Made by a program: the position numbers and the translations under genes
Part shown: positions 1-62,345 of the stretch, in pieces
Position numbering within the stretch: position 1 is the stretch's first letter
How the letters are laid out: each line of letters begins with the position of its first letter
Assembly: GCF_016623495.1 (NCBI RefSeq)
Contig: NZ_JAEHHL010000013.1
Span: 1-62,345 of the forward strand
Direction of reading: 5' to 3'
Source: Thermohalobaculum xanthum
GTDB taxonomy: Bacteria > Pseudomonadota > Alphaproteobacteria > Rhodobacterales > Rhodobacteraceae
Length of the DNA: 62,345 nucleotides
The notes under the pieces: generated by a model
What the model was told of the DNA's origin: nothing
What the model saw: the letters and a program-made list of their open reading frames with translations, nothing else
The model's database searches: none

Positions 1-554
1 CGCCCCTGCGCGCGGTCGCCGGCGGCGCCGTGGCGGCAGCCGCGCCGCGGGCCGAGCGGGCGCCGGCCGCGCAGGCCGAGGCGGTGGTCGTGAGCCTCGA
101 GGACATCGCCGCGATGGTGGTGGGCGAGCGCGACATCAAGCTGCTCGACGAGATCGAGCGCTTCCTCAGCCCGGTCACCCTGCGGGTGGGACTGATCGAG
201 TTCACCCCCCGTCCGGGCGCACCCGCCGATCTGGCCGGGCGCCTCGCGCAGATGCTGCACCGGGTGACCGGCCGGCGCTGGTCGGTCGCGGTCAGCGATG
301 CGGCCGGCGGCCAGACCCTGGCCGAGAGGCGCGCCGAGGAGGAGGCCGGAATGATGGCCGAGGCCGCGCGCCACCCGCTGGTCATGGCCGCGCTTGCCGC
401 CTTCCCCGGCGCAAAGATCGGCGCGATGCGGCCGCTCTCGGCTCTGGCGCCGGCCGGCGAACCCGACTATCTCGCCCCCGTGCCCGAGGACGACGCGGTC
501 GACATCGACGGCGACATCCTCGATGCGGATGACCCATTCGGAGAGGAGGGCTGA
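1..554 (+). CDS. dnaX: DNA polymerase III subunit gamma/tau, C-terminal part (5' truncated by window)
   Basis: This is the C-terminal tail of the clamp-loader subunit that holds the replicative polymerase together. The frame is open from the first bases and the real start lies outside the window. The visible part is an Ala/Pro-rich linker, then a compact domain (LLDEIERFLSP, then a stretch ending in VTGRRWSVAVS), a helical segment with RRAEEEAGMM, and an acidic tail. This matches the C-terminal domain of alphaproteobacterial tau. The ATPase domain is not in view, so the call rests on this tail and on synteny: ybaB begins one base after the stop and recR follows, which is the classic dnaX-ybaB-recR order. 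Confidence 0.85.
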   Translation, partial: PLRAVAGGAVAAAAPRAERAPAAQAEAVVVSLEDIAAMVVGERDIKLLDEIERFLSPVTLRVGLIEFTPRPGAPADLAGRLAQMLHRVTGRRWSVAVSDAAGGQTLAERRAEEEAGMMAEAARHPLVMAALAAFPGAKIGAMRPLSALAPAGEPDYLAPVPEDDAVDIDGDILDADDPFGEEG

Positions 555-555
555 C

Positions 556-897
556 ATGCTCAAGGGACTGGGCGACATGGCCAAGCTGATGCGCGAGGCC
601 CAGAAGATGCAGGAGCGCATGGCCGAGGCGCAGTCCCGCATCGCCGAGATGACGGCCGAAGGCACGGCCGGCGCCGGCATGGTGCGCGCCACCGCCTCCG
701 GCGAGGGCGAGGTCAAGGGGCTGAAGGTCGACCCCTCGCTGATCGACGGCTCGATGGAGAAGGAGGTGCTCGAGGACCTGATCGTCGCCGCCGTCAACGA
801 CGCCGTGCGCAAGGCCAAGGAGCAGGCGCAGGAGGAGCTGTCCAAGCTGACCGAGGGGCTGCCCCTGCCGCCGGGCTTCAAGTTCCCAGGGACGTGA
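556..897 (+). CDS. ybaB: YbaB/EbfC family nucleoid-associated protein
   Basis: Small DNA-binding protein of 113 residues, the usual family length, which forms dimers that coat DNA and is conserved next to dnaX and recR. The sequence starts [20 protein letters not shown], the typical N-terminal helix, and carries the conserved core [12 protein letters not shown] and a C-terminal Lys/Glu-rich helix. The start at 556 is chosen because a gaggagg ribosome site lies just upstream, overlapping the end of dnaX, and because the protein then begins exactly at the family N-terminus. The longer in-frame opening to the left is only dnaX read in another frame. Probably co-transcribed and translationally coupled with dnaX. 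Confidence 0.95.
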
Positions 898-902
898 CGC
901 CG

Positions 903-1874
903 ATGGCCGAGGACATGCCGGGCGCGGCGGAGGGCACGAGCTTCGGCACCGCGGCCTATGGCGGCGAGGCCTGGTCGCCGCGCACCGCGCCCCATGCCGC
1001 CGAGATCGGTACCCACTGGGCCGAATGCGGCATCGCCAACGAATGGGCGCCGCTGGGCTGCGTGCTCGTCTCGGCTCCCGGCCCGGCGCTGGCGGCGGCC
1101 AGCAACGAGGCCGACCGCAACCAGCTCCTGGCCCCGGTCGATCTGGCCCGCGCGGCCGACGAGCATGCGCGGATGGCCCAGGCCTATCGCGATGCGGGCG
1201 TGACGGTGCTGGAGGTGCCGCCCTCGGCCACCCATCCCAACCAGATGTTCTGCGCCGATCTCTTCGTGATGACGCCCGAGGGCGCGATCCTTGCCCGGCC
1301 CGCCTCGACCGTGCGCGCGGGCGAGGAGGTGGCGGTCGCGGCCTGCCTTGCCGCCGCGCGGGTGCCGGTCCTGATGACGTTGAGGGGCGAGGCCACCTTC
1401 GAGGGCGCGGACCTGATGTGGCTGGACGCGCATTGCGTGCTGGTGGCGCGGGGCCTGCGCACCAACGACGCCGCGATCGCCCAGATCGCGGGGCTCCTGG
1501 GCCAGATGGGGGTCGAGACCATCGCCGTCGACCTGCCCTTCGGCACCATGCACCTGATGGGCATGTTGCGCATCCTCGACCGCGATCTCGCCGTGGCCTG
1601 GCCGCGGCGCACGCCGCATGCGGCGGTGGTGGCGCTGCGCGCGCGCGGCTTTCGCGTCGCGTTCCTGCCGGACCTGGGCGAGGCCGACACCAACACGGCG
1701 ATGAACGTGGTCACCCTGGGCCCGCGCCGGATCCTGATGCCGGCCAGCCCCGCCGCCCGCGCCTTCTACGAGGGCCTGGGTGTCGAGGTGACCGAGACCC
1801 CCACGGCCGAGCTGCGCAAGGCGGCGGGCGCGGTTGGCTGCCTGACCGGCGTGGTCGCGCGGGCGCGCGGATGA
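903..1874 (+). CDS. amidinotransferase-fold hydrolase (dimethylarginine dimethylaminohydrolase / arginine deiminase-like)
   Basis: About 323 residues of the guanidino-group modifying enzyme superfamily, whose members hydrolyse or transfer amidino groups using a catalytic Cys-His-acid set. Visible landmarks are an acidic loop FCADLF near residue 119, the conserved RTN of ARGLRTND near 184-189, the His of GTMHLMG near 217, and a C-terminal Cys in GAVGCLTG near 313, which is where the nucleophile sits in this fold. The start at 903 gives an AGGGA at reasonable spacing; a GTG at 894 that overlaps the ybaB stop is possible. The gene separates ybaB from recR, which normally touch, and its stop overlaps the recR start. 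Substrate (methylated arginine, arginine or another guanidine) cannot be told from sequence alone. Confidence 0.75.
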
Positions 1875-2470
1875 CCGGGCCCGGCAGCGAGATCGAGCGG
1901 CTGATCGAGCTTATGGCCAAGCTGCCGGGCCTCGGCCCCCGCTCGGCGCGGCGCGCGGCGCTGGCGCTGGTGAAGAGGCGCGAGCGGCTGCTTCTTCCGC
2001 TGGCGCAGGCAATGGCCGAGGTGGCGGAACGGGTCGCGCTCTGCGAGGTCTGCGGCCATGTCGCGACCGGGCCGCGCTGCGGGATCTGCACCGACGCGCG
2101 GCGCGACGCCACGCGGCTTTGCGTGGTCGAGGACGTGGCCGACCTCTGGGCGCTGGAGCGCGCGGGGGTGTTCAAGGGGCGCTACCACGTGCTGGGCGGA
2201 ACGCTCTCGGCGCTCGACGGCGTAACGCCCGAGAGCCTGCGCATCCCCGAGCTTGCCGCCCGCGTCCGGGCCGAGGGCGTTGTCGAGGTCATCCTCGCGG
2301 TCGGCGCCACGATGGACGGGCAGACCACGGCGCATGTCGTGGCCGACTATCTCGAAGGGACCGGGGCCGAGGTCACGTCGCTGGCCAAGGGCGTGCCGGT
2401 CGGGGGCGAGCTCGACTATCTCGACGACGGCACGATCTCGGCCGCGCTCAGCGCGCGCAAGGCGTTCTGA
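1871..2470 (+). CDS. recR: recombination mediator protein RecR
   Basis: 199 residues, normal for RecR, which with RecF/RecO loads RecA at gaps. In order: helix-hairpin-helix [12 protein letters not shown] (about 17-28), a four-cysteine zinc motif (Cys 58, 61, 70, 73 in CEVCGH and RCGIC), and a Toprim domain beginning [14 protein letters not shown] with the [13 protein letters not shown] segment. The ATG overlaps the stop of the preceding hydrolase (ATGA), so a start deeper in the much longer open frame upstream is rejected. It is the last gene of the dnaX operon; an AT-rich spacer follows. Confidence 0.97.
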
Positions 2471-2569
2471 GGGGTGTGAGTAACGCTTTCACACGTAAAA
2501 TCGTGATCAAGTATTTGATTATATTTCATTTACTAAATTCCATGACGCGGCTCGGCCTAGGGGCCGGGT
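2471..2569. other. AT-rich spacer between convergent recR and HAD genes
   Basis: About 75 bases from 2478 are strikingly AT-rich against a 70 percent GC background. Two short inverted repeats are visible: GTGTGA (2474-2479) with TCACAC (2489-2494), and ATCAA (2506-2510) with TTGAT (2515-2519). A third weak hairpin, CTCGGCC with GGCCGGG (2551-2568), adjoins the end of the HAD gene. The position between two converging stops suggests transcription termination in both directions, but no strong stem with a T-run is present. Confidence 0.4.
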
Positions 2570-3256
2570 TCACGGCAACTCGCTCAGGAACCGCGTGAGG
2601 CAGGTCACACGCCGGTCCACATGCTCGGGCGCCTTCTCGCCCTCGTGATGACAGACCCAGACCGTCGCCATGCCGCGCGCCTTGGGCACCGCGAGGTTGC
2701 GGGCGTCGTCCTCGACCATGGCGGCACGGGCGGGGTCGAAGCGGGCGTGCTCGCGCACCCGGTCATAGGCGGCGGCCGAGGGTTTGGGCTCCAGCCCCTT
2801 GTCCTCGATGCCGTAGATCCCCTCGAACAGCCCGTCGAGGCCGCGCGCGCTCAGCACCCGCTCGGCATGGGCGCGCGCGCCGTTTGTGTGCACGAGCCTG
2901 CGCCCCGGCAGGCGGGCGAGCGCGTCATGCAGCGCCGGGTCGGGCTTCAGCCCCGAGAGGTCGATCTCGTGCACGTGGTCGAGGAAGTCCTGCGCATGGA
3001 CGCCGTGATGGTCGATCAGCCCCTTGAGCGTGATGCCGTAGCGTTCCCAGTAGAGGCGGCGCAGCCGGTCGGCCTCGGTCCGCGCGACGCCCAGCGCGCC
3101 CATGATGAAATCCGTCATCCGCCGGTCGATCTGGTCGAACAGCCGCGCCGAGGGGTGGTAGAGCGTGTTGTCGAGATCGAAGACCCAGGTCTCGATCCGG
3201 GTGAAGTCGGGCGCGCGGGATGCAGCTTGTGGCATTGTCAGCAGGGGACGGGTCAT
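2570..3256 (-). CDS. HAD-family hydrolase, pyrimidine 5'-nucleotidase (Sdt1-like)
   Basis: 228 residues of the haloacid dehalogenase superfamily, the branch annotated as pyrimidine 5'-nucleotidase, which dephosphorylates UMP/CMP-type nucleotides in the cytoplasm. Motif I FDLDNTLYHP (26-35) carries the nucleophile Asp and the general acid Asp. Motif II is LVHTNGA, motif III the Lys of EPKPSAAAYDR, and motif IV MVEDDARNL. A helical cap lies between motifs I and II. A start at the internal Met at residue 8 is possible. It converges on recR and its start lies 48 bases from the divergent methyltransferase. Exact substrate is inferred from family only. Confidence 0.82.
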   Translation of the reverse strand: MTRPLLTMPQAASRAPDFTRIETWVFDLDNTLYHPSARLFDQIDRRMTDFIMGALGVARTEADRLRRLYWERYGITLKGLIDHHGVHAQDFLDHVHEIDLSGLKPDPALHDALARLPGRRLVHTNGARAHAERVLSARGLDGLFEGIYGIEDKGLEPKPSAAAYDRVREHARFDPARAAMVEDDARNLAVPKARGMATVWVCHHEGEKAPEHVDRRVTCLTRFLSELP

Positions 3257-3304
3257 CGCAGGATCGGACTATCGCCGGAATCGTCGCCTGATGGGAGAGC
3301 AAAG

Positions 3305-4135
3305 ATGGCCGAGGCAGCGGAATGGGCCGGCCGCGTCGGGCTGGAATGGGCGCGCCGGGTGCAGGCGCTCGACCGCCAGCTTGCGCCCGCGGGCGAGATC
3401 GGGCTGAAGGCGCTGGACGCCCACCCGGGCGAGCGGGTGATCGACCTCGGCTGCGGCGCCGGCGCGATGACCCAGGCCATCGCCGCGGCGGTGACGCCGG
3501 GAGGCGCGGTCACCGCGCTCGACATCTCGCCCGACCTGCTTGACGTCGCCCGCGCCCGCGTCGGCATGGGCTGCGTGCATTTCCACGAGGGGGATGCGGC
3601 GCAGTTCGACCTCAGCGGCGGGCATGACGCGCTGTTCTCGCGGTTCGGCTGCATGTTCTTCGACAATCCGCCCGCCGCCTTCGCGCGGCTGCGCCGGGCG
3701 CTGAAGCCCGGCGCGCGGGTGGTGCTGACGGTCTGGTCCGACATGGCGCGAAACCCCTGGGCCCGGATCCCCGCCGAGGTCGGCGCGCGGGTGCTGGGCC
3801 CGGCCGAGCCCAAGTCGCCGACGGCGCCCGGCCCCTTCGCCTGGGCCGATCCCGCCTATCCGCACGCGATCCTGACCGAGGCCGGGTTCGGGGGCGTCAC
3901 GCAGGACGAGCACGATATCGAGCTGGTGATCGGCGACGGCGCCGAGGCGGACCCTGTCGAGCGCGGCGTGACCATGCTCACGCACATCGGCCCCCTTGCC
4001 CGCAGGCTGGCGAGCGAGGCGCCGGCCACCCGCGCCCGCGCGGCCGACGCGCTGCGCGAGGCCATCGCGCCTCACGTGCGCGACGGCTGGCTGCGCATGC
4101 CCGGCGTGGTCCGGATCATTCGGGCTCGAAACTGA
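3305..4135 (+). CDS. class I SAM-dependent methyltransferase
   Basis: 276 residues. The SAM-binding motif I is [15 protein letters not shown] (about 43-57), followed by the acidic strand end ALDISPDLL, then a motif IV-like segment [17 protein letters not shown] and the strand [14 protein letters not shown] typical of UbiE/Methyltransf_11-25 type enzymes. The substrate is not identifiable. The ATG at 3305 has purine-rich sequence (gagagcaaag) just upstream and fits the domain start; the longer opening upstream runs antisense through the HAD gene and is not used. The last 20 bases overlap the 3' end of the convergent msrB gene. Confidence 0.82.
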
Positions 4136-4508
4136 GCGCGACCCCGTTGATGCAGTAGCGCAGGCCCGTCGGCCGGGGCCCGTCGGGAAAGACATGGCCC
4201 AGATGCGCGTCGCAGGCGGCGCAGACCACCTCGGTGCGGCGCATGAACCAGCTGCGGTCCTCATTCTCGGCGACCGCGCTGTCGGCGGCGGGCTGCCAGA
4301 AGCTGGGCCAGCCCGTGCCGCTGTCGAACTTGTGCGCCATGTCGAACAGCGCGGTGCCGCAGCAGACGCAGTGGAACTTGCCGGGCTGCTTGGGAAAATT
4401 GTCGTTGGTGAAGGGCCGCTCGGTGCCCTTGCGGCGCGTGACGCGATAGGCCTCGGGCGAGAGCTGCGCGCGCCATTCGTCGTCGTGCTTCAGAACCTTT
4501 CCGGCCAT
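4116..4508 (-). CDS. msrB: peptide-methionine (R)-S-oxide reductase
   Basis: 130 residues; repairs R-methionine sulfoxide in oxidised proteins. The structural zinc site is formed by Cys 47/50 (CVCC) and Cys 96/99 (CAAC). GTGWPSFW and [10 protein letters not shown] line the active site, and the nucleophilic Cys 119 is in [11 protein letters not shown]. The catalytic and all four zinc cysteines are present. The start at 4508 ([12 protein letters not shown]) is the family N-terminus; 20 extra in-frame codons upstream are unlikely to be translated. The stop codon lies inside the end of the convergent methyltransferase gene (4116-4135), so the two mRNAs overlap. Confidence 0.95.
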
Positions 4509-4635
4509 GCCGCGTTCTCCGTGCAGTGATGTCTGCCTAGGCGTCATACGGATGTCGCGCCCGTGCATATATATAGGGCCACAGGTGGTCTGCGCGTAAC
4601 CCGCGCAGCAGGGATCGAGCTCCCCGGAGGTTCAC

Positions 4636-5418
4636 ATGTTCGGGATCGGCAAATACAATGCACGCTTCGCCGAGACGGAGGCGGATATCCGCCGCTGCCA
4701 GCAGCTTCGCTACCTTGCCTTCATTGCCGGCCGCGGGCTCGGCAGCGGGCCGGGCGGCGGGTATGCCGGCGGGGCCGAGGGGCTCGATGCCGACGGCTTC
4801 GATGCGATCTGCAGCCACCTGATGGTCGAGGAGGTGAAGTCCGGCCAGCTGGTGTGCTGCTTCCGGATGCTGCCGCTCGACGATGGCTCGCAGATCGGGC
4901 GGAGCTACTCGGCGCAGTATTACGAGCTGTCGCGGCTCAGCGCCTTCCCCGGCAAGATGGTCGAGATGGGCCGCTTCTGCATCCATCCCGAATGGCGCGA
5001 TCCCAACATCCTGCGCATCGCGTGGGCGGCGATGAGCGCGCATGTCGAGCGCGAGGGCGTCGAGCTGTTGTTCGGCTGCTCGTCCTTCCACGGGGTCGAT
5101 GCCGAGGAGTACCGCGACGCCTTTGCCCTGCTGCGCGAGAAGCACCTGGCGCCGCGGCGCTGGCTGCCGCTGCCCAAGTCCCCGCGGATCTTCCGCTTCG
5201 CGCGTGCCTTGCGCTTCTTCAAGCCCGACCTGCGGCTGGCGATGCGCCGCATGCCGCCGCTGTTGCGCACTTACCTGGTGATGGGCGGCTGGGTGTCGGA
5301 CCACGCGGTGATCGACAAGGACCTCAACACGCTCCATGTCTTCACCGGGGTCGAGGTGAGCCGCGTGCCCTCGGCGCGGGCGGCGCTCCTGCGACCGCGC
5401 CGTGCCGTCGGGACCTGA
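4636..5418 (+). CDS. olsB: L-ornithine N(alpha)-acyltransferase (ornithine lipid synthesis)
   Basis: 260 residues of the GNAT-fold OlsB family, which transfers a 3-hydroxyacyl chain from acyl-ACP to ornithine to make lyso-ornithine lipid at the inner membrane. Recognisable pieces are the N-terminal QQLRYLAFIAG segment, the core MVEMGRFCIHPEWRDPNILR, LLFGCSSFHGVDAE and the C-terminal PLLRTYLVMGGWVSDHAVI with LNTLHVFTGVEV. The ATG has ccggagg upstream. The partner olsA (second acylation) is not adjacent, whereas the two genes are often neighbours in this family of bacteria. Confidence 0.85.
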   Translation: MFGIGKYNARFAETEADIRRCQQLRYLAFIAGRGLGSGPGGGYAGGAEGLDADGFDAICSHLMVEEVKSGQLVCCFRMLPLDDGSQIGRSYSAQYYELSRLSAFPGKMVEMGRFCIHPEWRDPNILRIAWAAMSAHVEREGVELLFGCSSFHGVDAEEYRDAFALLREKHLAPRRWLPLPKSPRIFRFARALRFFKPDLRLAMRRMPPLLRTYLVMGGWVSDHAVIDKDLNTLHVFTGVEVSRVPSARAALLRPRRAVGT

Positions 5419-5503
5419 GCGCCCCGCGGCGCTTGCGCGTGCCGTGCATGGCGCTATGACGGCAGGGGCCGGGCCGCGCGCCCGGTGACATCCGGAGCCC
5501 GCC

Positions 5504-6448
5504 ATGACCGTGTCCCCCTCGCCCTTCGATCCCGCCGCCGTCGCGCCCGAGACCGCGGCCTTCAACGACGCGCTCGAAAAGGCGCTGGCGCTGGTGCCGG
5601 TCGTCAACACGGTGCCGCCCGAGCTGACCCGCAAGGCACGGGCCGAGGGGCGCGGCCTGTTCCCGCCTGCCGGGCCGCTCGAGGGCTCGGAATGGCGAGA
5701 GATCCCCGGCGCGCCGGGTGGGCCTGCGCGGCGGGTGCGGCTGAGCCCCGCGCCTGGTGCTGCGCGCGGTACCTACCTGCACATTCATGGCGGCGGCTGG
5801 ACGCTGGGGTGCCCCGACCAGTCGGACGGCTACAACCAGCGCATCGCGCGCGAGACCGGGCTCGACGTCGTGTCGGCGGAGTATCGTCTGAGCCCCGAGA
5901 ACCGCTGGCCCGGCTGCGCCGAGGATTGCGAGGCGGCGGCGCGCTGGGTGCTGGAGACGCGCCCCGGCCCCGTGCTGATCGGCGGCGAATCGGCCGGCGG
6001 CCATCTGAGCATGGTCACCTTCCTGCGGCTGGCCGCGGCCGGGCTGGCCGACCGGATCGCGGGGCTCGTGCTGAACTATGGCGTGTTCGACATGCGCATG
6101 ACGCCCTCGGCGCGCAACTGGGGCCAGCGCTACCTGATCCTGTCGACCCCGGTGATCGACTGGTTCGCGCAGAACCTGCTGGGCGCGGCCGACCGAGCCG
6201 ACCCCGGCGTGTCGCCGCTGCTCGCGCCGCTGCCGGCGCGCCTGCCGCCAGCGCTGTTCCAGTGCGGCACGGCCGATCCGCTGATCGACGACACGCTGTT
6301 CATGGGGCAGCGCTGGCAGGCCGCTGGCGGGCGGGCCGAGGTCGCGATCTACCCGGGCGGCGTGCATGCCTTCGACTGTTTCGACCTCGGGATCGCGCGG
6401 CAAAGCCGCGCCCGAGAGGCCGCGTTCCTGCGCGACTGCCTGGGCTGA
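5504..6448 (+). CDS. alpha/beta hydrolase, HSL-type esterase
   Basis: 314 residues of the hormone-sensitive-lipase type alpha/beta hydrolases. The oxyanion-hole motif HGGGW is at 95-99, and the nucleophile elbow GGESAGGH puts the catalytic Ser near 163. The acid is probably the Asp of CGTADPLIDD and the base the His of GGVHAFDCF near the C-terminus. There is no signal peptide, so it is cytoplasmic. The natural ester substrate is unknown. The ATG has ccggag upstream. It stands alone between olsB and mutL. Confidence 0.85.
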   Translation: MTVSPSPFDPAAVAPETAAFNDALEKALALVPVVNTVPPELTRKARAEGRGLFPPAGPLEGSEWREIPGAPGGPARRVRLSPAPGAARGTYLHIHGGGWTLGCPDQSDGYNQRIARETGLDVVSAEYRLSPENRWPGCAEDCEAAARWVLETRPGPVLIGGESAGGHLSMVTFLRLAAAGLADRIAGLVLNYGVFDMRMTPSARNWGQRYLILSTPVIDWFAQNLLGAADRADPGVSPLLAPLPARLPPALFQCGTADPLIDDTLFMGQRWQAAGGRAEVAIYPGGVHAFDCFDLGIARQSRAREAAFLRDCLG

Positions 6449-6526
6449 CGGCGCGCGAGAAGCCGTTTCAGAATCGCCCCGCCCCATGCTATGGATTGGG
6501 GCATGAACACGGCGCAACGCAACATC

Positions 6527-8389
6527 ATGGGTTCCAGGCCCCGGATTCGCCGCCTCTCGGAGGCCGCGGCCAACCGCATCGCCGCGGGCGAGGTGGTCGA
6601 GCGCCCCGCTTCGGCGGTGAAGGAGCTTGTCGAGAACGCGATCGACGCGGGCGCGGGCCGGATCGAGGTGGCGCTGGCCGATGGCGGCAAGACGCTGATC
6701 CGGGTCTCGGATGACGGCATCGGCGTTCCCGAGGACGAGCTTGCGCTGGCCTTCGAGCGGCACGCGACCTCGAAGATCGACGGCTCGGACCTCGTGCACA
6801 TCACCAGCTTCGGCTTCCGCGGCGAGGCACTGCCCTCGATCGGCGCGGTGGCGCGGGTGAGCCTGAGCTCGCGCGCCCTCGGCGCCGACGCGGCCTGGGA
6901 GATCGCGGTGAACGCGGGCGAGATCGGCCGGCCCCGGCCGGCGGCGCGCGGCCAGGGCACCACGGTCGAGGTGCGCGACCTGTTCTCGGCCACGCCCGCA
7001 CGGCTCAAGTTCCTGCGCTCCGAGCGCGCCGAGACGCAGGCCGCCTCGGACACGCTGCGCCGGCTGGCGCTGGCCGAGCCGGGCATCGGCTTCGTGCTGC
7101 GCGAGGTCACCGGCGGCGGCGAGGGGCGGGCGCTCCTGAGCCTCGCGCCCGAGAGCGGCGGCGAGATGGAGGCGCGCCTCGCCCGGATCGACCGGGTGCT
7201 GGGCCAGGGGTTCGCCCAGAACGCGCTGGCCGTCGAGGCCGAGCGCGAGGGCGTGCGCCTCACCGGCTTTGCCGGCCTGCCCACCTATGCGCGGGGCGCG
7301 GCGGTGCACCAGTACCTGTTCGTCAATGGCCGCCCGGTCCGTGACAAGCTGCTGGCCGGGGCCCTGCGCGCGGCCTATGGCGACTTCCTGTCGCGCGACC
7401 AGCACCCGGTCGCGGTGCTGTGGGTCGATCTCGCGCCCGAGCGTGTCGACGTGAACGTGCACCCGGCCAAGGCCGAGGTGCGGTTCCGCGAATCGGGCGT
7501 GGTGCGGGGGCTGGTCGTCTCGGCGCTGCGCCATGCCCTGGCCGAGGCCGGGCACCGCGCGGCGACGACGCTGTCCGACGCGGCGCTGGGGGCGTTCCGT
7601 CCCGCGGCAGGCTCGGCTGCCCCGCGCGCGGGATGGCGGGGCGGCGAATGGCGCCCGCCGGCGCCGGACCTTCTTGCCGCGGGCACCGCGGCGCAGGCGC
7701 CGGCTGGCGGCACGGCCGAGTTCGCAGGCTTCGCCGAGCAGGCCGGATGGTCGGCGCGCGCCGAGGTGCCCGAGCCCGAGGCGGAGACGCCCGCCGCCGA
7801 GGGATCGCCGGACTTTCCGCTGGGGGCGGCACGCGCCCAGATCCACGAGAACTACATCCTCGCCCAGACCCGCGACGGCTTGGTCATCGTCGACCAGCAC
7901 GCCGCGCATGAGCGGCTGGTCTACGAGCGGCTCAAGCGCCAGATGGCGGATGCGGGCGTGAAGCGTCAGGGCCTGCTGATCCCCGAGATCGTCGATCTCG
8001 GCGCCGGCGCGGGCCCGGTTGCCGATCACGCCGAGGCGCTGGAGGCGCTGGGCCTGGTGGTCGAGCCCTTCGGCGATGGCGCGGTCTGCGTGCGCGAGGT
8101 GCCCGCGATCCTCGGCGATTGCGACGTGGCGGGCCTGATGCGCGACGTGGCCGACGAGATCGCCGACGGCGGCGGCGCGGGGTCGCTGCGCGCGCGGCTC
8201 GACGCGGTGCTCTCGCGCATCGCCTGCCACGGCTCGGTCCGGTCGGGCCGGCGGCTGACCGTGCACGAGATGAACGCGCTCTTGCGCGAGATGGAGGCGA
8301 CGCCCGGCTCGGCCACCTGCAACCACGGGCGACCGACATCGGTCGTGCTCTCGCTCGCCGATATCGAGCGCCTGTTCGGGCGCCGGTGA
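6527..8389 (+). CDS. mutL: DNA mismatch repair protein MutL
   Basis: About 620 residues. The N-terminal GHKL ATPase shows [36 protein letters not shown], the HATSKI loop and [12 protein letters not shown]. The C-terminal part contains [12 protein letters not shown], which fits the DQHA(X)2E(X)4E metal-binding endonuclease motif, so this MutL probably nicks DNA itself, as expected in bacteria without MutH. A low-complexity Ala/Pro linker joins the halves. The start at 6527 ([10 protein letters not shown]) matches where homologues begin; an ATG eight codons upstream (6503) is an alternative. The stop overlaps the rmuC start (TGATG), implying coupling. Confidence 0.95.
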
Positions 8390-9498
8390 TGGAGGCGCTG
8401 GTGGCCGCCATGCGTGCGGCCCTTGCCGGGGTCGATCCGCTGCATCTGGCGGCGGGGGCGTTGGCGCTCCTCGTTCTGGCCATACTGGTCACCGCGCGCC
8501 TTGCGCGGGGCGGCCAGCGCGGTCTTGGCCCGGCGCTTGACCGGTTGGGGCAGGGTCAGCAGCAGCTGGTGGGCGCGCTCGCGCAGCTGGCCGAGGCGCA
8601 GGCCGGCGCCCAGATCCGCGCGATGGAGACGATGGAGCGCAGGCTGGGCGAGGTGTCGAGCCGTGTCTCCGCGACGCTTTCAGGCTCGGCCAGCGAGACG
8701 GCCAAGAGCCTCGGCGCGCTGCAGGCGCGGCTTTCGGTGATCGACGCGGCGCAGGGGCGGATCGAGCAGCTCTCGGGCAACGTGCTTGGCCTGCAGGAGA
8801 TCCTGTCGAACAAGCAGGCGCGCGGCGCCTTTGGCGAGGTGCAGCTGGCCGAGATCCTGCGCCACGCCCTGCCGCCCGACGCCTATGCGCTGCAGGCCAC
8901 GCTGTCGAACGGCCGGCGGGCCGATGCACTGGTGCACCTGTCGCATCCGCCGGGGCCGATGGTGATCGACTCGAAATTCCCGCTCGAGGCCTACCAGGCG
9001 CTGGCCTCGGCCCGTACCGAGCGCGAGAAGCGCGAGGCCGCCCGGGCGCTGAGGGCGGCGGTCCAGACCCATGTCGCGCATATCGCCGAGCGCTACATCA
9101 TCGAGGGCGAGACCGCGGAATCGGCGCTGATGTTCCTGCCCTCCGAGGCGGTCTATGCCGAGTTGCACGCGAACCATGCCGAGGTCGTCCGCCAGGGTTT
9201 CGAGCGGCGCGTCTGGATCGTCTCGCCCACCACCACGATGGCCATGCTGACGACGATGCGCGGGGTGATGCGCGACGCCCGGATCGCGGCGGAAAGCGGC
9301 CGGATCCGGCGCGAGCTGGGCGCGCTGACGCGCGATATCGGGCGGCTGGTCGATCGGGTCGGCAATCTCGAGCGGCATCTCGCGCAGGCGGGCGAGGACC
9401 TGCGCGGCGTCCGCATCACGGCCGACCGCGCTGCGACCCGCGCCACCCGGCTCGAGGAGGTCGAGTTCGGCGGCGACGAGCTGAGCGCGGCCGAGTAG
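8389..9498 (+). CDS. rmuC: DNA recombination protein RmuC homologue
   Basis: 369 residues. An N-terminal membrane segment (about residues 20-40, rich in Ala/Leu/Val) is followed by a Gln/Glu/Arg-rich coiled coil and the RmuC nuclease-like domain: GNVLGLQEILSNKQARGAFG, then GRRADALVHL, PMVIDSKFPLEAY, and LMFLPSEAVYAEL. These are the family landmarks; in E. coli RmuC limits inversions and is related to restriction-endonuclease-like folds. The ATG overlaps the mutL stop. Longer in-frame starts would lie inside mutL and are rejected. It converges on the phosphatase gene six bases away. Confidence 0.9.
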   Translation: MEALVAAMRAALAGVDPLHLAAGALALLVLAILVTARLARGGQRGLGPALDRLGQGQQQLVGALAQLAEAQAGAQIRAMETMERRLGEVSSRVSATLSGSASETAKSLGALQARLSVIDAAQGRIEQLSGNVLGLQEILSNKQARGAFGEVQLAEILRHALPPDAYALQATLSNGRRADALVHLSHPPGPMVIDSKFPLEAYQALASARTEREKREAARALRAAVQTHVAHIAERYIIEGETAESALMFLPSEAVYAELHANHAEVVRQGFERRVWIVSPTTTMAMLTTMRGVMRDARIAAESGRIRRELGALTRDIGRLVDRVGNLERHLAQAGEDLRGVRITADRAATRATRLEEVEFGGDELSAAE

Positions 9499-9504
9499 GT
9501 CCCC

Positions 9505-10644
9505 TCAGACCCAGTCGATCCGCGCCACCAGCTGGCCGTGGTCCGAGGCCAGCGCGTCATACCGCCCGCGCGGCAGGCCGCCGTCGTTGAGATGGTCGTT
9601 GAACGCGCGCAGATGGCCCAGCCAGGCGATCTGGCGCGGGTCGCCGTCGCGGAAATGCGCCGATAGGAGCAGGCGGTCGAGGCTCTGGTAGACACCGCCG
9701 AAGGCCGAGGTATGAAAGGCCGCGCGCCCCACGCGGGCCGAGGCGACGGCCTCGGCCGAGTCGAGCCGCAGCCCCTCGATCCGCGCGCGGATGATGCGGT
9801 CTTCCTCGGCGGTCCAGGTGCCCTCGGCGCCGAAGCGGGGCTCGGTCGTGTAATCGCTGTCGGGCCGCTCGCCCGCCAGGATCAGCGCGGCGTCGCCCAT
9901 GTGCGGCGCGTTCACGTCGCCCGCCACGATCACCGGATGGCCTGCCTCGAGCACGGTCACCACCTCGCGCCGGACGGCCAGCGCCTCGCCCATCCGGCGC
10001 AGGCTCGCGCGGATCGCGCCGCGCCCGCGCCCGACCGCGTCGTAGTTCATCAGGTCGCCCTCGGGCGCGTCCGGGCCGCCATGGGGAAACTCGGGCGTGG
10101 GCGACTTGAGATGGATGTTGAACAGCGTGATCTCGCGCCCCTCGATGTCCAGCCGCACCCACTGGATCGGGCGCGACAGCCGCGTCAGGCTCCATTCCCC
10201 CGCCAGCCCGGCCCGCAATTGCATGAAATCGACCGAGACCGGGCGGCCGGAGATGTCCTGCAGATGCCCCGAGTCGAGCACGCGATGGCGCGACAGCACG
10301 GCGAGGCCGGGGCGCGGGTGGGTTTCGTTCTCGTTGAGATTGCGGGCGAATCGAAGGCCGTCGCCATAGGGTCGCCACGGGCCCCCGCGCCACAGGGTGC
10401 CGCCATAACCGCCTCCGGCCAGCGCCGCGGCGCGCGCGTCGGCCCGGGCGGCCAGCGCGGCGAGGGCGGCGGCGTCGAACACCTCCTGCACCGCCACCAA
10501 GTCGGCGTCCATTGCCAGCAGCTGGTCGGCCAGCCAGTCGAGCTTCCAGTCGAAGTCGTCCGCGCTCAGCCCATCGCCATGGTAGAACGGCCTGCCCGGA
10601 GAGATCAGGTTCTGGGCATTGAGCGTGGCGACGGTGAAGCCCAT
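9505..10644 (-). CDS. endonuclease/exonuclease/phosphatase family protein
   Basis: 379 residues of the EEP (exonuclease III / DNase I / sphingomyelinase) fold. Motifs in order: TLNAQNL with the first Asn near 10, DLVAVQEV with the metal-binding Glu near 53, the internal strand FNIHLKSP, GDVNAPHMGD with the Asp/Asn pair, and near the end HLRAFNDHLND, where the SDH/NDH catalytic His is expected. There is no secretion signal. The substrate could be DNA, a phosphoester or a lipid; sequence does not say. The stop of the neighbouring dehydratase gene is six bases upstream of its start, so it probably belongs to the same minus-strand operon. Confidence 0.8.
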   Translation of the reverse strand: MGFTVATLNAQNLISPGRPFYHGDGLSADDFDWKLDWLADQLLAMDADLVAVQEVFDAAALAALAARADARAAALAGGGYGGTLWRGGPWRPYGDGLRFARNLNENETHPRPGLAVLSRHRVLDSGHLQDISGRPVSVDFMQLRAGLAGEWSLTRLSRPIQWVRLDIEGREITLFNIHLKSPTPEFPHGGPDAPEGDLMNYDAVGRGRGAIRASLRRMGEALAVRREVVTVLEAGHPVIVAGDVNAPHMGDAALILAGERPDSDYTTEPRFGAEGTWTAEEDRIIRARIEGLRLDSAEAVASARVGRAAFHTSAFGGVYQSLDRLLLSAHFRDGDPRQIAWLGHLRAFNDHLNDGGLPRGRYDALASDHGQLVARIDWV

Positions 10645-10650
10645 GCCGGA

Positions 10651-11634
10651 TCAGAGCCGTGCCAGCGCGCGCGAGAACATCGGCGGATCGACATTGCCGC
10701 CGGTCGCGACCACGATCACCGCGTCGCCCTCGATCTCGTCACCGCGCGACAGCGCGGCGGCAAGCGCGACAGCGCCGCCCGGTTCGACCACGATCTTGAG
10801 CCGCAGGAAGGCGGTGGCCACCGCCGCCAGCGCCTCGTCGTCGGTGACCGACAGCCCCGGGCCCGCGCGACGCGACAGGATCGGCCAGGTCAGCTCGCCC
10901 GGGCAGGGCGTCACGATGGCGTCGCAGATCGATGTGGCGCCGGACGGGTTGCCGAGCCGCTCGCCGGCCGCGAGCGAGCGCTTCCAGTCGTCGAAGCCCG
11001 ATGGCTCGGCGGTGCGCACGCGCAGCCCCGGTGCCTCGGCCTCGAGCGCCAGCGAAATCCCCGAGGCGAGCCCGCCGCCGCCGGTGCAGACCAGCACATC
11101 GGCCCGCGTGACTCCGGCGTCGCGCGCCTGGGCCGCGATCTCGAGCCCGGTCGTGCCCTGGCCCGCGATCACCATCGGCTCGTCATAGGGGCGCACGATG
11201 GTCAGGCCGCGCTCGGAGGCGATCGCCTCGCCCTTGGCCTCGCGGCTTTCGCCGCCGGCGCGGTCATAGGTCACGACCTCGGCGCCATGGGCGCGGGTGT
11301 TGGCAAGCTTGAGCGCCGGCGCGTCCGCCGGCATCACGATCACGGCGGGCACGCCCAGCAGCTCGGCCGCATGCGCCACGCCCTGCGCGTGGTTGCCCGA
11401 GGAATAGGCGATCACGCCGCGACGGCGGGCGTCCTCGGGCAGCGCGGTCAGCGCCGACCAACCGCCCCGGAACTTGAAGCTGCCGGTGCGCTGCAGGCAC
11501 TCGGCCTTGACGAGAACCCGGCGCCCGGCCGCGCGGTTGAGCAGCGCGCTCTCGAGCAGCGGCGTGCGCAGCGCATGCCCCTCGAGCCGCCGGGCGGCGG
11601 CGCGGATGTCGTCGATCGAGATGGCATCGCTCAT
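10651..11634 (-). CDS. threonine/serine dehydratase (PLP fold type II)
   Basis: 327 residues, resembling catabolic threonine dehydratase or serine racemase. The Schiff-base Lys is in GSFKFRGG (Lys 54), the substrate loop is SSGNHAQG, and the phosphate-binding glycine loop is TGGGGLASG. There is no C-terminal ACT regulatory domain, so it is not the biosynthetic IlvA form. The start at 11634 overlaps the stop of the upstream hydrolase (ATGA). It is translationally coupled to the hydrolase and dehalogenase genes. Activity on threonine, serine or 3-hydroxyaspartate cannot be separated by eye; another member of the same fold, bhcB, lies 19 kb away. Confidence 0.85.
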   Translation of the reverse strand: MSDAISIDDIRAAARRLEGHALRTPLLESALLNRAAGRRVLVKAECLQRTGSFKFRGGWSALTALPEDARRRGVIAYSSGNHAQGVAHAAELLGVPAVIVMPADAPALKLANTRAHGAEVVTYDRAGGESREAKGEAIASERGLTIVRPYDEPMVIAGQGTTGLEIAAQARDAGVTRADVLVCTGGGGLASGISLALEAEAPGLRVRTAEPSGFDDWKRSLAAGERLGNPSGATSICDAIVTPCPGELTWPILSRRAGPGLSVTDDEALAAVATAFLRLKIVVEPGGAVALAAALSRGDEIEGDAVIVVATGGNVDPPMFSRALARL

Positions 11635-12479
11635 GCCGCGTGCTCCGCAAGAAAGGTGTCGATGGCGGCGAGCGCGACCGGCTCGTCGAGGAAGGGGACA
11701 TGGCCGCGGTCGGGCACGGTGACCGCGACGAGGCCGGGCTTGCGCGCCTGCATCTGGGCCAGCGTCGCGGGGCTGAGGACCTCGGAGTTCGCGCCGCGCA
11801 GCACCAGGATCGGCACCTCGATCTCGTCGAACAGCGGCCAGAGATCGGCGGGGCCTGCCGCCAGGGCGGCCTCGACCGCCTCGCGCAGCCGCGGGTCGTA
11901 GTCGAGCGCGGGCCGGCCGCCCTCGTCGCGGAAGATCCGCCGGGCCTGTGCAAGCCAGGCCGCGCGATCGAGGTCGGGGAAGCTTGCGGCATGGGCGCGG
12001 TGCAGGCCCGCGGCGGCGGCGTCGAAATCGGGAAAGCCCGGGTCGCGGCCCAGGTAGCCCAGGATCGCCTCGATCCCGGCGGGCTCGATCACGGGGCCCA
12101 CGTCGTTGAGGATCAGGCACGAGACCATCGCCGGCGCCTTGGCCGCGAGCCCCATGCCGATCAGCCCGCCGCGCGAGGTTCCCAGGATGGCGGTGCGGGC
12201 AATGCCGAGATGCGCGAGCAGGAGCGCGGCGTCGCCGCCCTCGACCATCGGCGTGTATTCCGCGCAGGGCGCCTCGGCCCAGTCCGAGCCGCCGCGTCCG
12301 CGATAGTCCATGCGCAGCACGCGGTGGCGCGATGCCAGGTGCGCGGCGATCGGCTCGAAGTCGCGCATGCTGCGGGTGAGGCCTGGCAGGCACAGCACCG
12401 CGGGCCCGTCGCCGGCGACGTCATAGGCGATGCGGCGTCCGTCGGCCGAGGCGAAGCGGCGCGGCGCGTCCGCGCTCAT
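11631..12479 (-). CDS. alpha/beta hydrolase
   Basis: 282 residues. The oxyanion strand ends LCLPGLTRS, DYRGRGGSDW follows, the nucleophile elbow GTSRGG places Ser near 102, and the base His is in VPDRGHVPFLDEP near the C-terminus. The overall pattern is that of the epoxide-hydrolase/haloalkane-dehalogenase-like alpha/beta family, with a helical cap around residues 130-200, but a Ser nucleophile favours an esterase or C-C hydrolase role. The start overlaps the stop of the dehalogenase gene (ATGA) and the stop overlaps the dehydratase start, so the three proteins are likely made together. Confidence 0.85.
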   Translation of the reverse strand: MSADAPRRFASADGRRIAYDVAGDGPAVLCLPGLTRSMRDFEPIAAHLASRHRVLRMDYRGRGGSDWAEAPCAEYTPMVEGGDAALLLAHLGIARTAILGTSRGGLIGMGLAAKAPAMVSCLILNDVGPVIEPAGIEAILGYLGRDPGFPDFDAAAAGLHRAHAASFPDLDRAAWLAQARRIFRDEGGRPALDYDPRLREAVEAALAAGPADLWPLFDEIEVPILVLRGANSEVLSPATLAQMQARKPGLVAVTVPDRGHVPFLDEPVALAAIDTFLAEHAA

Positions 12480-13162
12480 GCGGCCCCCGCGAGCCGCGGA
12501 ATGCCGGTCAGGTCCGACATCTCGTGCACCGGGCGCCAGGGCAGGCGGTCGACCGGCTCGGACCGGCGGTTCACCCAGGCCGTGACGAAGCCGTAGCCGG
12601 TCGCAGCGCAGGCGTCCCAGCAATTCGACGAGACGAACAGCACCTCGCGCCGCGGGCCACCGAAGGCCTGGCCGACCAGGTCGTAGGTCGACCGATGCGG
12701 CTTGAACACGCCCACCTGCTCGACCGAGAGCACGGCATCGAGCACGTCGCCGATGCCGGCGCTCTCGACCGCGCCGTTCAGCATCTCGGGCGATCCGTTC
12801 GAGAGGATGGCGGTGCGCATCCCGGCGGCCTTGAGGGCCGCAAGCATCGAGGGCACCTCGGGGTAGGCCGCCAGCTCCCAGTAGAGCTGCAGCAGCCGGT
12901 CGCGCAGGTCGGGATCGGCAATGCCGTGGGCTTCGAGCGCGTAGTCGAGCCCCTGCATCGTCACGGTCCAGAAATCCGTGTGCACGCCATAGGTTGCTCG
13001 CAGCCAGGTGTATTGCAGCTGCTTCTCGCGCCAGGTGGCCGAGATCTTCTGCCACTGCGCCGCGAAGGCGTCGCGCCCGGGCTCCTCGGCCGCCTCGCGC
13101 GCCGCGGCGTTGACGTCGAACAAGGTGCCGTAGGCATCGAAGACGCAGGTCGTGATGGTCAT
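12476..13162 (-). CDS. haloacid dehalogenase, type II
   Basis: 228 residues of the L-2-haloacid dehalogenase type, which converts L-2-haloacids to D-2-hydroxyacids through an aspartyl ester. The nucleophile is Asp 9 in VFDAYGTLFDV. Further markers are the WREKQLQYTWLR helix typical of type II enzymes, ILSNGSPEML, the Lys of VFKPHRSTYDL, and VSSNCWDACAATGYG. The start at 13162 (MTITTCVF) is the family N-terminus; an open extension of 45 codons upstream looks non-genic. First gene of the coupled minus-strand operon. Natural substrates may be non-halogenated. Confidence 0.85.
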   Translation of the reverse strand: MTITTCVFDAYGTLFDVNAAAREAAEEPGRDAFAAQWQKISATWREKQLQYTWLRATYGVHTDFWTVTMQGLDYALEAHGIADPDLRDRLLQLYWELAAYPEVPSMLAALKAAGMRTAILSNGSPEMLNGAVESAGIGDVLDAVLSVEQVGVFKPHRSTYDLVGQAFGGPRREVLFVSSNCWDACAATGYGFVTAWVNRRSEPVDRLPWRPVHEMSDLTGIPRLAGAA

Positions 13163-13268
13163 CGTCGTCCCCCTCGCAGGCTTGCGGTCGCGCGGCGCAG
13201 ATTGCACGCCGGGGGGGCCGATGAAAAGGCCCGGCGCATCACGATCGGCCGAGGCGTCGCCGCGCGGC

Positions 13269-13934
13269 TCAGCGCCGGCGGAACCATCCGCGGCCACGGC
13301 CCAGCAGATGCAGCCCCGCGATGGCGACGATGCCAGCGGCCGAGAGGCCCAGCAGCATGGGCCAGCTCATCTCGGCCATCACCGCGCCCATATGGACCAT
13401 CACCAGCGTGAGCGGCAGGATGCCAAGCCCGGTGGTCCAGGCGAAGGTCCAGAAGCCGACCCGCGTGAGCCCGGCGGCGTAGTTGATCAGGTTGAAGGCG
13501 ATCACCGGGATGAAGCGGCTGACCAGCAGCGTGACCGCGCCCTGGTCGGCCGCCCAGTCGTCGAGCGCGGCGCGGTGGCGCGCGGGCAGAAGCGCCTCGA
13601 CCGCCGGGCGCCCCAGCGCGCGGGCAAGTCCGAACGAGAGCGCGGCGCCGATCATCGCGCCGACCCAGATCACCGCCGTGCCCAGCGTGGTGCCGAAGGC
13701 CGCCCCGGCGGCCAGCGCCAGCAGCTCGGCCGGGAACGGGATGAAGCAGTGCAGCACCATCAACCCGACGACTGCCACGGGCCCCCAGACGCCCATGGCC
13801 TCGATCCTGCCGGAGAGCGCGTCGCCGGTGATCCGGGTCTCGTCAAGCGCCAGCGCCAGGATCGCGCCAAGGGCGATCAGCAGGATAAGTGCCGCCAGCG
13901 CGAGCAGGCGCTGGAACCTCGCCTCGGTGCTCAT
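13269..13934 (-). CDS. TVP38/TMEM64 (DedA-like, VTT domain) inner-membrane protein
   Basis: 221 residues with about six hydrophobic segments. The VTT/SNARE-associated region shows CFIPFPAELLALAAGAAFG and the conserved SRFIPVIAFNLINYAAGLT near the re-entrant loop. Members are linked to lipid scrambling or envelope homeostasis; the precise job here is unknown. The start at 13934 has an AAAGGA ribosome site; another ATG nine codons earlier is possible. It ends in an arginine-rich tail (WFRRR). Confidence 0.8.
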   Translation of the reverse strand: MSTEARFQRLLALAALILLIALGAILALALDETRITGDALSGRIEAMGVWGPVAVVGLMVLHCFIPFPAELLALAAGAAFGTTLGTAVIWVGAMIGAALSFGLARALGRPAVEALLPARHRAALDDWAADQGAVTLLVSRFIPVIAFNLINYAAGLTRVGFWTFAWTTGLGILPLTLVMVHMGAVMAEMSWPMLLGLSAAGIVAIAGLHLLGRGRGWFRRR

Positions 13935-14006
13935 TCTGCGGCGGTCCTTTCCGTCATGCACCCGGCCCCGGCACGGCTGCGGCCCCGTGTGCCGGGCGGT
14001 GCGGTC

Positions 14007-15299
14007 TCAGACGACCAGCCTGTGCGCGACCTGGTCGCCGACGCCGAAGACGCGCTTGTATCGCGCCACCGCGTCGGGCGAGCCCATCGCCTTGTTCGGA
14101 TTGTCCGACAGCTTGACCGTCTCGCGCCCGTTGGCCGAAACGACCTTGCATACCAGCGAGAACGGGTCGAGCCGCCCGTCGCCGATCAGCCCGCGGAAAT
14201 CGTTGGTCAGGAGCGTGCCCCAGCCGAAGCCCAGCAGGCTGCGGTCCGAGAAGCGCCGGTAGAGCGTCTCGATCAGCTCGACGTCGAGCCCGTCCGAGAA
14301 GATCATCAGCTTGGTTGACGGATCCTGCCCGCGGCGCTTCCACCAGTCGATCACGAACTCGCCGTTCTCGACCGGGTCGCCCGAGTCGATGCGCACGCCG
14401 GTCCAGTTGGCGATCCAGTCGGGCGCGCGCTCGAGGAAGCCGCGGGTGCCGTAGGTATCGGGCAGCACGATGCGCAGATTGCCCATGTAGTCCTGCTGCC
14501 AGTCGGCGAGGACCTGGTAGGGCGCCTCGGCCAGCGCCGCGTCGCTCTCGGCCAGCGCCGCGTAGACCATCGGCAGCTCGTGGGCGTTGGTGCCGACCGC
14601 CTCGACCTCGCGGCGCAGTGCGATCAGGCAGTTCGAGGTGCCGGTGAAGCGCTCGCCCAGGCCCTCCATCATCGCCTGCACGCACCAGTCCTGCCACAGG
14701 AAGCCGTGCCTGCGCCGCGTGCCGAAATCGGCGACCGCGACATTGGGCAGGCGGCGAAGGCGCTCGATCTTCTCCCAGACGCGGGTCATGGCGCGGGCAT
14801 AGAGCACCTGCAGCTCGAACTTGCCCATGCCGCGCAGCACCGCGCGCGAGCGCAGCTCCATCAGAACGGCCAGCGCCGGGACCTCCCACATCGTGGTCTC
14901 GATCCAGCGGCCCTCGAATGTCAGCTCGTACTGATCGCCGCGGCGCTCGAGATGGTATTCGGGGAAGCGGAAGCCCTCGAACCAGTCGAGGAAATCCGGG
15001 TCGAACATCCAGCGCCGGCCGTAGAAGGTGTTGCCGCGCAGCCAGGTCGACTCGCCGCGCGAGAGGCGCAGGGTGCGGATGTGATCGAGCTGCTCGCGCA
15101 GCTCGCCCTCGTCGATCAGCCGTGCCAGCGGCACGTCGTCCGAGCGGTTGATGACCGAGAAGGTCACCCGCGTCTGCGGGTGGTGGCGGAAAATGCTTTG
15201 CGCCATCAGCAGCTTGTAGAAATCGGTGTCGATCACCGAGCGGACGATCGGGTCGATCTTCCAGCTTCTGTTGTGAACGCGGGTGGCAATGTCGGTCAT
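14007..15299 (-). CDS. pncB: nicotinate phosphoribosyltransferase
   Basis: 430 residues; converts nicotinate and PRPP to nicotinate mononucleotide in NAD salvage. Typical stretches are [18 protein letters not shown] near the N-terminus, EFGTRR-type loop [41 protein letters not shown], and [11 protein letters not shown] at the phosphate site. The family's phosphorylatable His could not be assigned with certainty. The start at 15299 (MTDIATRVH) agrees with homologues; the open frame continues 36 codons upstream without family similarity. Transcribed alone. Confidence 0.93.
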
Positions 15300-15513
15300 G
15301 TGCTCGTCCGGTACTCGGCGGCCCGCCTGCCGCAGCGCGCCATTCTGCCCGGAATTCGCCGCCAGTCGACCCCCAAGCGCCATCCCGGGGATGCGCCATT
15401 TGGACATCCGCGGGCGGGTGCAGCTTCCCGGCCCGGCTGCGTCGCCGCGCTCTGCCTCAGGCGTTGACGTGCGGCGGCTTCAGCCCCTCACCGGGTCCGT
15501 GCCTCTGCCTGCC
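15300..15513. other. 214-base spacer, no gene seen
   Basis: Lies upstream of pncB and downstream of the MAPEG gene, both on the minus strand. I find no convincing coding frame, RNA or operator; it presumably holds the pncB promoter. Confidence 0.5.
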
Positions 15514-16035
15514 CTAATCGAGCTGCACCACGGTGTGCCATGCCACGTAGGCGATGATGCCGAGGTTCATGTACCCGGTCGCCGCCATGCCGAAGGCGCG
15601 GTAGAGAGGATGGATCCTGTAGCCGATCCAGAACGCGACCCGGGCGACGACGAAGATCGTCACGGTGACCGGAATGACCGCCATCTGATCGGCGCCGAGC
15701 ACCGTGCTGAGCGCAAGCGTCCCGACCAGGAACAGCACGTATTGCTGCAGCGTGTTCTCGACGACCTGGGCATTGATGCGTGTTTCCGGCGTTTCCTTGT
15801 TCAGGAGCGGGTTGATTGCGTCGCTGAAGAACCGGTTGTTTCCGACAACGATGATCCCGACCAGCAAGGGCAATGCCGCGATCGCATTCATGCGAAGCGT
15901 GTAGCCAAGGCGCGCGGCCAGATCGTCGAGGCCGGCCGGCGGCGGGACGAGGCGGCAGCCGAAAACGACTGCGGCCACCATTGCCGCAACGCCGCTGCTG
16001 GCACCGAGCGCGACGATCCTTTGATCTCTCGTCAT
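15514..16035 (-). CDS. MAPEG-family integral membrane protein
   Basis: 173 residues with four hydrophobic helices. The family signature is visible: VGNNRFFSDAINPLLNKET followed by PETRINAQVVENTLQQ, then the conserved RVAFWIGYRIHPLYRAFGMA and a final helix. MAPEG proteins include membrane glutathione transferases and eicosanoid enzymes; bacterial members are mostly uncharacterised. The start at 16035 (MTRDQR) gives the first helix at once. The frame stays open far upstream through the transglycosylase gene, but that is a shadow. Confidence 0.8.
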   Translation of the reverse strand: MTRDQRIVALGASSGVAAMVAAVVFGCRLVPPPAGLDDLAARLGYTLRMNAIAALPLLVGIIVVGNNRFFSDAINPLLNKETPETRINAQVVENTLQQYVLFLVGTLALSTVLGADQMAVIPVTVTIFVVARVAFWIGYRIHPLYRAFGMAATGYMNLGIIAYVAWHTVVQLD

Positions 16036-16313
16036 TGTCCCTGCAAATCCCTCCGAAGCAGTCTGCGAGACGATCCGGCAATCGAACACCGGGTCGAACA
16101 GCATCGAGCCCGCAAGACAGCGTCCATGCGAATGCGCCGAATGGCAACATTCCCTTTCCGAAGCCTCGGCTCGTCGGAGTGCACGGGCGGCCGCCCGCGG
16201 CTGTGCCGCGCGCGGCGCCGACCGGGTTGGAGCGGATGGGCGAGGAGACGCCGGGCCTCCCGTCAAGACGGCGCGGGGACACACGCCCGCGCCGCTCGGT
16301 CGTTCGTGGAGGC
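16036..16313. other. 278-base spacer, no gene seen
   Basis: Separates the transglycosylase and MAPEG genes, both on the minus strand. It holds a strong hairpin near its right end (see separate entry) and presumably the MAPEG promoter. No coding frame here has a plausible start and family features. Confidence 0.5.
16269..16294 (-). terminator. hairpin downstream of the lytic transglycosylase gene
   Basis: A perfect 9-base stem (CGGCGCGGG with CCCGCGCCG, 8-base loop) begins 20 bases after the transglycosylase stop. On the minus strand it is followed only by TCTT, so it may be a weak or Rho-assisted terminator or a 3' stabilising stem. Confidence 0.5.
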
Positions 16314-17996
16314 TCAGCAGGTGACCGTCTGGGCCCCGCAGCGCACCCCGCGTGCCAGATCGGCGATGATCGTCATCTCGCCCGCCTGGCCCGACAGGCG
16401 GGCGCGGTAGACATAGACGCCTTCGATGACCCGCTGCACGTAGTTGCGGGTCTCCGAGAAGGGAATGTTCTCGATCCAGTCGATCATGTCGGTGCCGGGC
16501 AGGCGCGGGTCGCCATACTTGCCGATCCACTCGTCGACCCGGCCCTTGCCGGCGTTGTAAGCCGCCGCCGCCAGCACGTAGGAGCCGCCGAACTCCTCGA
16601 TCCGGCGCGACAGATAGGTCTGGCCAAGCCGGGCGTTGTAACGCCAGTCCTCGGTCAGGCGCTCGGGCGAATAGTCCTCGCCGATCCAGCCGGCCACCTT
16701 CTTTGCGGTGGCGGGCATCACCTGCATCAGGCCGCGCGCGCCGGCGTGGCTGATCGCACGGGGGTTGAGCTCGGTCTCCTGCCGCGCGATCGACATCGCC
16801 AGCGCCGGCTCGACCGCGCTGACATAGGCGGCAAGCTCGGTCACGGGGTAGTAGGCCGGCATCAGCACCTCTCCCTTGCGGGTCGCCTTCTTGGCGATGC
16901 GCACGGCGTAGTGCGGCCGGTCGAGCTCGAGCGCGAGGTCCGCCAGCGCGCCCAGTGCCGCGCCCCCGTCGAGATGCTCGGCAAGATGGGTGAAGGTCTG
17001 GAAGGCGAGACCGTCCTCGCCGGCGAAATGCACGATCGCGGCCATGCGCACGTCGTCCGACCGCGTGACCGGGCTGCGCTGCCAGTCGGGCAAGTCGGTG
17101 GCCGTGATCGCCGGGTCGCCCGGCACCCCGATCGCGGCCGCCGCAAGCTGGCCGTAGAACGAGGTCTGGTGCCGCGCCGCGCGCTCGTAGGCCGCGCGCG
17201 CGCCCGCGGTGTCGCCCGCCGCCTCGAGCGCGCGGCCAAGCCAGTAGCCGCCCCGGCCAAGGCTGATCGGGGTCTCGACCGAGACCTCGAACCTCTGGAA
17301 ATGCCCGGCGGCGAGGGCCGGGTCGTTCAGCTGGCGCAGCGCGATCCAGCCCGCCAGCCATTCGTGGTCGGAATAGTCATAGCCGTCCGCGGGCGTCAGG
17401 CCATGGGCGCTGGCCAGCCCGTAGGCCAGTCGGCCGCGGCCCTCGCGCGCCGCCCGCCGGGCAAGGATCGCGCGCCGCTCGGCCCAGAGCTTGGGGTTGC
17501 CCATCTCGGCGGGCCCGACCCCCGCCAGATAGACCTCGGCCGCATCGTAGTCGCGCTTTTTCCAAAGGCTCGAGAATTCGCTCCAGCGCGCGTTCGCCGC
17601 CGGCGTCAGACGCGAGCCGCCGTCATCGGTCACGCCGGGCCGGCTGCCCAGCACCGCCTCGGCCAGGTGGTCGAGCCCCGGCCAGGTCCCGCGCCGCGCG
17701 ACGAAGGACTGGTATTCGGGCACGCTGCCCGCGCCCGCGCGCAGCTTGCGCCACAGGACGATGTCCTGAACCACCACATCGCGGGTGCCATGCGCGAGGG
17801 CCTCGGCGCCGCCCCAGTCGCCGCGCTCGCCCAGTGCCAGGGCGCGGCGCACGACCTCGCCCTGCACGCGGGTCTCCTGCAGATCGAGGGCCTGCGCCGT
17901 GACGGGTCCGATCAGCGCGGCAAGCGCAACCGGGACGATGAGAAATCTTGCAAGAATAGACGTTCTGCTGCTCCGGACGGGCGTTTCACGCACCAT
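16314..17996 (-). CDS. soluble lytic murein transglycosylase (Slt70-like)
   Basis: 560 residues with an N-terminal signal (SILARFLIVPVALAALIG, cleavage probably after AQA), so the protein is periplasmic. The first two thirds are an alpha-helical superhelix of the Slt U-domain type. The C-terminal GH23 domain has catalytic Glu 407 in SIARQETELNP, followed by AGARGLMQVMPATAK and AAAYNAGKGRVDEW. It cleaves the MurNAc-GlcNAc bond to give 1,6-anhydro products. The start at 17996 precedes the signal sequence; the frame is open 55 codons further but without sense. Runs divergently from dapA across a 263-base spacer. Confidence 0.9.
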   Translation of the reverse strand: MVRETPVRSSRTSILARFLIVPVALAALIGPVTAQALDLQETRVQGEVVRRALALGERGDWGGAEALAHGTRDVVVQDIVLWRKLRAGAGSVPEYQSFVARRGTWPGLDHLAEAVLGSRPGVTDDGGSRLTPAANARWSEFSSLWKKRDYDAAEVYLAGVGPAEMGNPKLWAERRAILARRAAREGRGRLAYGLASAHGLTPADGYDYSDHEWLAGWIALRQLNDPALAAGHFQRFEVSVETPISLGRGGYWLGRALEAAGDTAGARAAYERAARHQTSFYGQLAAAAIGVPGDPAITATDLPDWQRSPVTRSDDVRMAAIVHFAGEDGLAFQTFTHLAEHLDGGAALGALADLALELDRPHYAVRIAKKATRKGEVLMPAYYPVTELAAYVSAVEPALAMSIARQETELNPRAISHAGARGLMQVMPATAKKVAGWIGEDYSPERLTEDWRYNARLGQTYLSRRIEEFGGSYVLAAAAYNAGKGRVDEWIGKYGDPRLPGTDMIDWIENIPFSETRNYVQRVIEGVYVYRARLSGQAGEMTIIADLARGVRCGAQTVTC

Positions 17997-18259
17997 TCTC
18001 CGTGCTCCATAGCCTGCTTCGTTCTGCCTCGCGCCGATCATAGCACGAAGCCCGCGACGCGCCGAGGACCCGCGCGGCCCGGACTCCAAAATTCTGCCTT
18101 CTGGCCCTTCGTGCGGCAGCGCGGCAACGCCCCACCGGGCGCGGGCGTCGTCTCTTGTCAATGCGGGGCTTTGGGCATAGGGTCGCGCACCTCGAAATCC
18201 GTCCGGAAACCCGCGCCCGCGCCGTCTTTCGGCGAGGCGCCATCTTGAGTGAGCGCCCC
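17997..18259. other. divergent promoter region between slt and dapA
   Basis: 263 bases that should contain both promoters. No strong operator palindrome or coding frame with support was seen. The dapA gene could use an upstream in-frame start (18155), but the resulting extension is not part of the enzyme fold. Confidence 0.45.
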
Positions 18260-19138
18260 ATGTTCAAGGGATCGATGCCAGCCCTCGTGACCCCCCTCCG
18301 TGATGGGCGCGTGGACGAGAAATCGCTGGGGGCGCTGGTCGAGTGGCAGATCGCCGAGGGCAGCCACGGCCTCGTTCCCGTCGGCACGACGGGCGAGAGC
18401 CCGACCCTGACCCATGACGAGCACCAGCGCGTCATCGAGATCGTGGTCAAGACCGCCGCGGGCCGGGTGCCGGTGATCGCCGGCGCGGGCTCGAACAACA
18501 CCGCCGAGGCCGTGAGCCTGATCCGCTTTGCCGAGAAGGTGGGGGCCGACGGCGCGCTGGTCGTGACGCCCTATTACAACAAGCCGACCCAGGCCGGGCT
18601 GATCGCGCATTTTACCGCCGTCCACGACGCGTCCGACCTGCCGATCGTCATCTACAACATTCCCGGTCGCTCGGTCGTCGACATGAGCCCCGAGACGATG
18701 GGGACGCTGGCGCGGCTGCCGCGCATCGTCGGCGTCAAGGACGCCACCGGCGACGTCGCGCGCGTGTCGAAGCAGCGCGAGACCTGCGGCAAGGCGTTCA
18801 TCCAGCTCTCGGGCGAGGACGCCTCGGCGCTGGGCTTCAACGCCCATGGCGGCGTGGGCTGCATCTCGGTCACGGCCAACGTGGCGCCGCGGCTTTGCGC
18901 CGAGTTCCAGGAGGCGACGCTGAAGGGTGACTACGCCCGGGCGCTCGATCTGCAGGACGCGCTGATGCCGCTGCACGTGGCGATCTTCCTCGAGCCCGGC
19001 CTCGTCGGCGCGAAATATGGCCTCTCGCTTCTGGGTCGCTGCACCGAGGAGGTGCGCCTTCCGCTGCTCGGCGCGACCGACGGCGTGAAGCAGCGGATCC
19101 GCGGCGCGATGGTGCATGCAGGGATCCTGAACGGGTGA
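18260..19138 (+). CDS. dapA: 4-hydroxy-tetrahydrodipicolinate synthase
   Basis: 292 residues, standard length. It condenses pyruvate with aspartate semialdehyde, the first step committed to lysine and diaminopimelate. The TIM-barrel signatures are [11 protein letters not shown] (Thr 43/44 of the proton relay), [10 protein letters not shown], the Tyr of IYNIPGR (Tyr 132), and the Schiff-base Lys 160 in GVKDATGD. The start at 18260 ([13 protein letters not shown]) matches the family N-terminus. The next gene starts inside its stop codon. Confidence 0.95.
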
Positions 19139-19668
19139 CACCGCGCGGCGAGGGCAAGGCGCAGGCGCTCCTGCATCTCGTCTGCGGTTCGACCGGCGCG
19201 GGAAAGACGACTTACGCGGCCGCGCTTGCCGCGCGCGAGGGTGCGGTGCTCTTCTCGATCGACGAGTGGATGGGCCGGCTCTACTGGCCCGACGCGGTCC
19301 CCGGCGCGGATGCCGACTGGGGCATGGAGCGGGTCGAACGGGCGACGGCGCAGATGCGCGCGGTGATCGGCCAGTTGGCCGCGCTCGGCGTGCCGTCCGT
19401 CGCCGATGCGGGGTTCACGACGCGCGCCGACCGTGCCGCCTTCGCGGACTGGGCGCGCGAGCAGGGCATCCCCGTGCGGCTTCACTGGCTCGACCTGCCG
19501 CCCGAGTTGCGCTGGTCGCGGGTCGAGGCGCGCAACCGAGCGGGCGGGGAAGGAACGGGTTTCGAGGTGACGCGCGCGATGTTCGATTTCGTCGAGGGCC
19601 TGTGGGAAGCGCCCGACGCGGCCGAGATGGCCGCGCTCGGTGGCGTGCGCATGGGCGCGGAGGGCTGA
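19135..19668 (+). CDS. AAA_33-type P-loop kinase-like ATPase
   Basis: 177 residues. Walker A is GSTGAGKTT (about 18-26), followed by [12 protein letters not shown], a Walker-B-like region and a lid with several Arg (RNRAG). The layout is that of small predicted kinases of the AAA_33/zeta-like group, which phosphorylate small molecules or sugars; the substrate is unknown. A GTG at 19135 overlaps the dapA stop (GTGA), so it is translationally coupled to dapA; smpB begins four bases after its stop. No antitoxin-like partner is adjacent, so a toxin role is not supported. Confidence 0.72.
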
Positions 19669-19672
19669 GGGC

Positions 19673-20149
19673 ATGTCGGCGAAGAAACCCGCACCCCAGC
19701 GCATCGCGGCCGAGAACCGCAAGGCGCGCCACAACTACTTCATCGAGGACAGCCTCGAATGCGGCATCGTGCTCGAGGGCTCCGAGGTCAAGGCGCTGCG
19801 CGAGGGCCGCGCCAACATCGCCGAGAGCTACGCCTCGATCGAGGGGGGCGAGCTGTGGCTGATCAATAGCTACATCCCGCCCTTCAGCCAGTCGAAGGAC
19901 CGCGCCTTTGGCCACGAGGAACGCCGCCGCCGCAAGCTCCTGGTCAAGCGCGGCGAGCTTGCGCGCCTGTTCAAGGGCGTCGGGCGCGAGGGCATGACGC
20001 TGGTGCCGCTCAAGCTCTATTTCAACGACCGCGGCGTCGCCAAGATCGAGATCGGCATCGCCCGCGGCAAGAAGATGGCCGACAAGCGCGAGACCGAGAA
20101 GAAGCGCGACTGGGCGCGCGAGAAGGCGCGGCTGCTCAAGCAGAGCTGA
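19673..20149 (+). CDS. smpB: SsrA-binding protein
   Basis: 158 residues. SmpB brings tmRNA to stalled ribosomes. Features are the N-terminal [49 protein letters not shown], and the basic tail [16 protein letters not shown], which becomes helical in the decoding centre. The start at 19673 follows gagggc closely and is the family N-terminus (MSAKKP). The tmRNA gene ssrA is not in the window. Confidence 0.97.
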
Positions 20150-20230
20150 GCGCTGCGCGCGGCGCTTGCGTCGGCGCGCATGGCCGTCCTATTGACCTCT
20201 TGAGGACGCGCCGATCGGGGAGCCGAGAAG

Positions 20231-20965
20231 ATGGATCACGGGCCGACGCCGCCCGACGCCGAGCGCCTGCTGGATGCCGTCGACGTGACCTGGCCGGCGG
20301 CCGAGCAGCGCGAGGTCGCGGGCTGGCGCCTGCGGCGCGGCGTGGGCGGGGGCAAGCGCGTCTCGGCCGCCTCGGCGCTGGCCGCGGGCAGTCTGCCGGA
20401 CATCGGCGCCGCGGTCTCGGGGCTCGCGGCCTGGGGGCAGCAGCCGCTGTTTCGCGTGACACCGGGCGAGGAGGCGCTGGACGACGCCCTGCATGCGCGC
20501 GGCTACGCGGTGATCGACCCGGTCGTGATCTACTGCGCCCCGGCGGTCTCGATCGACGACGGCGCGGACCAGACCGCGCGGGTGATCCGGGTCGAGACCC
20601 CGTTGCGCATCGTCGACGAGATCTGGGCCGAGGGCGGCATCGGGCCGGGGCGGCGCGCGGTCATGGACCGCCCCGCCGGGCCCCGCGCGGTCCTGCTCGC
20701 CCGGGTCGAGGACCGGCCCGCGGGCGTGGCCTTCGTCGCCATCGACGACGGCATCGCGATGATCCATGCGATCGAGGTCGGCGAGGTATTCCGGCGCAAG
20801 GGGGCGGGCGGCGCGCTTCTGCGCGGCGCGGCGCGTTTTGCGCTCGAGCACGACGCGCCCTGGCTCGCCCTCGCCGTGACCGAGGCGAACGCGGCGGCGC
20901 ACGCGCTCTACGAGGGGCTGGGCATGACGGTCGCGGCCCGCTACCACTACCGCGTTCTGGACTGA
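20231..20965 (+). CDS. GNAT-family N-acetyltransferase
   Basis: 244 residues. The C-terminal half holds the acetyl-CoA-binding core: IEVGEVFRRKGAGGALLRGA matches the V-x-x-x-x-(R/Q)-x-x-G-x-G/A pattern, followed by LAVTEANAAAHALYEGLGM. The N-terminal half is a divergent GNAT-like repeat. The acceptor substrate cannot be named. The ATG follows ggagccgagaag. It stands between smpB and the AhpD-like gene, on the same strand. Confidence 0.85.
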   Translation: MDHGPTPPDAERLLDAVDVTWPAAEQREVAGWRLRRGVGGGKRVSAASALAAGSLPDIGAAVSGLAAWGQQPLFRVTPGEEALDDALHARGYAVIDPVVIYCAPAVSIDDGADQTARVIRVETPLRIVDEIWAEGGIGPGRRAVMDRPAGPRAVLLARVEDRPAGVAFVAIDDGIAMIHAIEVGEVFRRKGAGGALLRGAARFALEHDAPWLALAVTEANAAAHALYEGLGMTVAARYHYRVLD

Positions 20966-20982
20966 GCGACCGGGAGCCCCGC

Positions 20983-21555
20983 ATGGACCTGCCACGACCC
21001 ACCGCCCTGGACCTGCCGCTGCCCGATCCCCTGCCCGAAGACGTGGCCGAGCTCTTCGCCAAGTGCCAGGACAAGCTGGGCCTGATCCCGAACGTGCTGG
21101 TCGCCTATGCTCACCGGCCCGAGAAGCTGCGCGCCTTCTCGCTCATGTATAACGACCTGATGCTGGCGCCCTCGGGGCTGAGCAAGCTCGAGCGCGAGAT
21201 GATCGCGGTCGCGGTCTCGGCCGAGAACCGTTGCTGGTACTGCCTTGTCGCCCACGGCGCGGCGGTGCGCGAGCTCTCCGGCGATCCTGCGCTGGGCGAG
21301 GCGATGGCCTTCAACCACCGCTACGCACCCCTCGATGCGCGCCAGCGGGCGATGGTCGATTTCGCGGTCAAGATGACGCGCGCCAGCGCCGAGATCGCCG
21401 AGGAGGATCGCGCGCGCCTGCGCGAGCATGGCCTGAGCGACGCCGACATCTGGGACCTTGCGGCGGTCGCCGGTTTCTTCAACATGTCGAACCGGATGGC
21501 GAGCGCGACCGGCATGCTGCCCAACCCGGAATACCACTGGCGGGGACGGGATTGA
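20983..21555 (+). CDS. peroxidase-related enzyme, AhpD-like (carboxymuconolactone decarboxylase fold)
   Basis: 190 residues. The redox motif CWYCLVAHG supplies Cys 84, Cys 87 and His 91 as in AhpD-type alkylhydroperoxidases. The helical core continues with DFAVKMTRASAEI and DLAAVAGFFNMSNRMASATG. The branch is that of the uncharacterised peroxidase-related enzymes. It may reduce organic peroxides with an unknown thiol donor; this is inferred from the motif. The start at 20983 has ggagcc upstream, and earlier in-frame starts lie inside the GNAT gene. It precedes a secreted OmpA-type gene by four bases. Confidence 0.85.
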   Translation: MDLPRPTALDLPLPDPLPEDVAELFAKCQDKLGLIPNVLVAYAHRPEKLRAFSLMYNDLMLAPSGLSKLEREMIAVAVSAENRCWYCLVAHGAAVRELSGDPALGEAMAFNHRYAPLDARQRAMVDFAVKMTRASAEIAEEDRARLREHGLSDADIWDLAAVAGFFNMSNRMASATGMLPNPEYHWRGRD

Positions 21556-21559
21556 GGCC

Positions 21560-22543
21560 GTGTGGCGGGGCTGGCTCGCACCGCTGATCGCGCTGGCGCT
21601 GGGCATGACCGGCCCCGTCCCCGCCGCCGCGCAGGAGCCCGTGCCGGGACAGGATCTCGCCTCGATCGACCCCGGCGCGCCTGAGGGGGCGATCCAGACC
21701 GGCACCCGCAGCCAGCCCTTCGACCGCTATGACCTGCCGGTCGGCGCCTACGGGCCGGCGGGCCCCAATGCCCTGAGCCTCGAGGGCGAGGTCGTGATGC
21801 GGGCCTATCGCGTCGAGGACCCCGCCGCGACCACCGCCGACACGATCGCGGGCTACCGCGAGCGGCTCGACGCGCTGGGGTTCATGCCGGTCTTCAGCTG
21901 CCGCACCGGGGAATGTGGCGGCTTCGACTTCCGCTTCGCGGTCGCGCTTCTGCCCGCGCCCGCCATGCTGATCGACACGGCCGACTTCCAGCAGCTCTCG
22001 ATGCGGCGCGAGGCCGAGGACGGCGGATCGGTCTATGTCTCGGTTCTGGCCAGCCGCGTGCTCGGCCAGGTCTATGTGCAGACCGTGACCGTGCGCCCGG
22101 GCGAGCGCGCCCTGCGCGTGACACCGTCTCCCGGCGTCGAGGCTGCCACCGACACGCTGATCCTGCCGCAGGACGAGAAGAGCCTGTTCGACCGGCTGAT
22201 GGCAAAGGGTCATGTCCCCGTCGAGGGGCTGGTGTTCGAGACCGGGGGTGCGCGGCTCTCGCCCGGCTCGGACGAGGCGCTCGACATGCTGGCGCGGCTG
22301 CTGAGCCGCAACTCCGACATCCGCGTCGCCATCGTCGGCCACAGCGACAACCAGGGCGCGCTGGCAGCCAATGTCGAGCTCTCGCGCGCGCGGGCGGATG
22401 CGGTGATGGCCGCCCTTGCCGAACGTGGCGTCGCCCCGGATCGAATGGAGGCACATGGCGCGGGCTGGCTCGCGCCGGTCGCCGCGAACGATACCGAGGC
22501 GGGGCGCGCCCTGAACCGCAGGGTCGAGCTGGTCCTGCGCTGA
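21560..22543 (+). CDS. secreted OmpA-domain protein
   Basis: 327 residues from a GTG start at 21560. The start was chosen because the translation then opens with a clean signal peptide (hydrophobic core LAPLIALALGM, Ala-x-Ala cleavage near AAAQ). The middle is a beta-rich region with a Cys pair (CRTGECGGF) that may form a disulfide. The C-terminal part is an OmpA-like peptidoglycan-binding domain: ARLLSRNSDIRVAIVGHSDN and NVELSRARADAVMAALAERG, ending NRRVELVLR. Likely periplasmic or tethered to the wall. It is the last gene before the RpoE-type operon, with a hairpin following. Confidence 0.85.
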   Translation: MWRGWLAPLIALALGMTGPVPAAAQEPVPGQDLASIDPGAPEGAIQTGTRSQPFDRYDLPVGAYGPAGPNALSLEGEVVMRAYRVEDPAATTADTIAGYRERLDALGFMPVFSCRTGECGGFDFRFAVALLPAPAMLIDTADFQQLSMRREAEDGGSVYVSVLASRVLGQVYVQTVTVRPGERALRVTPSPGVEAATDTLILPQDEKSLFDRLMAKGHVPVEGLVFETGGARLSPGSDEALDMLARLLSRNSDIRVAIVGHSDNQGALAANVELSRARADAVMAALAERGVAPDRMEAHGAGWLAPVAANDTEAGRALNRRVELVLR

Positions 22544-22662
22544 CCCCCGGGTCCTTTGCCCCCGACCGCGCCGCCGCCTGCCCGTCTTGCGCGCGCTGAT
22601 CTTCGCGACCGGATTGGGCTGCCAGCCGGAAATGGTTCTGCGCGTCCTCTCCCCTTCCCTGA

Positions 22663-22692
22663 GGGGCCGCCGGCGCCGGCGCCGACGGCCCC
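22663..22692 (+). terminator. GC-rich hairpin after the OmpA-domain gene
   Basis: Seven-base outer stem GGGGCCG with CGGCCCC, whose 16-base loop can itself fold (CCGGCGCCGG). There is no T-run. It may separate the upstream genes from the stress-induced operon that begins at about 22775. Confidence 0.4.
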
Positions 22693-22740
22693 CGTGCCGC
22701 AGCCGAAGGCACATGGGCGGCACGAAATCATCGTGCCGGG

Positions 22741-22770
22741 TGATCCGGTCGCGGCCCGCCTGCGTAGGAC
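22741..22770 (+). promoter_or_regulatory. RpoE/ECF11-type (singlet-oxygen sigma) promoter
   Basis: TGATCC at 22741-22746 is followed 16 bases later by CGTA (22763-22766), embedded in TAGGAC. The ECF11 group, which includes Rhodobacter sphaeroides RpoE controlled by ChrR, recognises TGATCC and a CGTA-containing -10 at this spacing. It points toward the FAD oxidoreductase gene, whose ATG is 34 bases downstream of the -10 element. No other TGATCC in the window that I checked has this arrangement. No rpoE-chrR pair is present here, so the sigma factor must be encoded elsewhere. Confidence 0.8.
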
Positions 22771-22803
22771 TTACCGATCAAACCGCGTCGGGAGAAGCGT
22801 TGC

Positions 22804-24069
22804 ATGGAAAGACTAAGACTGGCCGTTGTCGGGGGCGGGATCGCGGGCCTCGGGGCCGCGTGGCTGCTGTCGCGGAGTCACGACGTGGTGCTGTTCGAGG
22901 CCGAGAAGCGCCTCGGCGGGCATGCCCGCACGATCGAGGTTGCAGGGCCGGATGGTCCCGTGCCGGTCGACACGGGCTTCATCGTCTTCAACCACGTGAA
23001 CTACCCGCACCTGACGGGCCTGTTCGAGCATCTGGCGGTGCCGACCAAGCAAAGCGACATGTCGTTTGCCGTCTCGGTCGACGATGGCGCGATCGAGTAT
23101 GGCTGCAAGACCGTCAACGCCGCGCTCGCCCAGCGCGCCAACGCGCTTCGGCCGGCCTTCTGGCGCATGATCCGCGACATCATGGTGTTCAACCGCACCG
23201 CGCTGGCGGTGGCGCAGAGCGACCCGCGCATGACCATCGACGGGCTGATCGAGGCGCAGCGCCTGGGCGAGTGGTTCACCCGCTACTACCTGCTGCCGAT
23301 GAGCGGTGCGATCTGGTCGACGCCGCGCGAGGAGATGCGCAACTTCCCGGCGCTGGCGCTGGCGCGGTTCTTCGAGAACCACGGCCTTCTGTCGCTGAAC
23401 GGCCAACACCAGTGGTGGACGGTCGATGGCGGCTCGCGCGAGTATGTCGCCCGCATGGCCACCAGCATGGCGGCCGAGCTGCGCCTCGGCGCGCCGGTGC
23501 GCGCCGTGACGCGCGACGGGCATGGCGTGCTGGTGAAGACCGATGGGGCCGAGCCCGAGCGCTTCGACCAGGTCATCCTGGCCGGGCATTCCGACCAGAC
23601 GCTCGCGCTGCTCGCCGACGCCGATGCCGCCGAGCGCCGGGTGCTCGAGCGCGTGCGCTACAAGCCCAACCTCGCGATCCTGCACACCGACGCGAGCCAG
23701 ATGCCCAAGCGCCGGGCCTGCTGGTCGAGCTGGGTCTACCAGGCGTCGAGCACGGCGCAGGAAAGCTCGGCCTCGGTCACCTACTGGATGAACAGCCTGC
23801 AGGGGATCCCCGAGACGACGCCGCTGTTCGTCTCGCTCAACCCCGCGCGGCCGATCCCCGAGGACAAGATCCTCGATCAGCACGTCTGCCACCACCCGCA
23901 GTTCGACCTTCACGCCATGGCGGCTCAGGCCGAGCTGCCGACCATCCAGGGCCGCAACCGGACGTGGTTCTGCGGGGCCTGGACGCGGCACGGCTTCCAC
24001 GAGGACGGGCTTCGCAGCGCGGTCACGGTGGCCAGCGAACTCGGTGTCACGCCGCCATGGCAGAGCTGA
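22804..24069 (+). CDS. NAD/FAD-dependent amine-oxidase-fold oxidoreductase (candidate furan fatty acid desaturase UfaD)
   Basis: 421 residues. The dinucleotide-binding fingerprint is AVVGGGIAGLGAAWLLSR (about 7-24), then EAEKRLGGHARTIEV, as in amine oxidase/phytoene desaturase-like flavoproteins. The C-terminal FAD segment includes WFCGAWTRHGFHEDG. Members of this branch sit next to DUF1365 and often a cyclopropane synthase. From memory, the R. sphaeroides counterpart (RSP_1091) was shown to act as UfaD, which desaturates methylated acyl chains on phospholipids in furan fatty acid synthesis; orthology here is inferred. First gene behind the RpoE-type promoter, and its end overlaps the next start by 13 bases. 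Confidence 0.85.
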   Translation: MERLRLAVVGGGIAGLGAAWLLSRSHDVVLFEAEKRLGGHARTIEVAGPDGPVPVDTGFIVFNHVNYPHLTGLFEHLAVPTKQSDMSFAVSVDDGAIEYGCKTVNAALAQRANALRPAFWRMIRDIMVFNRTALAVAQSDPRMTIDGLIEAQRLGEWFTRYYLLPMSGAIWSTPREEMRNFPALALARFFENHGLLSLNGQHQWWTVDGGSREYVARMATSMAAELRLGAPVRAVTRDGHGVLVKTDGAEPERFDQVILAGHSDQTLALLADADAAERRVLERVRYKPNLAILHTDASQMPKRRACWSSWVYQASSTAQESSASVTYWMNSLQGIPETTPLFVSLNPARPIPEDKILDQHVCHHPQFDLHAMAAQAELPTIQGRNRTWFCGAWTRHGFHEDGLRSAVTVASELGVTPPWQS

Positions 24070-24818
24070 GCCCCGCCATCATCGCCGCGCGCGTGACGCA
24101 CGCGCGGACCATGCCGGTGAAGAACGCCTTCGCCTACGGCATGGACTACGTGATGCTGTCCGAAGACCAGCTTTCGGGCGGGCGCACGCCAAGGCTCTTC
24201 TCGTTCGGGCGGCGCAACCTCGTGACGCTGCGCCCGTCGGACCACGGCTTCGCGGCCGAGGGCGGCGCCGCCTGGGTGCGCGGCATCGCCGCCGACGCAG
24301 GCCTGGGCGAGGTTGCCACGGTCTCGCTGCTGACCCACCCGCGCTACTGGGGCTATGCCTTCAACCCGGTCAGCTTCTGGTTCATGCAGGATGCGGGCGG
24401 CGCGCTGGTCGCGGTGCTGTCGGAGGTGCACAACACCTTCGGCGACCGGCACTGCTATCTCTGCCGCGCCGCCGATGGCGGGCCGATCCGGCCCGACCAA
24501 TGGGTCGAGGCCGAGAAGCGCTTCCACGTCTCGCCCTTCTTCGGGATCGAGGGGCGCTATCGCTTCCGCTTCGTGCTGGGCGCCGAGCGCATCGGCGTCT
24601 GGATCAGCTACGATGACGGCCGCGGCGGCGGGCTCACGACCGCGCTGACCGGCACGCGGCGCCCCTTCACCGACGCCGAGCTTCTGCGCGCGCTGGCGCG
24701 CCGGCCGCTGGGTGCCGCAAAGGCGACCGCCCTGATCCACTGGCAGGCCCTGAAGCTCTTTCTCAAGGGGGTGCGCTACCGCGCGCGCCCCGAGCCATCC
24801 GAGGAGCGCGTGACATGA
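24057..24818 (+). CDS. DUF1365 family protein (candidate furan fatty acid oxygenase UfaO)
   Basis: 253 residues. The DUF1365 pattern is clear: an opening ARVTHARTMPVKNAFAYG, then LLTHPRYWGYAFNPVSFWF, LSEVHNTFGDRHCYL, EKRFHVSPFFGIEGRYRF. The conserved His/Glu residues suggest a metal or substrate site. It always travels with the upstream flavoprotein. The R. sphaeroides protein of this type (RSP_1090, from memory) is the proposed UfaO that inserts the furan oxygen. The ATG at 24057 lies within the end of the previous gene, and the stop overlaps the next start (ATGA). Confidence 0.85.
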   Translation: MAELSPAIIAARVTHARTMPVKNAFAYGMDYVMLSEDQLSGGRTPRLFSFGRRNLVTLRPSDHGFAAEGGAAWVRGIAADAGLGEVATVSLLTHPRYWGYAFNPVSFWFMQDAGGALVAVLSEVHNTFGDRHCYLCRAADGGPIRPDQWVEAEKRFHVSPFFGIEGRYRFRFVLGAERIGVWISYDDGRGGGLTTALTGTRRPFTDAELLRALARRPLGAAKATALIHWQALKLFLKGVRYRARPEPSEERVT

Positions 24819-25333
24819 TCCGCCATGCCCTTGCCGCCCTTGCCGTTGCCGCCGCTGCCCCGGCCGCCCTCGCCGCGCCCAGCGAGCTCGCACCGCTCAT
24901 CGAGGCCGAACGTCCTGCGGGCTGCAGCGACTACCGGTTCCTGTTCTGGGATTTCTACCGCGCCGAGCTGTGGACGGACGCGCGCGAGCTTCCGGGCGAT
25001 TCTTACGGCCTCTCGCTCACCTACCGGTCGAAGTTCTCGCGCGACGAACTGGTCGCGGCCTCGGTCGAGGAGATGGCGCGCATCTCGGATCGGCCCGAGA
25101 ACAGCTTCGGCGCGGCACGCACCGAGATGACCCGGGCCTTCCGCGATGTCGCGCCGGGCGACCGCATCACCGCCTGGCGCGACGCGCCAGGCCGCGTGAT
25201 CTTCTTCGTGAACGGCGCGCAGGCCGGGGCGCTGACGCAGGATGCGGAGCTCTTCCTCTCGATCTGGCTGGGCGAGAAGACCCGACACCCCGAGGGACGA
25301 ACGGCGCTGCTTGACGGGCGCTGCGATGGCTGA
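24815..25333 (+). CDS. secreted chalcone-isomerase-like protein
   Basis: 172 residues with an N-terminal signal peptide (HALAALAVAAAAPAALAAP). The mature part matches the Chalcone_3-like pattern of bacterial periplasmic proteins: YRFLFWDFYRAELWTDA, then LSLTYRSKFSRDELVAAS, and a C-terminal LFLSIWLGEKTRHPEGR. True chalcone isomerase activity is not implied; fatty-acid binding is a possibility for this fold. It overlaps the DUF1365 stop by four bases, and its stop overlaps the transporter start by eight bases. Confidence 0.7.
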   Translation: MIRHALAALAVAAAAPAALAAPSELAPLIEAERPAGCSDYRFLFWDFYRAELWTDARELPGDSYGLSLTYRSKFSRDELVAASVEEMARISDRPENSFGAARTEMTRAFRDVAPGDRITAWRDAPGRVIFFVNGAQAGALTQDAELFLSIWLGEKTRHPEGRTALLDGRCDG

Positions 25334-26591
25334 CACCGCCCTTGCGCGCGGCGAGCTCGCGCGCGGCGGCTTGATGGCGGCGGCACTGGCCTTCGGCGGG
25401 CTGCCGCTCTATGTCCACGCGCCGCGCTATTACGCCGAGGAGATGGGTCTCGGGCTCGGGGCGCTGGGCGCGGTGCTGCTGGCGGCGCGCGCGCTCGACA
25501 GCGTGCAGGACCCGGTGCTGGGCTGGCTGGCCGACCGAACCCGCCGCTACCGCGAGGTCTGGGCGCTGGCGGCGGCGGCGCTGCTCGCGGCGGGCTTCGT
25601 CGTGCTGTTCGCGCCGCCCGGCTGGGGTGACGCCCCTGTCCGCTTGGCGCTGGGGCTGGTCGCCGCCTTCACGGGCTTCAGCGCGCTGCAGATCGCGCTC
25701 TACGACCACGGGCTCGCGCTCGCGCGCGCGGCCGGAGGCGGCCACACCCGCGTGGCGCTCTGGCGCGAGGCGGGCGGCCTGGTGGGCATCTGCCTCGCGG
25801 CGATGGCGCCGGCGGTGCTTGGCGCGGTGCTGGGGCCGAAGGCGGGCTTCCTCGGCTTCGCGCTTCTGTTCGTCGTGGTGGCCGCGGTCGCCGCCGGCGC
25901 GATGGCCGGTCGCTGGCGCGCCTCGGGTGCGATCGAGAGCGCGGCCGAAGGTGCTGCGAGCAGCTTCCGCCAGGCGCTGGAAACGCCCGGGGTGGGGGCG
26001 ATGCTCGCCTTCGGCTTCGTCAACGCGCTGCCGACCGCGGTGACCTCGACGCTGTTCCTGTTCTTCGTTGGCGGCGTGCTGCAGGCCGAGCCCCATGCCG
26101 GACCGATGCTGCTGGTGTTCTTCGCCGCGGCCGCGGCGGCCGCGCCTTTCTGGGCCCGGCTTGCGGCGCGGACAGGGCGGCGGAGGACGCTGGCGCTCGG
26201 CATGTCGCTCTCGATCGCGGCTTTCGCCTGGGCCTATGCGCTGGGGCCCGGCGATGTCGCGCCCTTCTACGGCGTGGCACTGGCCTCGGGCGCGGCGCTC
26301 GGCGCCGACATGACGCTTGCCCCGGCGATGCTGGCCGCGCGGATCGAGGGCGGGGGCGCGCGCGTCTTCGCCCTCTGGACCTTCCTGCAGAAATCCGCGC
26401 TCGCGCTGGCCGCGGGCGTGGCGCTGCCGCTGCTGGCGCTTGGCGGCTTCGAGCCGGGCGCGGTCGATGCCCAAGGCCGCGACGCCCTTTCGGCCGCCTA
26501 TGCGCTGGTGCCCTGTTTCCTCAAGCTCGCCGCCATCGCGATGCTGGCGGTCCTGCCCGTCGAGAAGGAGAGATCCCTTGCCACGTCCTAG
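25326..26591 (+). CDS. MFS transporter of the GPH (glycoside-pentoside-hexuronide:cation symporter) type
   Basis: 421 residues with about twelve hydrophobic helices. The loop between helices 2 and 3 is DSVQDPVLGWLADRTRRYR, the GPH/MFS_2 signature (D-P-x-x-G-x-x-x-D-R-T). Later loops include RLAARTGRRRTL. The transported molecule is unknown; given the operon it may move a lipid-derived or osmolyte-like compound. The start at 25326 lies within the end of the preceding gene, which implies translational coupling. Confidence 0.85.
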   Translation: MADTALARGELARGGLMAAALAFGGLPLYVHAPRYYAEEMGLGLGALGAVLLAARALDSVQDPVLGWLADRTRRYREVWALAAAALLAAGFVVLFAPPGWGDAPVRLALGLVAAFTGFSALQIALYDHGLALARAAGGGHTRVALWREAGGLVGICLAAMAPAVLGAVLGPKAGFLGFALLFVVVAAVAAGAMAGRWRASGAIESAAEGAASSFRQALETPGVGAMLAFGFVNALPTAVTSTLFLFFVGGVLQAEPHAGPMLLVFFAAAAAAAPFWARLAARTGRRRTLALGMSLSIAAFAWAYALGPGDVAPFYGVALASGAALGADMTLAPAMLAARIEGGGARVFALWTFLQKSALALAAGVALPLLALGGFEPGAVDAQGRDALSAAYALVPCFLKLAAIAMLAVLPVEKERSLATS

Positions 26592-27117
26592 CCTTGCCGC
26601 CGCTCTTGCGCTCGCCGCCACGCTCTCTGGCTGCGGCGGACAAAGCCTTGACGACTACGCGGCCGGGACGCCCAGGCTGGACCTGCGCGAGTATCTCGAT
26701 GGGCCGCTCGCGGCCTCGGGCATCTTCTTCGGGCGCTCGGGCGAGGCCGAACTGCGCTTCACCGTCGACATGGTCGGCGAGTGGGAGGGCAGCACCGGCA
26801 CGCTGGCCGAGGATTTCGTCTACAGCGACGGCCGCACCGAGCAGCGCACCTGGACGCTCACCTTCACCGACGACCGGAACTTCACCGCCACCGCGCACGA
26901 CGTCGAGGGCGAGGCCGTGGGCGCCCAGTCCGGTAGCGCCGCGACGATGCGCTACCGCCTCCGCCTCAAGCGCGAGGGCGGCGACGAGATCACCGTGTCG
27001 ATGGAGGACTGGTTCTACCTCACGGAGGACGGGACCCTGATCAACCGTGCGCGCATGTCGAAGTTCGGCGTCACGGTGGGCGAGCTGATCGTCACTTTCC
27101 GCAAGCTGCCCCGATGA
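26578..27117 (+). CDS. DUF3833 family lipoprotein
   Basis: 179 residues. A TTG start at 26578 is preferred: gaaggag lies at good spacing upstream, and the product opens with a lipoprotein signal ending in the lipobox LSGC, with the lipidated Cys at about residue 19. The rest fits DUF3833: [61 protein letters not shown] and [15 protein letters not shown]. Probably anchored in the outer membrane facing the periplasm. Overlaps the transporter end by 14 bases and the SDR start by four. Confidence 0.85.
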
Positions 27118-27869
27118 CCGCTCTGTCCGGCAAACGCTACTGGCTCGTGGGCGCAAGCGCCGGGATCGGCCGGGCGCTTGCCTTTGAGCTTGCGCGGACG
27201 GGTGCATCCCTCGTCATCTCGGCGCGCGATGCCGGGGCGCTCGACCGGCTCGTGGCGGAGCTTCCCGGCGCGGGGCACGCGGTCGCGCCCTGCGACGTGA
27301 CCGACGCGGGCGCGGTCGAGGCGGCGTTCAAGGCTGCCGGCGTGCTTGATGGCGTAATCTACAACGCGGGTGCCTACCAGCCGATGTCGGCGCGCGCGCC
27401 CGATGTCGCCGCGCTCGAGCAGATGGTCGATGTGAACCTCGCCGGCGCCTTCCGCGTGCTCGCATGCGTCGTGCCCGACTTCGTGGCGCGCCGGGCGGGA
27501 CATGTGGTGATCGTGGGCTCGGTCTCGGGCTATCGCGGCCTGCCCGACGCCTGGGGTTACGGCGCGACCAAGGCTGCCCTGATCCACATGGCCGAGAACC
27601 TGCGCTGCGACCTGCGCGGCCTGCCCATCAACGTGCAGGTCTGCAATCCGGGCTTCGTCGCCACGCGGCTGACCGAGAAGAACGATTTCCCGATGCCCTT
27701 CCTGATGCAGCCCGACGAGGCCGCGCGCCGCCTGCGCCGGGGCATGGAGCGCGGCGGCTTCGAGATCGCCTTTCCCCGCCGCTTCGCCCTGATCCTCAAG
27801 GTGCTGGCCTGGCTGCCGCGCCCGCTCTACTTCTGGCTGGTCGCGCGGCTGTCGAAGCCCGTGGGCTGA
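27114..27869 (+). CDS. short-chain dehydrogenase/reductase
   Basis: 251 residues. The nucleotide-binding loop is [10 protein letters not shown] (12-21), NAG appears in IYNAGAYQ, the catalytic Ser is in [11 protein letters not shown], and the Tyr/Lys pair is in [11 protein letters not shown] hydrophobic C-terminal stretch ([19 protein letters not shown]) suggests membrane association, which suits a lipid substrate. Last gene of the RpoE-type operon (ATGA overlap with the lipoprotein gene). It converges on bhcD with only four bases between stops. Confidence 0.88.
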
Positions 27870-27873
27870 GGGC

Positions 27874-28854
27874 TCAGAGGCGCACCACCTGCGCCCGGCC
27901 GCCCGCCTTCGCCAGGTCCGCGGCGACCGAGGCGACCGCGAGGTCCTGCAGACCCACCCCGGTTCCGTCGAACAGCGTGATCTCGGCCTCCGAGTTTCGC
28001 CCCGGATGCGCGCCGTTGATCACCGCGCCGATGGGCGTGATGTCGGCTTCGGCCTTCAGCCCCTGCGCGACCGCATGCTGAGCCTCGCCGATGCTGATCG
28101 ACTGCGCGACCTCGTCGGTGAAGACCGTGGCGGCGGCGACCAGCGCGGCGTCGACCTCCTGCTTGCCCTTGGTGTCGGTGCCCATGCAGGCGATATGCGT
28201 GCCGGGCTTGATCCAGTCCCTCATCATCAGCGGCTCGAAGGCCGAGGTGATGGTGATGATCACGTCCGCCTCGGCGCCCAGCCGCTCGCGCTCGACGGCC
28301 TCGAAGGGCAGGCCGATCTCGGCCGCGACCTTGCCCAGCGCCGGCAGCATCTCGGGATGGAAGTTCCAGGCGACGACCTTCTCGAAGCTCCGCTGCTCGG
28401 CCGCCGCGCGCAGCTGGAAGGCCGACTGGTGGCCGGCGCCGACCATGCCCAGGACCCGGGCGTCGGGCCGGGCGAGATGCGCGATCGAGACCGAGCTTGC
28501 CGCAGCCGTCCGCACCGCCGTGAGATAGTTGCCGCCGACCAGCGCCTTGAGCCGCCCGGTGTCGGGGTCGAACAGGAACACCGTGGACTGGTGGTTGGTG
28601 AGCCCCTTCGCGGCGTTGCCCGGCCAGTAGCCGCCCGATTTCAGTCCCAGCGCCAGCCCCGCCCGGTCGAAGCCGGACTTGAAGCCGTAAAGCGCGTCGG
28701 CATAGCCGATCGCCTCGCGGATGACGGGGAAGTTGTAGGCATCGCCCCGGGCCATTGCAGCGAAGACGGCCTCGACCGCGTCGAAGGCGTCCTTGCGGCC
28801 GACGAGCTCGCGGCAGGCATCTTCCGAGACCACGAGAATTCCGTCATCGGTCAT
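27874..28854 (-). CDS. bhcD: iminosuccinate reductase (beta-hydroxyaspartate cycle)
   Basis: 326 residues of the ornithine cyclodeaminase/mu-crystallin fold. In the beta-hydroxyaspartate cycle BhcD reduces iminosuccinate to L-aspartate with NADH, regenerating the amino donor. Visible: LYGFKSGFDRAGLALGLKSG, the substrate loop GNYLTAVRTAAASSV, the Rossmann loop LGMVGAGHQSAFQLRAA, and ITSAFEPLMMRDWI. The start at 28854 (MTDDGILVV) follows a ggac-rich stretch; a further 56 open codons upstream cross the intergenic hairpins. The exact assignment (rather than a generic cyclodeaminase) rests on the bhcABC neighbours. Confidence 0.92.
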   Translation of the reverse strand: MTDDGILVVSEDACRELVGRKDAFDAVEAVFAAMARGDAYNFPVIREAIGYADALYGFKSGFDRAGLALGLKSGGYWPGNAAKGLTNHQSTVFLFDPDTGRLKALVGGNYLTAVRTAAASSVSIAHLARPDARVLGMVGAGHQSAFQLRAAAEQRSFEKVVAWNFHPEMLPALGKVAAEIGLPFEAVERERLGAEADVIITITSAFEPLMMRDWIKPGTHIACMGTDTKGKQEVDAALVAAATVFTDEVAQSISIGEAQHAVAQGLKAEADITPIGAVINGAHPGRNSEAEITLFDGTGVGLQDLAVASVAADLAKAGGRAQVVRL

Positions 28855-28885
28855 GGCGTGTCCTTCATCTTGTCGGGGGCAAAAG

Positions 28886-28932
28886 GGCGGGAGCGCGACG
28901 CCCTCCCGCCTTCCCCTCCCCGCGCGGGGAAG
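28886..28932 (-). terminator. tandem hairpins in the bhcC-bhcD gap
   Basis: The 100-base gap between bhcC and bhcD holds two stems: CCTTCCCC (28909-28916) with GGGGAAGG (28926-28933), and GGCGGGAG (28886-28893) with CTCCCGCC (28903-28910). They share two bases, so they are partly exclusive. On the minus strand the second is followed by CTTTT, which is terminator-like. The other bhc gaps are only 10 bases. It could damp bhcD expression or stabilise the upstream mRNA. Confidence 0.5.
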
Positions 28933-28954
28933 GGCGATGTCGTTCCGGCTGGCC

Positions 28955-30118
28955 TCAGTAGGCCTTTCCGCGCGCGCTGACCGGCCAGACGGTCTCGACC
29001 TTGCCGTTGCGAACGCCGACATACCAGTCGTGCACGTTGCAGGTCGGGTCGCAGTGGCCGGGAACGAGGCGAAGCTTCTCGTTGACCTCGAGCACGCCCT
29101 TGGGGTCCTCGATCACGCCGTGCTCGTCCGAGCACTTGATGTATTTCACGTCGTCGCGGCCATAGACGAAGGGCAGGCCGGAATCGACCGACTGCGCCTT
29201 CAGCCCGGCATCGCAGATCGCCTTGTCGGCCTTGGCGTGGCTCATCACGCTGGTCAGGATGAACAGCGCGTTCTCCCACTCGCCCTGGTCGATGCGGCGG
29301 CCGTCCTTGTCGTGGATGCGGCCGTAATCGGCGTCCATGAAGGCGTAGGAGCCGCACTGGAGCTCGTTGTAGACGCCCGACTCGCTCTCGAAATAATAGC
29401 TGCCGGTGCCCCCGCCCGAGACCAGTTCGGGCTTGAGCCCTGCCGTCTCGAGCGCTGCGACCGCGTCCTTCACCATGGCAATGGCGGCGTCGAGCTTGGC
29501 CTTGCGCTCCTCGTAGGAGTCGATGTGCTGCATCGCGCCCTGGTAGGCCTGGATGCCGGCGAATTTCAGCCCCGGGGCCGCGTCGATCGCCTTGGCGATC
29601 TTGACCACGTCAGCGCTGGTGGTCACGCCGCAGCGCCCGGCGCCGCAGTCGATCTCGACGAAGCACTCGATGGTCGTGCCATGCTTTTCGGCGGCTTTGC
29701 TCAGTTCGGCCACGTTGTCGGCGTCGTCGACGCAGACGATGATGCGGCTGCCCAGCTTGGGCAGGCGGGCCAGCCGGTCGATCTTGGCCGGGTCGCGCAC
29801 CTGGTTCGACACCAGCACGTCCTTGATGCCGCCGCGCACGAAGACCTCGGCCTCGGACACCTTCTGGCAGCACACGCCGATGGCGCCGCCGAGCCGCTCC
29901 TGCAGCTTCAGCACGTCGACCGACTTGTGCATCTTGCCATGCGCCCGGTGGCGCATGCCGTGCGCCCTGGCATATTCACCCATCTTCACGATGTTGCGCT
30001 CGAGCGCGTCGAGATCGAGGATCAGGCAGGGCGTCTGGATGTCGGCCTCGTCCATGCCGGGCAGGGCGGGGATGTCGTAGCCGACCTCGAGCCCCTCGAG
30101 TTTCGCGGGTGCGTTCAT
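28955..30118 (-). CDS. bhcC: beta-hydroxyaspartate aldolase
   Basis: 387 residues, the length of characterised BhcC. It belongs to the fold-type III PLP D-threonine/D-3-hydroxyaspartate aldolase family and joins glyoxylate and glycine into (2R,3S)-beta-hydroxyaspartate. Landmarks are DIQTPCLILDLDALERNI, the PLP-Lys region HRAHGKMHKS, EIDCGAGRCGV, the YQGAMQHI segment, SGGGTGSYYFE, and the C-terminal metal site with RLVPGHCDPTCNVHDW (His/Cys). The ATG is ten bases after the bhcB stop with gaggac upstream. Central enzyme of glyoxylate assimilation by this cycle. Confidence 0.95.
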   Translation of the reverse strand: MNAPAKLEGLEVGYDIPALPGMDEADIQTPCLILDLDALERNIVKMGEYARAHGMRHRAHGKMHKSVDVLKLQERLGGAIGVCCQKVSEAEVFVRGGIKDVLVSNQVRDPAKIDRLARLPKLGSRIIVCVDDADNVAELSKAAEKHGTTIECFVEIDCGAGRCGVTTSADVVKIAKAIDAAPGLKFAGIQAYQGAMQHIDSYEERKAKLDAAIAMVKDAVAALETAGLKPELVSGGGTGSYYFESESGVYNELQCGSYAFMDADYGRIHDKDGRRIDQGEWENALFILTSVMSHAKADKAICDAGLKAQSVDSGLPFVYGRDDVKYIKCSDEHGVIEDPKGVLEVNEKLRLVPGHCDPTCNVHDWYVGVRNGKVETVWPVSARGKAY

Positions 30119-30128
30119 GGCGTCCTCC

Positions 30129-31082
30129 TCAGCCCTCGATCCAGGGCAGCTTGTCCAGGTCTACGTTTCCGCCGGTGATGATGACGCCGACGCGCTTGCC
30201 CGCGAACACCTCCCGGTTCTTGAGAATGGTGGCGAGCGGCACGGCGCTCGACGCCTCCATCACGATCTTCATGCGCGCCCAGGTCAGCTTCGTCGCGTCG
30301 ACGATCTCCTGCTCGCTGGCGGTCAGGATGTCGGTGACATGGTTCGACACGAAATGCCAGGTCAACTCCTTCAGCGGCACCTTGAGCCCGTCGGCCACCG
30401 TGACCGGCGCGTCGTCGGCGATGATTTGGCCCGCCTTGAAGCTTCGGAAGGCGTCGTCGGCCTGCTCGGGCTCGGCGGCGTAGATCTTCACCTGCGGCGC
30501 GATCGTCGACAGCGTCAGGCAGGTGCCCGACACCATCCCCCCGCCGCCGATGGGCGCGATCACCGCGTCGAGCCCCGGCACCTGCTCGTTCAGTTCCAGC
30601 GAGCAAGTCCCCTGGCCCGCGATCACGCGCGGGTCGTTGTAGGGATGCACGAACTCGGCCCCGGTGCGGGCCTCCACCTCGGCAAAGACCGCCTCGCGCG
30701 ACGAGGTCGAGGGCTCGCATTCGGTGATCTGGCCGCCATAGCCGCGCACCGCGTCCTTCTTGGCCTGCGGCGCGGTGCGCGGCATCACCACGTGGCAGGG
30801 AATGCCCCGCCGCCCCGCCGCATAGCTCAGCGACAGCGCATGGTTGCCCGAGGAATGGGTCGCGACGCCCTTCGCGGCATTCTCGTCCGAGAGGCCGAAG
30901 ACCGCGTTGCATGCTCCGCGCACCTTGAAGGCGCCGGCCTTCTGGAAGTTCTCGCACTTGAAGAACAGCTCGGCCCCCGTGAGCGCGTTGAGAAAGCTCG
31001 AGGTCAGCACCGGCGTGCGGTGGATGTAGGGGGCCGCGCGTCGTGCGGCCGCCTCGACGTCGGCGAAGGTCGGGATCTGCAT
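30129..31082 (-). CDS. bhcB: beta-hydroxyaspartate dehydratase
   Basis: 317 residues of the serine racemase/threo-3-hydroxyaspartate dehydratase type (PLP fold type II). It removes water from beta-hydroxyaspartate to give iminosuccinate, the BhcD substrate. The Schiff-base Lys 53 is in GAFKVRGACNA, the substrate loop is THSSGNHALSL, and the glycine loop is APIGGGGMVSG. The start has gaggagg upstream and lies ten bases after the bhcA stop. Similar in fold to the dehydratase at 10651-11634, but the operon fixes its role. Confidence 0.94.
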   Translation of the reverse strand: MQIPTFADVEAAARRAAPYIHRTPVLTSSFLNALTGAELFFKCENFQKAGAFKVRGACNAVFGLSDENAAKGVATHSSGNHALSLSYAAGRRGIPCHVVMPRTAPQAKKDAVRGYGGQITECEPSTSSREAVFAEVEARTGAEFVHPYNDPRVIAGQGTCSLELNEQVPGLDAVIAPIGGGGMVSGTCLTLSTIAPQVKIYAAEPEQADDAFRSFKAGQIIADDAPVTVADGLKVPLKELTWHFVSNHVTDILTASEQEIVDATKLTWARMKIVMEASSAVPLATILKNREVFAGKRVGVIITGGNVDLDKLPWIEG

Positions 31083-31092
31083 GCTCGCCTCC

Positions 31093-32304
31093 TCAGGCCG
31101 CGGCCTTGCGCGTGGCGCCGGCGGTCGCGCGATAGTATTCCTGCGCGGCCGCGACGCCCGATCCCAGCCGGATCGGGTAACCCAGATCCTTCATCGCCAT
31201 CTCGATCGTGGCAATGCCTGAAAGCGCCATCACGTCCGTGAGCGAGCCCAGATGCCCGATCCGGAAGGCCTTGCCCGACATCGGGCCCAGCCCCACCCCG
31301 AACGAGACGCCATAGGTGTCGAAGGCGTGGTTGGTCAGGAGATTGCTGTCGAAGCCCTCGGGCACGTAGACGCAGCTGACCGTGTCGGAGTAGAGGTCCG
31401 GGCTCTTGGCGCAGAGCGAGAGGCCCCACGCCCGGATCGCCTCGCGCACGCCCTCGGCGATGCGGTGGTGGCGGGCGAAGACCTCGTCGAGCCCCTCGTC
31501 CAGCAGCATCTTCAGGCTCTCGCGCAGGCCGTACATGATCTGCAGGGGCGGCGTGTAGGGAAAGCCGCCTTTGGCGTTCGCGCCCCCCATGTCACGGAAA
31601 TCGAAGAAGCAGCGCGGGCAGGTCGCGGTCCTGGTCGCCTCCATCGCGCGGCGCGAGACGCCGACGATGGCCATGCCGGTGGCCAGCATGAAGCCCTTCT
31701 GGCTGCCGGTGACGGCGAGGTCGACGCCCCATTCGTCCATCCGGAAATCCATCGAGGCCAGCGACGAGACGCAGTCGACATAGAGCATCGCCGGATGACC
31801 GGCCGCGTCCATCGCCCGGCGCACCGCGCCGACATCCGAGACGACGCCCGTCGCGGTCTCGTTATGCGTGACGAGGACGGCCTTGATCGCGTGGTCCGTG
31901 TCGGCGGCCAGCCGTTCGCCGAACCGATCGGCCGGCGCGCCACAGCCCCATTCGCACTCGATCACCTCGACATCGAGGTTGTGGCGCTGGCACATGTCGA
32001 TCCAGCGGTGCGAGAACATGCCGTAGCGCGCGACCAGCACCTTGTCGCCGGGCGAGAGCGTGTTGGTGATCGCCGCCTCCCAGCCGCCGGTGCCGCTGGC
32101 GGGAAAGGTGATGACCTCGCCAGTCGCAGTCTTGAACACCTTCCTGAGATCGCCCAGCAGCGGGCCCAGAAGCTCGACGAAATCGGGCGCGCGGTGGTCG
32201 GTGGTCTGGATGCTCATGGCATAGCGCAGGCGGTCCGGGATGTTCGTGGGCCCCGGGATGAAGACCGGGTTCTGGCCGCTGAAGACAGGCAGGTTGGCAG
32301 TCAT
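31093..32304 (-). CDS. bhcA: L-aspartate-glyoxylate aminotransferase
   Basis: 403 residues of class V aminotransferase fold. BhcA moves the amino group of aspartate to glyoxylate, giving oxaloacetate (the cycle product) and glycine (BhcC substrate). Visible: FIPGPTNIPDRLRYAM, the PLP-ring stacking region SGTGGWEAAITNTL, THNETATGVVSDV, the Asp of MLYVDCVSSL, and the Schiff-base Lys 203 in VTGSQKGFML. The start at 32304 (MTANLPVFSG) has gaggagg at suitable distance upstream; an ATG 19 codons earlier is less likely. First gene of the minus-strand bhcABCD operon. Confidence 0.95.
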   Translation of the reverse strand: MTANLPVFSGQNPVFIPGPTNIPDRLRYAMSIQTTDHRAPDFVELLGPLLGDLRKVFKTATGEVITFPASGTGGWEAAITNTLSPGDKVLVARYGMFSHRWIDMCQRHNLDVEVIECEWGCGAPADRFGERLAADTDHAIKAVLVTHNETATGVVSDVGAVRRAMDAAGHPAMLYVDCVSSLASMDFRMDEWGVDLAVTGSQKGFMLATGMAIVGVSRRAMEATRTATCPRCFFDFRDMGGANAKGGFPYTPPLQIMYGLRESLKMLLDEGLDEVFARHHRIAEGVREAIRAWGLSLCAKSPDLYSDTVSCVYVPEGFDSNLLTNHAFDTYGVSFGVGLGPMSGKAFRIGHLGSLTDVMALSGIATIEMAMKDLGYPIRLGSGVAAAQEYYRATAGATRKAAA

Positions 32305-32506
32305 GGCGTATCCTCCTCGCCGGGTTGCAGGGACCATGCGCGCCATCGATCCGGTTTGCAATTTTTCTGAAAAAGTTTTCCAAAATGCCGGTGAAAAATG
32401 CCAAATACATTGTATGATAACGGAAATTCATTTTTCCATTCCCGTGTCGCGGGGCCGGGCTGGAAAATGAATCTCGTCCGGCAGGGCGGAAACGAAGGGG
32501 ATTGGC
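32305..32506. promoter_or_regulatory. divergent bhcA/bhcR control region with IclR-type palindromes
   Basis: A markedly AT-rich 202-base region. Palindromes: TTTTTC/GAAAAA around 32368; ATACA/TGTAT (32405-32415), which on the minus strand also contains a TACAAT -10-like hexamer; and an IclR-like GGAAA...TTTCC at 32422-32437. TTCATTTTTCCA (32427-32438) is mirrored, with one base difference, by TGGAAAATGAA (32461-32471). AAAATGCC is repeated directly at 32382 and 32395. E. coli IclR binds a TGGAAAT/ATTTCCA-type site, so these are plausible BhcR operators serving both directions. Confidence 0.65.
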
Positions 32507-33343
32507 ATGGCGGAACGACAGGTGCGGCGGCGGGCGCGCGGGCGGCCGCGGACGGTCGAGCCCGAGGCGCAGGGCGCCACCGTCAAGGCGCTCGACCGCG
32601 CGGTTGTGCTGCTGCGCGCCCTGGCGCGCGGGGGCAAGGCCACGCTCTCGGACCTGGCCGCGCAGACCGAGATGCCGCCCTCCTCGGCCCACCGGCTCCT
32701 TGCCACGCTCGCCGCGCATGGGCTCGTCGAGTTCGCCGACGCCACCCAGGAATGGATGATCGGGGTCGAGGCGTTCCGCATCGGCTCGGCCTTCGTGCAG
32801 CGCTCGAACCTGGTCGATGTCAGCCGCGAGGTGATGCGCCGGCTGGTCGACGAGACGGGCGAGACCGCGAACCTCGCCATCGCCGATGACGGCGAGGTGG
32901 TGTTTCTCAGCCAGGTCGACACGCAGAACCCGATCCGCGCCTTCTTCCGCGCGGGCACGCGGGTGCACATGCATTCCTCGGGCATCGGCAAGGCGCTGCT
33001 CTCCGAGTTCGCCCCGCGCCGGGTCGAGCAGATCGTGGCGCAGCGCGGCCTGCCGGCCTTCACCGCCAAGACGCTGTCGACCCCCGACGCGCTGCGCGCC
33101 GATCTCGAGGAGACGCGGCGCCGCGGCTGGTCGCTCGACGACGAGGAACGCTTCGACGGCATGCGCTGCATCGCCGCGCCGATCTTCAACGCCTATGGCG
33201 AGCCGGTGGCCGGGGTCTCGATCTCGGGCCCCGCGGTGCGCTTCGGCGACCGCGCGCTGGCAGGCCTCGGCGCCCGGGTGCGCCGCGCGGCCGACGATAT
33301 CACCCGGCTGACCGGCGGCGCGCCGCCCCCCGGCCACGGCTGA
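32507..33343 (+). CDS. bhcR: IclR-family regulator of the beta-hydroxyaspartate cycle
   Basis: 278 residues. A basic N-terminus (RRRARGRPR) precedes the winged helix (LARGGKATLSDLAAQTEMPP, then SSAHRLLATLAAHGLVEF). The IclR effector domain follows (TGETANLAIADDGEVVFLSQ, AFFRAGTRVHMHSSGIGKAL, GMRCIAAPIFNAYGEPVAGV). The divergent position relative to bhcA matches the known arrangement in Paracoccus denitrificans, where BhcR responds to glyoxylate. The ATG has gaagggg upstream. Convergent with the ureide genes, 15 bases apart. Confidence 0.93.
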   Translation: MAERQVRRRARGRPRTVEPEAQGATVKALDRAVVLLRALARGGKATLSDLAAQTEMPPSSAHRLLATLAAHGLVEFADATQEWMIGVEAFRIGSAFVQRSNLVDVSREVMRRLVDETGETANLAIADDGEVVFLSQVDTQNPIRAFFRAGTRVHMHSSGIGKALLSEFAPRRVEQIVAQRGLPAFTAKTLSTPDALRADLEETRRRGWSLDDEERFDGMRCIAAPIFNAYGEPVAGVSISGPAVRFGDRALAGLGARVRRAADDITRLTGGAPPPGHG

Positions 33344-33358
33344 TCCGCGGGCTGCGGC

Positions 33359-33871
33359 TCAGGCGTCGTCGGTGCAGATCAGCCAGGGGCGGGCGAAGTG
33401 GTGCTCCTGAAGGTTGTCGCCGGGGCCGGTCCGGTCGACGATCAGGAAGTCCTGCGGCCGGTCCAGCGGCGTCAGCACGCCATGCCAGACGTTGCGGCGA
33501 TAGTTCACGCCCTGCGCGCCGTTGGTCAGGAAGGCGCGCGGCCGCCCGGGCCGTCCGCCCTCGTCGGCCGCGACCACGACAAGGAAGGGCTCGGCCGACA
33601 GCGGCATGAAGGCCTGGCTTCCCAGCGGGTGGCGCTCGACGAGGTCCAGCTGCAACGGCAGCCGGTAGGGCTCGGCCCGGGCCAGGCTGATGGCGACGCG
33701 CCCGCCCTCGCCCGTCACCTCGGGCAGGGCGCGCGCCGCCCAGCGCTGCGCCATCCCGGCGTTGAACGCGAAATCGGGCGGGCCCGCGATCTCCAGCACC
33801 TCGCCGAAGGGCGCGAAGGCGTCCGCCGTCAGGGGCAGGATCGCGATCCGCTCGTCGACCCGCGCGCTCAT
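33359..33871 (-). CDS. allA: ureidoglycolate lyase
   Basis: 170 residues, family length. It splits (S)-ureidoglycolate into glyoxylate and urea, the last step of allantoin breakdown. Visible: LTADAFAPFGEVLEI, LVERHPLGSQAFMPL, FLVVVA, NYRRNVWHGVLTPL and the C-terminal FARPWL, with His residues of the metal/active site in ERHPLGS and VWHGVL. The start at 33871 overlaps the allE stop (ATGA), and the longer opening upstream lies inside allE. Its product glyoxylate is the substrate of the adjacent bhc cluster. Confidence 0.93.
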   Translation of the reverse strand: MSARVDERIAILPLTADAFAPFGEVLEIAGPPDFAFNAGMAQRWAARALPEVTGEGGRVAISLARAEPYRLPLQLDLVERHPLGSQAFMPLSAEPFLVVVAADEGGRPGRPRAFLTNGAQGVNYRRNVWHGVLTPLDRPQDFLIVDRTGPGDNLQEHHFARPWLICTDDA

Positions 33872-34698
33872 GCCCCCGGCCTCAGCTTGGGGTGGCGGTT
33901 CACGTCCTTGTAGAGGAGGTAGCGAAACCTGCCGGGCCCTCCGGCATAGCAGGCCTGCGGGCAGAAGGCGCGCAGCCACATGAAATCGCCGGCCTCGACC
34001 TCGACCCAGTCGCGGTTGAGCCGGTAGGCGCCCTTGCCCTCGAGCACATAGAGCCCGTGCTCCATCACATGCGTCTCGAGGAAGGGAATGCAGGCGCCGG
34101 GCTCCAGCGTGACGATGGTGACATGCATGTCGTGGCTAAGATCGTCGGGGTCGACGAAGCGGGTCGTGGCCCAGGCGCCGTTCGTGCCCGGCATCGGTGA
34201 GGGCGCGACCGCGGCGTCGCTGGTGACCAGCGGCTTCGGCACGGGCAGGCCCTCGACCGGCTCGTAGGCCTTGCGGATCCAGTGGAACCGCGCCGGCGCC
34301 GCGCCGTCGTTTCTCAGCCGCCACTCGGCGCCCGGGGGGATATAGGCGAAACCACCCGGCTCGAGCCGGTGCTGCGTGCCGTCGAGGCTGAGGCTGACCG
34401 TGCCGTCCACGACGAACAGCGCGCCCTCGGCGCCCGGATCGGGCTCGGGCCGGTCGCTGCCGCCGCCGGGCAGCACCTCGAGGATGTATTGCGAGAAGGT
34501 CTCGGCAAACCCCGTCATCGGCCGGGCGATGATCCAGGCGCGGGTTCCGTCCCAGTGCGGCAGGCGACTGGTGACGATGTCGCGCATCACGCCCTTGGGC
34601 AGGACGGCATAGCTCTCGGTGAACACCGCCCGGCCGGTCAGCAGCTCGGCCTGGCCGGGATGGCCGCCGCTCGGGGCGTAGTAGGTCCTGTCGCTCAT
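33868..34698 (-). CDS. allE: (S)-ureidoglycine aminohydrolase
   Basis: 276 residues, a two-cupin protein. It hydrolyses ureidoglycine to ureidoglycolate and ammonia. The first cupin shows QYILEVLPGGGSDRPEP and GTVSLSLDGTQHRL; the second has the Mn-binding pattern in PFLETHVMEHGLYVLEGKG and WLRAFCPQACYAGG. The opening YYAPSGGHPGQAELLTGRAV and PHWDGTRAWIIARPMTGF are characteristic of the family. The start at 34698 (MSDRTYY) is the family N-terminus. Translationally coupled to allA. Confidence 0.93.
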   Translation of the reverse strand: MSDRTYYAPSGGHPGQAELLTGRAVFTESYAVLPKGVMRDIVTSRLPHWDGTRAWIIARPMTGFAETFSQYILEVLPGGGSDRPEPDPGAEGALFVVDGTVSLSLDGTQHRLEPGGFAYIPPGAEWRLRNDGAAPARFHWIRKAYEPVEGLPVPKPLVTSDAAVAPSPMPGTNGAWATTRFVDPDDLSHDMHVTIVTLEPGACIPFLETHVMEHGLYVLEGKGAYRLNRDWVEVEAGDFMWLRAFCPQACYAGGPGRFRYLLYKDVNRHPKLRPGA

Positions 34699-34741
34699 GC
34701 TCGCTCCGTGTTGCTGGCTCGCGTCGGTGGGGGTGTGGTCC

Positions 34742-35662
34742 TCAGGCATCGAGGTTCTCCGCTGGGTGCTCGCGGTGCCAGTGCTCCGCAATGTCGATGC
34801 GCCGGGCGAACCAGACGCCCTCGTGCCCGGCGGCGTAGTCGAGGAACCGCGCCAGCGCGGCCGCCCGGCCCGGCCGCCCGGCAAGGCGGCAGTGCAGCCC
34901 GACCGACAGCATCTTGGGCGCGCCCGCCTCGCCCTCGGCGTAGAGCACGTCGAAGCTGTCCCTGAGATAGCTGAAGAACTGGTCGCCCGAGTTGAAGCCC
35001 TGCGGCGTGGCAAAGCGCATGTCGTTGGTGTCGAGCGTGTAGGGCACGATCAGGAACGGCCCCTTGGGCCCCCGCACCCAGTAGGGCAGGTCGTCGGCGT
35101 AGTTGTCCGCGCAATAGGCGAAGCCGCCCTCCTCCATCACCAGATCGAGCGTGTTCTCCGAGCAGCGCCCGGTATACCAGCCCCGTGGCCGGGCGCCGGT
35201 GACCTCGGTGTGGATGCGGATCGCCTCGTCCATGTGCGCCTTTTCCTCGGCGCGGCTGAAGTCGCGGTACTCGATCCATTTCAGCCCGTGGCTCGCGATC
35301 TCCCAGTCTGCCTCGCGCATCGCGGCCACCTGCTCGGGGCTGCGCGCCAGCGCCGTGGCGACGCCGTAGACCGTGACCGGGACGCGGCGCGCCGTCAGCG
35401 TCCGCCACAGCCGCCAGAACCCGGCGCGGGCGCCGTACTCGTAGATCGATTCCATGTTCATGTGGCGCATGCCCGGCCAGGCCTGCGCCCCCACGATCTC
35501 GGACAGGAACGCCTCCGAGGCTGGGTCGCCATGCAGGATGCAGTTCTCGCCGCCCTCCTCGTAGTTGACGACCACCTGCAGCGCGATGCGCGCGCCCCCG
35601 GGCCAGCGCGGGTCGGGCGGCGTCCGGCCGTAACCTCTCAGGTCGCGGGGGTAGCGTGTCAT
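34742..35662 (-). CDS. puuE: PuuE-type allantoinase (polysaccharide deacetylase fold)
   Basis: 306 residues. PuuE allantoinases open the hydantoin ring of allantoin to allantoate without being related to the amidohydrolase-type AllB. Signatures: RDLRGYGRTPPDPRWPGGAR, VNYEEGGENCILHGD, EASHGLKWIEYRDFSRAEEK-type segment (here beginning IASHGLKWIEY), GWYTGRCSENTLDLV and PYTLDTNDMRFATPQGFN. The start at 35662 has aaggaga upstream (reading the minus strand). The gene lies 43 bases upstream of the allE start and probably shares its transcript. Confidence 0.93.
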   Translation of the reverse strand: MTRYPRDLRGYGRTPPDPRWPGGARIALQVVVNYEEGGENCILHGDPASEAFLSEIVGAQAWPGMRHMNMESIYEYGARAGFWRLWRTLTARRVPVTVYGVATALARSPEQVAAMREADWEIASHGLKWIEYRDFSRAEEKAHMDEAIRIHTEVTGARPRGWYTGRCSENTLDLVMEEGGFAYCADNYADDLPYWVRGPKGPFLIVPYTLDTNDMRFATPQGFNSGDQFFSYLRDSFDVLYAEGEAGAPKMLSVGLHCRLAGRPGRAAALARFLDYAAGHEGVWFARRIDIAEHWHREHPAENLDA

Positions 35663-35693
35663 GGCGGTCTCCTTCTGCGTTCGGGCGCGGGGC

Positions 35694-36557
35694 TCAGTCG
35701 AACTCGCCCAGGGCCTCGTGCTGCGTCTCGATCCATTCCAGGTGCTCGCGCCCGGCCTTGCCCGACCGGCGCATGGTCGCGACCGCCAGGAGCCGCAGTA
35801 CCGCCAGCACGCCGGCATAGGAGTCGAGCACATGCGGGTTCTCGACCGGGCAGGTGATGGTCCAGCGCGCCAGCGCCGGCATGCCGCGCGCCGAGGGGTC
35901 GGTGATCAGCAACACCCGCACCCCGCGCCCGTCCAGCGCCTTCAGCGCACGCGGCAGCGCGCCCACGACCCGGCGTACGCCTACCACCACGACCACGTCC
36001 TCGGGGCCGAAATCGGCCAGCCCCTCGGCCAGGGTCTCGCCCGGGCCGGGCAGGAGCCGGGTGTCGGGCCGGAACTGGACGAACTGCCAGCGCGCATAGG
36101 CGGCGAAGTAATGGCTGTTGCGAAAGCCCAGGAAGCCCAGCCGCCGCGCTCCCGACAGGGCGCCGGCGATCTCGTCGAGGAGCGCGGGCGAGACCTGCTC
36201 GAGCCCGTGGCGCAGCGCCGCCATCTCGGCCTCGGCGAACTCGGCGATCAGTGCGTCTGCGCCCTTGCCGGGCCGCGCCTCGCCCTCGCGCGGCGCGAGG
36301 AACAGCGGCGAGCCCCAGTTGCGCGCCTCGCGCGCCGCCAGCCGCATCTCGTCATAGCTCTCGAACCCCGCGCGCTGGACGAACCGCGTCACCGTCGAGT
36401 TCGAGACCCCGACCAGCCGCGCCAGTTCCGAGGCCGGGTACATGCTGACCTCGCCCGGTGATTCGAGGATGAAATCCGCCACCTGCCGCTCGCGGCCGCT
36501 CAGCCCGTCATAGGCCTGGTGGATGATGTCGACCAGCGATTTCAGAGGCTTGTTCAT
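35694..36557 (-). CDS. RpiR-family (HTH plus SIS domain) regulator of the ureide block
   Basis: 287 residues. The N-terminal HTH_6 domain shows LSGRERQVADFILESPGEV and SELARLVGVSNSTVTRFVQR (recognition helix). The C-terminal SIS domain (RRLGFLGFRNSHYFAAY, then DVVVVVGVRRVVGALPRAL) normally binds a phosphorylated sugar or similar ligand. The start at 36557 (MNKPLKS) is chosen as the family N-terminus; a start 14 codons earlier is open. It lies at the head of the puuE-allE-allA group, divergent from the permease gene, with a 9-base inverted repeat between them. The ligand is not known; a ureide is inferred. Confidence 0.88.
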   Translation of the reverse strand: MNKPLKSLVDIIHQAYDGLSGRERQVADFILESPGEVSMYPASELARLVGVSNSTVTRFVQRAGFESYDEMRLAAREARNWGSPLFLAPREGEARPGKGADALIAEFAEAEMAALRHGLEQVSPALLDEIAGALSGARRLGFLGFRNSHYFAAYARWQFVQFRPDTRLLPGPGETLAEGLADFGPEDVVVVVGVRRVVGALPRALKALDGRGVRVLLITDPSARGMPALARWTITCPVENPHVLDSYAGVLAVLRLLAVATMRRSGKAGREHLEWIETQHEALGEFD

Positions 36558-36616
36558 GTCTGGCCCTCGGGTCGGCGGCAGGTTTCGGTCGCGTCGCATG
36601 GTGAGATTGGAATGAC

Positions 36617-36645
36617 ATTTCCAAATATATTGACATTTTGGAAAT
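36617..36645. promoter_or_regulatory. inverted repeat operator between the RpiR and permease genes
   Basis: Perfect 9-base inverted repeat ATTTCCAAA (36617-36625) and TTTGGAAAT (36637-36645), with an 11-base spacer containing most of a perfect TTGACA hexamer (36630-36635) pointed at the permease. The whole element is AT-rich in a GC-rich genome. Its position 60 bases from the regulator start and 92 bases before the permease ATG makes it the likely RpiR binding site. No convincing -10 was found. Confidence 0.7.
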
Positions 36646-36736
36646 TTATTTGCAACCTTTTCACATCACGCCATTGACCCACGGGGCAGCCAGAAGCGCA
36701 GCAAGCCGCCGTCGCGCCGCCCACAGAGAGGCCGAG

Positions 36737-38218
36737 ATGACGCACAACCACTATGACATCACTTCCAAGGATGGCGCCCTCTGGAACGAGGACCTCGCGC
36801 CGCTGCCGCCCGAGCGTCGCCGCTGGGGCGCCTTCGAGATCTTCAACGTCTGGAACAACGACATACAGAGCCTGTTCGGCTACACGCTCGCGGCCTCGCT
36901 GTTCATCAGCTACGGGCTCAACGGCTGGTGGACCCTCACGGCGATCGTGCTCGCCGGCGCCTTCGTCATGTGGCTGGTGAACCTCACCGGCAGGCCCTCG
37001 GTCAAGTATGGCGTGCCCTACCCGGTCATGGCGCGCGCCGCGATGGGGGTCGAGGGCGCCAAGTTCCCGGCGCTGGTGCGCGGCATCGTCGCGATCTTCT
37101 GGTATGGCGTGCAGACCTATTTCGCCTCGACCGCCGTGGCGCTCCTGATCCGCTCGGTGCTGGGCATCGAGGGCGGCGCCGAGTTCCTCGGCATGACCGG
37201 TGTCGGCTGGGTCTCGTACATCATCGTCTGCGTGTTCCAGCTGGGCCTCTTCATGATGGGCATCGACTGGGTCGGGCGCTTCCTCAACTGGGCGGGGCCC
37301 TTCGTCTATGCGGTGATGATCGCGCTGATGCTGGCGATCTGGTGGAAGGCCGGCAACGGCCTGCTGGCCGAGCTTGGCAACATCTTCCAGGGCGGTGCCA
37401 GCACCGATCCGCGCGGACCGGTTGCCGCCTTCTTCGCCATCACCGGCACGATGATCGCCTATTTCGCCGCCGTCGTGATCAACTTCGGCGACTTCTCGCG
37501 CTTCGTGAAGACCGAAGCGCAGATGCGGCGCGGCAATTTCTGGGGTCTGCCGGTGTCGATGGCCTTCTTCTCGTTCATCGCGCTCTTCATCACCGCGGGC
37601 ACCGTCGTGCTGTTCGGCGAGCGGCTGACCAACCCGGCCGATATCGTCGAGCGCGTTGACAACATCTGGCTCACCGTGATCGCGGCGATCACCTTCTTCG
37701 CGGCGACGGTCGGCATCAACCTGGTCGCGAACTTCATCCCGCCGGCCTATGACCTCGCGAACCTCGCGCCCTCGAAGATCAGCGCGAAGACCGGCGGGAT
37801 CATGACCGCGGTGATCGCCTTCTTCATCGGCGCGCTGTGGGTCTCGCTGATCTCCGAGATAGGCATCGCCGGCTTCGTCGACACGCTGGGTGCCTTCCTC
37901 GCGCCGCTCTACGGCATCCTGGTGGCGGACTACTACCTGATCCGCAAGCAGAAGGTCGAGCTGCAGGACCTGTTCTCGTCCAGCCCCGAGGGCGCCTATC
38001 ACTACAACGCCGGCTGGAACCGCATTGCCATCGCCGCCTTCGGCATCTCGGCGGTGTTCTCGGTCGCCACGGTCTGGGTGCCGGCGCTGAGCGATCTGTC
38101 GGGCTTCGGCTGGGTGATCGGCGCCGTGCTGGGCGGCACGCTCCACGTGGTGTTGATGCGCCGCGCCGGCCATGCCGTGACCGCGGCGGCGACTGCGGCG
38201 GGCTCGTCCAGCTTCTGA
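36737..38218 (+). CDS. NCS1-family permease, probable allantoin transporter
   Basis: 493 residues with about twelve membrane helices. The NCS1 hallmarks are NEDLAPLPPERRRWGAFEIF near the N-terminus, FNVWNNDIQSLFGY, GRPSVKYGVPYPVMARAAMG, GIVAIFWYGVQTYF, and GDFSRFVKT in the loop after helix 8. NCS1 proteins bring in purine, pyrimidine or ureide compounds with H+ or Na+. The allantoin assignment comes from the neighbours. The start at 36737 (MTHNHYDITS) has agagaggccgag upstream; an earlier in-frame ATG at 36638 overlaps the operator. Followed by a strong terminator. Confidence 0.88.
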   Translation: MTHNHYDITSKDGALWNEDLAPLPPERRRWGAFEIFNVWNNDIQSLFGYTLAASLFISYGLNGWWTLTAIVLAGAFVMWLVNLTGRPSVKYGVPYPVMARAAMGVEGAKFPALVRGIVAIFWYGVQTYFASTAVALLIRSVLGIEGGAEFLGMTGVGWVSYIIVCVFQLGLFMMGIDWVGRFLNWAGPFVYAVMIALMLAIWWKAGNGLLAELGNIFQGGASTDPRGPVAAFFAITGTMIAYFAAVVINFGDFSRFVKTEAQMRRGNFWGLPVSMAFFSFIALFITAGTVVLFGERLTNPADIVERVDNIWLTVIAAITFFAATVGINLVANFIPPAYDLANLAPSKISAKTGGIMTAVIAFFIGALWVSLISEIGIAGFVDTLGAFLAPLYGILVADYYLIRKQKVELQDLFSSSPEGAYHYNAGWNRIAIAAFGISAVFSVATVWVPALSDLSGFGWVIGAVLGGTLHVVLMRRAGHAVTAAATAAGSSSF

Positions 38219-38239
38219 GGCCGCCATCGCGCCAGATAC

Positions 38240-38272
38240 GGGGCCGCGCCCATCGCCGGGCGCGGCCCCTTT
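38240..38272 (+). terminator. Rho-independent terminator of the permease gene
   Basis: A 12-base perfect stem (GGGGCCGCGCCC with GGGCGCGGCCCC, 6-base loop) followed by TTT, 21 bases after the permease stop and 14 bases before the convergent comM stop. Confidence 0.8.
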
Positions 38273-38285
38273 CGCGTGCCGGGCC

Positions 38286-39788
38286 TCAGCTCAGCGCCCG
38301 GCGATAGCCCACGGCCTCGGCGATATGGGGCTTGCGCACGGCATCGGCGCCGTCGAGATCGGCGATCGTGCGCGCGAGCCGCAGCACCCGGTGATAGCCG
38401 CGGGCCGAAAGCCGCAGCTTCTCGGCCGCCGCCTGCAGAAGCTGCCGGCCCGCGTCGTCGGGCCGGCTGACCCGTTCCAGCGCCTCGCCATCCAGCTCGC
38501 CATTGGTCACCGGCGCGTCCCCCGTGCCGCGCCCGGCCTGGGCGGCGCGGGCCTGCGCCACCCGCGCCGCGACCCGGGCCGAGCCCTCGGCATGGGTCGG
38601 CAGCGCCAGCACCTCGGGCGTCACCGGCGGCACCTCGATGCGGATGTCGAAGCGGTCGATCAGCGGCCCCGACAGGCGCGCCATGTAGTCCGCGCCGCAT
38701 TTCGGCGCGCGCGAGCAGGACCGCGCGGCGTCGCCCAGATAGCCGCAGCGGCACGGGTTCATCGCTGCCGCCAGCAGGAAGCGCGCGGGGTATTTCACAT
38801 GGGCCTCGGCCCGGGCCACCACCGCCTCGCCGGTCTCGATCGGCTGGCGCAGGGCCTCGAGCACGGGGCGGGCGAACTCGGGCAGTTCGTCGAGGAACAG
38901 CACGCCCCGGTGGGCCAGGCTGATCTCGCCGGGCTTGGCGTTGCGTCCGCCGCCGACCATCGCGGCCATCGAGGCCGAGTGATGCGGCGAGCGGTAGGGC
39001 CGCTCGCGCATCATCCCGCCGTCGCCGGGCTCGGCTGCCAGCGAATGGATGATCGACACCTCCAGCGCTTCGCGCGGGGTGAGCGGCGGCATGATCGAGG
39101 TGAGGCGTGTCGCCAGCATCGACTTGCCCGAGCCCGGCTCGCCCACCATCAGGATGTTGTGGTTTCCTGCGGCGGCAACCTCCAGCGCGCGGCGCGCGCC
39201 CTCCTGCCCCTTCACGTCCAGTAGGTCGGTGCCGTTGCGCCGGGCGCTGACGGTGCCGGGCTCCGGCGGGATCAGCGCCGTCCGCCCGCGGAAATGGTTG
39301 GTCAGCGCCAGCAGGCTGTCGGGCGCCAGGATCTCGGCCGCGCCGACCCAGGCCGCCTCGGGCCCCGAGGCCGCGGCGCAGACCAGCGCCTTGTCCATCT
39401 CGGCGGCTGCGAGCGCCGCCGGCAGCGCCCCCTGGACCGCCCGGATCTGCCCGTCGAGCGACAGCTCGCCCAGCGCCAGCACGGCCTCGGCCTCGTCCCT
39501 GGGGATCACCTCCAGCGCCGCCATCAGCGCCAGCGCGATCGGCAGGTCGAAATGCGACCCGGCCTTGGGCAGGTCTGCCGGCGACAGGTTCACCGTGATC
39601 CGCTGCGGTGGCAGGGCCAGCCCGCAGGCGGTCAACGCCGCGCGCACCCGCTCGCGCGATTCCGAGACCGCCTTGTCCGGCAGCCCGACGATCTGGAAGG
39701 CCGGCAGACCCGGCGAGACCACGCACTGGACCTCGACCGGCCTCGCCTCGACGCCCAGGAACGCAACCGTGTGGACGCGCGCAAGCAT
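38286..39788 (-). CDS. comM: ComM/YifB family Mg-chelatase-like AAA+ ATPase
   Basis: 500 residues. The N-terminal Lon-like/ChlI domain shows LGVEARPVEVQCVVSPGLPA and GLPDKAVSESRERVRAAL. The AAA+ core has Walker A GEPGSGKS (216-223) and Walker B GVLFLDELPEF. A four-Cys cluster (CRCGY, CSRAPKCG) and a C-terminal region RLSARGYHRVLRLARTIADL complete the family. ComM acts as a branch-migration helicase during integration of taken-up DNA. A CtrA-type box 53 bases upstream fits the CtrA control of comM reported for Rhodobacterales that make gene transfer agents. Confidence 0.93.
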   Translation of the reverse strand: MLARVHTVAFLGVEARPVEVQCVVSPGLPAFQIVGLPDKAVSESRERVRAALTACGLALPPQRITVNLSPADLPKAGSHFDLPIALALMAALEVIPRDEAEAVLALGELSLDGQIRAVQGALPAALAAAEMDKALVCAAASGPEAAWVGAAEILAPDSLLALTNHFRGRTALIPPEPGTVSARRNGTDLLDVKGQEGARRALEVAAAGNHNILMVGEPGSGKSMLATRLTSIMPPLTPREALEVSIIHSLAAEPGDGGMMRERPYRSPHHSASMAAMVGGGRNAKPGEISLAHRGVLFLDELPEFARPVLEALRQPIETGEAVVARAEAHVKYPARFLLAAAMNPCRCGYLGDAARSCSRAPKCGADYMARLSGPLIDRFDIRIEVPPVTPEVLALPTHAEGSARVAARVAQARAAQAGRGTGDAPVTNGELDGEALERVSRPDDAGRQLLQAAAEKLRLSARGYHRVLRLARTIADLDGADAVRKPHIAEAVGYRRALS

Positions 39789-39840
39789 GGGATCACCCGC
39801 AATGGCACAGGACGCTGTCGCATCAGGTGCCCGTGCATGG

Positions 39841-39855
39841 TTAACTGCCGTTTAA
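39841..39855. promoter_or_regulatory. CtrA-type box between comM and a small secreted gene
   Basis: TTAA-N7-TTAA (39841-39844 and 39852-39855), with a G before and a C after the first half, matching the CtrA consensus GTTAAC-type half-sites. TTAA is rare in this GC-rich sequence. Its centre is about 60 bases from the comM start and about 65 from the start of the divergent gene, so it could act on either. Confidence 0.6.
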
Positions 39856-39913
39856 AGCTCCATGCGGCAATCTTTCGTCGCATGGTGGCCACGCCCAGCC
39901 AAGAGAGAGCCCG

Positions 39914-40276
39914 ATGAACCTTCGCCTGCTTCTGATCATGACGCTCGCGGCCCTGCCGTCACTCGCCGCGGCGGGCCAGGCCGATGTCGTTGGCGCGACG
40001 GCGGTGCGCAGCGGCGCGTCCTGGCGGTTCGACGTCACCGTCGCTCATGCAGATGAGGGCTGGGACCATTATGCCGACGCCTGGCGCGTGGTCGGCCCCG
40101 ACGGCACGGTCTACGATACGCGCGAACTCGCGCACCCCCACGTGAACGAGCAACCCTTCACCCGCTCGCTGTCCGGTGTCGTTATCCCCGCCGGCGTGAG
40201 CCGCGTCAGTGTCGAGGCACGCGACAGCGTGCATGGCTGGGGCGGCGCCACGGTCGAGGTCGATCTCGCGCCGTGA
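39914..40276 (+). CDS. small secreted hypothetical protein
   Basis: 120 residues. Signal peptide with core LLLIMTLAALPSLAAAG and cleavage after the Ala-rich end; the mature part is about 98 residues and predicted all-beta (alternating short strands in SGASWRFDVTVAHADEGWDH, YADAWRVVGPDGTVYDTREL, and SRVSVEARDSVHGWGGATVE). There are no cysteines. The conserved-looking DGWDHYADAW-like segment and HPHVNEQPFTR hint at a small FN3-like fold, but I do not recognise a named family. The ATG follows gagagag. It shares an upstream region with comM that holds a CtrA-type box and is followed by a long palindrome. Confidence 0.75.
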   Translation: MNLRLLLIMTLAALPSLAAAGQADVVGATAVRSGASWRFDVTVAHADEGWDHYADAWRVVGPDGTVYDTRELAHPHVNEQPFTRSLSGVVIPAGVSRVSVEARDSVHGWGGATVEVDLAP

Positions 40277-40319
40277 CTTCGATGCCTTGTATGAAAAATG
40301 TTTTTTATCAGGGTGGTAA

Positions 40320-40345
40320 CCCCCTTTTCACGCGTGAAAAGGGGG
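40320..40345. terminator. perfect 26-base palindrome between convergent genes
   Basis: CCCCCTTTTCACG followed immediately by its exact reverse complement. It lies nine bases after the leuB stop and 44 after the stop of the small secreted gene. A bidirectional terminator is the simplest reading, but neither flank has a T-run next to the stem; an A/T-run (AAAAATGTTTTTT) lies 20 bases to the left. Confidence 0.6.
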
Positions 40346-40353
40346 CTGGAAGC

Positions 40354-41466
40354 TCAGGCCGACTGGCGCTCGCTCAGCGCCTCGACGATGGCGTCGCCCA
40401 TCTCGGCGGTGCCCACCGTGCGGGTGCCCTCGCCCGCACCGAGATCCGGCGTGCGCAAGCCCTTGGCCAGGACGTCGTTGACCGAGGCCTCGAGCAGGTC
40501 CGCCTCGTCCCCGAGGTCGAAGGAGTAGCGCAGCGCCATGGCGAAGCTCAGGACGCAGGCGATGGGGTTGGCCTTGCCCTGCCCGGCGATGTCGGGCGCC
40601 GAGCCGTGCACCGGCTCGTAGAGCGCCTTGGGCCGGCCGTTCTCCATCGGCGCGCCGAGCGAGGCCGAGGGCAGCATCCCCAGCGAGCCGGTCAGCATCG
40701 CCGCCGCGTCCGACAGAAGGTCGCCGAACAGGTTGTCGGTGACGATCACGTCGAACTGCTTGGGCCAGCGCACCAGCTGCATCGCGCCCGCGTCGGCATA
40801 CATGTGGGAAAGCTCGACATCGGCGTATTCGGTGTCGTGCACCTCCTGGACGACCTGGCGCCAGAGCACGCCCGACTCCATCACGTTGGCCTTCTCCATC
40901 GAGCAGACCTTGTTGCCGCGCTTGCGCGCGAGCTCGAAGGCCGAGCGGGCGACGCGGGCGATCTCGGCCTCGGTGTAGCGCTGGGTGTTGATGCCGACGC
41001 GCTCGTTGCCCTCGGTGACGATGCCGCGCGGCTCGCCGAAATAGATGCCCGAGGTCAGCTCGCGGATGATCATGATGTCGAGGCCCGCGACCACGTCGCG
41101 CTTGAGCGACGAGAACTCGGCCAGCGCGTCGAAGCACTGCGCCGGGCGCAGGTTGGCGTAGAGGTCCATCTCCTTGCGCAGGCGCAGCAGCCCGCGCTCG
41201 GGCTTCACGCTGAAGTCGAGCACGTCGTATTTCGGCCCGCCGACCGCGCCCAGAAGCACCGCGTCGACCGACTGCGCCTTGTCCATCACCGCGTCGGTGA
41301 GCGGCGTGCCATGCACGTCGTAGGAGGCACCGCCGACCAGGTCCTCGTCGATCTCGAAGGCGAGGCCGCGATTGCTGGCGAACCAGTCAATCACCTTGCG
41401 GACCTCGAGCATCACTTCGGGGCCGATGCCGTCACCGGGCAGGATCAGCAGTTTAATGGGCGTCAT
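40354..41466 (-). CDS. leuB: 3-isopropylmalate dehydrogenase
   Basis: 370 residues, family length. It oxidises and decarboxylates 3-isopropylmalate in leucine synthesis using NAD+ and Mg2+. Signatures: [14 protein letters not shown] at the N-terminus, [18 protein letters not shown]-like [20 protein letters not shown], the [14 protein letters not shown] loop that recognises the isopropyl group, the metal Asp in [17 protein letters not shown], and [19 protein letters not shown]. The start at 41466 ([11 protein letters not shown]) is the family N-terminus; the open frame extends 40 codons further without similarity. leuC/leuD are not next to it. Confidence 0.97.
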
Positions 41467-41657
41467 TGGTCGCACTCCGGACATAATTTTGCGCGGGGTT
41501 TTGTGCGATCCGGCCGCGAATGGCAAGGCCCGGCTGCGCAATGGTGGTGAAGTGTGAGTATTCTGGTAATCTCCGCGTGTGATCATGCTGAAGGGTGGAG
41601 ATTGGCGCGCGTCGATCCGATCGCAGGCCTCGGGGCCTGCATTGTGCGTGTGAGTGG

Positions 41658-43214
41658 ATGAGCTTCCGAATGGATCAGCATGTTGAGGGACGGAATCTCG
41701 TGACCCTCGGCGAGGTGTTCGATGACCTTTCCGACGGCATCATGCTGTTCGACGCCGATCTTCGTGTCGTCGCCTTCAATCGCGCTTATGCGCGGCTCTT
41801 CGAACTTGACGCAGACGAGATCAAGGCCGGCGACACGCTCGAGAACGTGCTCAGGACCCTGACGGGACGTGGCATGTTGGACACCGGCTCCCGCGGCGTC
41901 GATGCCGAGGTGGCACGCCGGCTCGCCGGCTGGCGCACGCCCGAGAACCGCGTCGAGACGCGGCGCCTTCGCAATGGCAGGCTGATCCGCATCACCCGGC
42001 GCGACCTGCCCGATGGCGGGATGATCAGCATCCATGTCGAACTGACCGAGGCCGACGAGCGCGAGCGCGAGCTCGAGCGCCAGCGCGCGCTCATGGCCTC
42101 GATTCTCGCCAACATCACCGACGGCGTCGCGCTGGTCGACGCCTCGTGCCGGTTCATCGCGTTCAACGACCGCTTCCTCGATCTCATGGGCGTACCTCGT
42201 GGCGCGGTACACTGGGGCGTGCATTTCTCGGAGCTTGCGCGGCACTTCGCCGATCTCGACGGCCTCAGCGAGGCCGGGCGCAAGACCGAGATCGACCGCC
42301 GCTACCGGTTCCTCTCGGATCCCTCGCGCAGCCGCGTGGTGCGCAACATGTTCGACGGCCGCACGGTCGACGTGAACAAGGCGATGCTCCCGGGCGGCGG
42401 CGCGTCGGTGCTGACGCTTCGGGATGTCACGACGGACCTGCGCCGTCGGCGCGAGGTCGAGGACGCGCGCCGCGAGGCGGAGGAGGCGAGCCGGCGCAAG
42501 AGCTCCTTCGTTGCGCGCCTCAGCCACGAGATGCGCAACGCGCTCAACGGTATTCTCGGCGTCTCGGCGCTGCTCGAGCGGGCGGAGCTTGGCGAACGCG
42601 AGCAGGCGCAGGTCGGGCTGATCTCGACCTCGGGCCGGATGCTCCTTCGCCTCATCGACGATGCCCTCGATGTCAGCCGCATCACGGCCGAGACGTCGGA
42701 TATCAAGGTCGAGCCCTTCTCGTTGCCCGAACTTCTCGACGAGTGCATCGCCATGGTCGAGCAGCCGGCGCGCGAAAAGGGGCTCGAGCTGCGGCGCGAG
42801 GGGGCCGCCGTACCCTTGCCGGCGCTGCTTGGCGATGCCGTCCGGCTCAAGCAGATCGTGCTGAACCTGCTGACCAATGCCATCAAGTTCACCGAGCGCG
42901 GCACTGTCACCCTGGGCCTTGCGACCGAGCTCGGGCCCAATGCCGCGTATCTCTCGCTGTGGGTGGCGGACACCGGCATCGGCATTCCCGCCGACCAGCG
43001 CGAGGCGATCTTCGGCGAGTTCTACCAGATCCGGGACGGTGCTGCAGGGCGCGTGGGCGGCGTGGGCCTTGGCCTCGCGATCAGCGCGCGGTTGATCCAG
43101 GCGATGGGCGGCGCGATCCGCGTCGAGTCCGAGGCGCCGCATGGCAGCCGCTTCACCATTGCGCTGCGCCTGCCCTTCGCCGACGAGGACAACGGCGACA
43201 CGCCGCAGTCGTAA
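41658..43214 (+). CDS. PAS-domain sensor histidine kinase (no receiver domain)
   Basis: About 518 residues. Two PAS_7-like domains: one at the N-terminus ([20 protein letters not shown]) and one after a short coiled segment ([20 protein letters not shown]). HisKA then carries the phospho-acceptor His in [15 protein letters not shown], and the HATPase has N-box [15 protein letters not shown]1 [10 protein letters not shown]-box and G2 [17 protein letters not shown]. No membrane helices are seen, so it is a cytoplasmic sensor. No response regulator is adjacent. Start codon uncertain: 41658, 41670 or a GTG at 41595. Signal unknown. It converges on the HD hydrolase. Confidence 0.88.
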
Positions 43215-43239
43215 GCGCCGGACAGCCGCCTGTCTTGCC

Positions 43240-43845
43240 TCATTGTCCCGCGGCGGCCACTGCCTTCGAGAGCACATCGAAACGGGCGAGAAACGCGTCC
43301 TGCACCTCGTTGATCGGGCGCGGCGCGAGCTTGACCTGCTCGGCCCATGCGGCGCGCGGCCGGGGAAAATGCTTCGCGGCCTCGCTCGGGCTGAAACCCG
43401 CGAGCTGGGTCGCCTCGAACCAGGCGGACAGTCGGTCGGCGCGCTTGATCTGCTTCTCGAGCTTTTCCGGTGTCGCCGGGGCCAGCCCGAAACGGATGTG
43501 GACGGCGGCCATCAGGCGGCTCTCGAATGCCTTGTAATCGAGTCCGAGCGCGGCCTTGAAGGGCGAGATCATGTCTCCGATCACGTATTCCGGCGCGTCG
43601 TGCAGCAGGGCCGTCAGCCGCTCGGCCGCGAGCGCCTTCGGTTTCAGTTCACCGAAGATGCGCTCGACCAGCAGCGAGTGCTCGGCCACGGTGAAAGGAT
43701 GGTCGCCCGTGGTCTGGCCGTTCCAGCGTGCGACGCGGGCCAGGCCATGAGCGATGTCCTCGATCTCGACATCCAGCGGCGATGGGTCGAGCAGGTCGAG
43801 CCGCCGTCCCGAAAGCATCCGCTGCCAAGCGCGTGCCGCCATCAC
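43240..43845 (-). CDS. HD-domain phosphohydrolase (YfbR-like)
   Basis: 201 residues. The metal-binding HD set is visible: His in HPFTVAEHSLLV, the His-Asp pair in ALLHDAPEYVIGD, and the distal Asp in IKRADRLSAWFEA. The length and the H...HD...D spacing fit YfbR-type 5'-deoxynucleotidases and related phosphohydrolases. The substrate is inferred from family only. The second codon is also ATG, so the start may be 43842. Divergent from ahcY across a 280-base spacer. Confidence 0.82.
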   Translation of the reverse strand: MMAARAWQRMLSGRRLDLLDPSPLDVEIEDIAHGLARVARWNGQTTGDHPFTVAEHSLLVERIFGELKPKALAAERLTALLHDAPEYVIGDMISPFKAALGLDYKAFESRLMAAVHIRFGLAPATPEKLEKQIKRADRLSAWFEATQLAGFSPSEAAKHFPRPRAAWAEQVKLAPRPINEVQDAFLARFDVLSKAVAAAGQ

Positions 43846-44125
43846 TCTCCCCGTCTCAGCCGCGCGGACTGCCTAGCGGCTGGCGGGAGGCAAGTAAATG
43901 GCGGCACGCGGCGGTGGCGCGTCAGATCTCGAGCACGCCATGCACGCCGCCGAGCCGGCTCTGGACCTACACCACCGGGGCGGCGCTAACTTGGTGCCCG
44001 GCCGCGCTGCTTGTGCGGGAATTGTCACGGCCCGGCGCGCGGCGCGTGACAGCGCATTGCCGAAACTGGGGCCTGATGCTAGGTGAGCCGCTGACCGTGA
44101 GACCGACAGAACCCCAGGAGCTCCC
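43846..44125. other. 280-base spacer upstream of ahcY
   Basis: Contains the promoters of the divergent HD and ahcY genes. A 7-base inverted repeat TGTCACG (44023-44029) / CGTGACA (44045-44051) with a 15-base spacer lies 75 bases before the ahcY start and could be a regulator site. I looked for SAH or SAM riboswitch cores known upstream of ahcY in other bacteria and could not recognise one. No supported coding frame. Confidence 0.45.
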
Positions 44126-45520
44126 ATGACCGCCGATTACGTCGTCAAGGACATCGCGCTCGCCGATTTCGGCCGCAAGGAGATCGAGATCGCCGAGACC
44201 GAGATGCCGGGCCTGATCGCCTGCCGCGCCGAGTTCGGCGACGCGAAGCCCCTCAAGGGCGCGCGGATCACCGGTTCGCTGCACATGACGATCCAGACCG
44301 CCGTCCTGATCGAGACGCTGGTCGCGCTGGGCGCCGAGGTGCGCTGGGCGTCGTGCAACATCTTCTCGACCCAGGACCATGCCGCCGCCGCCATCGCCGC
44401 CGCCGGCGTCCCGGTCTTCGCGGTCAAGGGCGAGACACTCGAGGATTACTGGACCTACACCGACGCGATCTTCCAGTGGCCGGACGGGCAGCCCTCGAAC
44501 ATGATCCTCGACGATGGCGGGGACGCGACGATGTACATCCTGCTCGGCGCCCGCGCCGAGGAGGGCGAGGACATCCTGTCGAACCCGGGCTCGGAGGAGG
44601 AGGAATACCTCTTCGCCCAGATCCGCAAGCGCATGAAGGCGAGCCCCGGCTGGTTCGTGAAGCAGCGCCACGCCATCAAGGGCGTGACCGAGGAGACGAC
44701 GACCGGCGTCAACCGGCTCTACCAGCTGATGGAGAAGGGCCGCCTGCCGTTCCCGGCGATCAACGTCAATGACAGCGTCACCAAGTCGAAGTTCGACAAC
44801 AAGTACGGCTGCAAGGAAAGCCTGGTCGACGGCATCCGCCGTGGCACCGACGTGATGATGGCCGGCAAGGTGGCCGTGGTCTGCGGCTACGGCGATGTCG
44901 GCAAGGGCTCGGCCGCGTCGCTCAAGGGCGCGGGCGCACGCGTGCTGGTGACCGAGATCGACCCGATCTGCGCGCTGCAGGCCGCGATGGACGGCTACGA
45001 GGTCGTCACCCTCGAGGAAGCCGCGCCGCGCGCCGACATCGTCATCACCGCGACCGGCAACAAGGACGTCGTGACCGTCGATCACATGCGCAAGCTCAAG
45101 GACATGTGCATCGTCGGCAACATCGGCCACTTCGACAACGAGATCCAGGTCGCCGGCCTCAAGAACTTCAAGTGGACGAACATCAAGCCGCAGGTCGACA
45201 TGGTCGAGTTCCCGGACGGCAAGCGGATGATCCTGCTTTCCGAAGGGCGGCTCCTGAACCTCGGCAACGCGACCGGTCATCCCAGCTTCGTGATGTCGGC
45301 GAGCTTCACCAACCAGGTACTGGGTCAGATCGAGCTGTTCGCCAAGGGCGAGCAGTACGAGAACAAGGTCTACGTCCTGCCCAAGCATCTCGACGAGAAG
45401 GTGGCCCGGCTCCATCTCGAGAAGCTCGGCGTGAAGCTCACGAGGCTCTCGGACCAGCAGGCCGAGTATATCGGCGTCAAGCCGGTCGGCCCGTTCAAGC
45501 CCGACCACTACCGCTACTGA
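44126..45520 (+). CDS. ahcY: adenosylhomocysteinase (SAH hydrolase)
   Basis: 464 residues, the size expected for the form with the bacterial insertion. It cleaves S-adenosylhomocysteine to adenosine and homocysteine using bound NAD+. Landmarks: [52 protein letters not shown], the NAD loop [50 protein letters not shown] and the C-terminal [21 protein letters not shown] ending in KPDHYRY, which reaches into the neighbouring subunit. aggagct lies just upstream of the ATG. Convergent with a methyltransferase gene. Confidence 0.98.
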
Positions 45521-45535
45521 GGCCGGGCGGACCAG

Positions 45536-46207
45536 TCAGGATGCCGGCGGGGCGCTTTCCCGCCGGCGGAAGATGGCGACAAGCCCCTGCGCGTCCGCAT
45601 GCTCGTGGTCGGCGCCGCGATAGACCGGGACGAGCACGAAGTCGACGGGGGTAATGACCTCCTTCGCCACCAGCGTCGCGAAGGCCGAGCCGAACCCGGC
45701 CTCGTCGAATGCCTCCTCCTTGATGCCCAGCGCGAAGAGGGCGCCGGGTGCCGCCACGCGCATCAGCTCGGGCAGGCAGCCGGGCCCGACATGGCCATGG
45801 GTGAAGGTCCCGGTGCTGATGAACCCGCCATAGTCGCGATCCGGCATGGGCAGGGGCCTGGTCAGGTCGGCGACGATCCGCTTGCGGTAGAGGCCCTTGG
45901 CGCCGGCGACCTCGAGCATCTCGGCGGAGATGTCGACGCCGTCGATCGGGATACCCGGCAGGGCGGCGGCGACGAGCCCCGTGCCTGCCCCGATATCGAG
46001 GACGGGCACGTTCCGGTCCGTCATCCGCGCGCGAAACAGCGCGGCGACCTCGGCCGGATAGATGTAGCCATGGCTTTCGGCGAAGTCGCGATCGTAGTCG
46101 CGCGCCCATTCGCCATAAAGCCGCACCGAATCCTGCGGCGTTTTCAACGCATAGGCCGCCTCGAGCGAGCCGCCGGCGTCCTTCTTCCCGTCATCGGAGG
46201 AACTCAT
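45536..46207 (-). CDS. class I SAM-dependent methyltransferase
   Basis: 223 residues. Motif I is PVLDIGAGTGLVAAAL, the acidic end of strand 2 is IDGVDISAEMLEVA, and motif IV is DYGGFISTGTFTHGHVG. The N-terminal part (LYGEWARDYDRDFAESHGYI) is typical of UbiE/Mg-protoporphyrin-like small-molecule methyltransferases. The substrate is unknown. It sits tail-to-tail with ahcY, which removes the SAH product of methylation; this may be chance. A 9-base stem (GCCGGCGGG/CCCGCCGGC, 45543-45567) lies in its 3' end and could help terminate ahcY transcription. Confidence 0.82.
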   Translation of the reverse strand: MSSSDDGKKDAGGSLEAAYALKTPQDSVRLYGEWARDYDRDFAESHGYIYPAEVAALFRARMTDRNVPVLDIGAGTGLVAAALPGIPIDGVDISAEMLEVAGAKGLYRKRIVADLTRPLPMPDRDYGGFISTGTFTHGHVGPGCLPELMRVAAPGALFALGIKEEAFDEAGFGSAFATLVAKEVITPVDFVLVPVYRGADHEHADAQGLVAIFRRRESAPPAS

Positions 46208-46235
46208 GGCGCGAGCCTAGCAGCCCGCGCGGAAA

Positions 46236-46269
46236 TGGAAAGGGCCGAGGCGGTCGCCCGCCCCGGCCC
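46236..46269 (-). terminator. terminator of the outer-membrane protein gene
   Basis: Stem GGGCCGAGGCGG (46242-46253) with CCGCCCCGGCCC (46258-46269), one mismatch, 4-base loop. On the minus strand it is followed by TTTCCATTTCC and it starts 19 bases after the stop. Confidence 0.65.
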
Positions 46270-46287
46270 CGCGGCCTCGCAAGGCGC

Positions 46288-47217
46288 TCAGAAATGGATC
46301 ACGAGATCCGTCAGGAAGCGCCAGCCATAAGCGTCGTACTTGTCCTGCAGCACGTTCACGTCGGCGCCGACGCCGAACATGACGTTCTCGGTGACGGCAT
46401 AGCGGAAGCCGCCGCCGATGGTCAGGATCGTGTTGGGATTGGCCGATCCGAGGTCGATGATGTCCGCGCCCGTGAGCTTGTCGAGCGGCGCCGCCGAGCT
46501 CGGGATCTGGTCGCCGCCGTCGATCGGCACGAACAGGTTCATCTCGAGCGCCGGGAAGAAGTTGTCGAACAGCTCGTAGTCGCCGTGCAGCGAGGCAAGG
46601 AACGTCGAGGTTCCGGTGTCGCCGAGCGCGATCTGCGCACCGATCATGCCCTGGAGCTGGGTGCGGTCCCACAGCTTGGCGGCCGAGACGAACGGGTTGA
46701 GATAGCCGCCGTCGATCCCGTTGAGCTCGAGTCCCGCGGTGTCGAGGTTGCCGACCGGGATCGTGTAGCGCAGGCCGGGCGTCACGATCAGCCCGTTCGC
46801 CGGGTCGCTGACCACGGCGTATTTCAGGCCGATGGCGATGTCGTTCCAACCGTCGGCATCAGGCAGGCTGTTCTTGAAGTCGATCCAGGAATAGCCGTCG
46901 GTCGTGGCGATGAAGCCGAGCCGGTCGGTGATCGCAAGCCGCGCCTGGATGCCCACGACATTGACGTTGCCGCCATCGCCGGCGCCTGCCGGAAAGTCGT
47001 TCGGGATGTCGTGATAGGCGTAGAACGGCTTCACCTCGGTGGTGATGAAGGGGGTCTCGTTGAACACCGGGTTGGTGATCGGCGGGCGGTAGTCGGTGAA
47101 TCCGACCTCGCCGAACGAGCCTTCGAGGTCGAGGCCGAACGGCCCTTCGGCTGCGGCGGGCGATGCGATCATGGCGGCCAGCAGGGCGGCGCCCGTCAGG
47201 ATGGTTGAACCTCTCAT
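46288..47217 (-). CDS. outer-membrane beta-barrel protein
   Basis: 309 residues. Signal peptide ILTGAALLAAMIASPAAAEG, cleavage after AAA. The mature protein is made of alternating short amphipathic strands (for example LAITDRLGFIATTDGYSWID, WNDIAIGLKYAVVSD, LIVTPGLRYTIPVG, TILTIGGGFRYAVTENVMFG) and ends in the C-terminal phenylalanine (LTDLVIHF) typical of Bam-assembled barrels. It looks like a conserved alphaproteobacterial porin- or transporter-like barrel; the exact family and cargo are unknown. The start at 47217 has ggagaagg upstream. An FNR-type box lies about 98 bases before the start. Confidence 0.8.
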   Translation of the reverse strand: MRGSTILTGAALLAAMIASPAAAEGPFGLDLEGSFGEVGFTDYRPPITNPVFNETPFITTEVKPFYAYHDIPNDFPAGAGDGGNVNVVGIQARLAITDRLGFIATTDGYSWIDFKNSLPDADGWNDIAIGLKYAVVSDPANGLIVTPGLRYTIPVGNLDTAGLELNGIDGGYLNPFVSAAKLWDRTQLQGMIGAQIALGDTGTSTFLASLHGDYELFDNFFPALEMNLFVPIDGGDQIPSSAAPLDKLTGADIIDLGSANPNTILTIGGGFRYAVTENVMFGVGADVNVLQDKYDAYGWRFLTDLVIHF

Positions 47218-47529
47218 TGTCCTTCTCCGTTCGTATGTCATCTCGATGGCCCGGAACTCCCCTCTCCAGGCCGTGGCCCGCTTGTGACGCCGTGTTGCCC
47301 TGGCGGCATTGATCTGGGTCAGATGCGCGCTCTGGTCGCAGGACGCGCAAGAATGTGTGGCCCCGTGGCCATCGCCGGGCACGGCACCCGCCATGCCCGC
47401 CGCCAATTGGGCGGATCGCGGATTTCGTGCTTTACTCGGGGACCGCGTGGCGACAGGTTCTGCCCGAGCGTTGCCGGCGCGTCGCGTCGGTCCACCGGTG
47501 GCACGGGATGCCGCAGGCGGAGGGGATGG
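47218..47529. other. 312-base divergent spacer between the OMP and glycosyltransferase genes
   Basis: Holds the FNR-type box (47309-47322) and presumably both promoters. Open frames cross it in several phases but none has family features or a plausible start. Nothing else was recognised. Confidence 0.5.
47309..47322 (-). promoter_or_regulatory. FNR/FnrL-type box upstream of the OMP gene
   Basis: TTGAT-CTGG-GTCAG, matching TTGAT-N4-ATCAA at eight of ten defined positions. FnrL sites in Rhodobacter tolerate G at these places. Its centre is about 98 bases from the OMP start, which would leave a leader of about 57 bases if the box sits at -41.5. It could also act on the glycosyltransferase gene 208 bases to the right. 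Confidence 0.5.
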
Positions 47530-48867
47530 ATGATCAGCCTGTACACGCCGATCCTGCCGCAGCGGACAGGGACGGCGGACTATGCGAACCTGATGCTGCG
47601 CGACCTCGCGCGCGCGGGCGTGCCGCGCACGCGGGTGCGGGTCGTCGTCGACAGCGGGCGCATCGACATGACGACGGCCACCGTTCCCGGCGGGTATGAC
47701 GTCATTTCCTACCGTGCATTGCCCAATGTCGTGGCGCCGGGCGACACCGCCATCTTCTTCATCGCGAACAACGAGCATCACGGCTACATCCACGCCGCGC
47801 TCCGCGATCTGACGGTGCTGCCGGGTGGGCGCGTGATCGCCGTCGTGCACGAGCCGTGCTGCGCGATGCTGCTCGACAGCCTCGCCTTCCACTATCAGCA
47901 CGGCTTCACGCTGGAATCGCTCAAGGCATCGCTGGCGGCCCAGTATGGCGCGATGACCCCGGTGTTCCTGTCGCAGTTCCGCGACGGGTATCTGTCCGAC
48001 ATCTTTCACTTCACCAGCCACGCGCTGGGCCATGTGCTGACGAAGGCGCACGAGGTCTGGACGCACAGCCTCTATGCCGCGCTCAAGCTCACCCTCGAGT
48101 CGACGCTTGCGCCCGAGAACCTTCCGCGTTTCCGGCTGGTCGCGCATCCCGACTACGACCCGCTGGCGCCGCCACGGCCGGCCCATAGTGCGACGCCGGT
48201 GACGCGACGGACGCCGGATGCCGCGCCGGCCGAGCCGCACTTCGTGGTGGGTGTGTTCGGATGGGTGTCGCGCCCCAAGCGCGTGATCCAGGCGATCCGC
48301 GGCTTCCACCGGTTCCTGACACGGCTCGATCCCGACGAGCTCGACGCGATCGAGATGCGCGTCGTGGGGGCGCTGCCCGATCCGCGAAGCTACGATCCGC
48401 GCGGCGCCGCGGCCGAACTCGGCCTCGGCGACCGGATCGTTTTCCACGATTTCGTCGACTCGGAAACCTTCCGCCAGCTGCAGGCGACCTCGAGCATCCA
48501 GCTCAATCTCAGGTATCCCTCCTGCGGCGAGACCAGCGGCACGCTGAAGGGCGCAAGCCAGTCCGCGGTGCCGTCGATCGTGACCGATTACCAGGCGTTT
48601 CGCGAGGTCGAGGCCGACGAGGCGATCAGTTTCCTGCCCGGGCGGGAAGAAGACGAGATCGCGGATGCGCTGCACCGCCAGTATCTTCGCTGGTCCGGCC
48701 GCGCCGCGCCGCAGCCGCGAGAGCGCGTGGTGCCGGCGCCGACGAGGCAGCGGCTCGACCGGCTGATTGCCGGCATCGCCGGCGCCGGCGACACGGGCGA
48801 GACCCGGCTTGATACGGGCGTTGCCCAGGGGACGGACGATCGCGGCCGAAAGATCGCGAGAGCATGA
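47530..48867 (+). CDS. glycosyltransferase, GT4-like
   Basis: 445 residues. The N-terminal Rossmann half starts ISLYTPILPQRTGTADYANL, with a TGTADYA motif of the kind seen at the acceptor site of GT4 enzymes. The C-terminal half shows VVGVFGWVSRPKRVIQAIRG, then RVVGALPDPRSYDP, LGDRIVFHDFVDSETFRQLQ and the nucleotide-sugar-binding SIQLNLRYPSCGETSGTLKG, with the Glu of the E-x7-E motif. No membrane helix is seen. It probably extends a surface polysaccharide; donor and acceptor unknown. The ATG at 47530 has ggagggg just upstream. Its stop overlaps the next start (ATGA). Confidence 0.8.
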   Translation: MISLYTPILPQRTGTADYANLMLRDLARAGVPRTRVRVVVDSGRIDMTTATVPGGYDVISYRALPNVVAPGDTAIFFIANNEHHGYIHAALRDLTVLPGGRVIAVVHEPCCAMLLDSLAFHYQHGFTLESLKASLAAQYGAMTPVFLSQFRDGYLSDIFHFTSHALGHVLTKAHEVWTHSLYAALKLTLESTLAPENLPRFRLVAHPDYDPLAPPRPAHSATPVTRRTPDAAPAEPHFVVGVFGWVSRPKRVIQAIRGFHRFLTRLDPDELDAIEMRVVGALPDPRSYDPRGAAAELGLGDRIVFHDFVDSETFRQLQATSSIQLNLRYPSCGETSGTLKGASQSAVPSIVTDYQAFREVEADEAISFLPGREEDEIADALHRQYLRWSGRAAPQPRERVVPAPTRQRLDRLIAGIAGAGDTGETRLDTGVAQGTDDRGRKIARA

Positions 48868-49601
48868 AGCACATGTTGGACGGACGGAGCACGATGGCGG
48901 TCTTCAGCGGCGGGGCAAAGGTCTCGGAACTCGAGAAAAAGCTGGCGCGCATGGAGGCGCGCGTCGCCGAACTCGAGCAGCGGCTCGCGCGGAGCGAGAC
49001 GCGTTTCGAGATGTCGGTGCGGTTCTTCGAGCATCGGGTCGATCAGATCTACGCGCGAATCCTGCCTGTGCTGGGTCGCGAGACGGGACTGTTCGCGGGT
49101 CCCGACGAGCCGGTGGCGTCGCCCGCCCTGGTCGCCCGCCCGGCCGGCGAGGTCGAATCCTTCAGCTCGCTCGCCGACGCGTCCGATGGCTTCCTGCGTC
49201 CCGGCCGTTACGGCTCGCCCTTTGCCGAGGCGGGCTTCCGGCTGGCGCTCGGCCTTGCGGTCGAGCGTGACGGCGCGGTCGAGGTCCAGTCGGACCAGCG
49301 CGGTGCGGCCATGTTCGGTCCCTACAAGCGGATGACCCCGGGCGACTACCGCCTGCTGTGGACGGTAGCGCCGGCCCCGGACGCGACGGGCAGCGTCGCG
49401 CTGGGGTTCGACCTCTACTCGCCCACCATCGACCGGGTGATCGCCCATGCGAACCTTACCGGCGTGCTCGATGGGCCGCGCACGGTCGAGCTGCCGGTGA
49501 CCATCGGCCCCGAGCTGAGCGAGGCGGTCTTCGAGCTGCGCGTCCACCAGCAGGGCGGCGCCGCGGCACGGATTGCCGCGCTTGATCTCATGTCCGCCTG
49601 A
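48864..49601 (+). CDS. hypothetical protein with N-terminal coiled coil and beta-rich domain
   Basis: 245 residues, no named family recognised. Residues about 20-60 form a heptad-type coiled coil (KVSELEKKLARMEARVAELE, then QRLARSETRFEMSVRFFEHR). The C-terminal 130 residues look like a beta sandwich (EAGFRLALGLAVERDGAVEV, GDYRLLWTVAPAPDATGSVA, PRTVELPVTIGPELSEAVFE), similar in feel to carbohydrate-binding or C2-like modules. It is translationally coupled to the glycosyltransferase, so a role in the same polysaccharide process is likely. The start could also be the internal ATG (MAVFSGG). Confidence 0.7.
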   Translation: MKHMLDGRSTMAVFSGGAKVSELEKKLARMEARVAELEQRLARSETRFEMSVRFFEHRVDQIYARILPVLGRETGLFAGPDEPVASPALVARPAGEVESFSSLADASDGFLRPGRYGSPFAEAGFRLALGLAVERDGAVEVQSDQRGAAMFGPYKRMTPGDYRLLWTVAPAPDATGSVALGFDLYSPTIDRVIAHANLTGVLDGPRTVELPVTIGPELSEAVFELRVHQQGGAAARIAALDLMSA

Positions 49602-49699
49602 GGGCGACGCGACCGGTGGCCGGCCCGTGACCCCCCGAAAGCCGGATTGCTTCGGCGGTGGCGCCTCGGCGGCACTGCTCACTGCCAGGGAGACCGCCC

Positions 49700-50662
49700 A
49701 TGCGGCGCTGTGTTCTTCATATCGGAAGTGAAAAGACCGGGACGACCAGCATCCAGGCGCATTTCGGCCGCAGCCGTGAGGGGTACCGCGCGGCCGGCGT
49801 GCTCTACCCCGAGACCGGAAGCCTGCCGGGGCTGTTCGTGCACAAGGGCATCAGCCAGGCGATTCGCGGCGATCGAGGCGAGATCGACCACAGGATCTTC
49901 GAGGCGCTCGCCGCCGAGGTCGGGGCGGCCCCGGACTGCGCCACGACGGTGATCTCGTCCGAGTTCTTTCACAGCGAGTTTCGCCTGCCGGGTCGGATCG
50001 CCGCCGTGCGCGAGGCGCTGGGCGCAATCTTCGACCGGATCGAGATCGTGCTCTATGTCCGCCGACAGGACCGCATGGCCGTGAGCATGCATTCCACGGC
50101 CCTCAAGGGGGGCTGGTCGGCCGAGAAGAACCCGCTCTCGGTGCGCAAGGGCAAGGGTGACTACTATTTCGATTTCGCCGCGATCGCCGACAACTGGAGC
50201 GCCGCCTTCGGGCGCGAGGCGCTGAGGGTGCGCGTCTATGACCGCCGCTCGCTGCTCAACGGCAGCATCATCGACGATTTTTGCGCCGCGGCGGGCGTCG
50301 GGCGGGTCGAAGGCGGCGTGGACCTCGCCCTCAACGTCTCGCCGTCGTGGCAGGCGCTCGAGGTGATCCGGCTGTTCAACACCGGGAGCGCCGGGAACGA
50401 TGCCGACCTGCGCCAGCGGCTCTGGCGCTGCCTGTCGGACCAGGAAGGCGACCGGACGCCGTTGCTGCCGCGCGCGCAGGCCGAGGAGTTCCTCGCCCGG
50501 TTCGCCGCGTCGAACGAGCGTCTGGCGCAAGAGTATCTCGGTCTCGACGCGGCAACGCCCTTCGACCAGGACTTCTCCGACTACCCCGAGGAGCGCCCGC
50601 ATCTGACCCCGGTCGAGATCGTCGAGCGGCTTGCCGCCTGTTTCCCGGGCCGAGAAGCGTAA
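49700..50662 (+). CDS. sulfotransferase-like protein
   Basis: 320 residues. The N-terminal P-loop-like HIGSEKTGTTSIQAHF corresponds to the 5'-phosphosulfate-binding loop of PAPS-dependent sulfotransferases. Later, IEIVLYVRRQDRMAVSMHS resembles the 3'-phosphate-binding region (Arg and Ser). The C-terminal half is helical with DQDFSDYPEERPHL. The start at 49700 (MRRCVLHIGSEK) has ccaggga upstream; 14 earlier in-frame codons are less likely. It probably modifies a cell-surface glycan made by the two genes just upstream; the acceptor is unknown. Confidence 0.72.
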   Translation: MRRCVLHIGSEKTGTTSIQAHFGRSREGYRAAGVLYPETGSLPGLFVHKGISQAIRGDRGEIDHRIFEALAAEVGAAPDCATTVISSEFFHSEFRLPGRIAAVREALGAIFDRIEIVLYVRRQDRMAVSMHSTALKGGWSAEKNPLSVRKGKGDYYFDFAAIADNWSAAFGREALRVRVYDRRSLLNGSIIDDFCAAAGVGRVEGGVDLALNVSPSWQALEVIRLFNTGSAGNDADLRQRLWRCLSDQEGDRTPLLPRAQAEEFLARFAASNERLAQEYLGLDAATPFDQDFSDYPEERPHLTPVEIVERLAACFPGREA

Positions 50663-50824
50663 GCGCGCCGTCTCGCGCGAAGGCCCGAGCCCGAACCGGG
50701 GCCGAGGGCAACCCGATCGGTCGCCAGGCTGGCATCTCGATTCCCGCTGCGCCAATCTAGGGCCCCGGCGCACGCAGCCCCGCGACGCGCCTGTCCTGTC
50801 CTGTCCGTTGCGGAGTGGAGATCG

Positions 50825-51352
50825 ATGTCCGGAACCCCTGACGCTCGCGCCATTGCCTATCGCCACCCGCAGCCGACCGCGATGCTGCCCGACATCCTGA
50901 TCGGCGGCGCGCTCGATCTCGATGCGGACCCCGGGGACTGGGTGCCGCAGGCCGAGAACGTCTGGTTCCGGCCGCTGCTGCTCTGCGTCTCGGCCGGGTA
51001 CTACGTCAACCTCCTGAGGGTCCGGAAATCCGGCATCCTCTCGCGCCACCGGCATTCCGGGCCCGTGCACGCCTTCACGCTGCGCGGCTCGTGGCATTAC
51101 CTCGAGCATGACTGGGTGGCGCGCGAGGGCGGTTACGCGTTCGAGCCGCCGGGCGAGACCCATACCCTGGTCGTGCCCGAGGGCGTCGAGGAGATGGTGA
51201 CCCTGTTTCACGTGACCGGCGGCTACACCTATGTCGACCCGGACGGCGTGGCCTGCGGCTACGAGGACGTCTTCACCAAGCTCGATGCCGCCCTTGCGCA
51301 TTGCGACCGAAGCGGGCAGCCGCGCTCGCGCGTCGAGGCGCTGATCCGCTGA
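50825..51352 (+). CDS. cupin-domain protein of the 2,4'-dihydroxyacetophenone dioxygenase type
   Basis: 175 residues. The cupin core has the metal pattern SRHRHSGPVHAFTLRGSWHY and EGGYAFEPPGETHTLVVPEG, with three His and a Glu positioned for Fe(II). The opening PTAMLPDILIGGALD and VPQAENVWFRPLLLCVSAGY match proteins annotated as 2,4'-dihydroxyacetophenone dioxygenase, which splits an aryl ketone C-C bond. The true substrate here may differ. The ATG has gagtggag upstream. It precedes the HAAT transporter genes on the same strand by 164 bases. Confidence 0.75.
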   Translation: MSGTPDARAIAYRHPQPTAMLPDILIGGALDLDADPGDWVPQAENVWFRPLLLCVSAGYYVNLLRVRKSGILSRHRHSGPVHAFTLRGSWHYLEHDWVAREGGYAFEPPGETHTLVVPEGVEEMVTLFHVTGGYTYVDPDGVACGYEDVFTKLDAALAHCDRSGQPRSRVEALIR

Positions 51353-51516
51353 TCGGCCATCACCCGCCGCGCGGTTCCGGCGCCCTTCCGCCGGCGCCGT
51401 GAAACCGAATTTCAAAAAATTGGCCAGAACAGTTGACCGCTCGCTGCCCTTGCGGAAAGCTGTGCCCCGACATGAAGCGGCCGCCCGGACGGCCCAACCA
51501 CCAAGGGGAGGACATC

Positions 51517-52749
51517 ATGACGATCTCACGCAGGTCTGCCGTCCTGGCGCTCTCGGCACTCGCCATCGCGGCCGGCATGGGCGCACCGCGCCCGGCCATG
51601 GCCGCCGACGACATTCCCGTAGGCATTCTCCTGCCGCTCTCGGGGTCGGTGGCTCCCATCGGGATCAACAACCGCCGCGGCCACGAACTTGCGATCGAGG
51701 AGATCAACGCCGCGGGCGGGATCAAGTCGCTGGGCGGCGCCAAGCTGGTGATGGTCGACGGTGACACCCAGGGCAACCCGAATGTCGGCATCTCGGAGGT
51801 CGAGAAGCTGGCGCGGCGCGATGTCGTCGCGATCATGGGCGCCTATCAGTCGGGCGTGACCTTCCCGACGACGCAGATGGCCGAGCGCCTTGGCGTCCCC
51901 TATATCGACCCGGTCGCCATCGCCGACTCGATCACCGAGGGGCGCGGCTTCAAGTACACCTTCAAGGTCTCGCCGCTGGCGTCGTGGTACGCGCGCGACC
52001 AGATCCGCTTCGTCGTCGACACGTCGACCGCCGCGGGCAATCCCGCCAAGAGCGTCGTGCTGCTGCACGAGGACACGCTGTTCGGCACCTCGACCGCCGA
52101 GGGTCAGGTGAAGGCGGCGAAGGAATACGGCCTCGAGGTGCTGGCCGACATCTCGTATCCCAAGGATACGCCCGACATGACCTCGATCATCGCGCAGGTG
52201 AAGGACCTCAACCCCGACGCGCTGCTGCTGGTGTCCTATATCAACGACGCGGTGCTGATCACCCGGACGATGAAGGAGCTGGGGGTGAACATCCCGATCG
52301 TCGGCACCTCGGCCGGCCATATCGACCCGGCCTATATCACCAACCTTGCCAAGGATGCCGACCTGACCTTCACGGTCGGCGAGTGGAACGTCGACATCGA
52401 CAAGGCGGGCGCGGCCGAGATCGCCAAGCGCTTCGAGGAGAAGTTCGGCGTGCCGATGAACGGCCACGCGGCCGAGACCTACATGTCCACCATGGTGCTG
52501 CGTGATGCGCTCGAACGTGCCGGCTCGACCGACCGCGCCAAGCTGCGTGACGCCCTGGCCGAGACCCGCATCTGCGGCGACGACAACATCCTCCCCTATG
52601 ACTGCATCCGCTTCGGCGAGAGCGGCCAGTCGCCTGAGGCGCAGCTGGTGGTTCTGCAGATCGTCGACGGTGTCCACAAGACCGTGTGGCCGCCCGAGGT
52701 TGCCGCGACCAAGCCGGTTTGGCCGGTTCCGGCCTGGGACGCGCGCTGA
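51517..52749 (+). CDS. ABC transporter substrate-binding protein, branched-chain amino acid (HAAT) type
   Basis: 410 residues. The signal begins with TISRRSAVLALSALAIAAG (an RR pair suggests Tat export, though Sec is possible) and cleaves near AMAADD. The mature Leu/Ile/Val-binding fold shows IPVGILLPLSGSVAPIGINN, RGHELAIEEINAAGGIKSLG, GAYQSGVTFPTTQMAERLGV and LLVSYINDAVLITRTMKELG. Such proteins bind amino acids, amides, urea or aromatic acids; the ligand is not readable by eye. The start at 51517 has aaggggag at ideal spacing. A strong hairpin follows the stop before the permease genes. Confidence 0.9.
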   Translation: MTISRRSAVLALSALAIAAGMGAPRPAMAADDIPVGILLPLSGSVAPIGINNRRGHELAIEEINAAGGIKSLGGAKLVMVDGDTQGNPNVGISEVEKLARRDVVAIMGAYQSGVTFPTTQMAERLGVPYIDPVAIADSITEGRGFKYTFKVSPLASWYARDQIRFVVDTSTAAGNPAKSVVLLHEDTLFGTSTAEGQVKAAKEYGLEVLADISYPKDTPDMTSIIAQVKDLNPDALLLVSYINDAVLITRTMKELGVNIPIVGTSAGHIDPAYITNLAKDADLTFTVGEWNVDIDKAGAAEIAKRFEEKFGVPMNGHAAETYMSTMVLRDALERAGSTDRAKLRDALAETRICGDDNILPYDCIRFGESGQSPEAQLVVLQIVDGVHKTVWPPEVAATKPVWPVPAWDAR

Positions 52750-52770
52750 GCCACGCCATGCGACGATGCG

Positions 52771-52798
52771 CCAGCGCGCCCCCGCCGGGGCGCGCTGG
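52771..52798 (+). terminator. stem-loop between binding-protein and permease genes
   Basis: 12-base perfect stem (CCAGCGCGCCCC with GGGGCGCGCTGG) and a 4-base loop, with no T-run. In ABC operons such structures protect the upstream message and lower downstream expression, so that binding protein exceeds permease. It lies 21 bases after the stop. Confidence 0.65.
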
Positions 52799-52833
52799 TA
52801 TCCCTCGCAGTCTGAGCTGACGGAAGCCGAGCC

Positions 52834-53706
52834 ATGTCGGACGTGTACCTGCAAGCCCTGATCAGTGGCTTGATGATTGGCGGGGTCTATGCCCTCGTCG
52901 CCGTGGGACTGACGCTGATCTTCGGGGTGATGGACATCATCAACTTCGCCCATGGCGAGTTCCTGATGTTCGGCATGTACGGGGCGTTCTTTGCCTCGGC
53001 CCTTTTCGGGATCGACCCCTACCTGAGCGCGGTGATGGCGCTTCCACTGTTCTTCGCGATCGGTTGGGCCGTGCAGGGGGTCCTGATCCGCCCCGTCGTC
53101 GGCAAGAGCCACGCGATCCAGATCCTGCTGACGCTGGGCCTCTCGCTCCTGATGCAGGCGCTCGCGCAGTTCCTGTTCTCGGCCGATTTCCAGAGCCTCA
53201 AGGTCGATTATGGCTCGGCCACGTTCGATCTGTCCGGCGCGCGGGTCAGCTACACTCGCCTCGCCGCCTTCGCGATCTCGATGGGGATGTGCGCGGCGCT
53301 CTGGGTCTTCCTGCAGCGCACCGACACCGGCAAAGCCCTGCGCGCCTGCGCCGAGGAACACGAGGGCGCGCAGGCTGTCGGCATCGATATCGCGCGGATG
53401 TACAAGATCGCCTTCGGGCTCGGCATCGCCTGCGTCGCGATCGCCGGCATCGTGATGACGCCGTTCTTCTACGTGGCGCCGGTGGTCGGGCCGAAATTCA
53501 CGCTGGTCGCCTTCGTGATCGTCGTCCTCGGCGGGCTGGGTAATATTCCCGGCGCGGTGGCCGGGGCACTGATCGTCGGGGTTGTCGAAAGCGTCGGCGC
53601 GCTGGTGATGCCCTCGCCCTCGCTCAAGGATCTGGCGGTCTACGTCCTCTTCATCCTTGTCCTGCTGTTCCGCCCGCAGGGGCTCTTCGGCGGAAAGGGG
53701 GCCTGA
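52834..53706 (+). CDS. HAAT-family ABC permease (LivH-like)
   Basis: 290 residues with about eight hydrophobic helices. The family hallmarks are LISGLMIGGVYALVAVGLTL, IFGVMDIINFAHGEFLMFGMY, TDTGKALRACAEEHEGAQAV and the coupling loop near GGLGNIPGAVAGALIVGVVE, ending YVLFILVLLFRPQGLFGGKG. It forms the channel with the next gene product. The start agrees with the family and has acggaag upstream. One base separates its stop from the LivM-like start. Confidence 0.93.
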   Translation: MSDVYLQALISGLMIGGVYALVAVGLTLIFGVMDIINFAHGEFLMFGMYGAFFASALFGIDPYLSAVMALPLFFAIGWAVQGVLIRPVVGKSHAIQILLTLGLSLLMQALAQFLFSADFQSLKVDYGSATFDLSGARVSYTRLAAFAISMGMCAALWVFLQRTDTGKALRACAEEHEGAQAVGIDIARMYKIAFGLGIACVAIAGIVMTPFFYVAPVVGPKFTLVAFVIVVLGGLGNIPGAVAGALIVGVVESVGALVMPSPSLKDLAVYVLFILVLLFRPQGLFGGKGA

Positions 53707-53707
53707 G

Positions 53708-54826
53708 ATGGCAGCGCTGCGCGCCAACTGGTTCTACCTCGCCGTGCTTATCGGGTTGCTGATCCTGCCCGCCTACGCCGAATCCGAGTTCGTCACCGCG
53801 GTGATGCCGCGCGGGCTGTCGGGCTCGGCGCTGCTGCACATCTTCGTGCTGATCTTCTTCTTCGCCTTCATGAGCCAGGCCTGGAACATCATCGGCGGCT
53901 TCGCCGGCCAGCTCTCGATCGGCCATGCGGCGTTCTTCGGCATCGGCGCCTATGTCTCGACGATCTGCTACGTCCATCTGGGCCTCACACCGTGGCTGGG
54001 CATGTTCGTCGCGGCGGTCTTCACCGCGCTGGTCGGCGCGGGGCTCGGGCTGATCAGCTTCCATTACGGCCTCAAGGGGCCGTTCTTCGCGCTGGTGACG
54101 GTCGCCTTCGCCGAGATCACGCGCCTGATCCTGCTGCACTGGGAATTCGTGGGCGCGGCCAATGGCATCCTGCTGCCGTTCTCGCCCAACCCCACCTTCT
54201 GGGAGTTCCAGTTCACCAGCAAGGAGCCCTACTACTACATCGCCCTTGCGATGATGCTCGCCTCGATCGCGCTGGTCGCATGGATCGCCCGGTCGCGCTT
54301 TGGCTATTACCTGCACGCCATCCGACAGGACGAGGACGCGGCCGAGGCCGTCGGCGTGCCGACCAAGCGCTGCAAGGTCCAGGCGATCGCGCTGTCGGCC
54401 GCGCTGGCGGGGCTCGGCGGCACCTTCTATGCGCAGTACACGCAATACATCGTGCCCGACGACATGGTCGTGGGCCGCGTCTCGGTCGAGATCCTGCTGG
54501 GCGCGGTGATCGGCGGGGCCGGCACCGTCATGGGGCCGATCGTCGGCGCCTTCATCCTGATCCCCGTGGGCGAGGCGACGCGCGTGATCTTCGAGGGCGG
54601 CGGCACCGGAACCTCGCTCTCGACCCTGATCGCGGCCGACATGAGCTTCGGCGACAAGTTCGTCGCCTATCTCGACTATCTGGCGGCGGGCGGCGGCGGG
54701 GGACTTGCGATCATCCTCTATGGCTGCCTCCTGATGGTCGTTGTTCTCGGGATGCCCGGTGGCGTGCTGCCCTGGCTCGCCGGGCTGCGGGCCCGTGCAC
54801 GCCGCCGCGCGGAGGCGAGCGCATGA
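53708..54826 (+). CDS. HAAT-family ABC permease (LivM-like)
   Basis: 372 residues with about ten hydrophobic segments. Typical: MSQAWNIIGGFAGQLSIGHA, AFFGIGAYVSTICYV, FALVTVAFAEITRLILLHWE, YYLHAIRQDEDAAEAVGVPT and LGAVIGGAGTVMGPIVGAFI. It pairs with the LivH-like protein. The insert near residues 155-175 (SPNPTFWEFQFTSKEPYYYI) is the usual LivM variable loop. The C-terminal tail is basic. Its stop overlaps the ATPase start (ATGA). Confidence 0.93.
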   Translation: MAALRANWFYLAVLIGLLILPAYAESEFVTAVMPRGLSGSALLHIFVLIFFFAFMSQAWNIIGGFAGQLSIGHAAFFGIGAYVSTICYVHLGLTPWLGMFVAAVFTALVGAGLGLISFHYGLKGPFFALVTVAFAEITRLILLHWEFVGAANGILLPFSPNPTFWEFQFTSKEPYYYIALAMMLASIALVAWIARSRFGYYLHAIRQDEDAAEAVGVPTKRCKVQAIALSAALAGLGGTFYAQYTQYIVPDDMVVGRVSVEILLGAVIGGAGTVMGPIVGAFILIPVGEATRVIFEGGGTGTSLSTLIAADMSFGDKFVAYLDYLAAGGGGGLAIILYGCLLMVVVLGMPGGVLPWLAGLRARARRRAEASA

Positions 54827-55569
54827 GCCTGATGGAAGCCAAGGGCGTCACCCGGCGTTTCGGCGGCCTTACGGCGGTCAACGCCGTCGACTTCCGCGTC
54901 GAGCAGGGCGAGATCGTGGGGCTGATCGGCCCCAACGGCGCCGGAAAGACGACCTTCTTCAACCTGATCTCGGGCTTCCTGCGGCCCGACGAGGGCGAGA
55001 TCCGTTTCGACGGGCAGAGCATCATCGGGCACAAGCCCTCGGACATCTGCAAGCGCGGCATGACGCGCACCTTCCAGATCGTGAAGCCCTTCCCCGAGAT
55101 GACCGTCACCGACAACGTGATGGTCGGTGCCTTCAATCATCACCGCGACCGCGCGGCCGCGCGCGCCAAGGCGAGCGAGGTGATCGAGCTCGTCGGGCTG
55201 GGGCCTCAGGCCGCCAAGCTGGGCCGCGAGCTGACCGTGGCCGGCCGCAAGCGGGTCGAGCTTGCCAAGGCGCTCGCGACCGAGCCGAAGCTCATGCTGC
55301 TCGACGAGGTGATGGCTGGCCTGACACCCTCGGAAGTCGCGGGCATGATCGAGGTGCTTGGCCGGGTCCGTGCCGCCGGCGTCACCATGGTCATCGTCGA
55401 GCATGTGATGCAGGTGATCATGAACCTTTCCGACCGGATCTACGTGCTCCATCACGGCGAGGCGATCGCCGAGGGCGCGCCGGACCAGATCGTCTCGGAC
55501 GCCAAGGTGACCAAGGCCTATCTGGGCGAGAGTTTCGTCGCCGAGGCGGGCGGAGGGGCGGCGTCATGA
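54823..55569 (+). CDS. HAAT-family ABC ATPase (LivG-like)
   Basis: 248 residues. Walker A GPNGAGKTT (about 35-43), Q-loop in MTRTFQIVKPFPEM, Walker B PKLMLLDEVMAGL and switch His in VIVEHVM. The ABC signature position reads LTVAGRKRVELAKAL instead of LSxGQ-type; this occurs in a known branch of LivG proteins, so it is probably functional. Start at 54823 inside the preceding stop and stop overlapping the next start (ATGA), so all four inner-membrane components are coupled. Confidence 0.93.
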   Translation: MSLMEAKGVTRRFGGLTAVNAVDFRVEQGEIVGLIGPNGAGKTTFFNLISGFLRPDEGEIRFDGQSIIGHKPSDICKRGMTRTFQIVKPFPEMTVTDNVMVGAFNHHRDRAAARAKASEVIELVGLGPQAAKLGRELTVAGRKRVELAKALATEPKLMLLDEVMAGLTPSEVAGMIEVLGRVRAAGVTMVIVEHVMQVIMNLSDRIYVLHHGEAIAEGAPDQIVSDAKVTKAYLGESFVAEAGGGAAS

Positions 55570-56276
55570 GCATGCTCAGGATCTCGGGGCTGCGCACCGG
55601 CTATGGCGACGTGCCGATCCTCCACGGCCTCGACCTCGAGATCGAGGAGGGCATGATCGGCGCCGTGGTCGGCGCGAATGGCGCGGGCAAGACCACGACG
55701 ATGCGGGCGATCGCCGGCATCCTGCCGGCCTGGCAGGGCGAGATCCATGTCGCGGGCGAGCGCATCGACGGCCTCGCGCCGCAAAAGCGCGTCGAGGCGG
55801 GCGTCATCCTCGTGCCCGAGGGCCGCAGGCTGTTTCCGTCGATGAGCGTGCGCGAGAACCTCGAACTCGGCTCGCTCCATCCCCGCGCCAGGTCGGCCCG
55901 TGCCGGCACGCTCGAACAGGTGTTCGAGATCTTCCCGCGGCTGCGCGAGCGCGAGAACCAGCGGGCCGGCACCCTCTCGGGCGGCGAGCAGCAGATGTGC
56001 GCGATCGGGCGCGGCCTGATGGGCCTGCCGCGTGTCCTGATGCTCGACGAGCCCTCGCTCGGCCTCGCGCCCATCGTGGTCGAGACGATCTTCGACGTCG
56101 TCCGCAGGATCCGCGCCGAGGGGGTGACGGTCCTCATGGTCGAGCAGAACGTGCGCCACGCGCTGGCGCTGTCGGACCGGGCCTGGGTGCTCGAGCATGG
56201 CAGGATCGAGATCGAGGGCGCGGGCGACGAGATGCTCGCCGACGAGCGCGTGCGCCGCGCCTATTTGGGAATGTGA
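55566..56276 (+). CDS. HAAT-family ABC ATPase (LivF-like)
   Basis: 236 residues. Walker A GANGAGKTT (about 37-45), VEAGVILVPEGRRLFPSMSV (the LivF-specific stretch), a full signature LSGGEQQMCAIGRGLM, Walker B PRVLMLDEPSLGLAP and switch His region replaced by MVEQNVRHAL as usual for LivF. It heterodimerises with the LivG-like ATPase. Only 32 bases separate it from the oxidoreductase gene, which may share the transcript. Confidence 0.94.
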   Translation: MSMLRISGLRTGYGDVPILHGLDLEIEEGMIGAVVGANGAGKTTTMRAIAGILPAWQGEIHVAGERIDGLAPQKRVEAGVILVPEGRRLFPSMSVRENLELGSLHPRARSARAGTLEQVFEIFPRLRERENQRAGTLSGGEQQMCAIGRGLMGLPRVLMLDEPSLGLAPIVVETIFDVVRRIRAEGVTVLMVEQNVRHALALSDRAWVLEHGRIEIEGAGDEMLADERVRRAYLGM

Positions 56277-56308
56277 GACGGCCCCACGCGCAGACAGCGA
56301 GCAGGAAG

Positions 56309-57277
56309 ATGCCTCAGACCTACAATGTCGCGATCATCGGCCTCGGCGTGATCGGCCGGCGGATGCTGACCAACATGCCGAAACAGGGGCGGCTCAGGAT
56401 CGCCGGCGGATGGGATCGCGATCCCGCCGTCTGCGCGCAGGCCGTGGCGGATTTCCCGGGCCTCGTGATCGCCGACAGTGCCGAGGCGCTGATCGCCTCG
56501 GGCGGTGTCGATCTCGTCTATATCGGCGTTCCGCCACGGGCGCACGGCGTCTACTCGCGCGCGGCGATGGCGGCGGGCAAGGCCGTGTTCTGCGAGAAGC
56601 CCCTCGGCGTCGATCTCGACGACAGCCGCGCACTGGTCGCGCAGGCGCAGAAGGCCGGGGCGGTGCAGGCCGTCAATCTCTCGCTGGCCGCGGCGCGCGG
56701 GGTGGGGGTGATGCGCCAGGCGCTGGCAGACGGCAGCCTTGGCCGCATCGCGGGCGCCGACATCCGCCTGCATTTCACGCGCTGGCCACGCGGGTGGCAG
56801 GCCTCGGCCACATGGCTCGCGGGACGGGCCGAGGGCGGTTTCACCCGCGAGGTCGCGACCCATTTCCTCTACCTGAGCGATGCGCTCTTCGGCCCTGGCG
56901 AGCTGATCGCGGCCTCGGCGGCCTATCCGGGCGGCGACGAGGATGCCGAGACCCATATTCTGGCACAGCTCGAGTTCGGCGGCGTCCCCGTGACGCTCGC
57001 GGGTTCGGTCGGGGGGGCGGGGCCCGTTCTCGTGGAGTTCACCCTCTGGGGCGAGGCGCGCTCTTACCGGCTCGGCGATTTCTACCGCCTCTCGTCCTCG
57101 ACCGGCGACGGGTGGGAGGACGCCCTGACGGGGATCGAGAACCCGGCCCTCGACGCCTACATGCTCCAGCTCGACGAGGTGGTGAAGATGCTCGACGGGG
57201 CGCCGCACGTCCTGCCGAACTTCGCCGGGGCCCTCCGCGTGCAGGAGCTGGTCGAGGGGATCCTCGCGCCCGACTGA
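56309..57277 (+). CDS. Gfo/Idh/MocA-family NAD(P)-dependent oxidoreductase
   Basis: 322 residues. The Rossmann loop is NVAIIGLGVIGRRMLTNM, followed by DLVYIGVPPRAHGVYSRAAM and the family motif AVFCEKPLGVDLDDSRAL (Glu-Lys-Pro). The C-terminal alpha/beta domain has GGFTREVATHFLYLSDALFG, with the His expected at the active site. Family members act on sugars, polyols, imines or biliverdin; the substrate here is unknown. The ATG has aggaag upstream. The position just after the ABC genes suggests it works on the imported compound. Confidence 0.87.
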   Translation: MPQTYNVAIIGLGVIGRRMLTNMPKQGRLRIAGGWDRDPAVCAQAVADFPGLVIADSAEALIASGGVDLVYIGVPPRAHGVYSRAAMAAGKAVFCEKPLGVDLDDSRALVAQAQKAGAVQAVNLSLAAARGVGVMRQALADGSLGRIAGADIRLHFTRWPRGWQASATWLAGRAEGGFTREVATHFLYLSDALFGPGELIAASAAYPGGDEDAETHILAQLEFGGVPVTLAGSVGGAGPVLVEFTLWGEARSYRLGDFYRLSSSTGDGWEDALTGIENPALDAYMLQLDEVVKMLDGAPHVLPNFAGALRVQELVEGILAPD

Positions 57278-57284
57278 GCGCGCG

Positions 57285-58580
57285 TCACACCGGCTCGACC
57301 CCGTGGTCGAGGCCCAGCACATGCGCGGCCCAGCCAAGATGCCCCAGGAAAGTGGCATCGCGGCGGAAGGCGCCGATGAACTGCACGCCAACCGGCATGC
57401 CGTTTGGCCCGCTCGCGGCGGGAAGGGTCGCGCAGGGGCCCAGAAGCAGGGTCCACATCCGGTTGAACAGGGGGTCGCCGGTGGTCTCGAGCCCGCGCGG
57501 CGCCTCGCCCTTCGCGGCCGGGGCGAGGATGAGGTCATAGTTTCCGAACAGCCGCGCCATCGTCGCGTGGCATGACTCGGCGACGGCGCGCGCATCGGCC
57601 AGTTCCTGCTCCGAGACCGCCTCGCCGCGCTCGAGCACGGCGCAGAGCTGGGGGCTCAGCGTGTGGCGCTGCTCCTTCCACTCCTGCGCCAGTGCCGCGA
57701 CCGCGCCGGTTGCGAAGATGATGTCCTGCGCCTCCGCGAGCCGCGCGAAGGCGGGCGGGAGATCGGGCTCGCCCACCTCGCCACCCGCCGACTTGAGGCG
57801 TGCGGCCACCTGCTCCACGGCGGCGCGGGTCTCGGGCTCGGCTTCGGACCAGTGCGCCGTGCGGACCAGGCCGACGCGCGCGGCCGAGCCATGCTGCTCG
57901 GGCACCGCCTCGCCGGTGACGGACGTGAACCACAGCGCGGCATCGGCGACCGTGCGCGAGAACACGCCCAGCGAATCGAGCGCCGCCGCCAGCGGCTTCA
58001 CGCCGGTCATCGGCACGCGCCCCTTGCTCGTCTTGAACCCGACGACGCCGCAGAAGGATGCCGGCCGGATCACCGAGCCCACGGTCTGCGTGCCGAGCGC
58101 CAGCGGCGCCATGCCCGAGGCGACCGCCGCCGCCGAGCCGCTCGACGACCCGCCGGGCGTGCGCCCCGGGTCGTGCGGATTGCGCGTCTTCCCCGGCCGG
58201 TAGGTCGCGAACTCGGTCGTCACCGTCTTGCCCAGGATCACCGCGCCGGCCGCCCTCAGGCGCTCGACGCAATCGGCGTCGCGCTGGGGCCGGTGCCCGG
58301 CATAGATCGTCGAGCCATAGCCGGTGGGCATGTCGTCGGTGTCGATGATGTCCTTCACGGCGACGGGGACACCATGCAGCGGCCCGCGCGGCGGCTCGGC
58401 GTCACGCGCGCGGGCCTCGTAGATCGCGCCGTCCAGATCGAGCCATTCCCAGGCCTGGACCGTGCCGTCGCGTGCCGCGATGCGGTGGAAGCAGGAAAGC
58501 ACGGCCTCTTCGCTGCGCAGCGTGCCCGCACGGATCCGCACCGCGATCCCGGTTGCCGTCAGTGTCCATGGCTCGGCCAT
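57285..58580 (-). CDS. amidase-signature family hydrolase
   Basis: 431 residues. The catalytic Ser-cisSer-Lys set is visible: Lys 76 in GVPVAVKDIIDT, the cis-Ser in GGSSSGSAAAV (145-147), and the nucleophile Ser 169 in LGTQTVGSVIRPA. The C-terminal region holds LFNRMWTLLLGPCATLPAAS, the usual substrate lobe. It could hydrolyse an amide, nitrile-derived amide or peptide-like compound. It converges on the oxidoreductase gene with only seven bases between stops, so it is not in the ABC transcript but may be part of the same pathway. Confidence 0.87.
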   Translation of the reverse strand: MAEPWTLTATGIAVRIRAGTLRSEEAVLSCFHRIAARDGTVQAWEWLDLDGAIYEARARDAEPPRGPLHGVPVAVKDIIDTDDMPTGYGSTIYAGHRPQRDADCVERLRAAGAVILGKTVTTEFATYRPGKTRNPHDPGRTPGGSSSGSAAAVASGMAPLALGTQTVGSVIRPASFCGVVGFKTSKGRVPMTGVKPLAAALDSLGVFSRTVADAALWFTSVTGEAVPEQHGSAARVGLVRTAHWSEAEPETRAAVEQVAARLKSAGGEVGEPDLPPAFARLAEAQDIIFATGAVAALAQEWKEQRHTLSPQLCAVLERGEAVSEQELADARAVAESCHATMARLFGNYDLILAPAAKGEAPRGLETTGDPLFNRMWTLLLGPCATLPAASGPNGMPVGVQFIGAFRRDATFLGHLGWAAHVLGLDHGVEPV

Positions 58581-58669
58581 TGCGCCTCTCCCGCCGCCCG
58601 CTGCACCTTGGGGTGAGCGGCGGAGATCCTAGCGCCCGGCCCGCGCCCGCGCCATGGCGTTCGCATCTG

Positions 58670-60505
58670 TCACGTCATGAGGACATAGGTGCCGGGCGCG
58701 TCCGGAAGCCCCGGCTCCGCCGCGAAGCCCAAGCCCGGCGGTGTCGCCGGCTCGCCCGAGCGCGCCTCGAGCCAGTCGCACCATGCCGGCCACCACGATC
58801 CCTCGCGCAGCGTGGCCTTCTGCAGCCATTCGTCGGGCGAGCGATGGTTCATGTCGTGCGTGCGCATGTCGATGCGGTAATGCCGCCGGGGGTGCCCCGG
58901 CTCCGACACCACGCCCGCATTGTGCCCGCCCTTGGTGAGGACGAAGGTCACCTCGCCATCGGTCTGCTGGTGCACCTTGAAGACCGAGCGCCACGGCGCG
59001 ACGTGGTCGGTCTCGGTGCCGACCGCGAAGACCGGGACGCGGATGTCGCCCAAGGCGACCGGGCGGCCCTCGACCTCGTACTTTCCGGCCGACAACTCGT
59101 TGTCGAGGAACAGCTTTCGCAGGTACTCCGAATGCATCCGGAAGGGCATGCGCGTGGTGTCGGCGTTCCACGCCATCAGGTCGTTCATCGGGTCGCGCTC
59201 GCCCATCAGGTAGACGCGCAGCATGCGCGACCAGATCAGGTCGTTCGAATGCAGCAGCTGGAAGGCACCCGCCATCTGCTTGGCGTCGAGGAAGCCCTGT
59301 TCCCACATCATGTCCTCGAGGAAGGTGACCTCGCTTTCGCTGATGAAGAGCATGAGCTCGCCTGCCTCCGAGAAATCGCTCTGCGCCGCGAAATAGCTGA
59401 TGCTTTGCAGCCGGTCGTCGCCGTCGCGTGCCATCGCCGCCGCCGCGATCGAGAGCAGCGTCCCGCCCAGGCAGTAGCCCACCGCATGGACCTTCTGGCC
59501 GGGGCAGATGCCGCCGATGGCGTCGAGGGCGGCCATCGGGCCCAGCTTGCGGTAGTCCTCCATGCCGAGGTCGCGATCCTCGGGGCTCGGGTTGCGCCAC
59601 GAGATCATGAACACCGTGAAGCCCCGCTCGGTGAGATAGCGCACCATCGAGTTCGCGGGGCTGAGGTCGAGGATGTAGTATTTCATGATCCAGGCCGGCA
59701 CGATCAGGATCGGCTCGGGCCGGACCTTGTCGGTCGCGGGCGCGTACTGGATCAGCTCGATCAGGCGGTTGCGGTAGACGACCTTGCCGGGCGTCACCGC
59801 GACATCGAGGCCGACGCGGAAGTCCTCGGCGCCGACGGGCGGCTTGCCGGCGGCCATGCGGTCGAGGTCCTCGACCAGGTTCTGCGCACCGCGCACCAGG
59901 TTCTGGCCCAATTCGTCGCGCGTGCGTTCCAGCAGTTCCGGGTTGGTCGCGATGAAGTTCGACGGCGAGAAGATGTCGAGCACCTGGCGCGCCGCGAATT
60001 CCGCCGCGCGTTCGTGCCCCGGGGTCACGCCGCGGACGCCGGTGGTCGCGTTGTGCCACCACTGCTGGGTCAGCAGGAAGCTCTGGTAGATCAGGTTGAA
60101 GGGCGGCTTCTGCCAGCTCTCGTGGCGAAACCGGCGGTCCTGCGCCAGCGGCTCGATGCAGGGCTCGTCGGCAGCGTGCGAGAAGGCGCAGCTTGCCGCG
60201 TAGCGCTGGAGGCGGATCGCCTTGCGCAGGGCCTTCGAGGCCAGCTGGCTCTGCTTGCCGGGCGAGGTCGCCAGGTGGATCGCCCAGTCCGCCCATGTCG
60301 CCCACAGCGCCGCGGGCGAGAGGCCGGCGGTCATCCGGGCGATCAGGGCCCGGGTCGCGTGGTCCATGATCTCGCCAGCCGCCGTCATCGAGTAGCTGTC
60401 GAGCTCGGCCTCGGGCGGGAGCGGGATCCTCGGCAAAAGCGGGCGCGCCCGCGACGTGGTCCCATCGACCAAAAGTCCCGCGGGCTGCGTGCTGGGCTGG
60501 GGCAT
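58670..60505 (-). CDS. phaC: class I poly(3-hydroxyalkanoate) synthase
   Basis: 611 residues. It polymerises (R)-3-hydroxyacyl-CoA at the granule surface. The N-terminal PhaC_N domain shows DRRFRHESWQKPPFNLIYQS, and the alpha/beta core has VPAWIMKYYILDLSPANSMV and the lipase-like box GYCLGGTLLS with the nucleophilic Cys. The catalytic Asp is expected in FAVGTETDHVAPW and the His in LTKGGHNAGVV. The single long subunit indicates class I. The ATG at 60505 has GGAGG at correct spacing; a GTG one codon earlier would be too close. No phasin or depolymerase gene is within view. Confidence 0.95.
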   Translation of the reverse strand: MPQPSTQPAGLLVDGTTSRARPLLPRIPLPPEAELDSYSMTAAGEIMDHATRALIARMTAGLSPAALWATWADWAIHLATSPGKQSQLASKALRKAIRLQRYAASCAFSHAADEPCIEPLAQDRRFRHESWQKPPFNLIYQSFLLTQQWWHNATTGVRGVTPGHERAAEFAARQVLDIFSPSNFIATNPELLERTRDELGQNLVRGAQNLVEDLDRMAAGKPPVGAEDFRVGLDVAVTPGKVVYRNRLIELIQYAPATDKVRPEPILIVPAWIMKYYILDLSPANSMVRYLTERGFTVFMISWRNPSPEDRDLGMEDYRKLGPMAALDAIGGICPGQKVHAVGYCLGGTLLSIAAAAMARDGDDRLQSISYFAAQSDFSEAGELMLFISESEVTFLEDMMWEQGFLDAKQMAGAFQLLHSNDLIWSRMLRVYLMGERDPMNDLMAWNADTTRMPFRMHSEYLRKLFLDNELSAGKYEVEGRPVALGDIRVPVFAVGTETDHVAPWRSVFKVHQQTDGEVTFVLTKGGHNAGVVSEPGHPRRHYRIDMRTHDMNHRSPDEWLQKATLREGSWWPAWCDWLEARSGEPATPPGLGFAAEPGLPDAPGTYVLMT

Positions 60506-60601
60506 CACGACCTCCGAATCTCATTGACAGGTCCTGATAGCGCTGAGGCGGCGCGCCGGCCTTGATGCAGCGCAATATCAGGCGCGGCGGCGGGGATGCG
60601 T

Positions 60602-62345
60602 CTAGTCCTGCGGCCGCCAGTCGGTCATGCGCAGCCCCTGGCCGCCCAGTCGCTCGAAGGCGCGGGCGCGGCAGGTCAGGACGATGATCTGCAGGTCGCG
60701 CGCCTGCCGGTGCAGGGCGTCGAACATCTTCTCGATGCGCGCATCGTCCGAATAGACCAGCGCGTCGTCGAGGATCACCGGCACGGGCTGCCCGCCGCGC
60801 GCGAGCAGCCGCGCGAAGGCAAGCCGCGTGAGCACCGCAAGCTGCTCGCGCGTCCCGCCGCTCAGGGCGGCCACGGCCTCGTCCTGCCCGTCACGGCCCA
60901 GCGTCTCGGGCAACAGCGTCGTGTCGTCGAAGCCGACCGACGCCTCGTCCAGCAGCATCGCCAGCAGTGGCTTAAGCTCGGCCATCACCGGGCCGAAATA
61001 CTGGTCCCGTGCCGCCGTTCGGGCCTCGTCGAGCGCGCGCCTGAGGCGCGTGAGCGCCGCGACCTCGGCCTCGACGTGGCCCAGATGCGCCCGCGCCGCC
61101 TCGAGCCGACCGCGCGTCTCCTCGTGGCGTTCCTCGATCGCCTCTTCGGCGCGGGCGGTGATCCGGCCCGTGAGCCCCGCGATCTCGCGCTCGAGCTGCT
61201 CGGTCTCTTCGCGCGCACGGGCGAGGGCCGAGGCTGCGCGGGTCGCCGCGGCCTCGGCAGCGGCAAGATCGGGGGCGTCGGCGCGCAGCGCTTCGGCGCC
61301 GGCGCGGGCTTTGGCATGGGTGTCGGCGGTCTCGGATTCGGCCGCGCGCAACGCCGCCAGCCGCGCGGTGCGGCCATCCTCGGGGCCCAGTGTTTCGTCG
61401 AGCGCGTCCAGCCCCTCGCGCGCCCGGGTCAGCTCGTGGCTGGCGTTGATGTCGGCCTCGCGGGCTGCCTCGTGGCGCGCGCGCGCGGTCTCGCGGGCGG
61501 CGCGCGCCTCGCCCAGCCGTGTCACGGCGGCCGCGTGCGCGGCTTCGGCCGCCTGCGGGTCGGCCGCGCTCTCGCCTGGGTCCGAGGGCGCCGTTGCGTC
61601 CTCGAGCTGACCGATCGCCAGCCGCAACGCGTCGAGCCCCTCGGGCGCATGGGCGTCGAGCTCGGCTTTCGCGCTGCGGGCGGTGCTGCGCGCCTCGGCC
61701 GCCCGCGCCGCGCGCGCGCGCAACGCCGCGAGATCCTCGGCGCCAAGCCGCGCAAGCGCGTCCCGCCGCTCAGCTTCGGCCGTTTCGAGAGCGGCGTCGA
61801 TCTCGGCCGCACCCCGGTCCTCGCCCGGCGCCAGCGTCAGCCGCCCGATCCCGTCGAGATCGAGCGTCACGAGCCCCGCGAGCGCGCGCGTCTCGCCATC
61901 CGCGAGCACCACGTCGCCCAGGCGGACCCGGCCTGCGGCGCCTGCCTCGTAGTTCACGGTGAGCCTGAGCGCCGAGGCCGCGAGGGCGGCCTTCAGCTCG
62001 GTGATCCGGCGTTCGAGCGCGTCGAGCGCGGCCAGCTCGGCGTCGGGCACGGCCAGGCCCCGGGCCTCGGCCGCCGCCTGCTCGCCCCGGCGCCGGGCTT
62101 CCTCGGCGCGTTCCAGCCGGGCGCGCAACTCGGCCAACCGGCTTGCCGCCTCGGCCGCCCGGGCCGCGCGGCGCGCGGCCTCCATGCTGCGGCCCGCGGT
62201 CTCGGCGGCGGTCTCCGCCTCGCGCAGTTCGGCCTCGGCGCGTGCCTGCGCGGCCGCGGCGGCCTCGCGCGCGGCCGCGGTTTCGGCCTTGCGTCCCTCG
62301 GCGCGCGACAGCGACTCCGCCGCCCGGGCGGCGCGGTCGAGGTCC
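60602..62345 (-). CDS. large SMC/RecN-like ATPase of the YhaN type, C-terminal part (5' end beyond window)
   Basis: The frame is open to the right end of the window, so only about 580 C-terminal residues are seen. Most is a long Ala/Glu/Arg-rich coiled coil (RAARAAEAASRLAELRARLE and many similar runs), broken by a beta-hairpin-rich segment around LTVNYEAGAAGRVRLGDVVL. The C-terminal ATPase half has the signature ALSGGTREQLAVLTRLAFAR, Walker B VPVILDDALVYSDD and a His-loop region DLQIIVLTCRARAF. This matches YhaN proteins, which pair with an SbcD-like YhaO nuclease. The Walker A part and the partner gene must lie to the right. Confidence 0.82.
   Translation of the reverse strand, partial: DLDRAARAAESLSRAEGRKAETAAAREAAAAAQARAEAELREAETAAETAGRSMEAARRAARAAEAASRLAELRARLERAEEARRRGEQAAAEARGLAVPDAELAALDALERRITELKAALAASALRLTVNYEAGAAGRVRLGDVVLADGETRALAGLVTLDLDGIGRLTLAPGEDRGAAEIDAALETAEAERRDALARLGAEDLAALRARAARAAEARSTARSAKAELDAHAPEGLDALRLAIGQLEDATAPSDPGESAADPQAAEAAHAAAVTRLGEARAARETARARHEAAREADINASHELTRAREGLDALDETLGPEDGRTARLAALRAAESETADTHAKARAGAEALRADAPDLAAAEAAATRAASALARAREETEQLEREIAGLTGRITARAEEAIEERHEETRGRLEAARAHLGHVEAEVAALTRLRRALDEARTAARDQYFGPVMAELKPLLAMLLDEASVGFDDTTLLPETLGRDGQDEAVAALSGGTREQLAVLTRLAFARLLARGGQPVPVILDDALVYSDDARIEKMFDALHRQARDLQIIVLTCRARAFERLGGQGLRMTDWRPQD

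Follow-up and report, generated by a model that had tools for sequence, protein, structure and literature searches.

Two convergent operons pairing a putative allantoin pathway with the beta-hydroxyaspartate cycle in Thermohalobaculum xanthum, and the recurrence of this pairing in Rhodobacterales

In Thermohalobaculum xanthum two convergent operons are likely to encode the steps that lead from allantoin to oxaloacetate; the beta-hydroxyaspartate cycle appears to be, recurrently, the end module of purine catabolism in Rhodobacterales. We put the probability of this reading at about 0.78. It is based on the gene content, the protein families, the recurrence of the linkage, the gene order and the lack of any glyoxylate carboligase (Gcl) scoring over the cut-off; the enzyme activities, the flux and the induction that it entails are predicted from sequence. 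In the proposed route PuuE would convert allantoin to allantoate, AllE, probably a bifunctional enzyme, would carry allantoate to ureidoglycolate, AllA would split the latter into glyoxylate and urea, and BhcA-D would join two glyoxylate into oxaloacetate without loss of CO2, the amino group of aspartate being recycled. The RpiR-type regulator would control the ureide half, and BhcR, sensing glyoxylate, would turn on the bhc half once the ureide half delivers. The original prediction for this locus stands in its allantoin-to-oxaloacetate gene set, which is present by family membership, and in the recurrent linkage; it is doubtful if the island is taken as one regulatory unit, and it needs correcting in the role given to ammonia and in speaking of ureides alone.

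All coordinates below refer to the window, i.e., the whole stretch of 62,345 nucleotides that was analysed. Profile searches confirmed each gene of the order bhcD-bhcC-bhcB-bhcA (reverse strand), bhcR (forward) and rpiR-puuE-allE-allA (reverse). The four enzymes of the bhc half all exceed the curated NCBIfam cut-offs, as expected of a beta-hydroxyaspartate cycle locus: iminosuccinate reductase (bhcD, 27874..28854; NF045643, 594 bits, cut-off 500), 3-hydroxy-D-aspartate aldolase (bhcC, 28955..30118; NF045642, 783 bits, cut-off 690), beta-hydroxyaspartate dehydratase (bhcB, 30129..31082; NF045641, 596 bits, cut-off 550) and aspartate-glyoxylate aminotransferase (bhcA, 31093..32304; NF045640, 727 bits, cut-off 650). 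The second mark of such a locus, a divergent bhcR with an operator-like site predicted in the bhcR-bhcA interval, is found as well; bhcR (32507..33343; NF045644, 374 bits, cut-off 350) encodes an IclR-type regulator, BhcR being a glyoxylate sensor.

The ureide half is an operon of its own, and its allE and allA genes share 4 bases. It begins with the gene of the RpiR-type regulator (35694..36557), a protein with HTH (PF01418, 49 bits) and SIS (PF01380, 28 bits) domains, both above the Pfam cut-offs, and continues with allantoinase (puuE, 34742..35662; TIGR03212, 545 bits, cut-off 424.6), (S)-ureidoglycine aminohydrolase (allE, 33868..34698) and ureidoglycolate lyase (allA, 33359..33871; PF04115, 184 bits). 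PuuE, AllE and AllA all exceed family cut-offs, AllA over a subfamily model only: it passes NF009932 (188 bits, cut-off 160) and falls below all seven narrower ureidoglycolate-lyase equivalog models listed. An NCS1 permease gene (36737..38218, forward strand; PF02133, 253 bits) lies beyond rpiR. The likely starts are 28854 (bhcD), 32304 (bhcA), 33871 (allA), 34698 (allE), 35662 (puuE), 36557 (rpiR) and 36737 (ncs1). The original gene list, coordinates and 15-base gap, which separates the end of bhcR (33343) from the allA stop codon (reaching 33359), all proved correct against NCBIfam, Pfam and the coordinates, but the accompanying wording hid the fact that bhcR runs toward allA, so that the blocks are convergent and constitute two operons with separate regulators.

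The allantoate step, on which the original prediction is silent, might have been regarded as a fatal gap in the route, and we rejected this view on the class of AllE. The protein passes four of four listed models, namely NF008373 (515 bits, cut-off 445), NF008376 (503, cut-off 338), NF040771 (487, cut-off 350) and TIGR03214 (303, cut-off 200), and E. coli AllE, used as a control, fails NF040771 and NF008373 with 150 and 131. Since the bifunctional model is passed here and failed by the E. coli protein, a separate allC may be unnecessary; AllE probably belongs to the bifunctional allantoicase/ureidoglycine-aminohydrolase class (UGLYAH2) and may cover the allantoate step. Classes of ureidoglycine aminohydrolase were reportedly the subject of work by Puggioni in 2014. 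The score of AllE is higher on the plain ureidoglycine-aminohydrolase model (NF008373) than on the bifunctional one (NF040771). A search for allantoicase PF03561 gave no match in this genome and none in the control genomes either, so it says little. Two TIGR01879 proteins over the cut-off are encoded elsewhere in the genome; as AllC they were rejected, with AllC equivalog scores of 215 and 269 against a cut-off of 597.75, one adjoining preA and dihydropyrimidinase genes (a pyrimidine cluster) and the other TRAP and nitrilase-like genes. As each of them exceeds the cut-off of one or more broad 'allantoate amidohydrolase' subfamily models, they may have a role in this step.

What becomes of the glyoxylate depends on the other sinks and feeders. 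The glyoxylate carboligase that would mark a ureide cluster of the Gcl/glycerate type was not found: the best score in the genome was 348 bits against a cut-off of 711, and 0 of the 390 genomes of the order sample had a match at E <= 1e-180, three candidates being scored per genome among the rows listed (20). The idea that the cycle avoids the glycerate route is consistent with this absence of the entry enzyme. The ureide operon might instead serve for nitrogen only, with malate synthase G burning or condensing most of the glyoxylate and bhc removing a toxic excess. Malate synthase G is indeed present (1178 bits, cut-off 565), and allA occurs in 47 of 52 genomes where no BhcC passes the cut-off (20 without a match among those listed and 32 with weak matches, 98 further matchless genomes being left out), nearly as commonly as in bhc-positive ones, so that bhc is dispensable for the ureide pathway and other sinks must exist. 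However, malate synthase consumes acetyl-CoA and allows no net assimilation from glyoxylate alone, no Gcl over the cut-off was found in the genome, and the linkage with bhc recurs; we consider this explanation unlikely. As the genome carries glcDEF in addition to malate synthase G, bhc may also serve glycolate, and the glyoxylate may have sinks besides bhc; glcDEF could be the main feeder and malate synthase G could take the glyoxylate, which counts against our purine-based reading of the cycle. The ammonia released by AllE, proposed originally as a support of the amino pool, is not needed by the cycle, because the latter regenerates its own aspartate amino donor.

The linkage exceeds chance in different genera, making this a recurrent purine-bhc gene cluster. 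One genome was taken per genus, that of T. xanthum among them, and in 29 of the 66 the start of allA is no more than 15 kb from the start of bhcC (for the best BhcC place per genome), against a chance expectation of about 0.5, on which chance adjacency was rejected; these genomes were hand-picked among the best-scoring matches listed, 225 of the 390 genomes of the order sample being over the BhcC cut-off. A further explanation, that the cycle serves glycolate and the ureide genes are its neighbours by chance or through a general clustering of catabolic genes, draws on the glcDEF of this genome, on glcD-like genes in 65 of the 66 bhc genomes and on the adjacency of glcDEF and bhc in Rhizobiaceae and Methylorubrum. 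Yet the best glcD-like gene comes as close as 15 kb to bhcC in 0 of 65 genomes (each represented by its single match at E <= 1e-110, with every score below the curated cut-off); compared with the 29 of 66 for allA this gives a Fisher value of 7e-11 on rows that are not independent.

The same picture emerges from 80 named loci, the best 80 of at least 585 BhcC relatives, 55 of which had at least 8 kb on each side. Purine or ureide genes stand beside bhc in 34 of the 55, glcDEF in 4 and both in 0 (neighbours called from tblastn matches with E <= 1e-15 that cover at least 35% of the query). In a neighbour clustering made without preselection, purine genes ranked first among the labelled families after bhc itself, with uraH in 22 loci, NCS2 in 21, puuD in 18, puuE in 17, allE in 16, allA in 14, guaD in 13 and xdhA in 12, and with glcD, glcE and glcF in 4 each. 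Taken together, these counts make a cycle serving glycolate with incidental ureide neighbours quite improbable. An unlabelled family of 835 aa in 22 loci was taken as a spurious ORF because, in the sole member inspected (locus L071), most of it overlaps xdhA on the opposite strand.

The adjacency was thus found in many genera and in different architectures, and the possibility that it is confined to this genome is not borne out; the linkage of 'ureides' to bhc holds, the term itself being too narrow, as upstream purine genes share the pattern. On the BhcBCD tree, a quick one with hand-assigned architecture labels, the ureide label changes at least 14 times and the architecture at least 18 times, counts that do not separate gain from loss. 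An NCS1 permease gene sits between bhcC and bhcD in two of the named loci (L016 and L047) and in Pseudosulfitobacter, and in Paracoccus denitrificans, the model organism of the cycle, homologues of a purine permease, a deaminase, uraH and puuD directly follow bhcABCD. Near-complete purine gene sets surround bhc on annotated plasmids; among ten plasmid records hand-chosen from 60 listed of 123 matches, five were purine-linked, three glc-linked and two neither. The linkage is not universal: 21 of the 55 loci, including the four that are closest to the window by BhcBCD outside its genus, have no purine gene in flanks reaching up to 10 kb in each direction, and in 37 of the 66 genera allA is not within 15 kb of bhcC, 29 of these 37 carrying it on another draft contig.

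The operator-like sites bear on the regulation of the two operons. A palindrome of the type seen at bhcA-bhcR promoters (32368..32382), a likely BhcR operator, scores highest of all window positions at 20.9 bits, the runner-up reaching 12.2, and in the 80 loci 74 of the 87 sites of at least 13 bits sit at the bhc promoter. If BhcR controlled both operons directly, the island would be a single glyoxylate regulon, and this notion is favoured by sites of 11.2 bits at 36639 and 10.0 bits at 36608 near the ureide promoter (window ranks 3 and 5), by the fact that none of 3000 shuffles of the 181-bp rpiR-ncs1 interval gave two separate sites of at least 10 bits, and by the presence of such a pair in a further locus, L002. 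These sites are, however, at least 9 bits weaker than the bhc site, and shuffling yields a single site of the best score 38 times in 3000 for the interval and 153 times in 3000 for its 65-bp AT-rich core alone, so that a lone site at the ureide promoter is weak evidence. One site of the pair (36608..36653) reads, as matched by eye, GGAA-N6-TTCC. PMC2597717 describes this motif ahead of genes whose regulation involves the RpiR-family IolR, and rpiR is the neighbouring gene here. The weaker sites look more like RpiR operators than BhcR ones, and the pair probably serves the RpiR-type regulator. On the weak sites and the RpiR-like motif, control of the ureide operon by BhcR was dropped as the leading reading and appears very doubtful. 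With convergent operons, and with a strong BhcR-type site found in the window at the bhc promoter only and none at the ureide operon, the proposed single unit is doubtful as a regulatory one.

Known systems offer partial parallels to a purine route that ends in the beta-hydroxyaspartate cycle. In the annotated E. coli allantoin regulon (NC_000913.3; allA-allR-gcl-hyi-glxR-allW-allB-ybbY-glxK / allE-allC-allD) ureide genes are likewise clustered with genes assimilating the resulting glyoxylate, and AllR is an IclR-family glyoxylate sensor; the acceptor there is the CO2-releasing Gcl/glycerate route instead of the cycle, and E. coli has AllC and an AllE that fails the bifunctional model. The gcl cluster PA1498-PA1502 of Pseudomonas aeruginosa encodes, according to PMC12694930, a dedicated glyoxylate pathway that allantoin stimulates and on which growth with allantoin as sole carbon source depends; it differs in using Gcl chemistry, which was experimentally tested there, and the word 'hydroxyaspartate' is absent from the text of that paper. 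By analogy, the cycle would occupy here the place of glyoxylate carboligase in E. coli and Pseudomonas. The P. denitrificans cycle has the same four enzymes, BhcR and the divergent bhcR/bhcA arrangement, and, in the sections of PMC11323563 available to us, was studied for glycolate and glyoxylate; the introduction already names purine bases and allantoin as glyoxylate sources, and the neighbouring purine genes go unmentioned in those sections.

One may go further and propose that the Rhodobacterales cycle is chiefly a salvage of purine carbon, one that has stayed with xdh-puuD-uraH-puuE-allE-allA sets or has joined them time and again, that glycolate use is secondary or lineage-specific (glcDEF lies beside bhc mainly in Hyphomicrobiales/Rhizobiales), and that the P. 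denitrificans bhc operon may read through into the purine permease, deaminase, uraH and puuD genes; we hold this tentatively, at somewhat less than even odds. The cycle has been described as the route by which algal glycolate is used in marine Proteobacteria, and it finds application in plant and plastic-monomer engineering. Its pairing with allantoin genes, repeated in many relatives, suggests a role in salvaging purine carbon as well. If the cycle were also a regular outlet for carbon from purines, the ecological input to it would change, with purines and ureides released by other microbes, the natural signal of BhcR might often be purine-derived, and the saving of carbon on a nitrogen-rich substrate would be directly testable in P. 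denitrificans, for which bhc mutants and a bhc promoter reporter (Pbhc-mCherry) exist, as stated in PMC11323563.

The NCS1 permease scores below both allantoin-permease cut-offs (253 against 620 and 220 against 800), and its nearest solved kin is the Mhp1 hydantoin permease (82 bits). For BhcC the nearest solved structure is 6qkb, with 730 bits over residues 1-387.

Every gene of the original prediction's island (27874–38218) was borne out by NCBIfam and Pfam models, and the island is real. The minus strand carries bhcD, bhcC, bhcB and bhcA, and the plus strand bhcR; beyond bhcR, the minus strand continues with allA, allE, puuE and a gene for a regulator of the RpiR type, followed by an NCS1 permease gene in plus orientation. 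The bhcR and allA genes are convergent, with just the 15 bases between their ends that had been noted. With the likely starts, rpiR-puuE-allE-allA form a tight operon: 31 bases separate rpiR from puuE and 43 puuE from allE, and allE and allA overlap by 4 bases. The genome (4.05 Mb, 99.94% complete) shares the island and its flanks with L002, the bhc locus of Limibaculum sediminis FT325.

The metabolic unit proposed for the two blocks was to be given up if the adjacency occurred in this genome only, and this is not the case. BhcC exceeds its cut-off in 225 of the 390 genomes of the order sample, and 66 genomes, one per genus and including that of T. xanthum, were chosen among the matches listed. 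In these genomes allA is present in 66/66 and in 29 of them is no more than 15 kb from bhcC, compared with about 0.5 expected by chance; the binomial value for this proximity (8e-44) is a mere sign of strength, the genomes being related. The remaining allA genes are found at 15.8 kb in one genome, farther along the same contig in seven and on another contig in 29. Since allA is also common where BhcC is not above the cut-off (47 of 52 genomes), the signal is carried by the linkage and not by co-occurrence. The glcD gene, used as a contrast, gave one match at E ≤ 1e-110 in 65/66 genomes, none above the curated cut-off, and in none of the 65 was this match within 15 kb of bhcC.

A similar picture emerged from 80 named bhc loci, the best of at least 585 BhcC relatives, 55 of which have at least 8 kb on each side of bhcC. 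In 24 of these 55 loci one or more of allA, allE and puuE occur near bhcC, in 21 two or more and in seven all three; when the upstream purine genes are added, 34 loci are linked, 33 of them through at least two genes. glcDEF is found in four loci (three of the Rhizobium group and one Hyphomicrobium), and in no locus of the 55 do purine or ureide genes and glcDEF stand together (probability of zero overlap by chance 0.018). Clustering of all predicted neighbours of these 55 loci, with no genes preselected, agrees with the purine linkage obtained by the targeted search: the top labelled families after bhcABCDR are uraH (22 loci), NCS2 (21), puuD (18), puuE (17) and allE (16), followed by allA (14), guaD (13), xdhA (12) and an unlabelled GAPDH-like family (12), while glcD, glcE and glcF reach 4 each. 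The GAPDH-like dehydrogenase genes directly follow bhcD at L057:12270-13253 and L098:14191-15168. One further unlabelled family, in 22 loci, looks spurious.

Ten records were selected among the matches listed (60 of 123), five purine-linked, three glycolate-linked and two neither. The Leisingera caerulea S216 plasmid NZ_CP081096 carries in a single stretch modABC, bifunctional allE, bhcR-bhcABCD, an NCS2 permease gene, allA, puuE, uraH, puuD and xdhAB, and Alloyangia pacifica NZ_CP022191 has xdhABC, guaD, allE, bhc, NCS2, allA, puuE and puuD. In Paracoccus ferrooxidans CP038202 a gap of 39 bases separates bhcD from a purine permease gene, after which come an 8-oxoguanine deaminase gene and uraH, with xdhABC farther on; in Pseudosulfitobacter sp. 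DSM 107133 xdhABC, guaD and allE lie upstream and an NCS1 permease gene sits between bhcC and bhcD. In the unannotated sequence of Paracoccus denitrificans HAMBI_2443, tblastn placed homologues of NCS2, an amidohydrolase, uraH and puuD directly 3' of bhcABCD on the same strand, and allA, allE and puuE had no match within the 31-kb stretch around bhc. Glycolate-oxidase genes adjoin bhc in Rhizobium sophoriradicis, Sinorhizobium meliloti Rm41 and Methylorubrum extorquens, and neither kind of gene is listed for the plasmids of Limimaricola variabilis and Phaeobacter gallaeciensis. The latter (pP75_g, L114) lists bhcB and bhcC without bhcA, bhcD or bhcR over 25 kb of a 32-kb conjugative plasmid, for which the gene table may be incomplete; their neighbours encode an FAD-binding oxidoreductase, RidA proteins and a TRAP transporter, and this is perhaps a hydroxyaspartate-using module apart from the cycle. 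A Spirulina subsalsa assembly contig (L010), whose bhcB and bhcC closely resemble alphaproteobacterial genes (BhcC 87%), is most likely a contaminant.

The layouts vary among loci: allA faces bhcR in the window, and elsewhere allE faces bhcR, allA-puuE faces bhcD, or an NCS1 permease gene lies between bhcC and bhcD; in many Paracoccus NCS2, guaD, uraH, puuD and xdh genes come after bhcD in the same orientation. A tree of BhcBCD with 56 rows requires a minimum of 14 changes for the ureide label, 11 for the wider purine label and 18 for architecture. Only L002 has the window's arrangement in common among these rows. The four outside rows nearest to this pair by path (L014, L050, L058 and L051) are unlinked and the starred set of eight containing the window also includes the linked L047, which fits either repeated joining or repeated loss of the ureide–bhc linkage. 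The NCS1 permease gene inside the bhc operon was seen in L016 and L047, in separate parts of the tree, and in L113, which is off it.

Of the enzymes leading from allantoin to glyoxylate, PuuE exceeds its NCBIfam equivalog cut-off and AllA its subfamily cut-off. Against NF040771, the family named bifunctional allantoicase/(S)-ureidoglycine aminohydrolase, AllE of the window reaches 487 bits (cut-off 350; E. coli AllE 150), and against NF008373, the plain (S)-ureidoglycine aminohydrolase, it is somewhat higher at 515 bits (cut-off 445; E. coli AllE again below, at 131). Its nearest solved chain is 1sq4, a 'glyoxylate-induced protein' (457 bits), with E. coli ylbA (1rc6) reaching only 119. NCBI likewise applies the bifunctional name to AllE proteins encoded next to or close to bhcR on plasmids of Leisingera, Alloyangia and Pseudosulfitobacter. 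The allantoate step, which the original prediction does not take up, is predicted for AllE from the name of the NF040771 family. Elsewhere in the genome two AllC-superfamily proteins exceed the TIGR01879 cut-off, one encoded near preA and a dihydropyrimidinase gene, the other adjoining TRAP and nitrilase-like genes; both stay below the cut-off of the AllC equivalog. The gene for urate oxidase PuuD, the upstream step, is on another contig, adjoined by a second, more distant AllA-like PF04115 gene (118 bits, G000:C12:264193-264657, in L109).

Glyoxylate carboligase was not found in this genome (top match 348 bits vs a cut-off of 711) or, at E ≤ 1e-180, in any of the 390 genomes of the order sample, the E. 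coli positive control being matched. Malate synthase G is present (1178 bits), as is glycolate oxidase, with GlcE and GlcF above and GlcD below the cut-off. The beta-hydroxyaspartate cycle is therefore the only net glyoxylate assimilation route found here, not the sole sink, and glycolate is a possible second source of glyoxylate besides ureides. The ammonia released by AllE, proposed in the original prediction to support the amino pool, is not needed for the cycle because, by its established stoichiometry, the cycle regenerates its own aspartate.

Ureide catabolism coupled to a module that assimilates glyoxylate follows a known logic, as in E. coli and Pseudomonas; the nearest tested analogue, in the passages covered of PMC12694930, is the P. 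aeruginosa gcl cluster, which is induced by allantoin and required for growth on it. What is new is that the module next to the ureide genes is the beta-hydroxyaspartate cycle, which conserves carbon, that this association occurs widely among Rhodobacterales and reaches the whole purine pathway, and that purine-gene homologues adjoin bhc in the model organism P. denitrificans; the physiology of the association we infer. A literature text search found no single paper containing both 'hydroxyaspartate' and 'ureidoglycolate'. Purine bases and allantoin are named among glyoxylate sources in the introduction of PMC11323563, and allantoin appears solely in the reference list within the covered passages of PMC11166783. 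The covered parts of PMC11323563 and PMC12214560 mention no purine neighbours of bhc, and the cycle's 2019 Nature description might show them. The portions seen of PMC11698098 describe SAR11 purine catabolism to glyoxylate and lack 'hydroxyaspartate', and those of PMC7574528 report a strain that has glycolate-oxidase genes and no hydroxyaspartate aldolase and could use glycolate for energy only.

A palindrome resembling TGAAA-N5-TTTCA was fitted on 68 bhcR-bhcA intervals, of which 26 have exact half-sites and 67 a site above 4 bits. By far the best match in the window falls in its own bhcA-bhcR interval (32368–32382), and across the 80 loci 74 of 87 sites of at least 13 bits are at the bhc promoter and one is at a puuE gene. 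The rpiR-ncs1 interval holds two weaker palindromic sites (36608–36653), and L002 has a pair as well; two separate sites arose in 0/3000 shuffles of this interval and a single site in 38/3000. One of the two sites in the window reads GGAA-N6-TTCC, a motif reported, in the part of PMC2597717 covered, to lie upstream of genes that are regulated with IolR, a protein of the RpiR family, and we read the pair as candidate RpiR operators. With strong sites at the bhc promoter and this putative operator pair, each half of the island seems to be under its own regulator, the two being coupled via glyoxylate.
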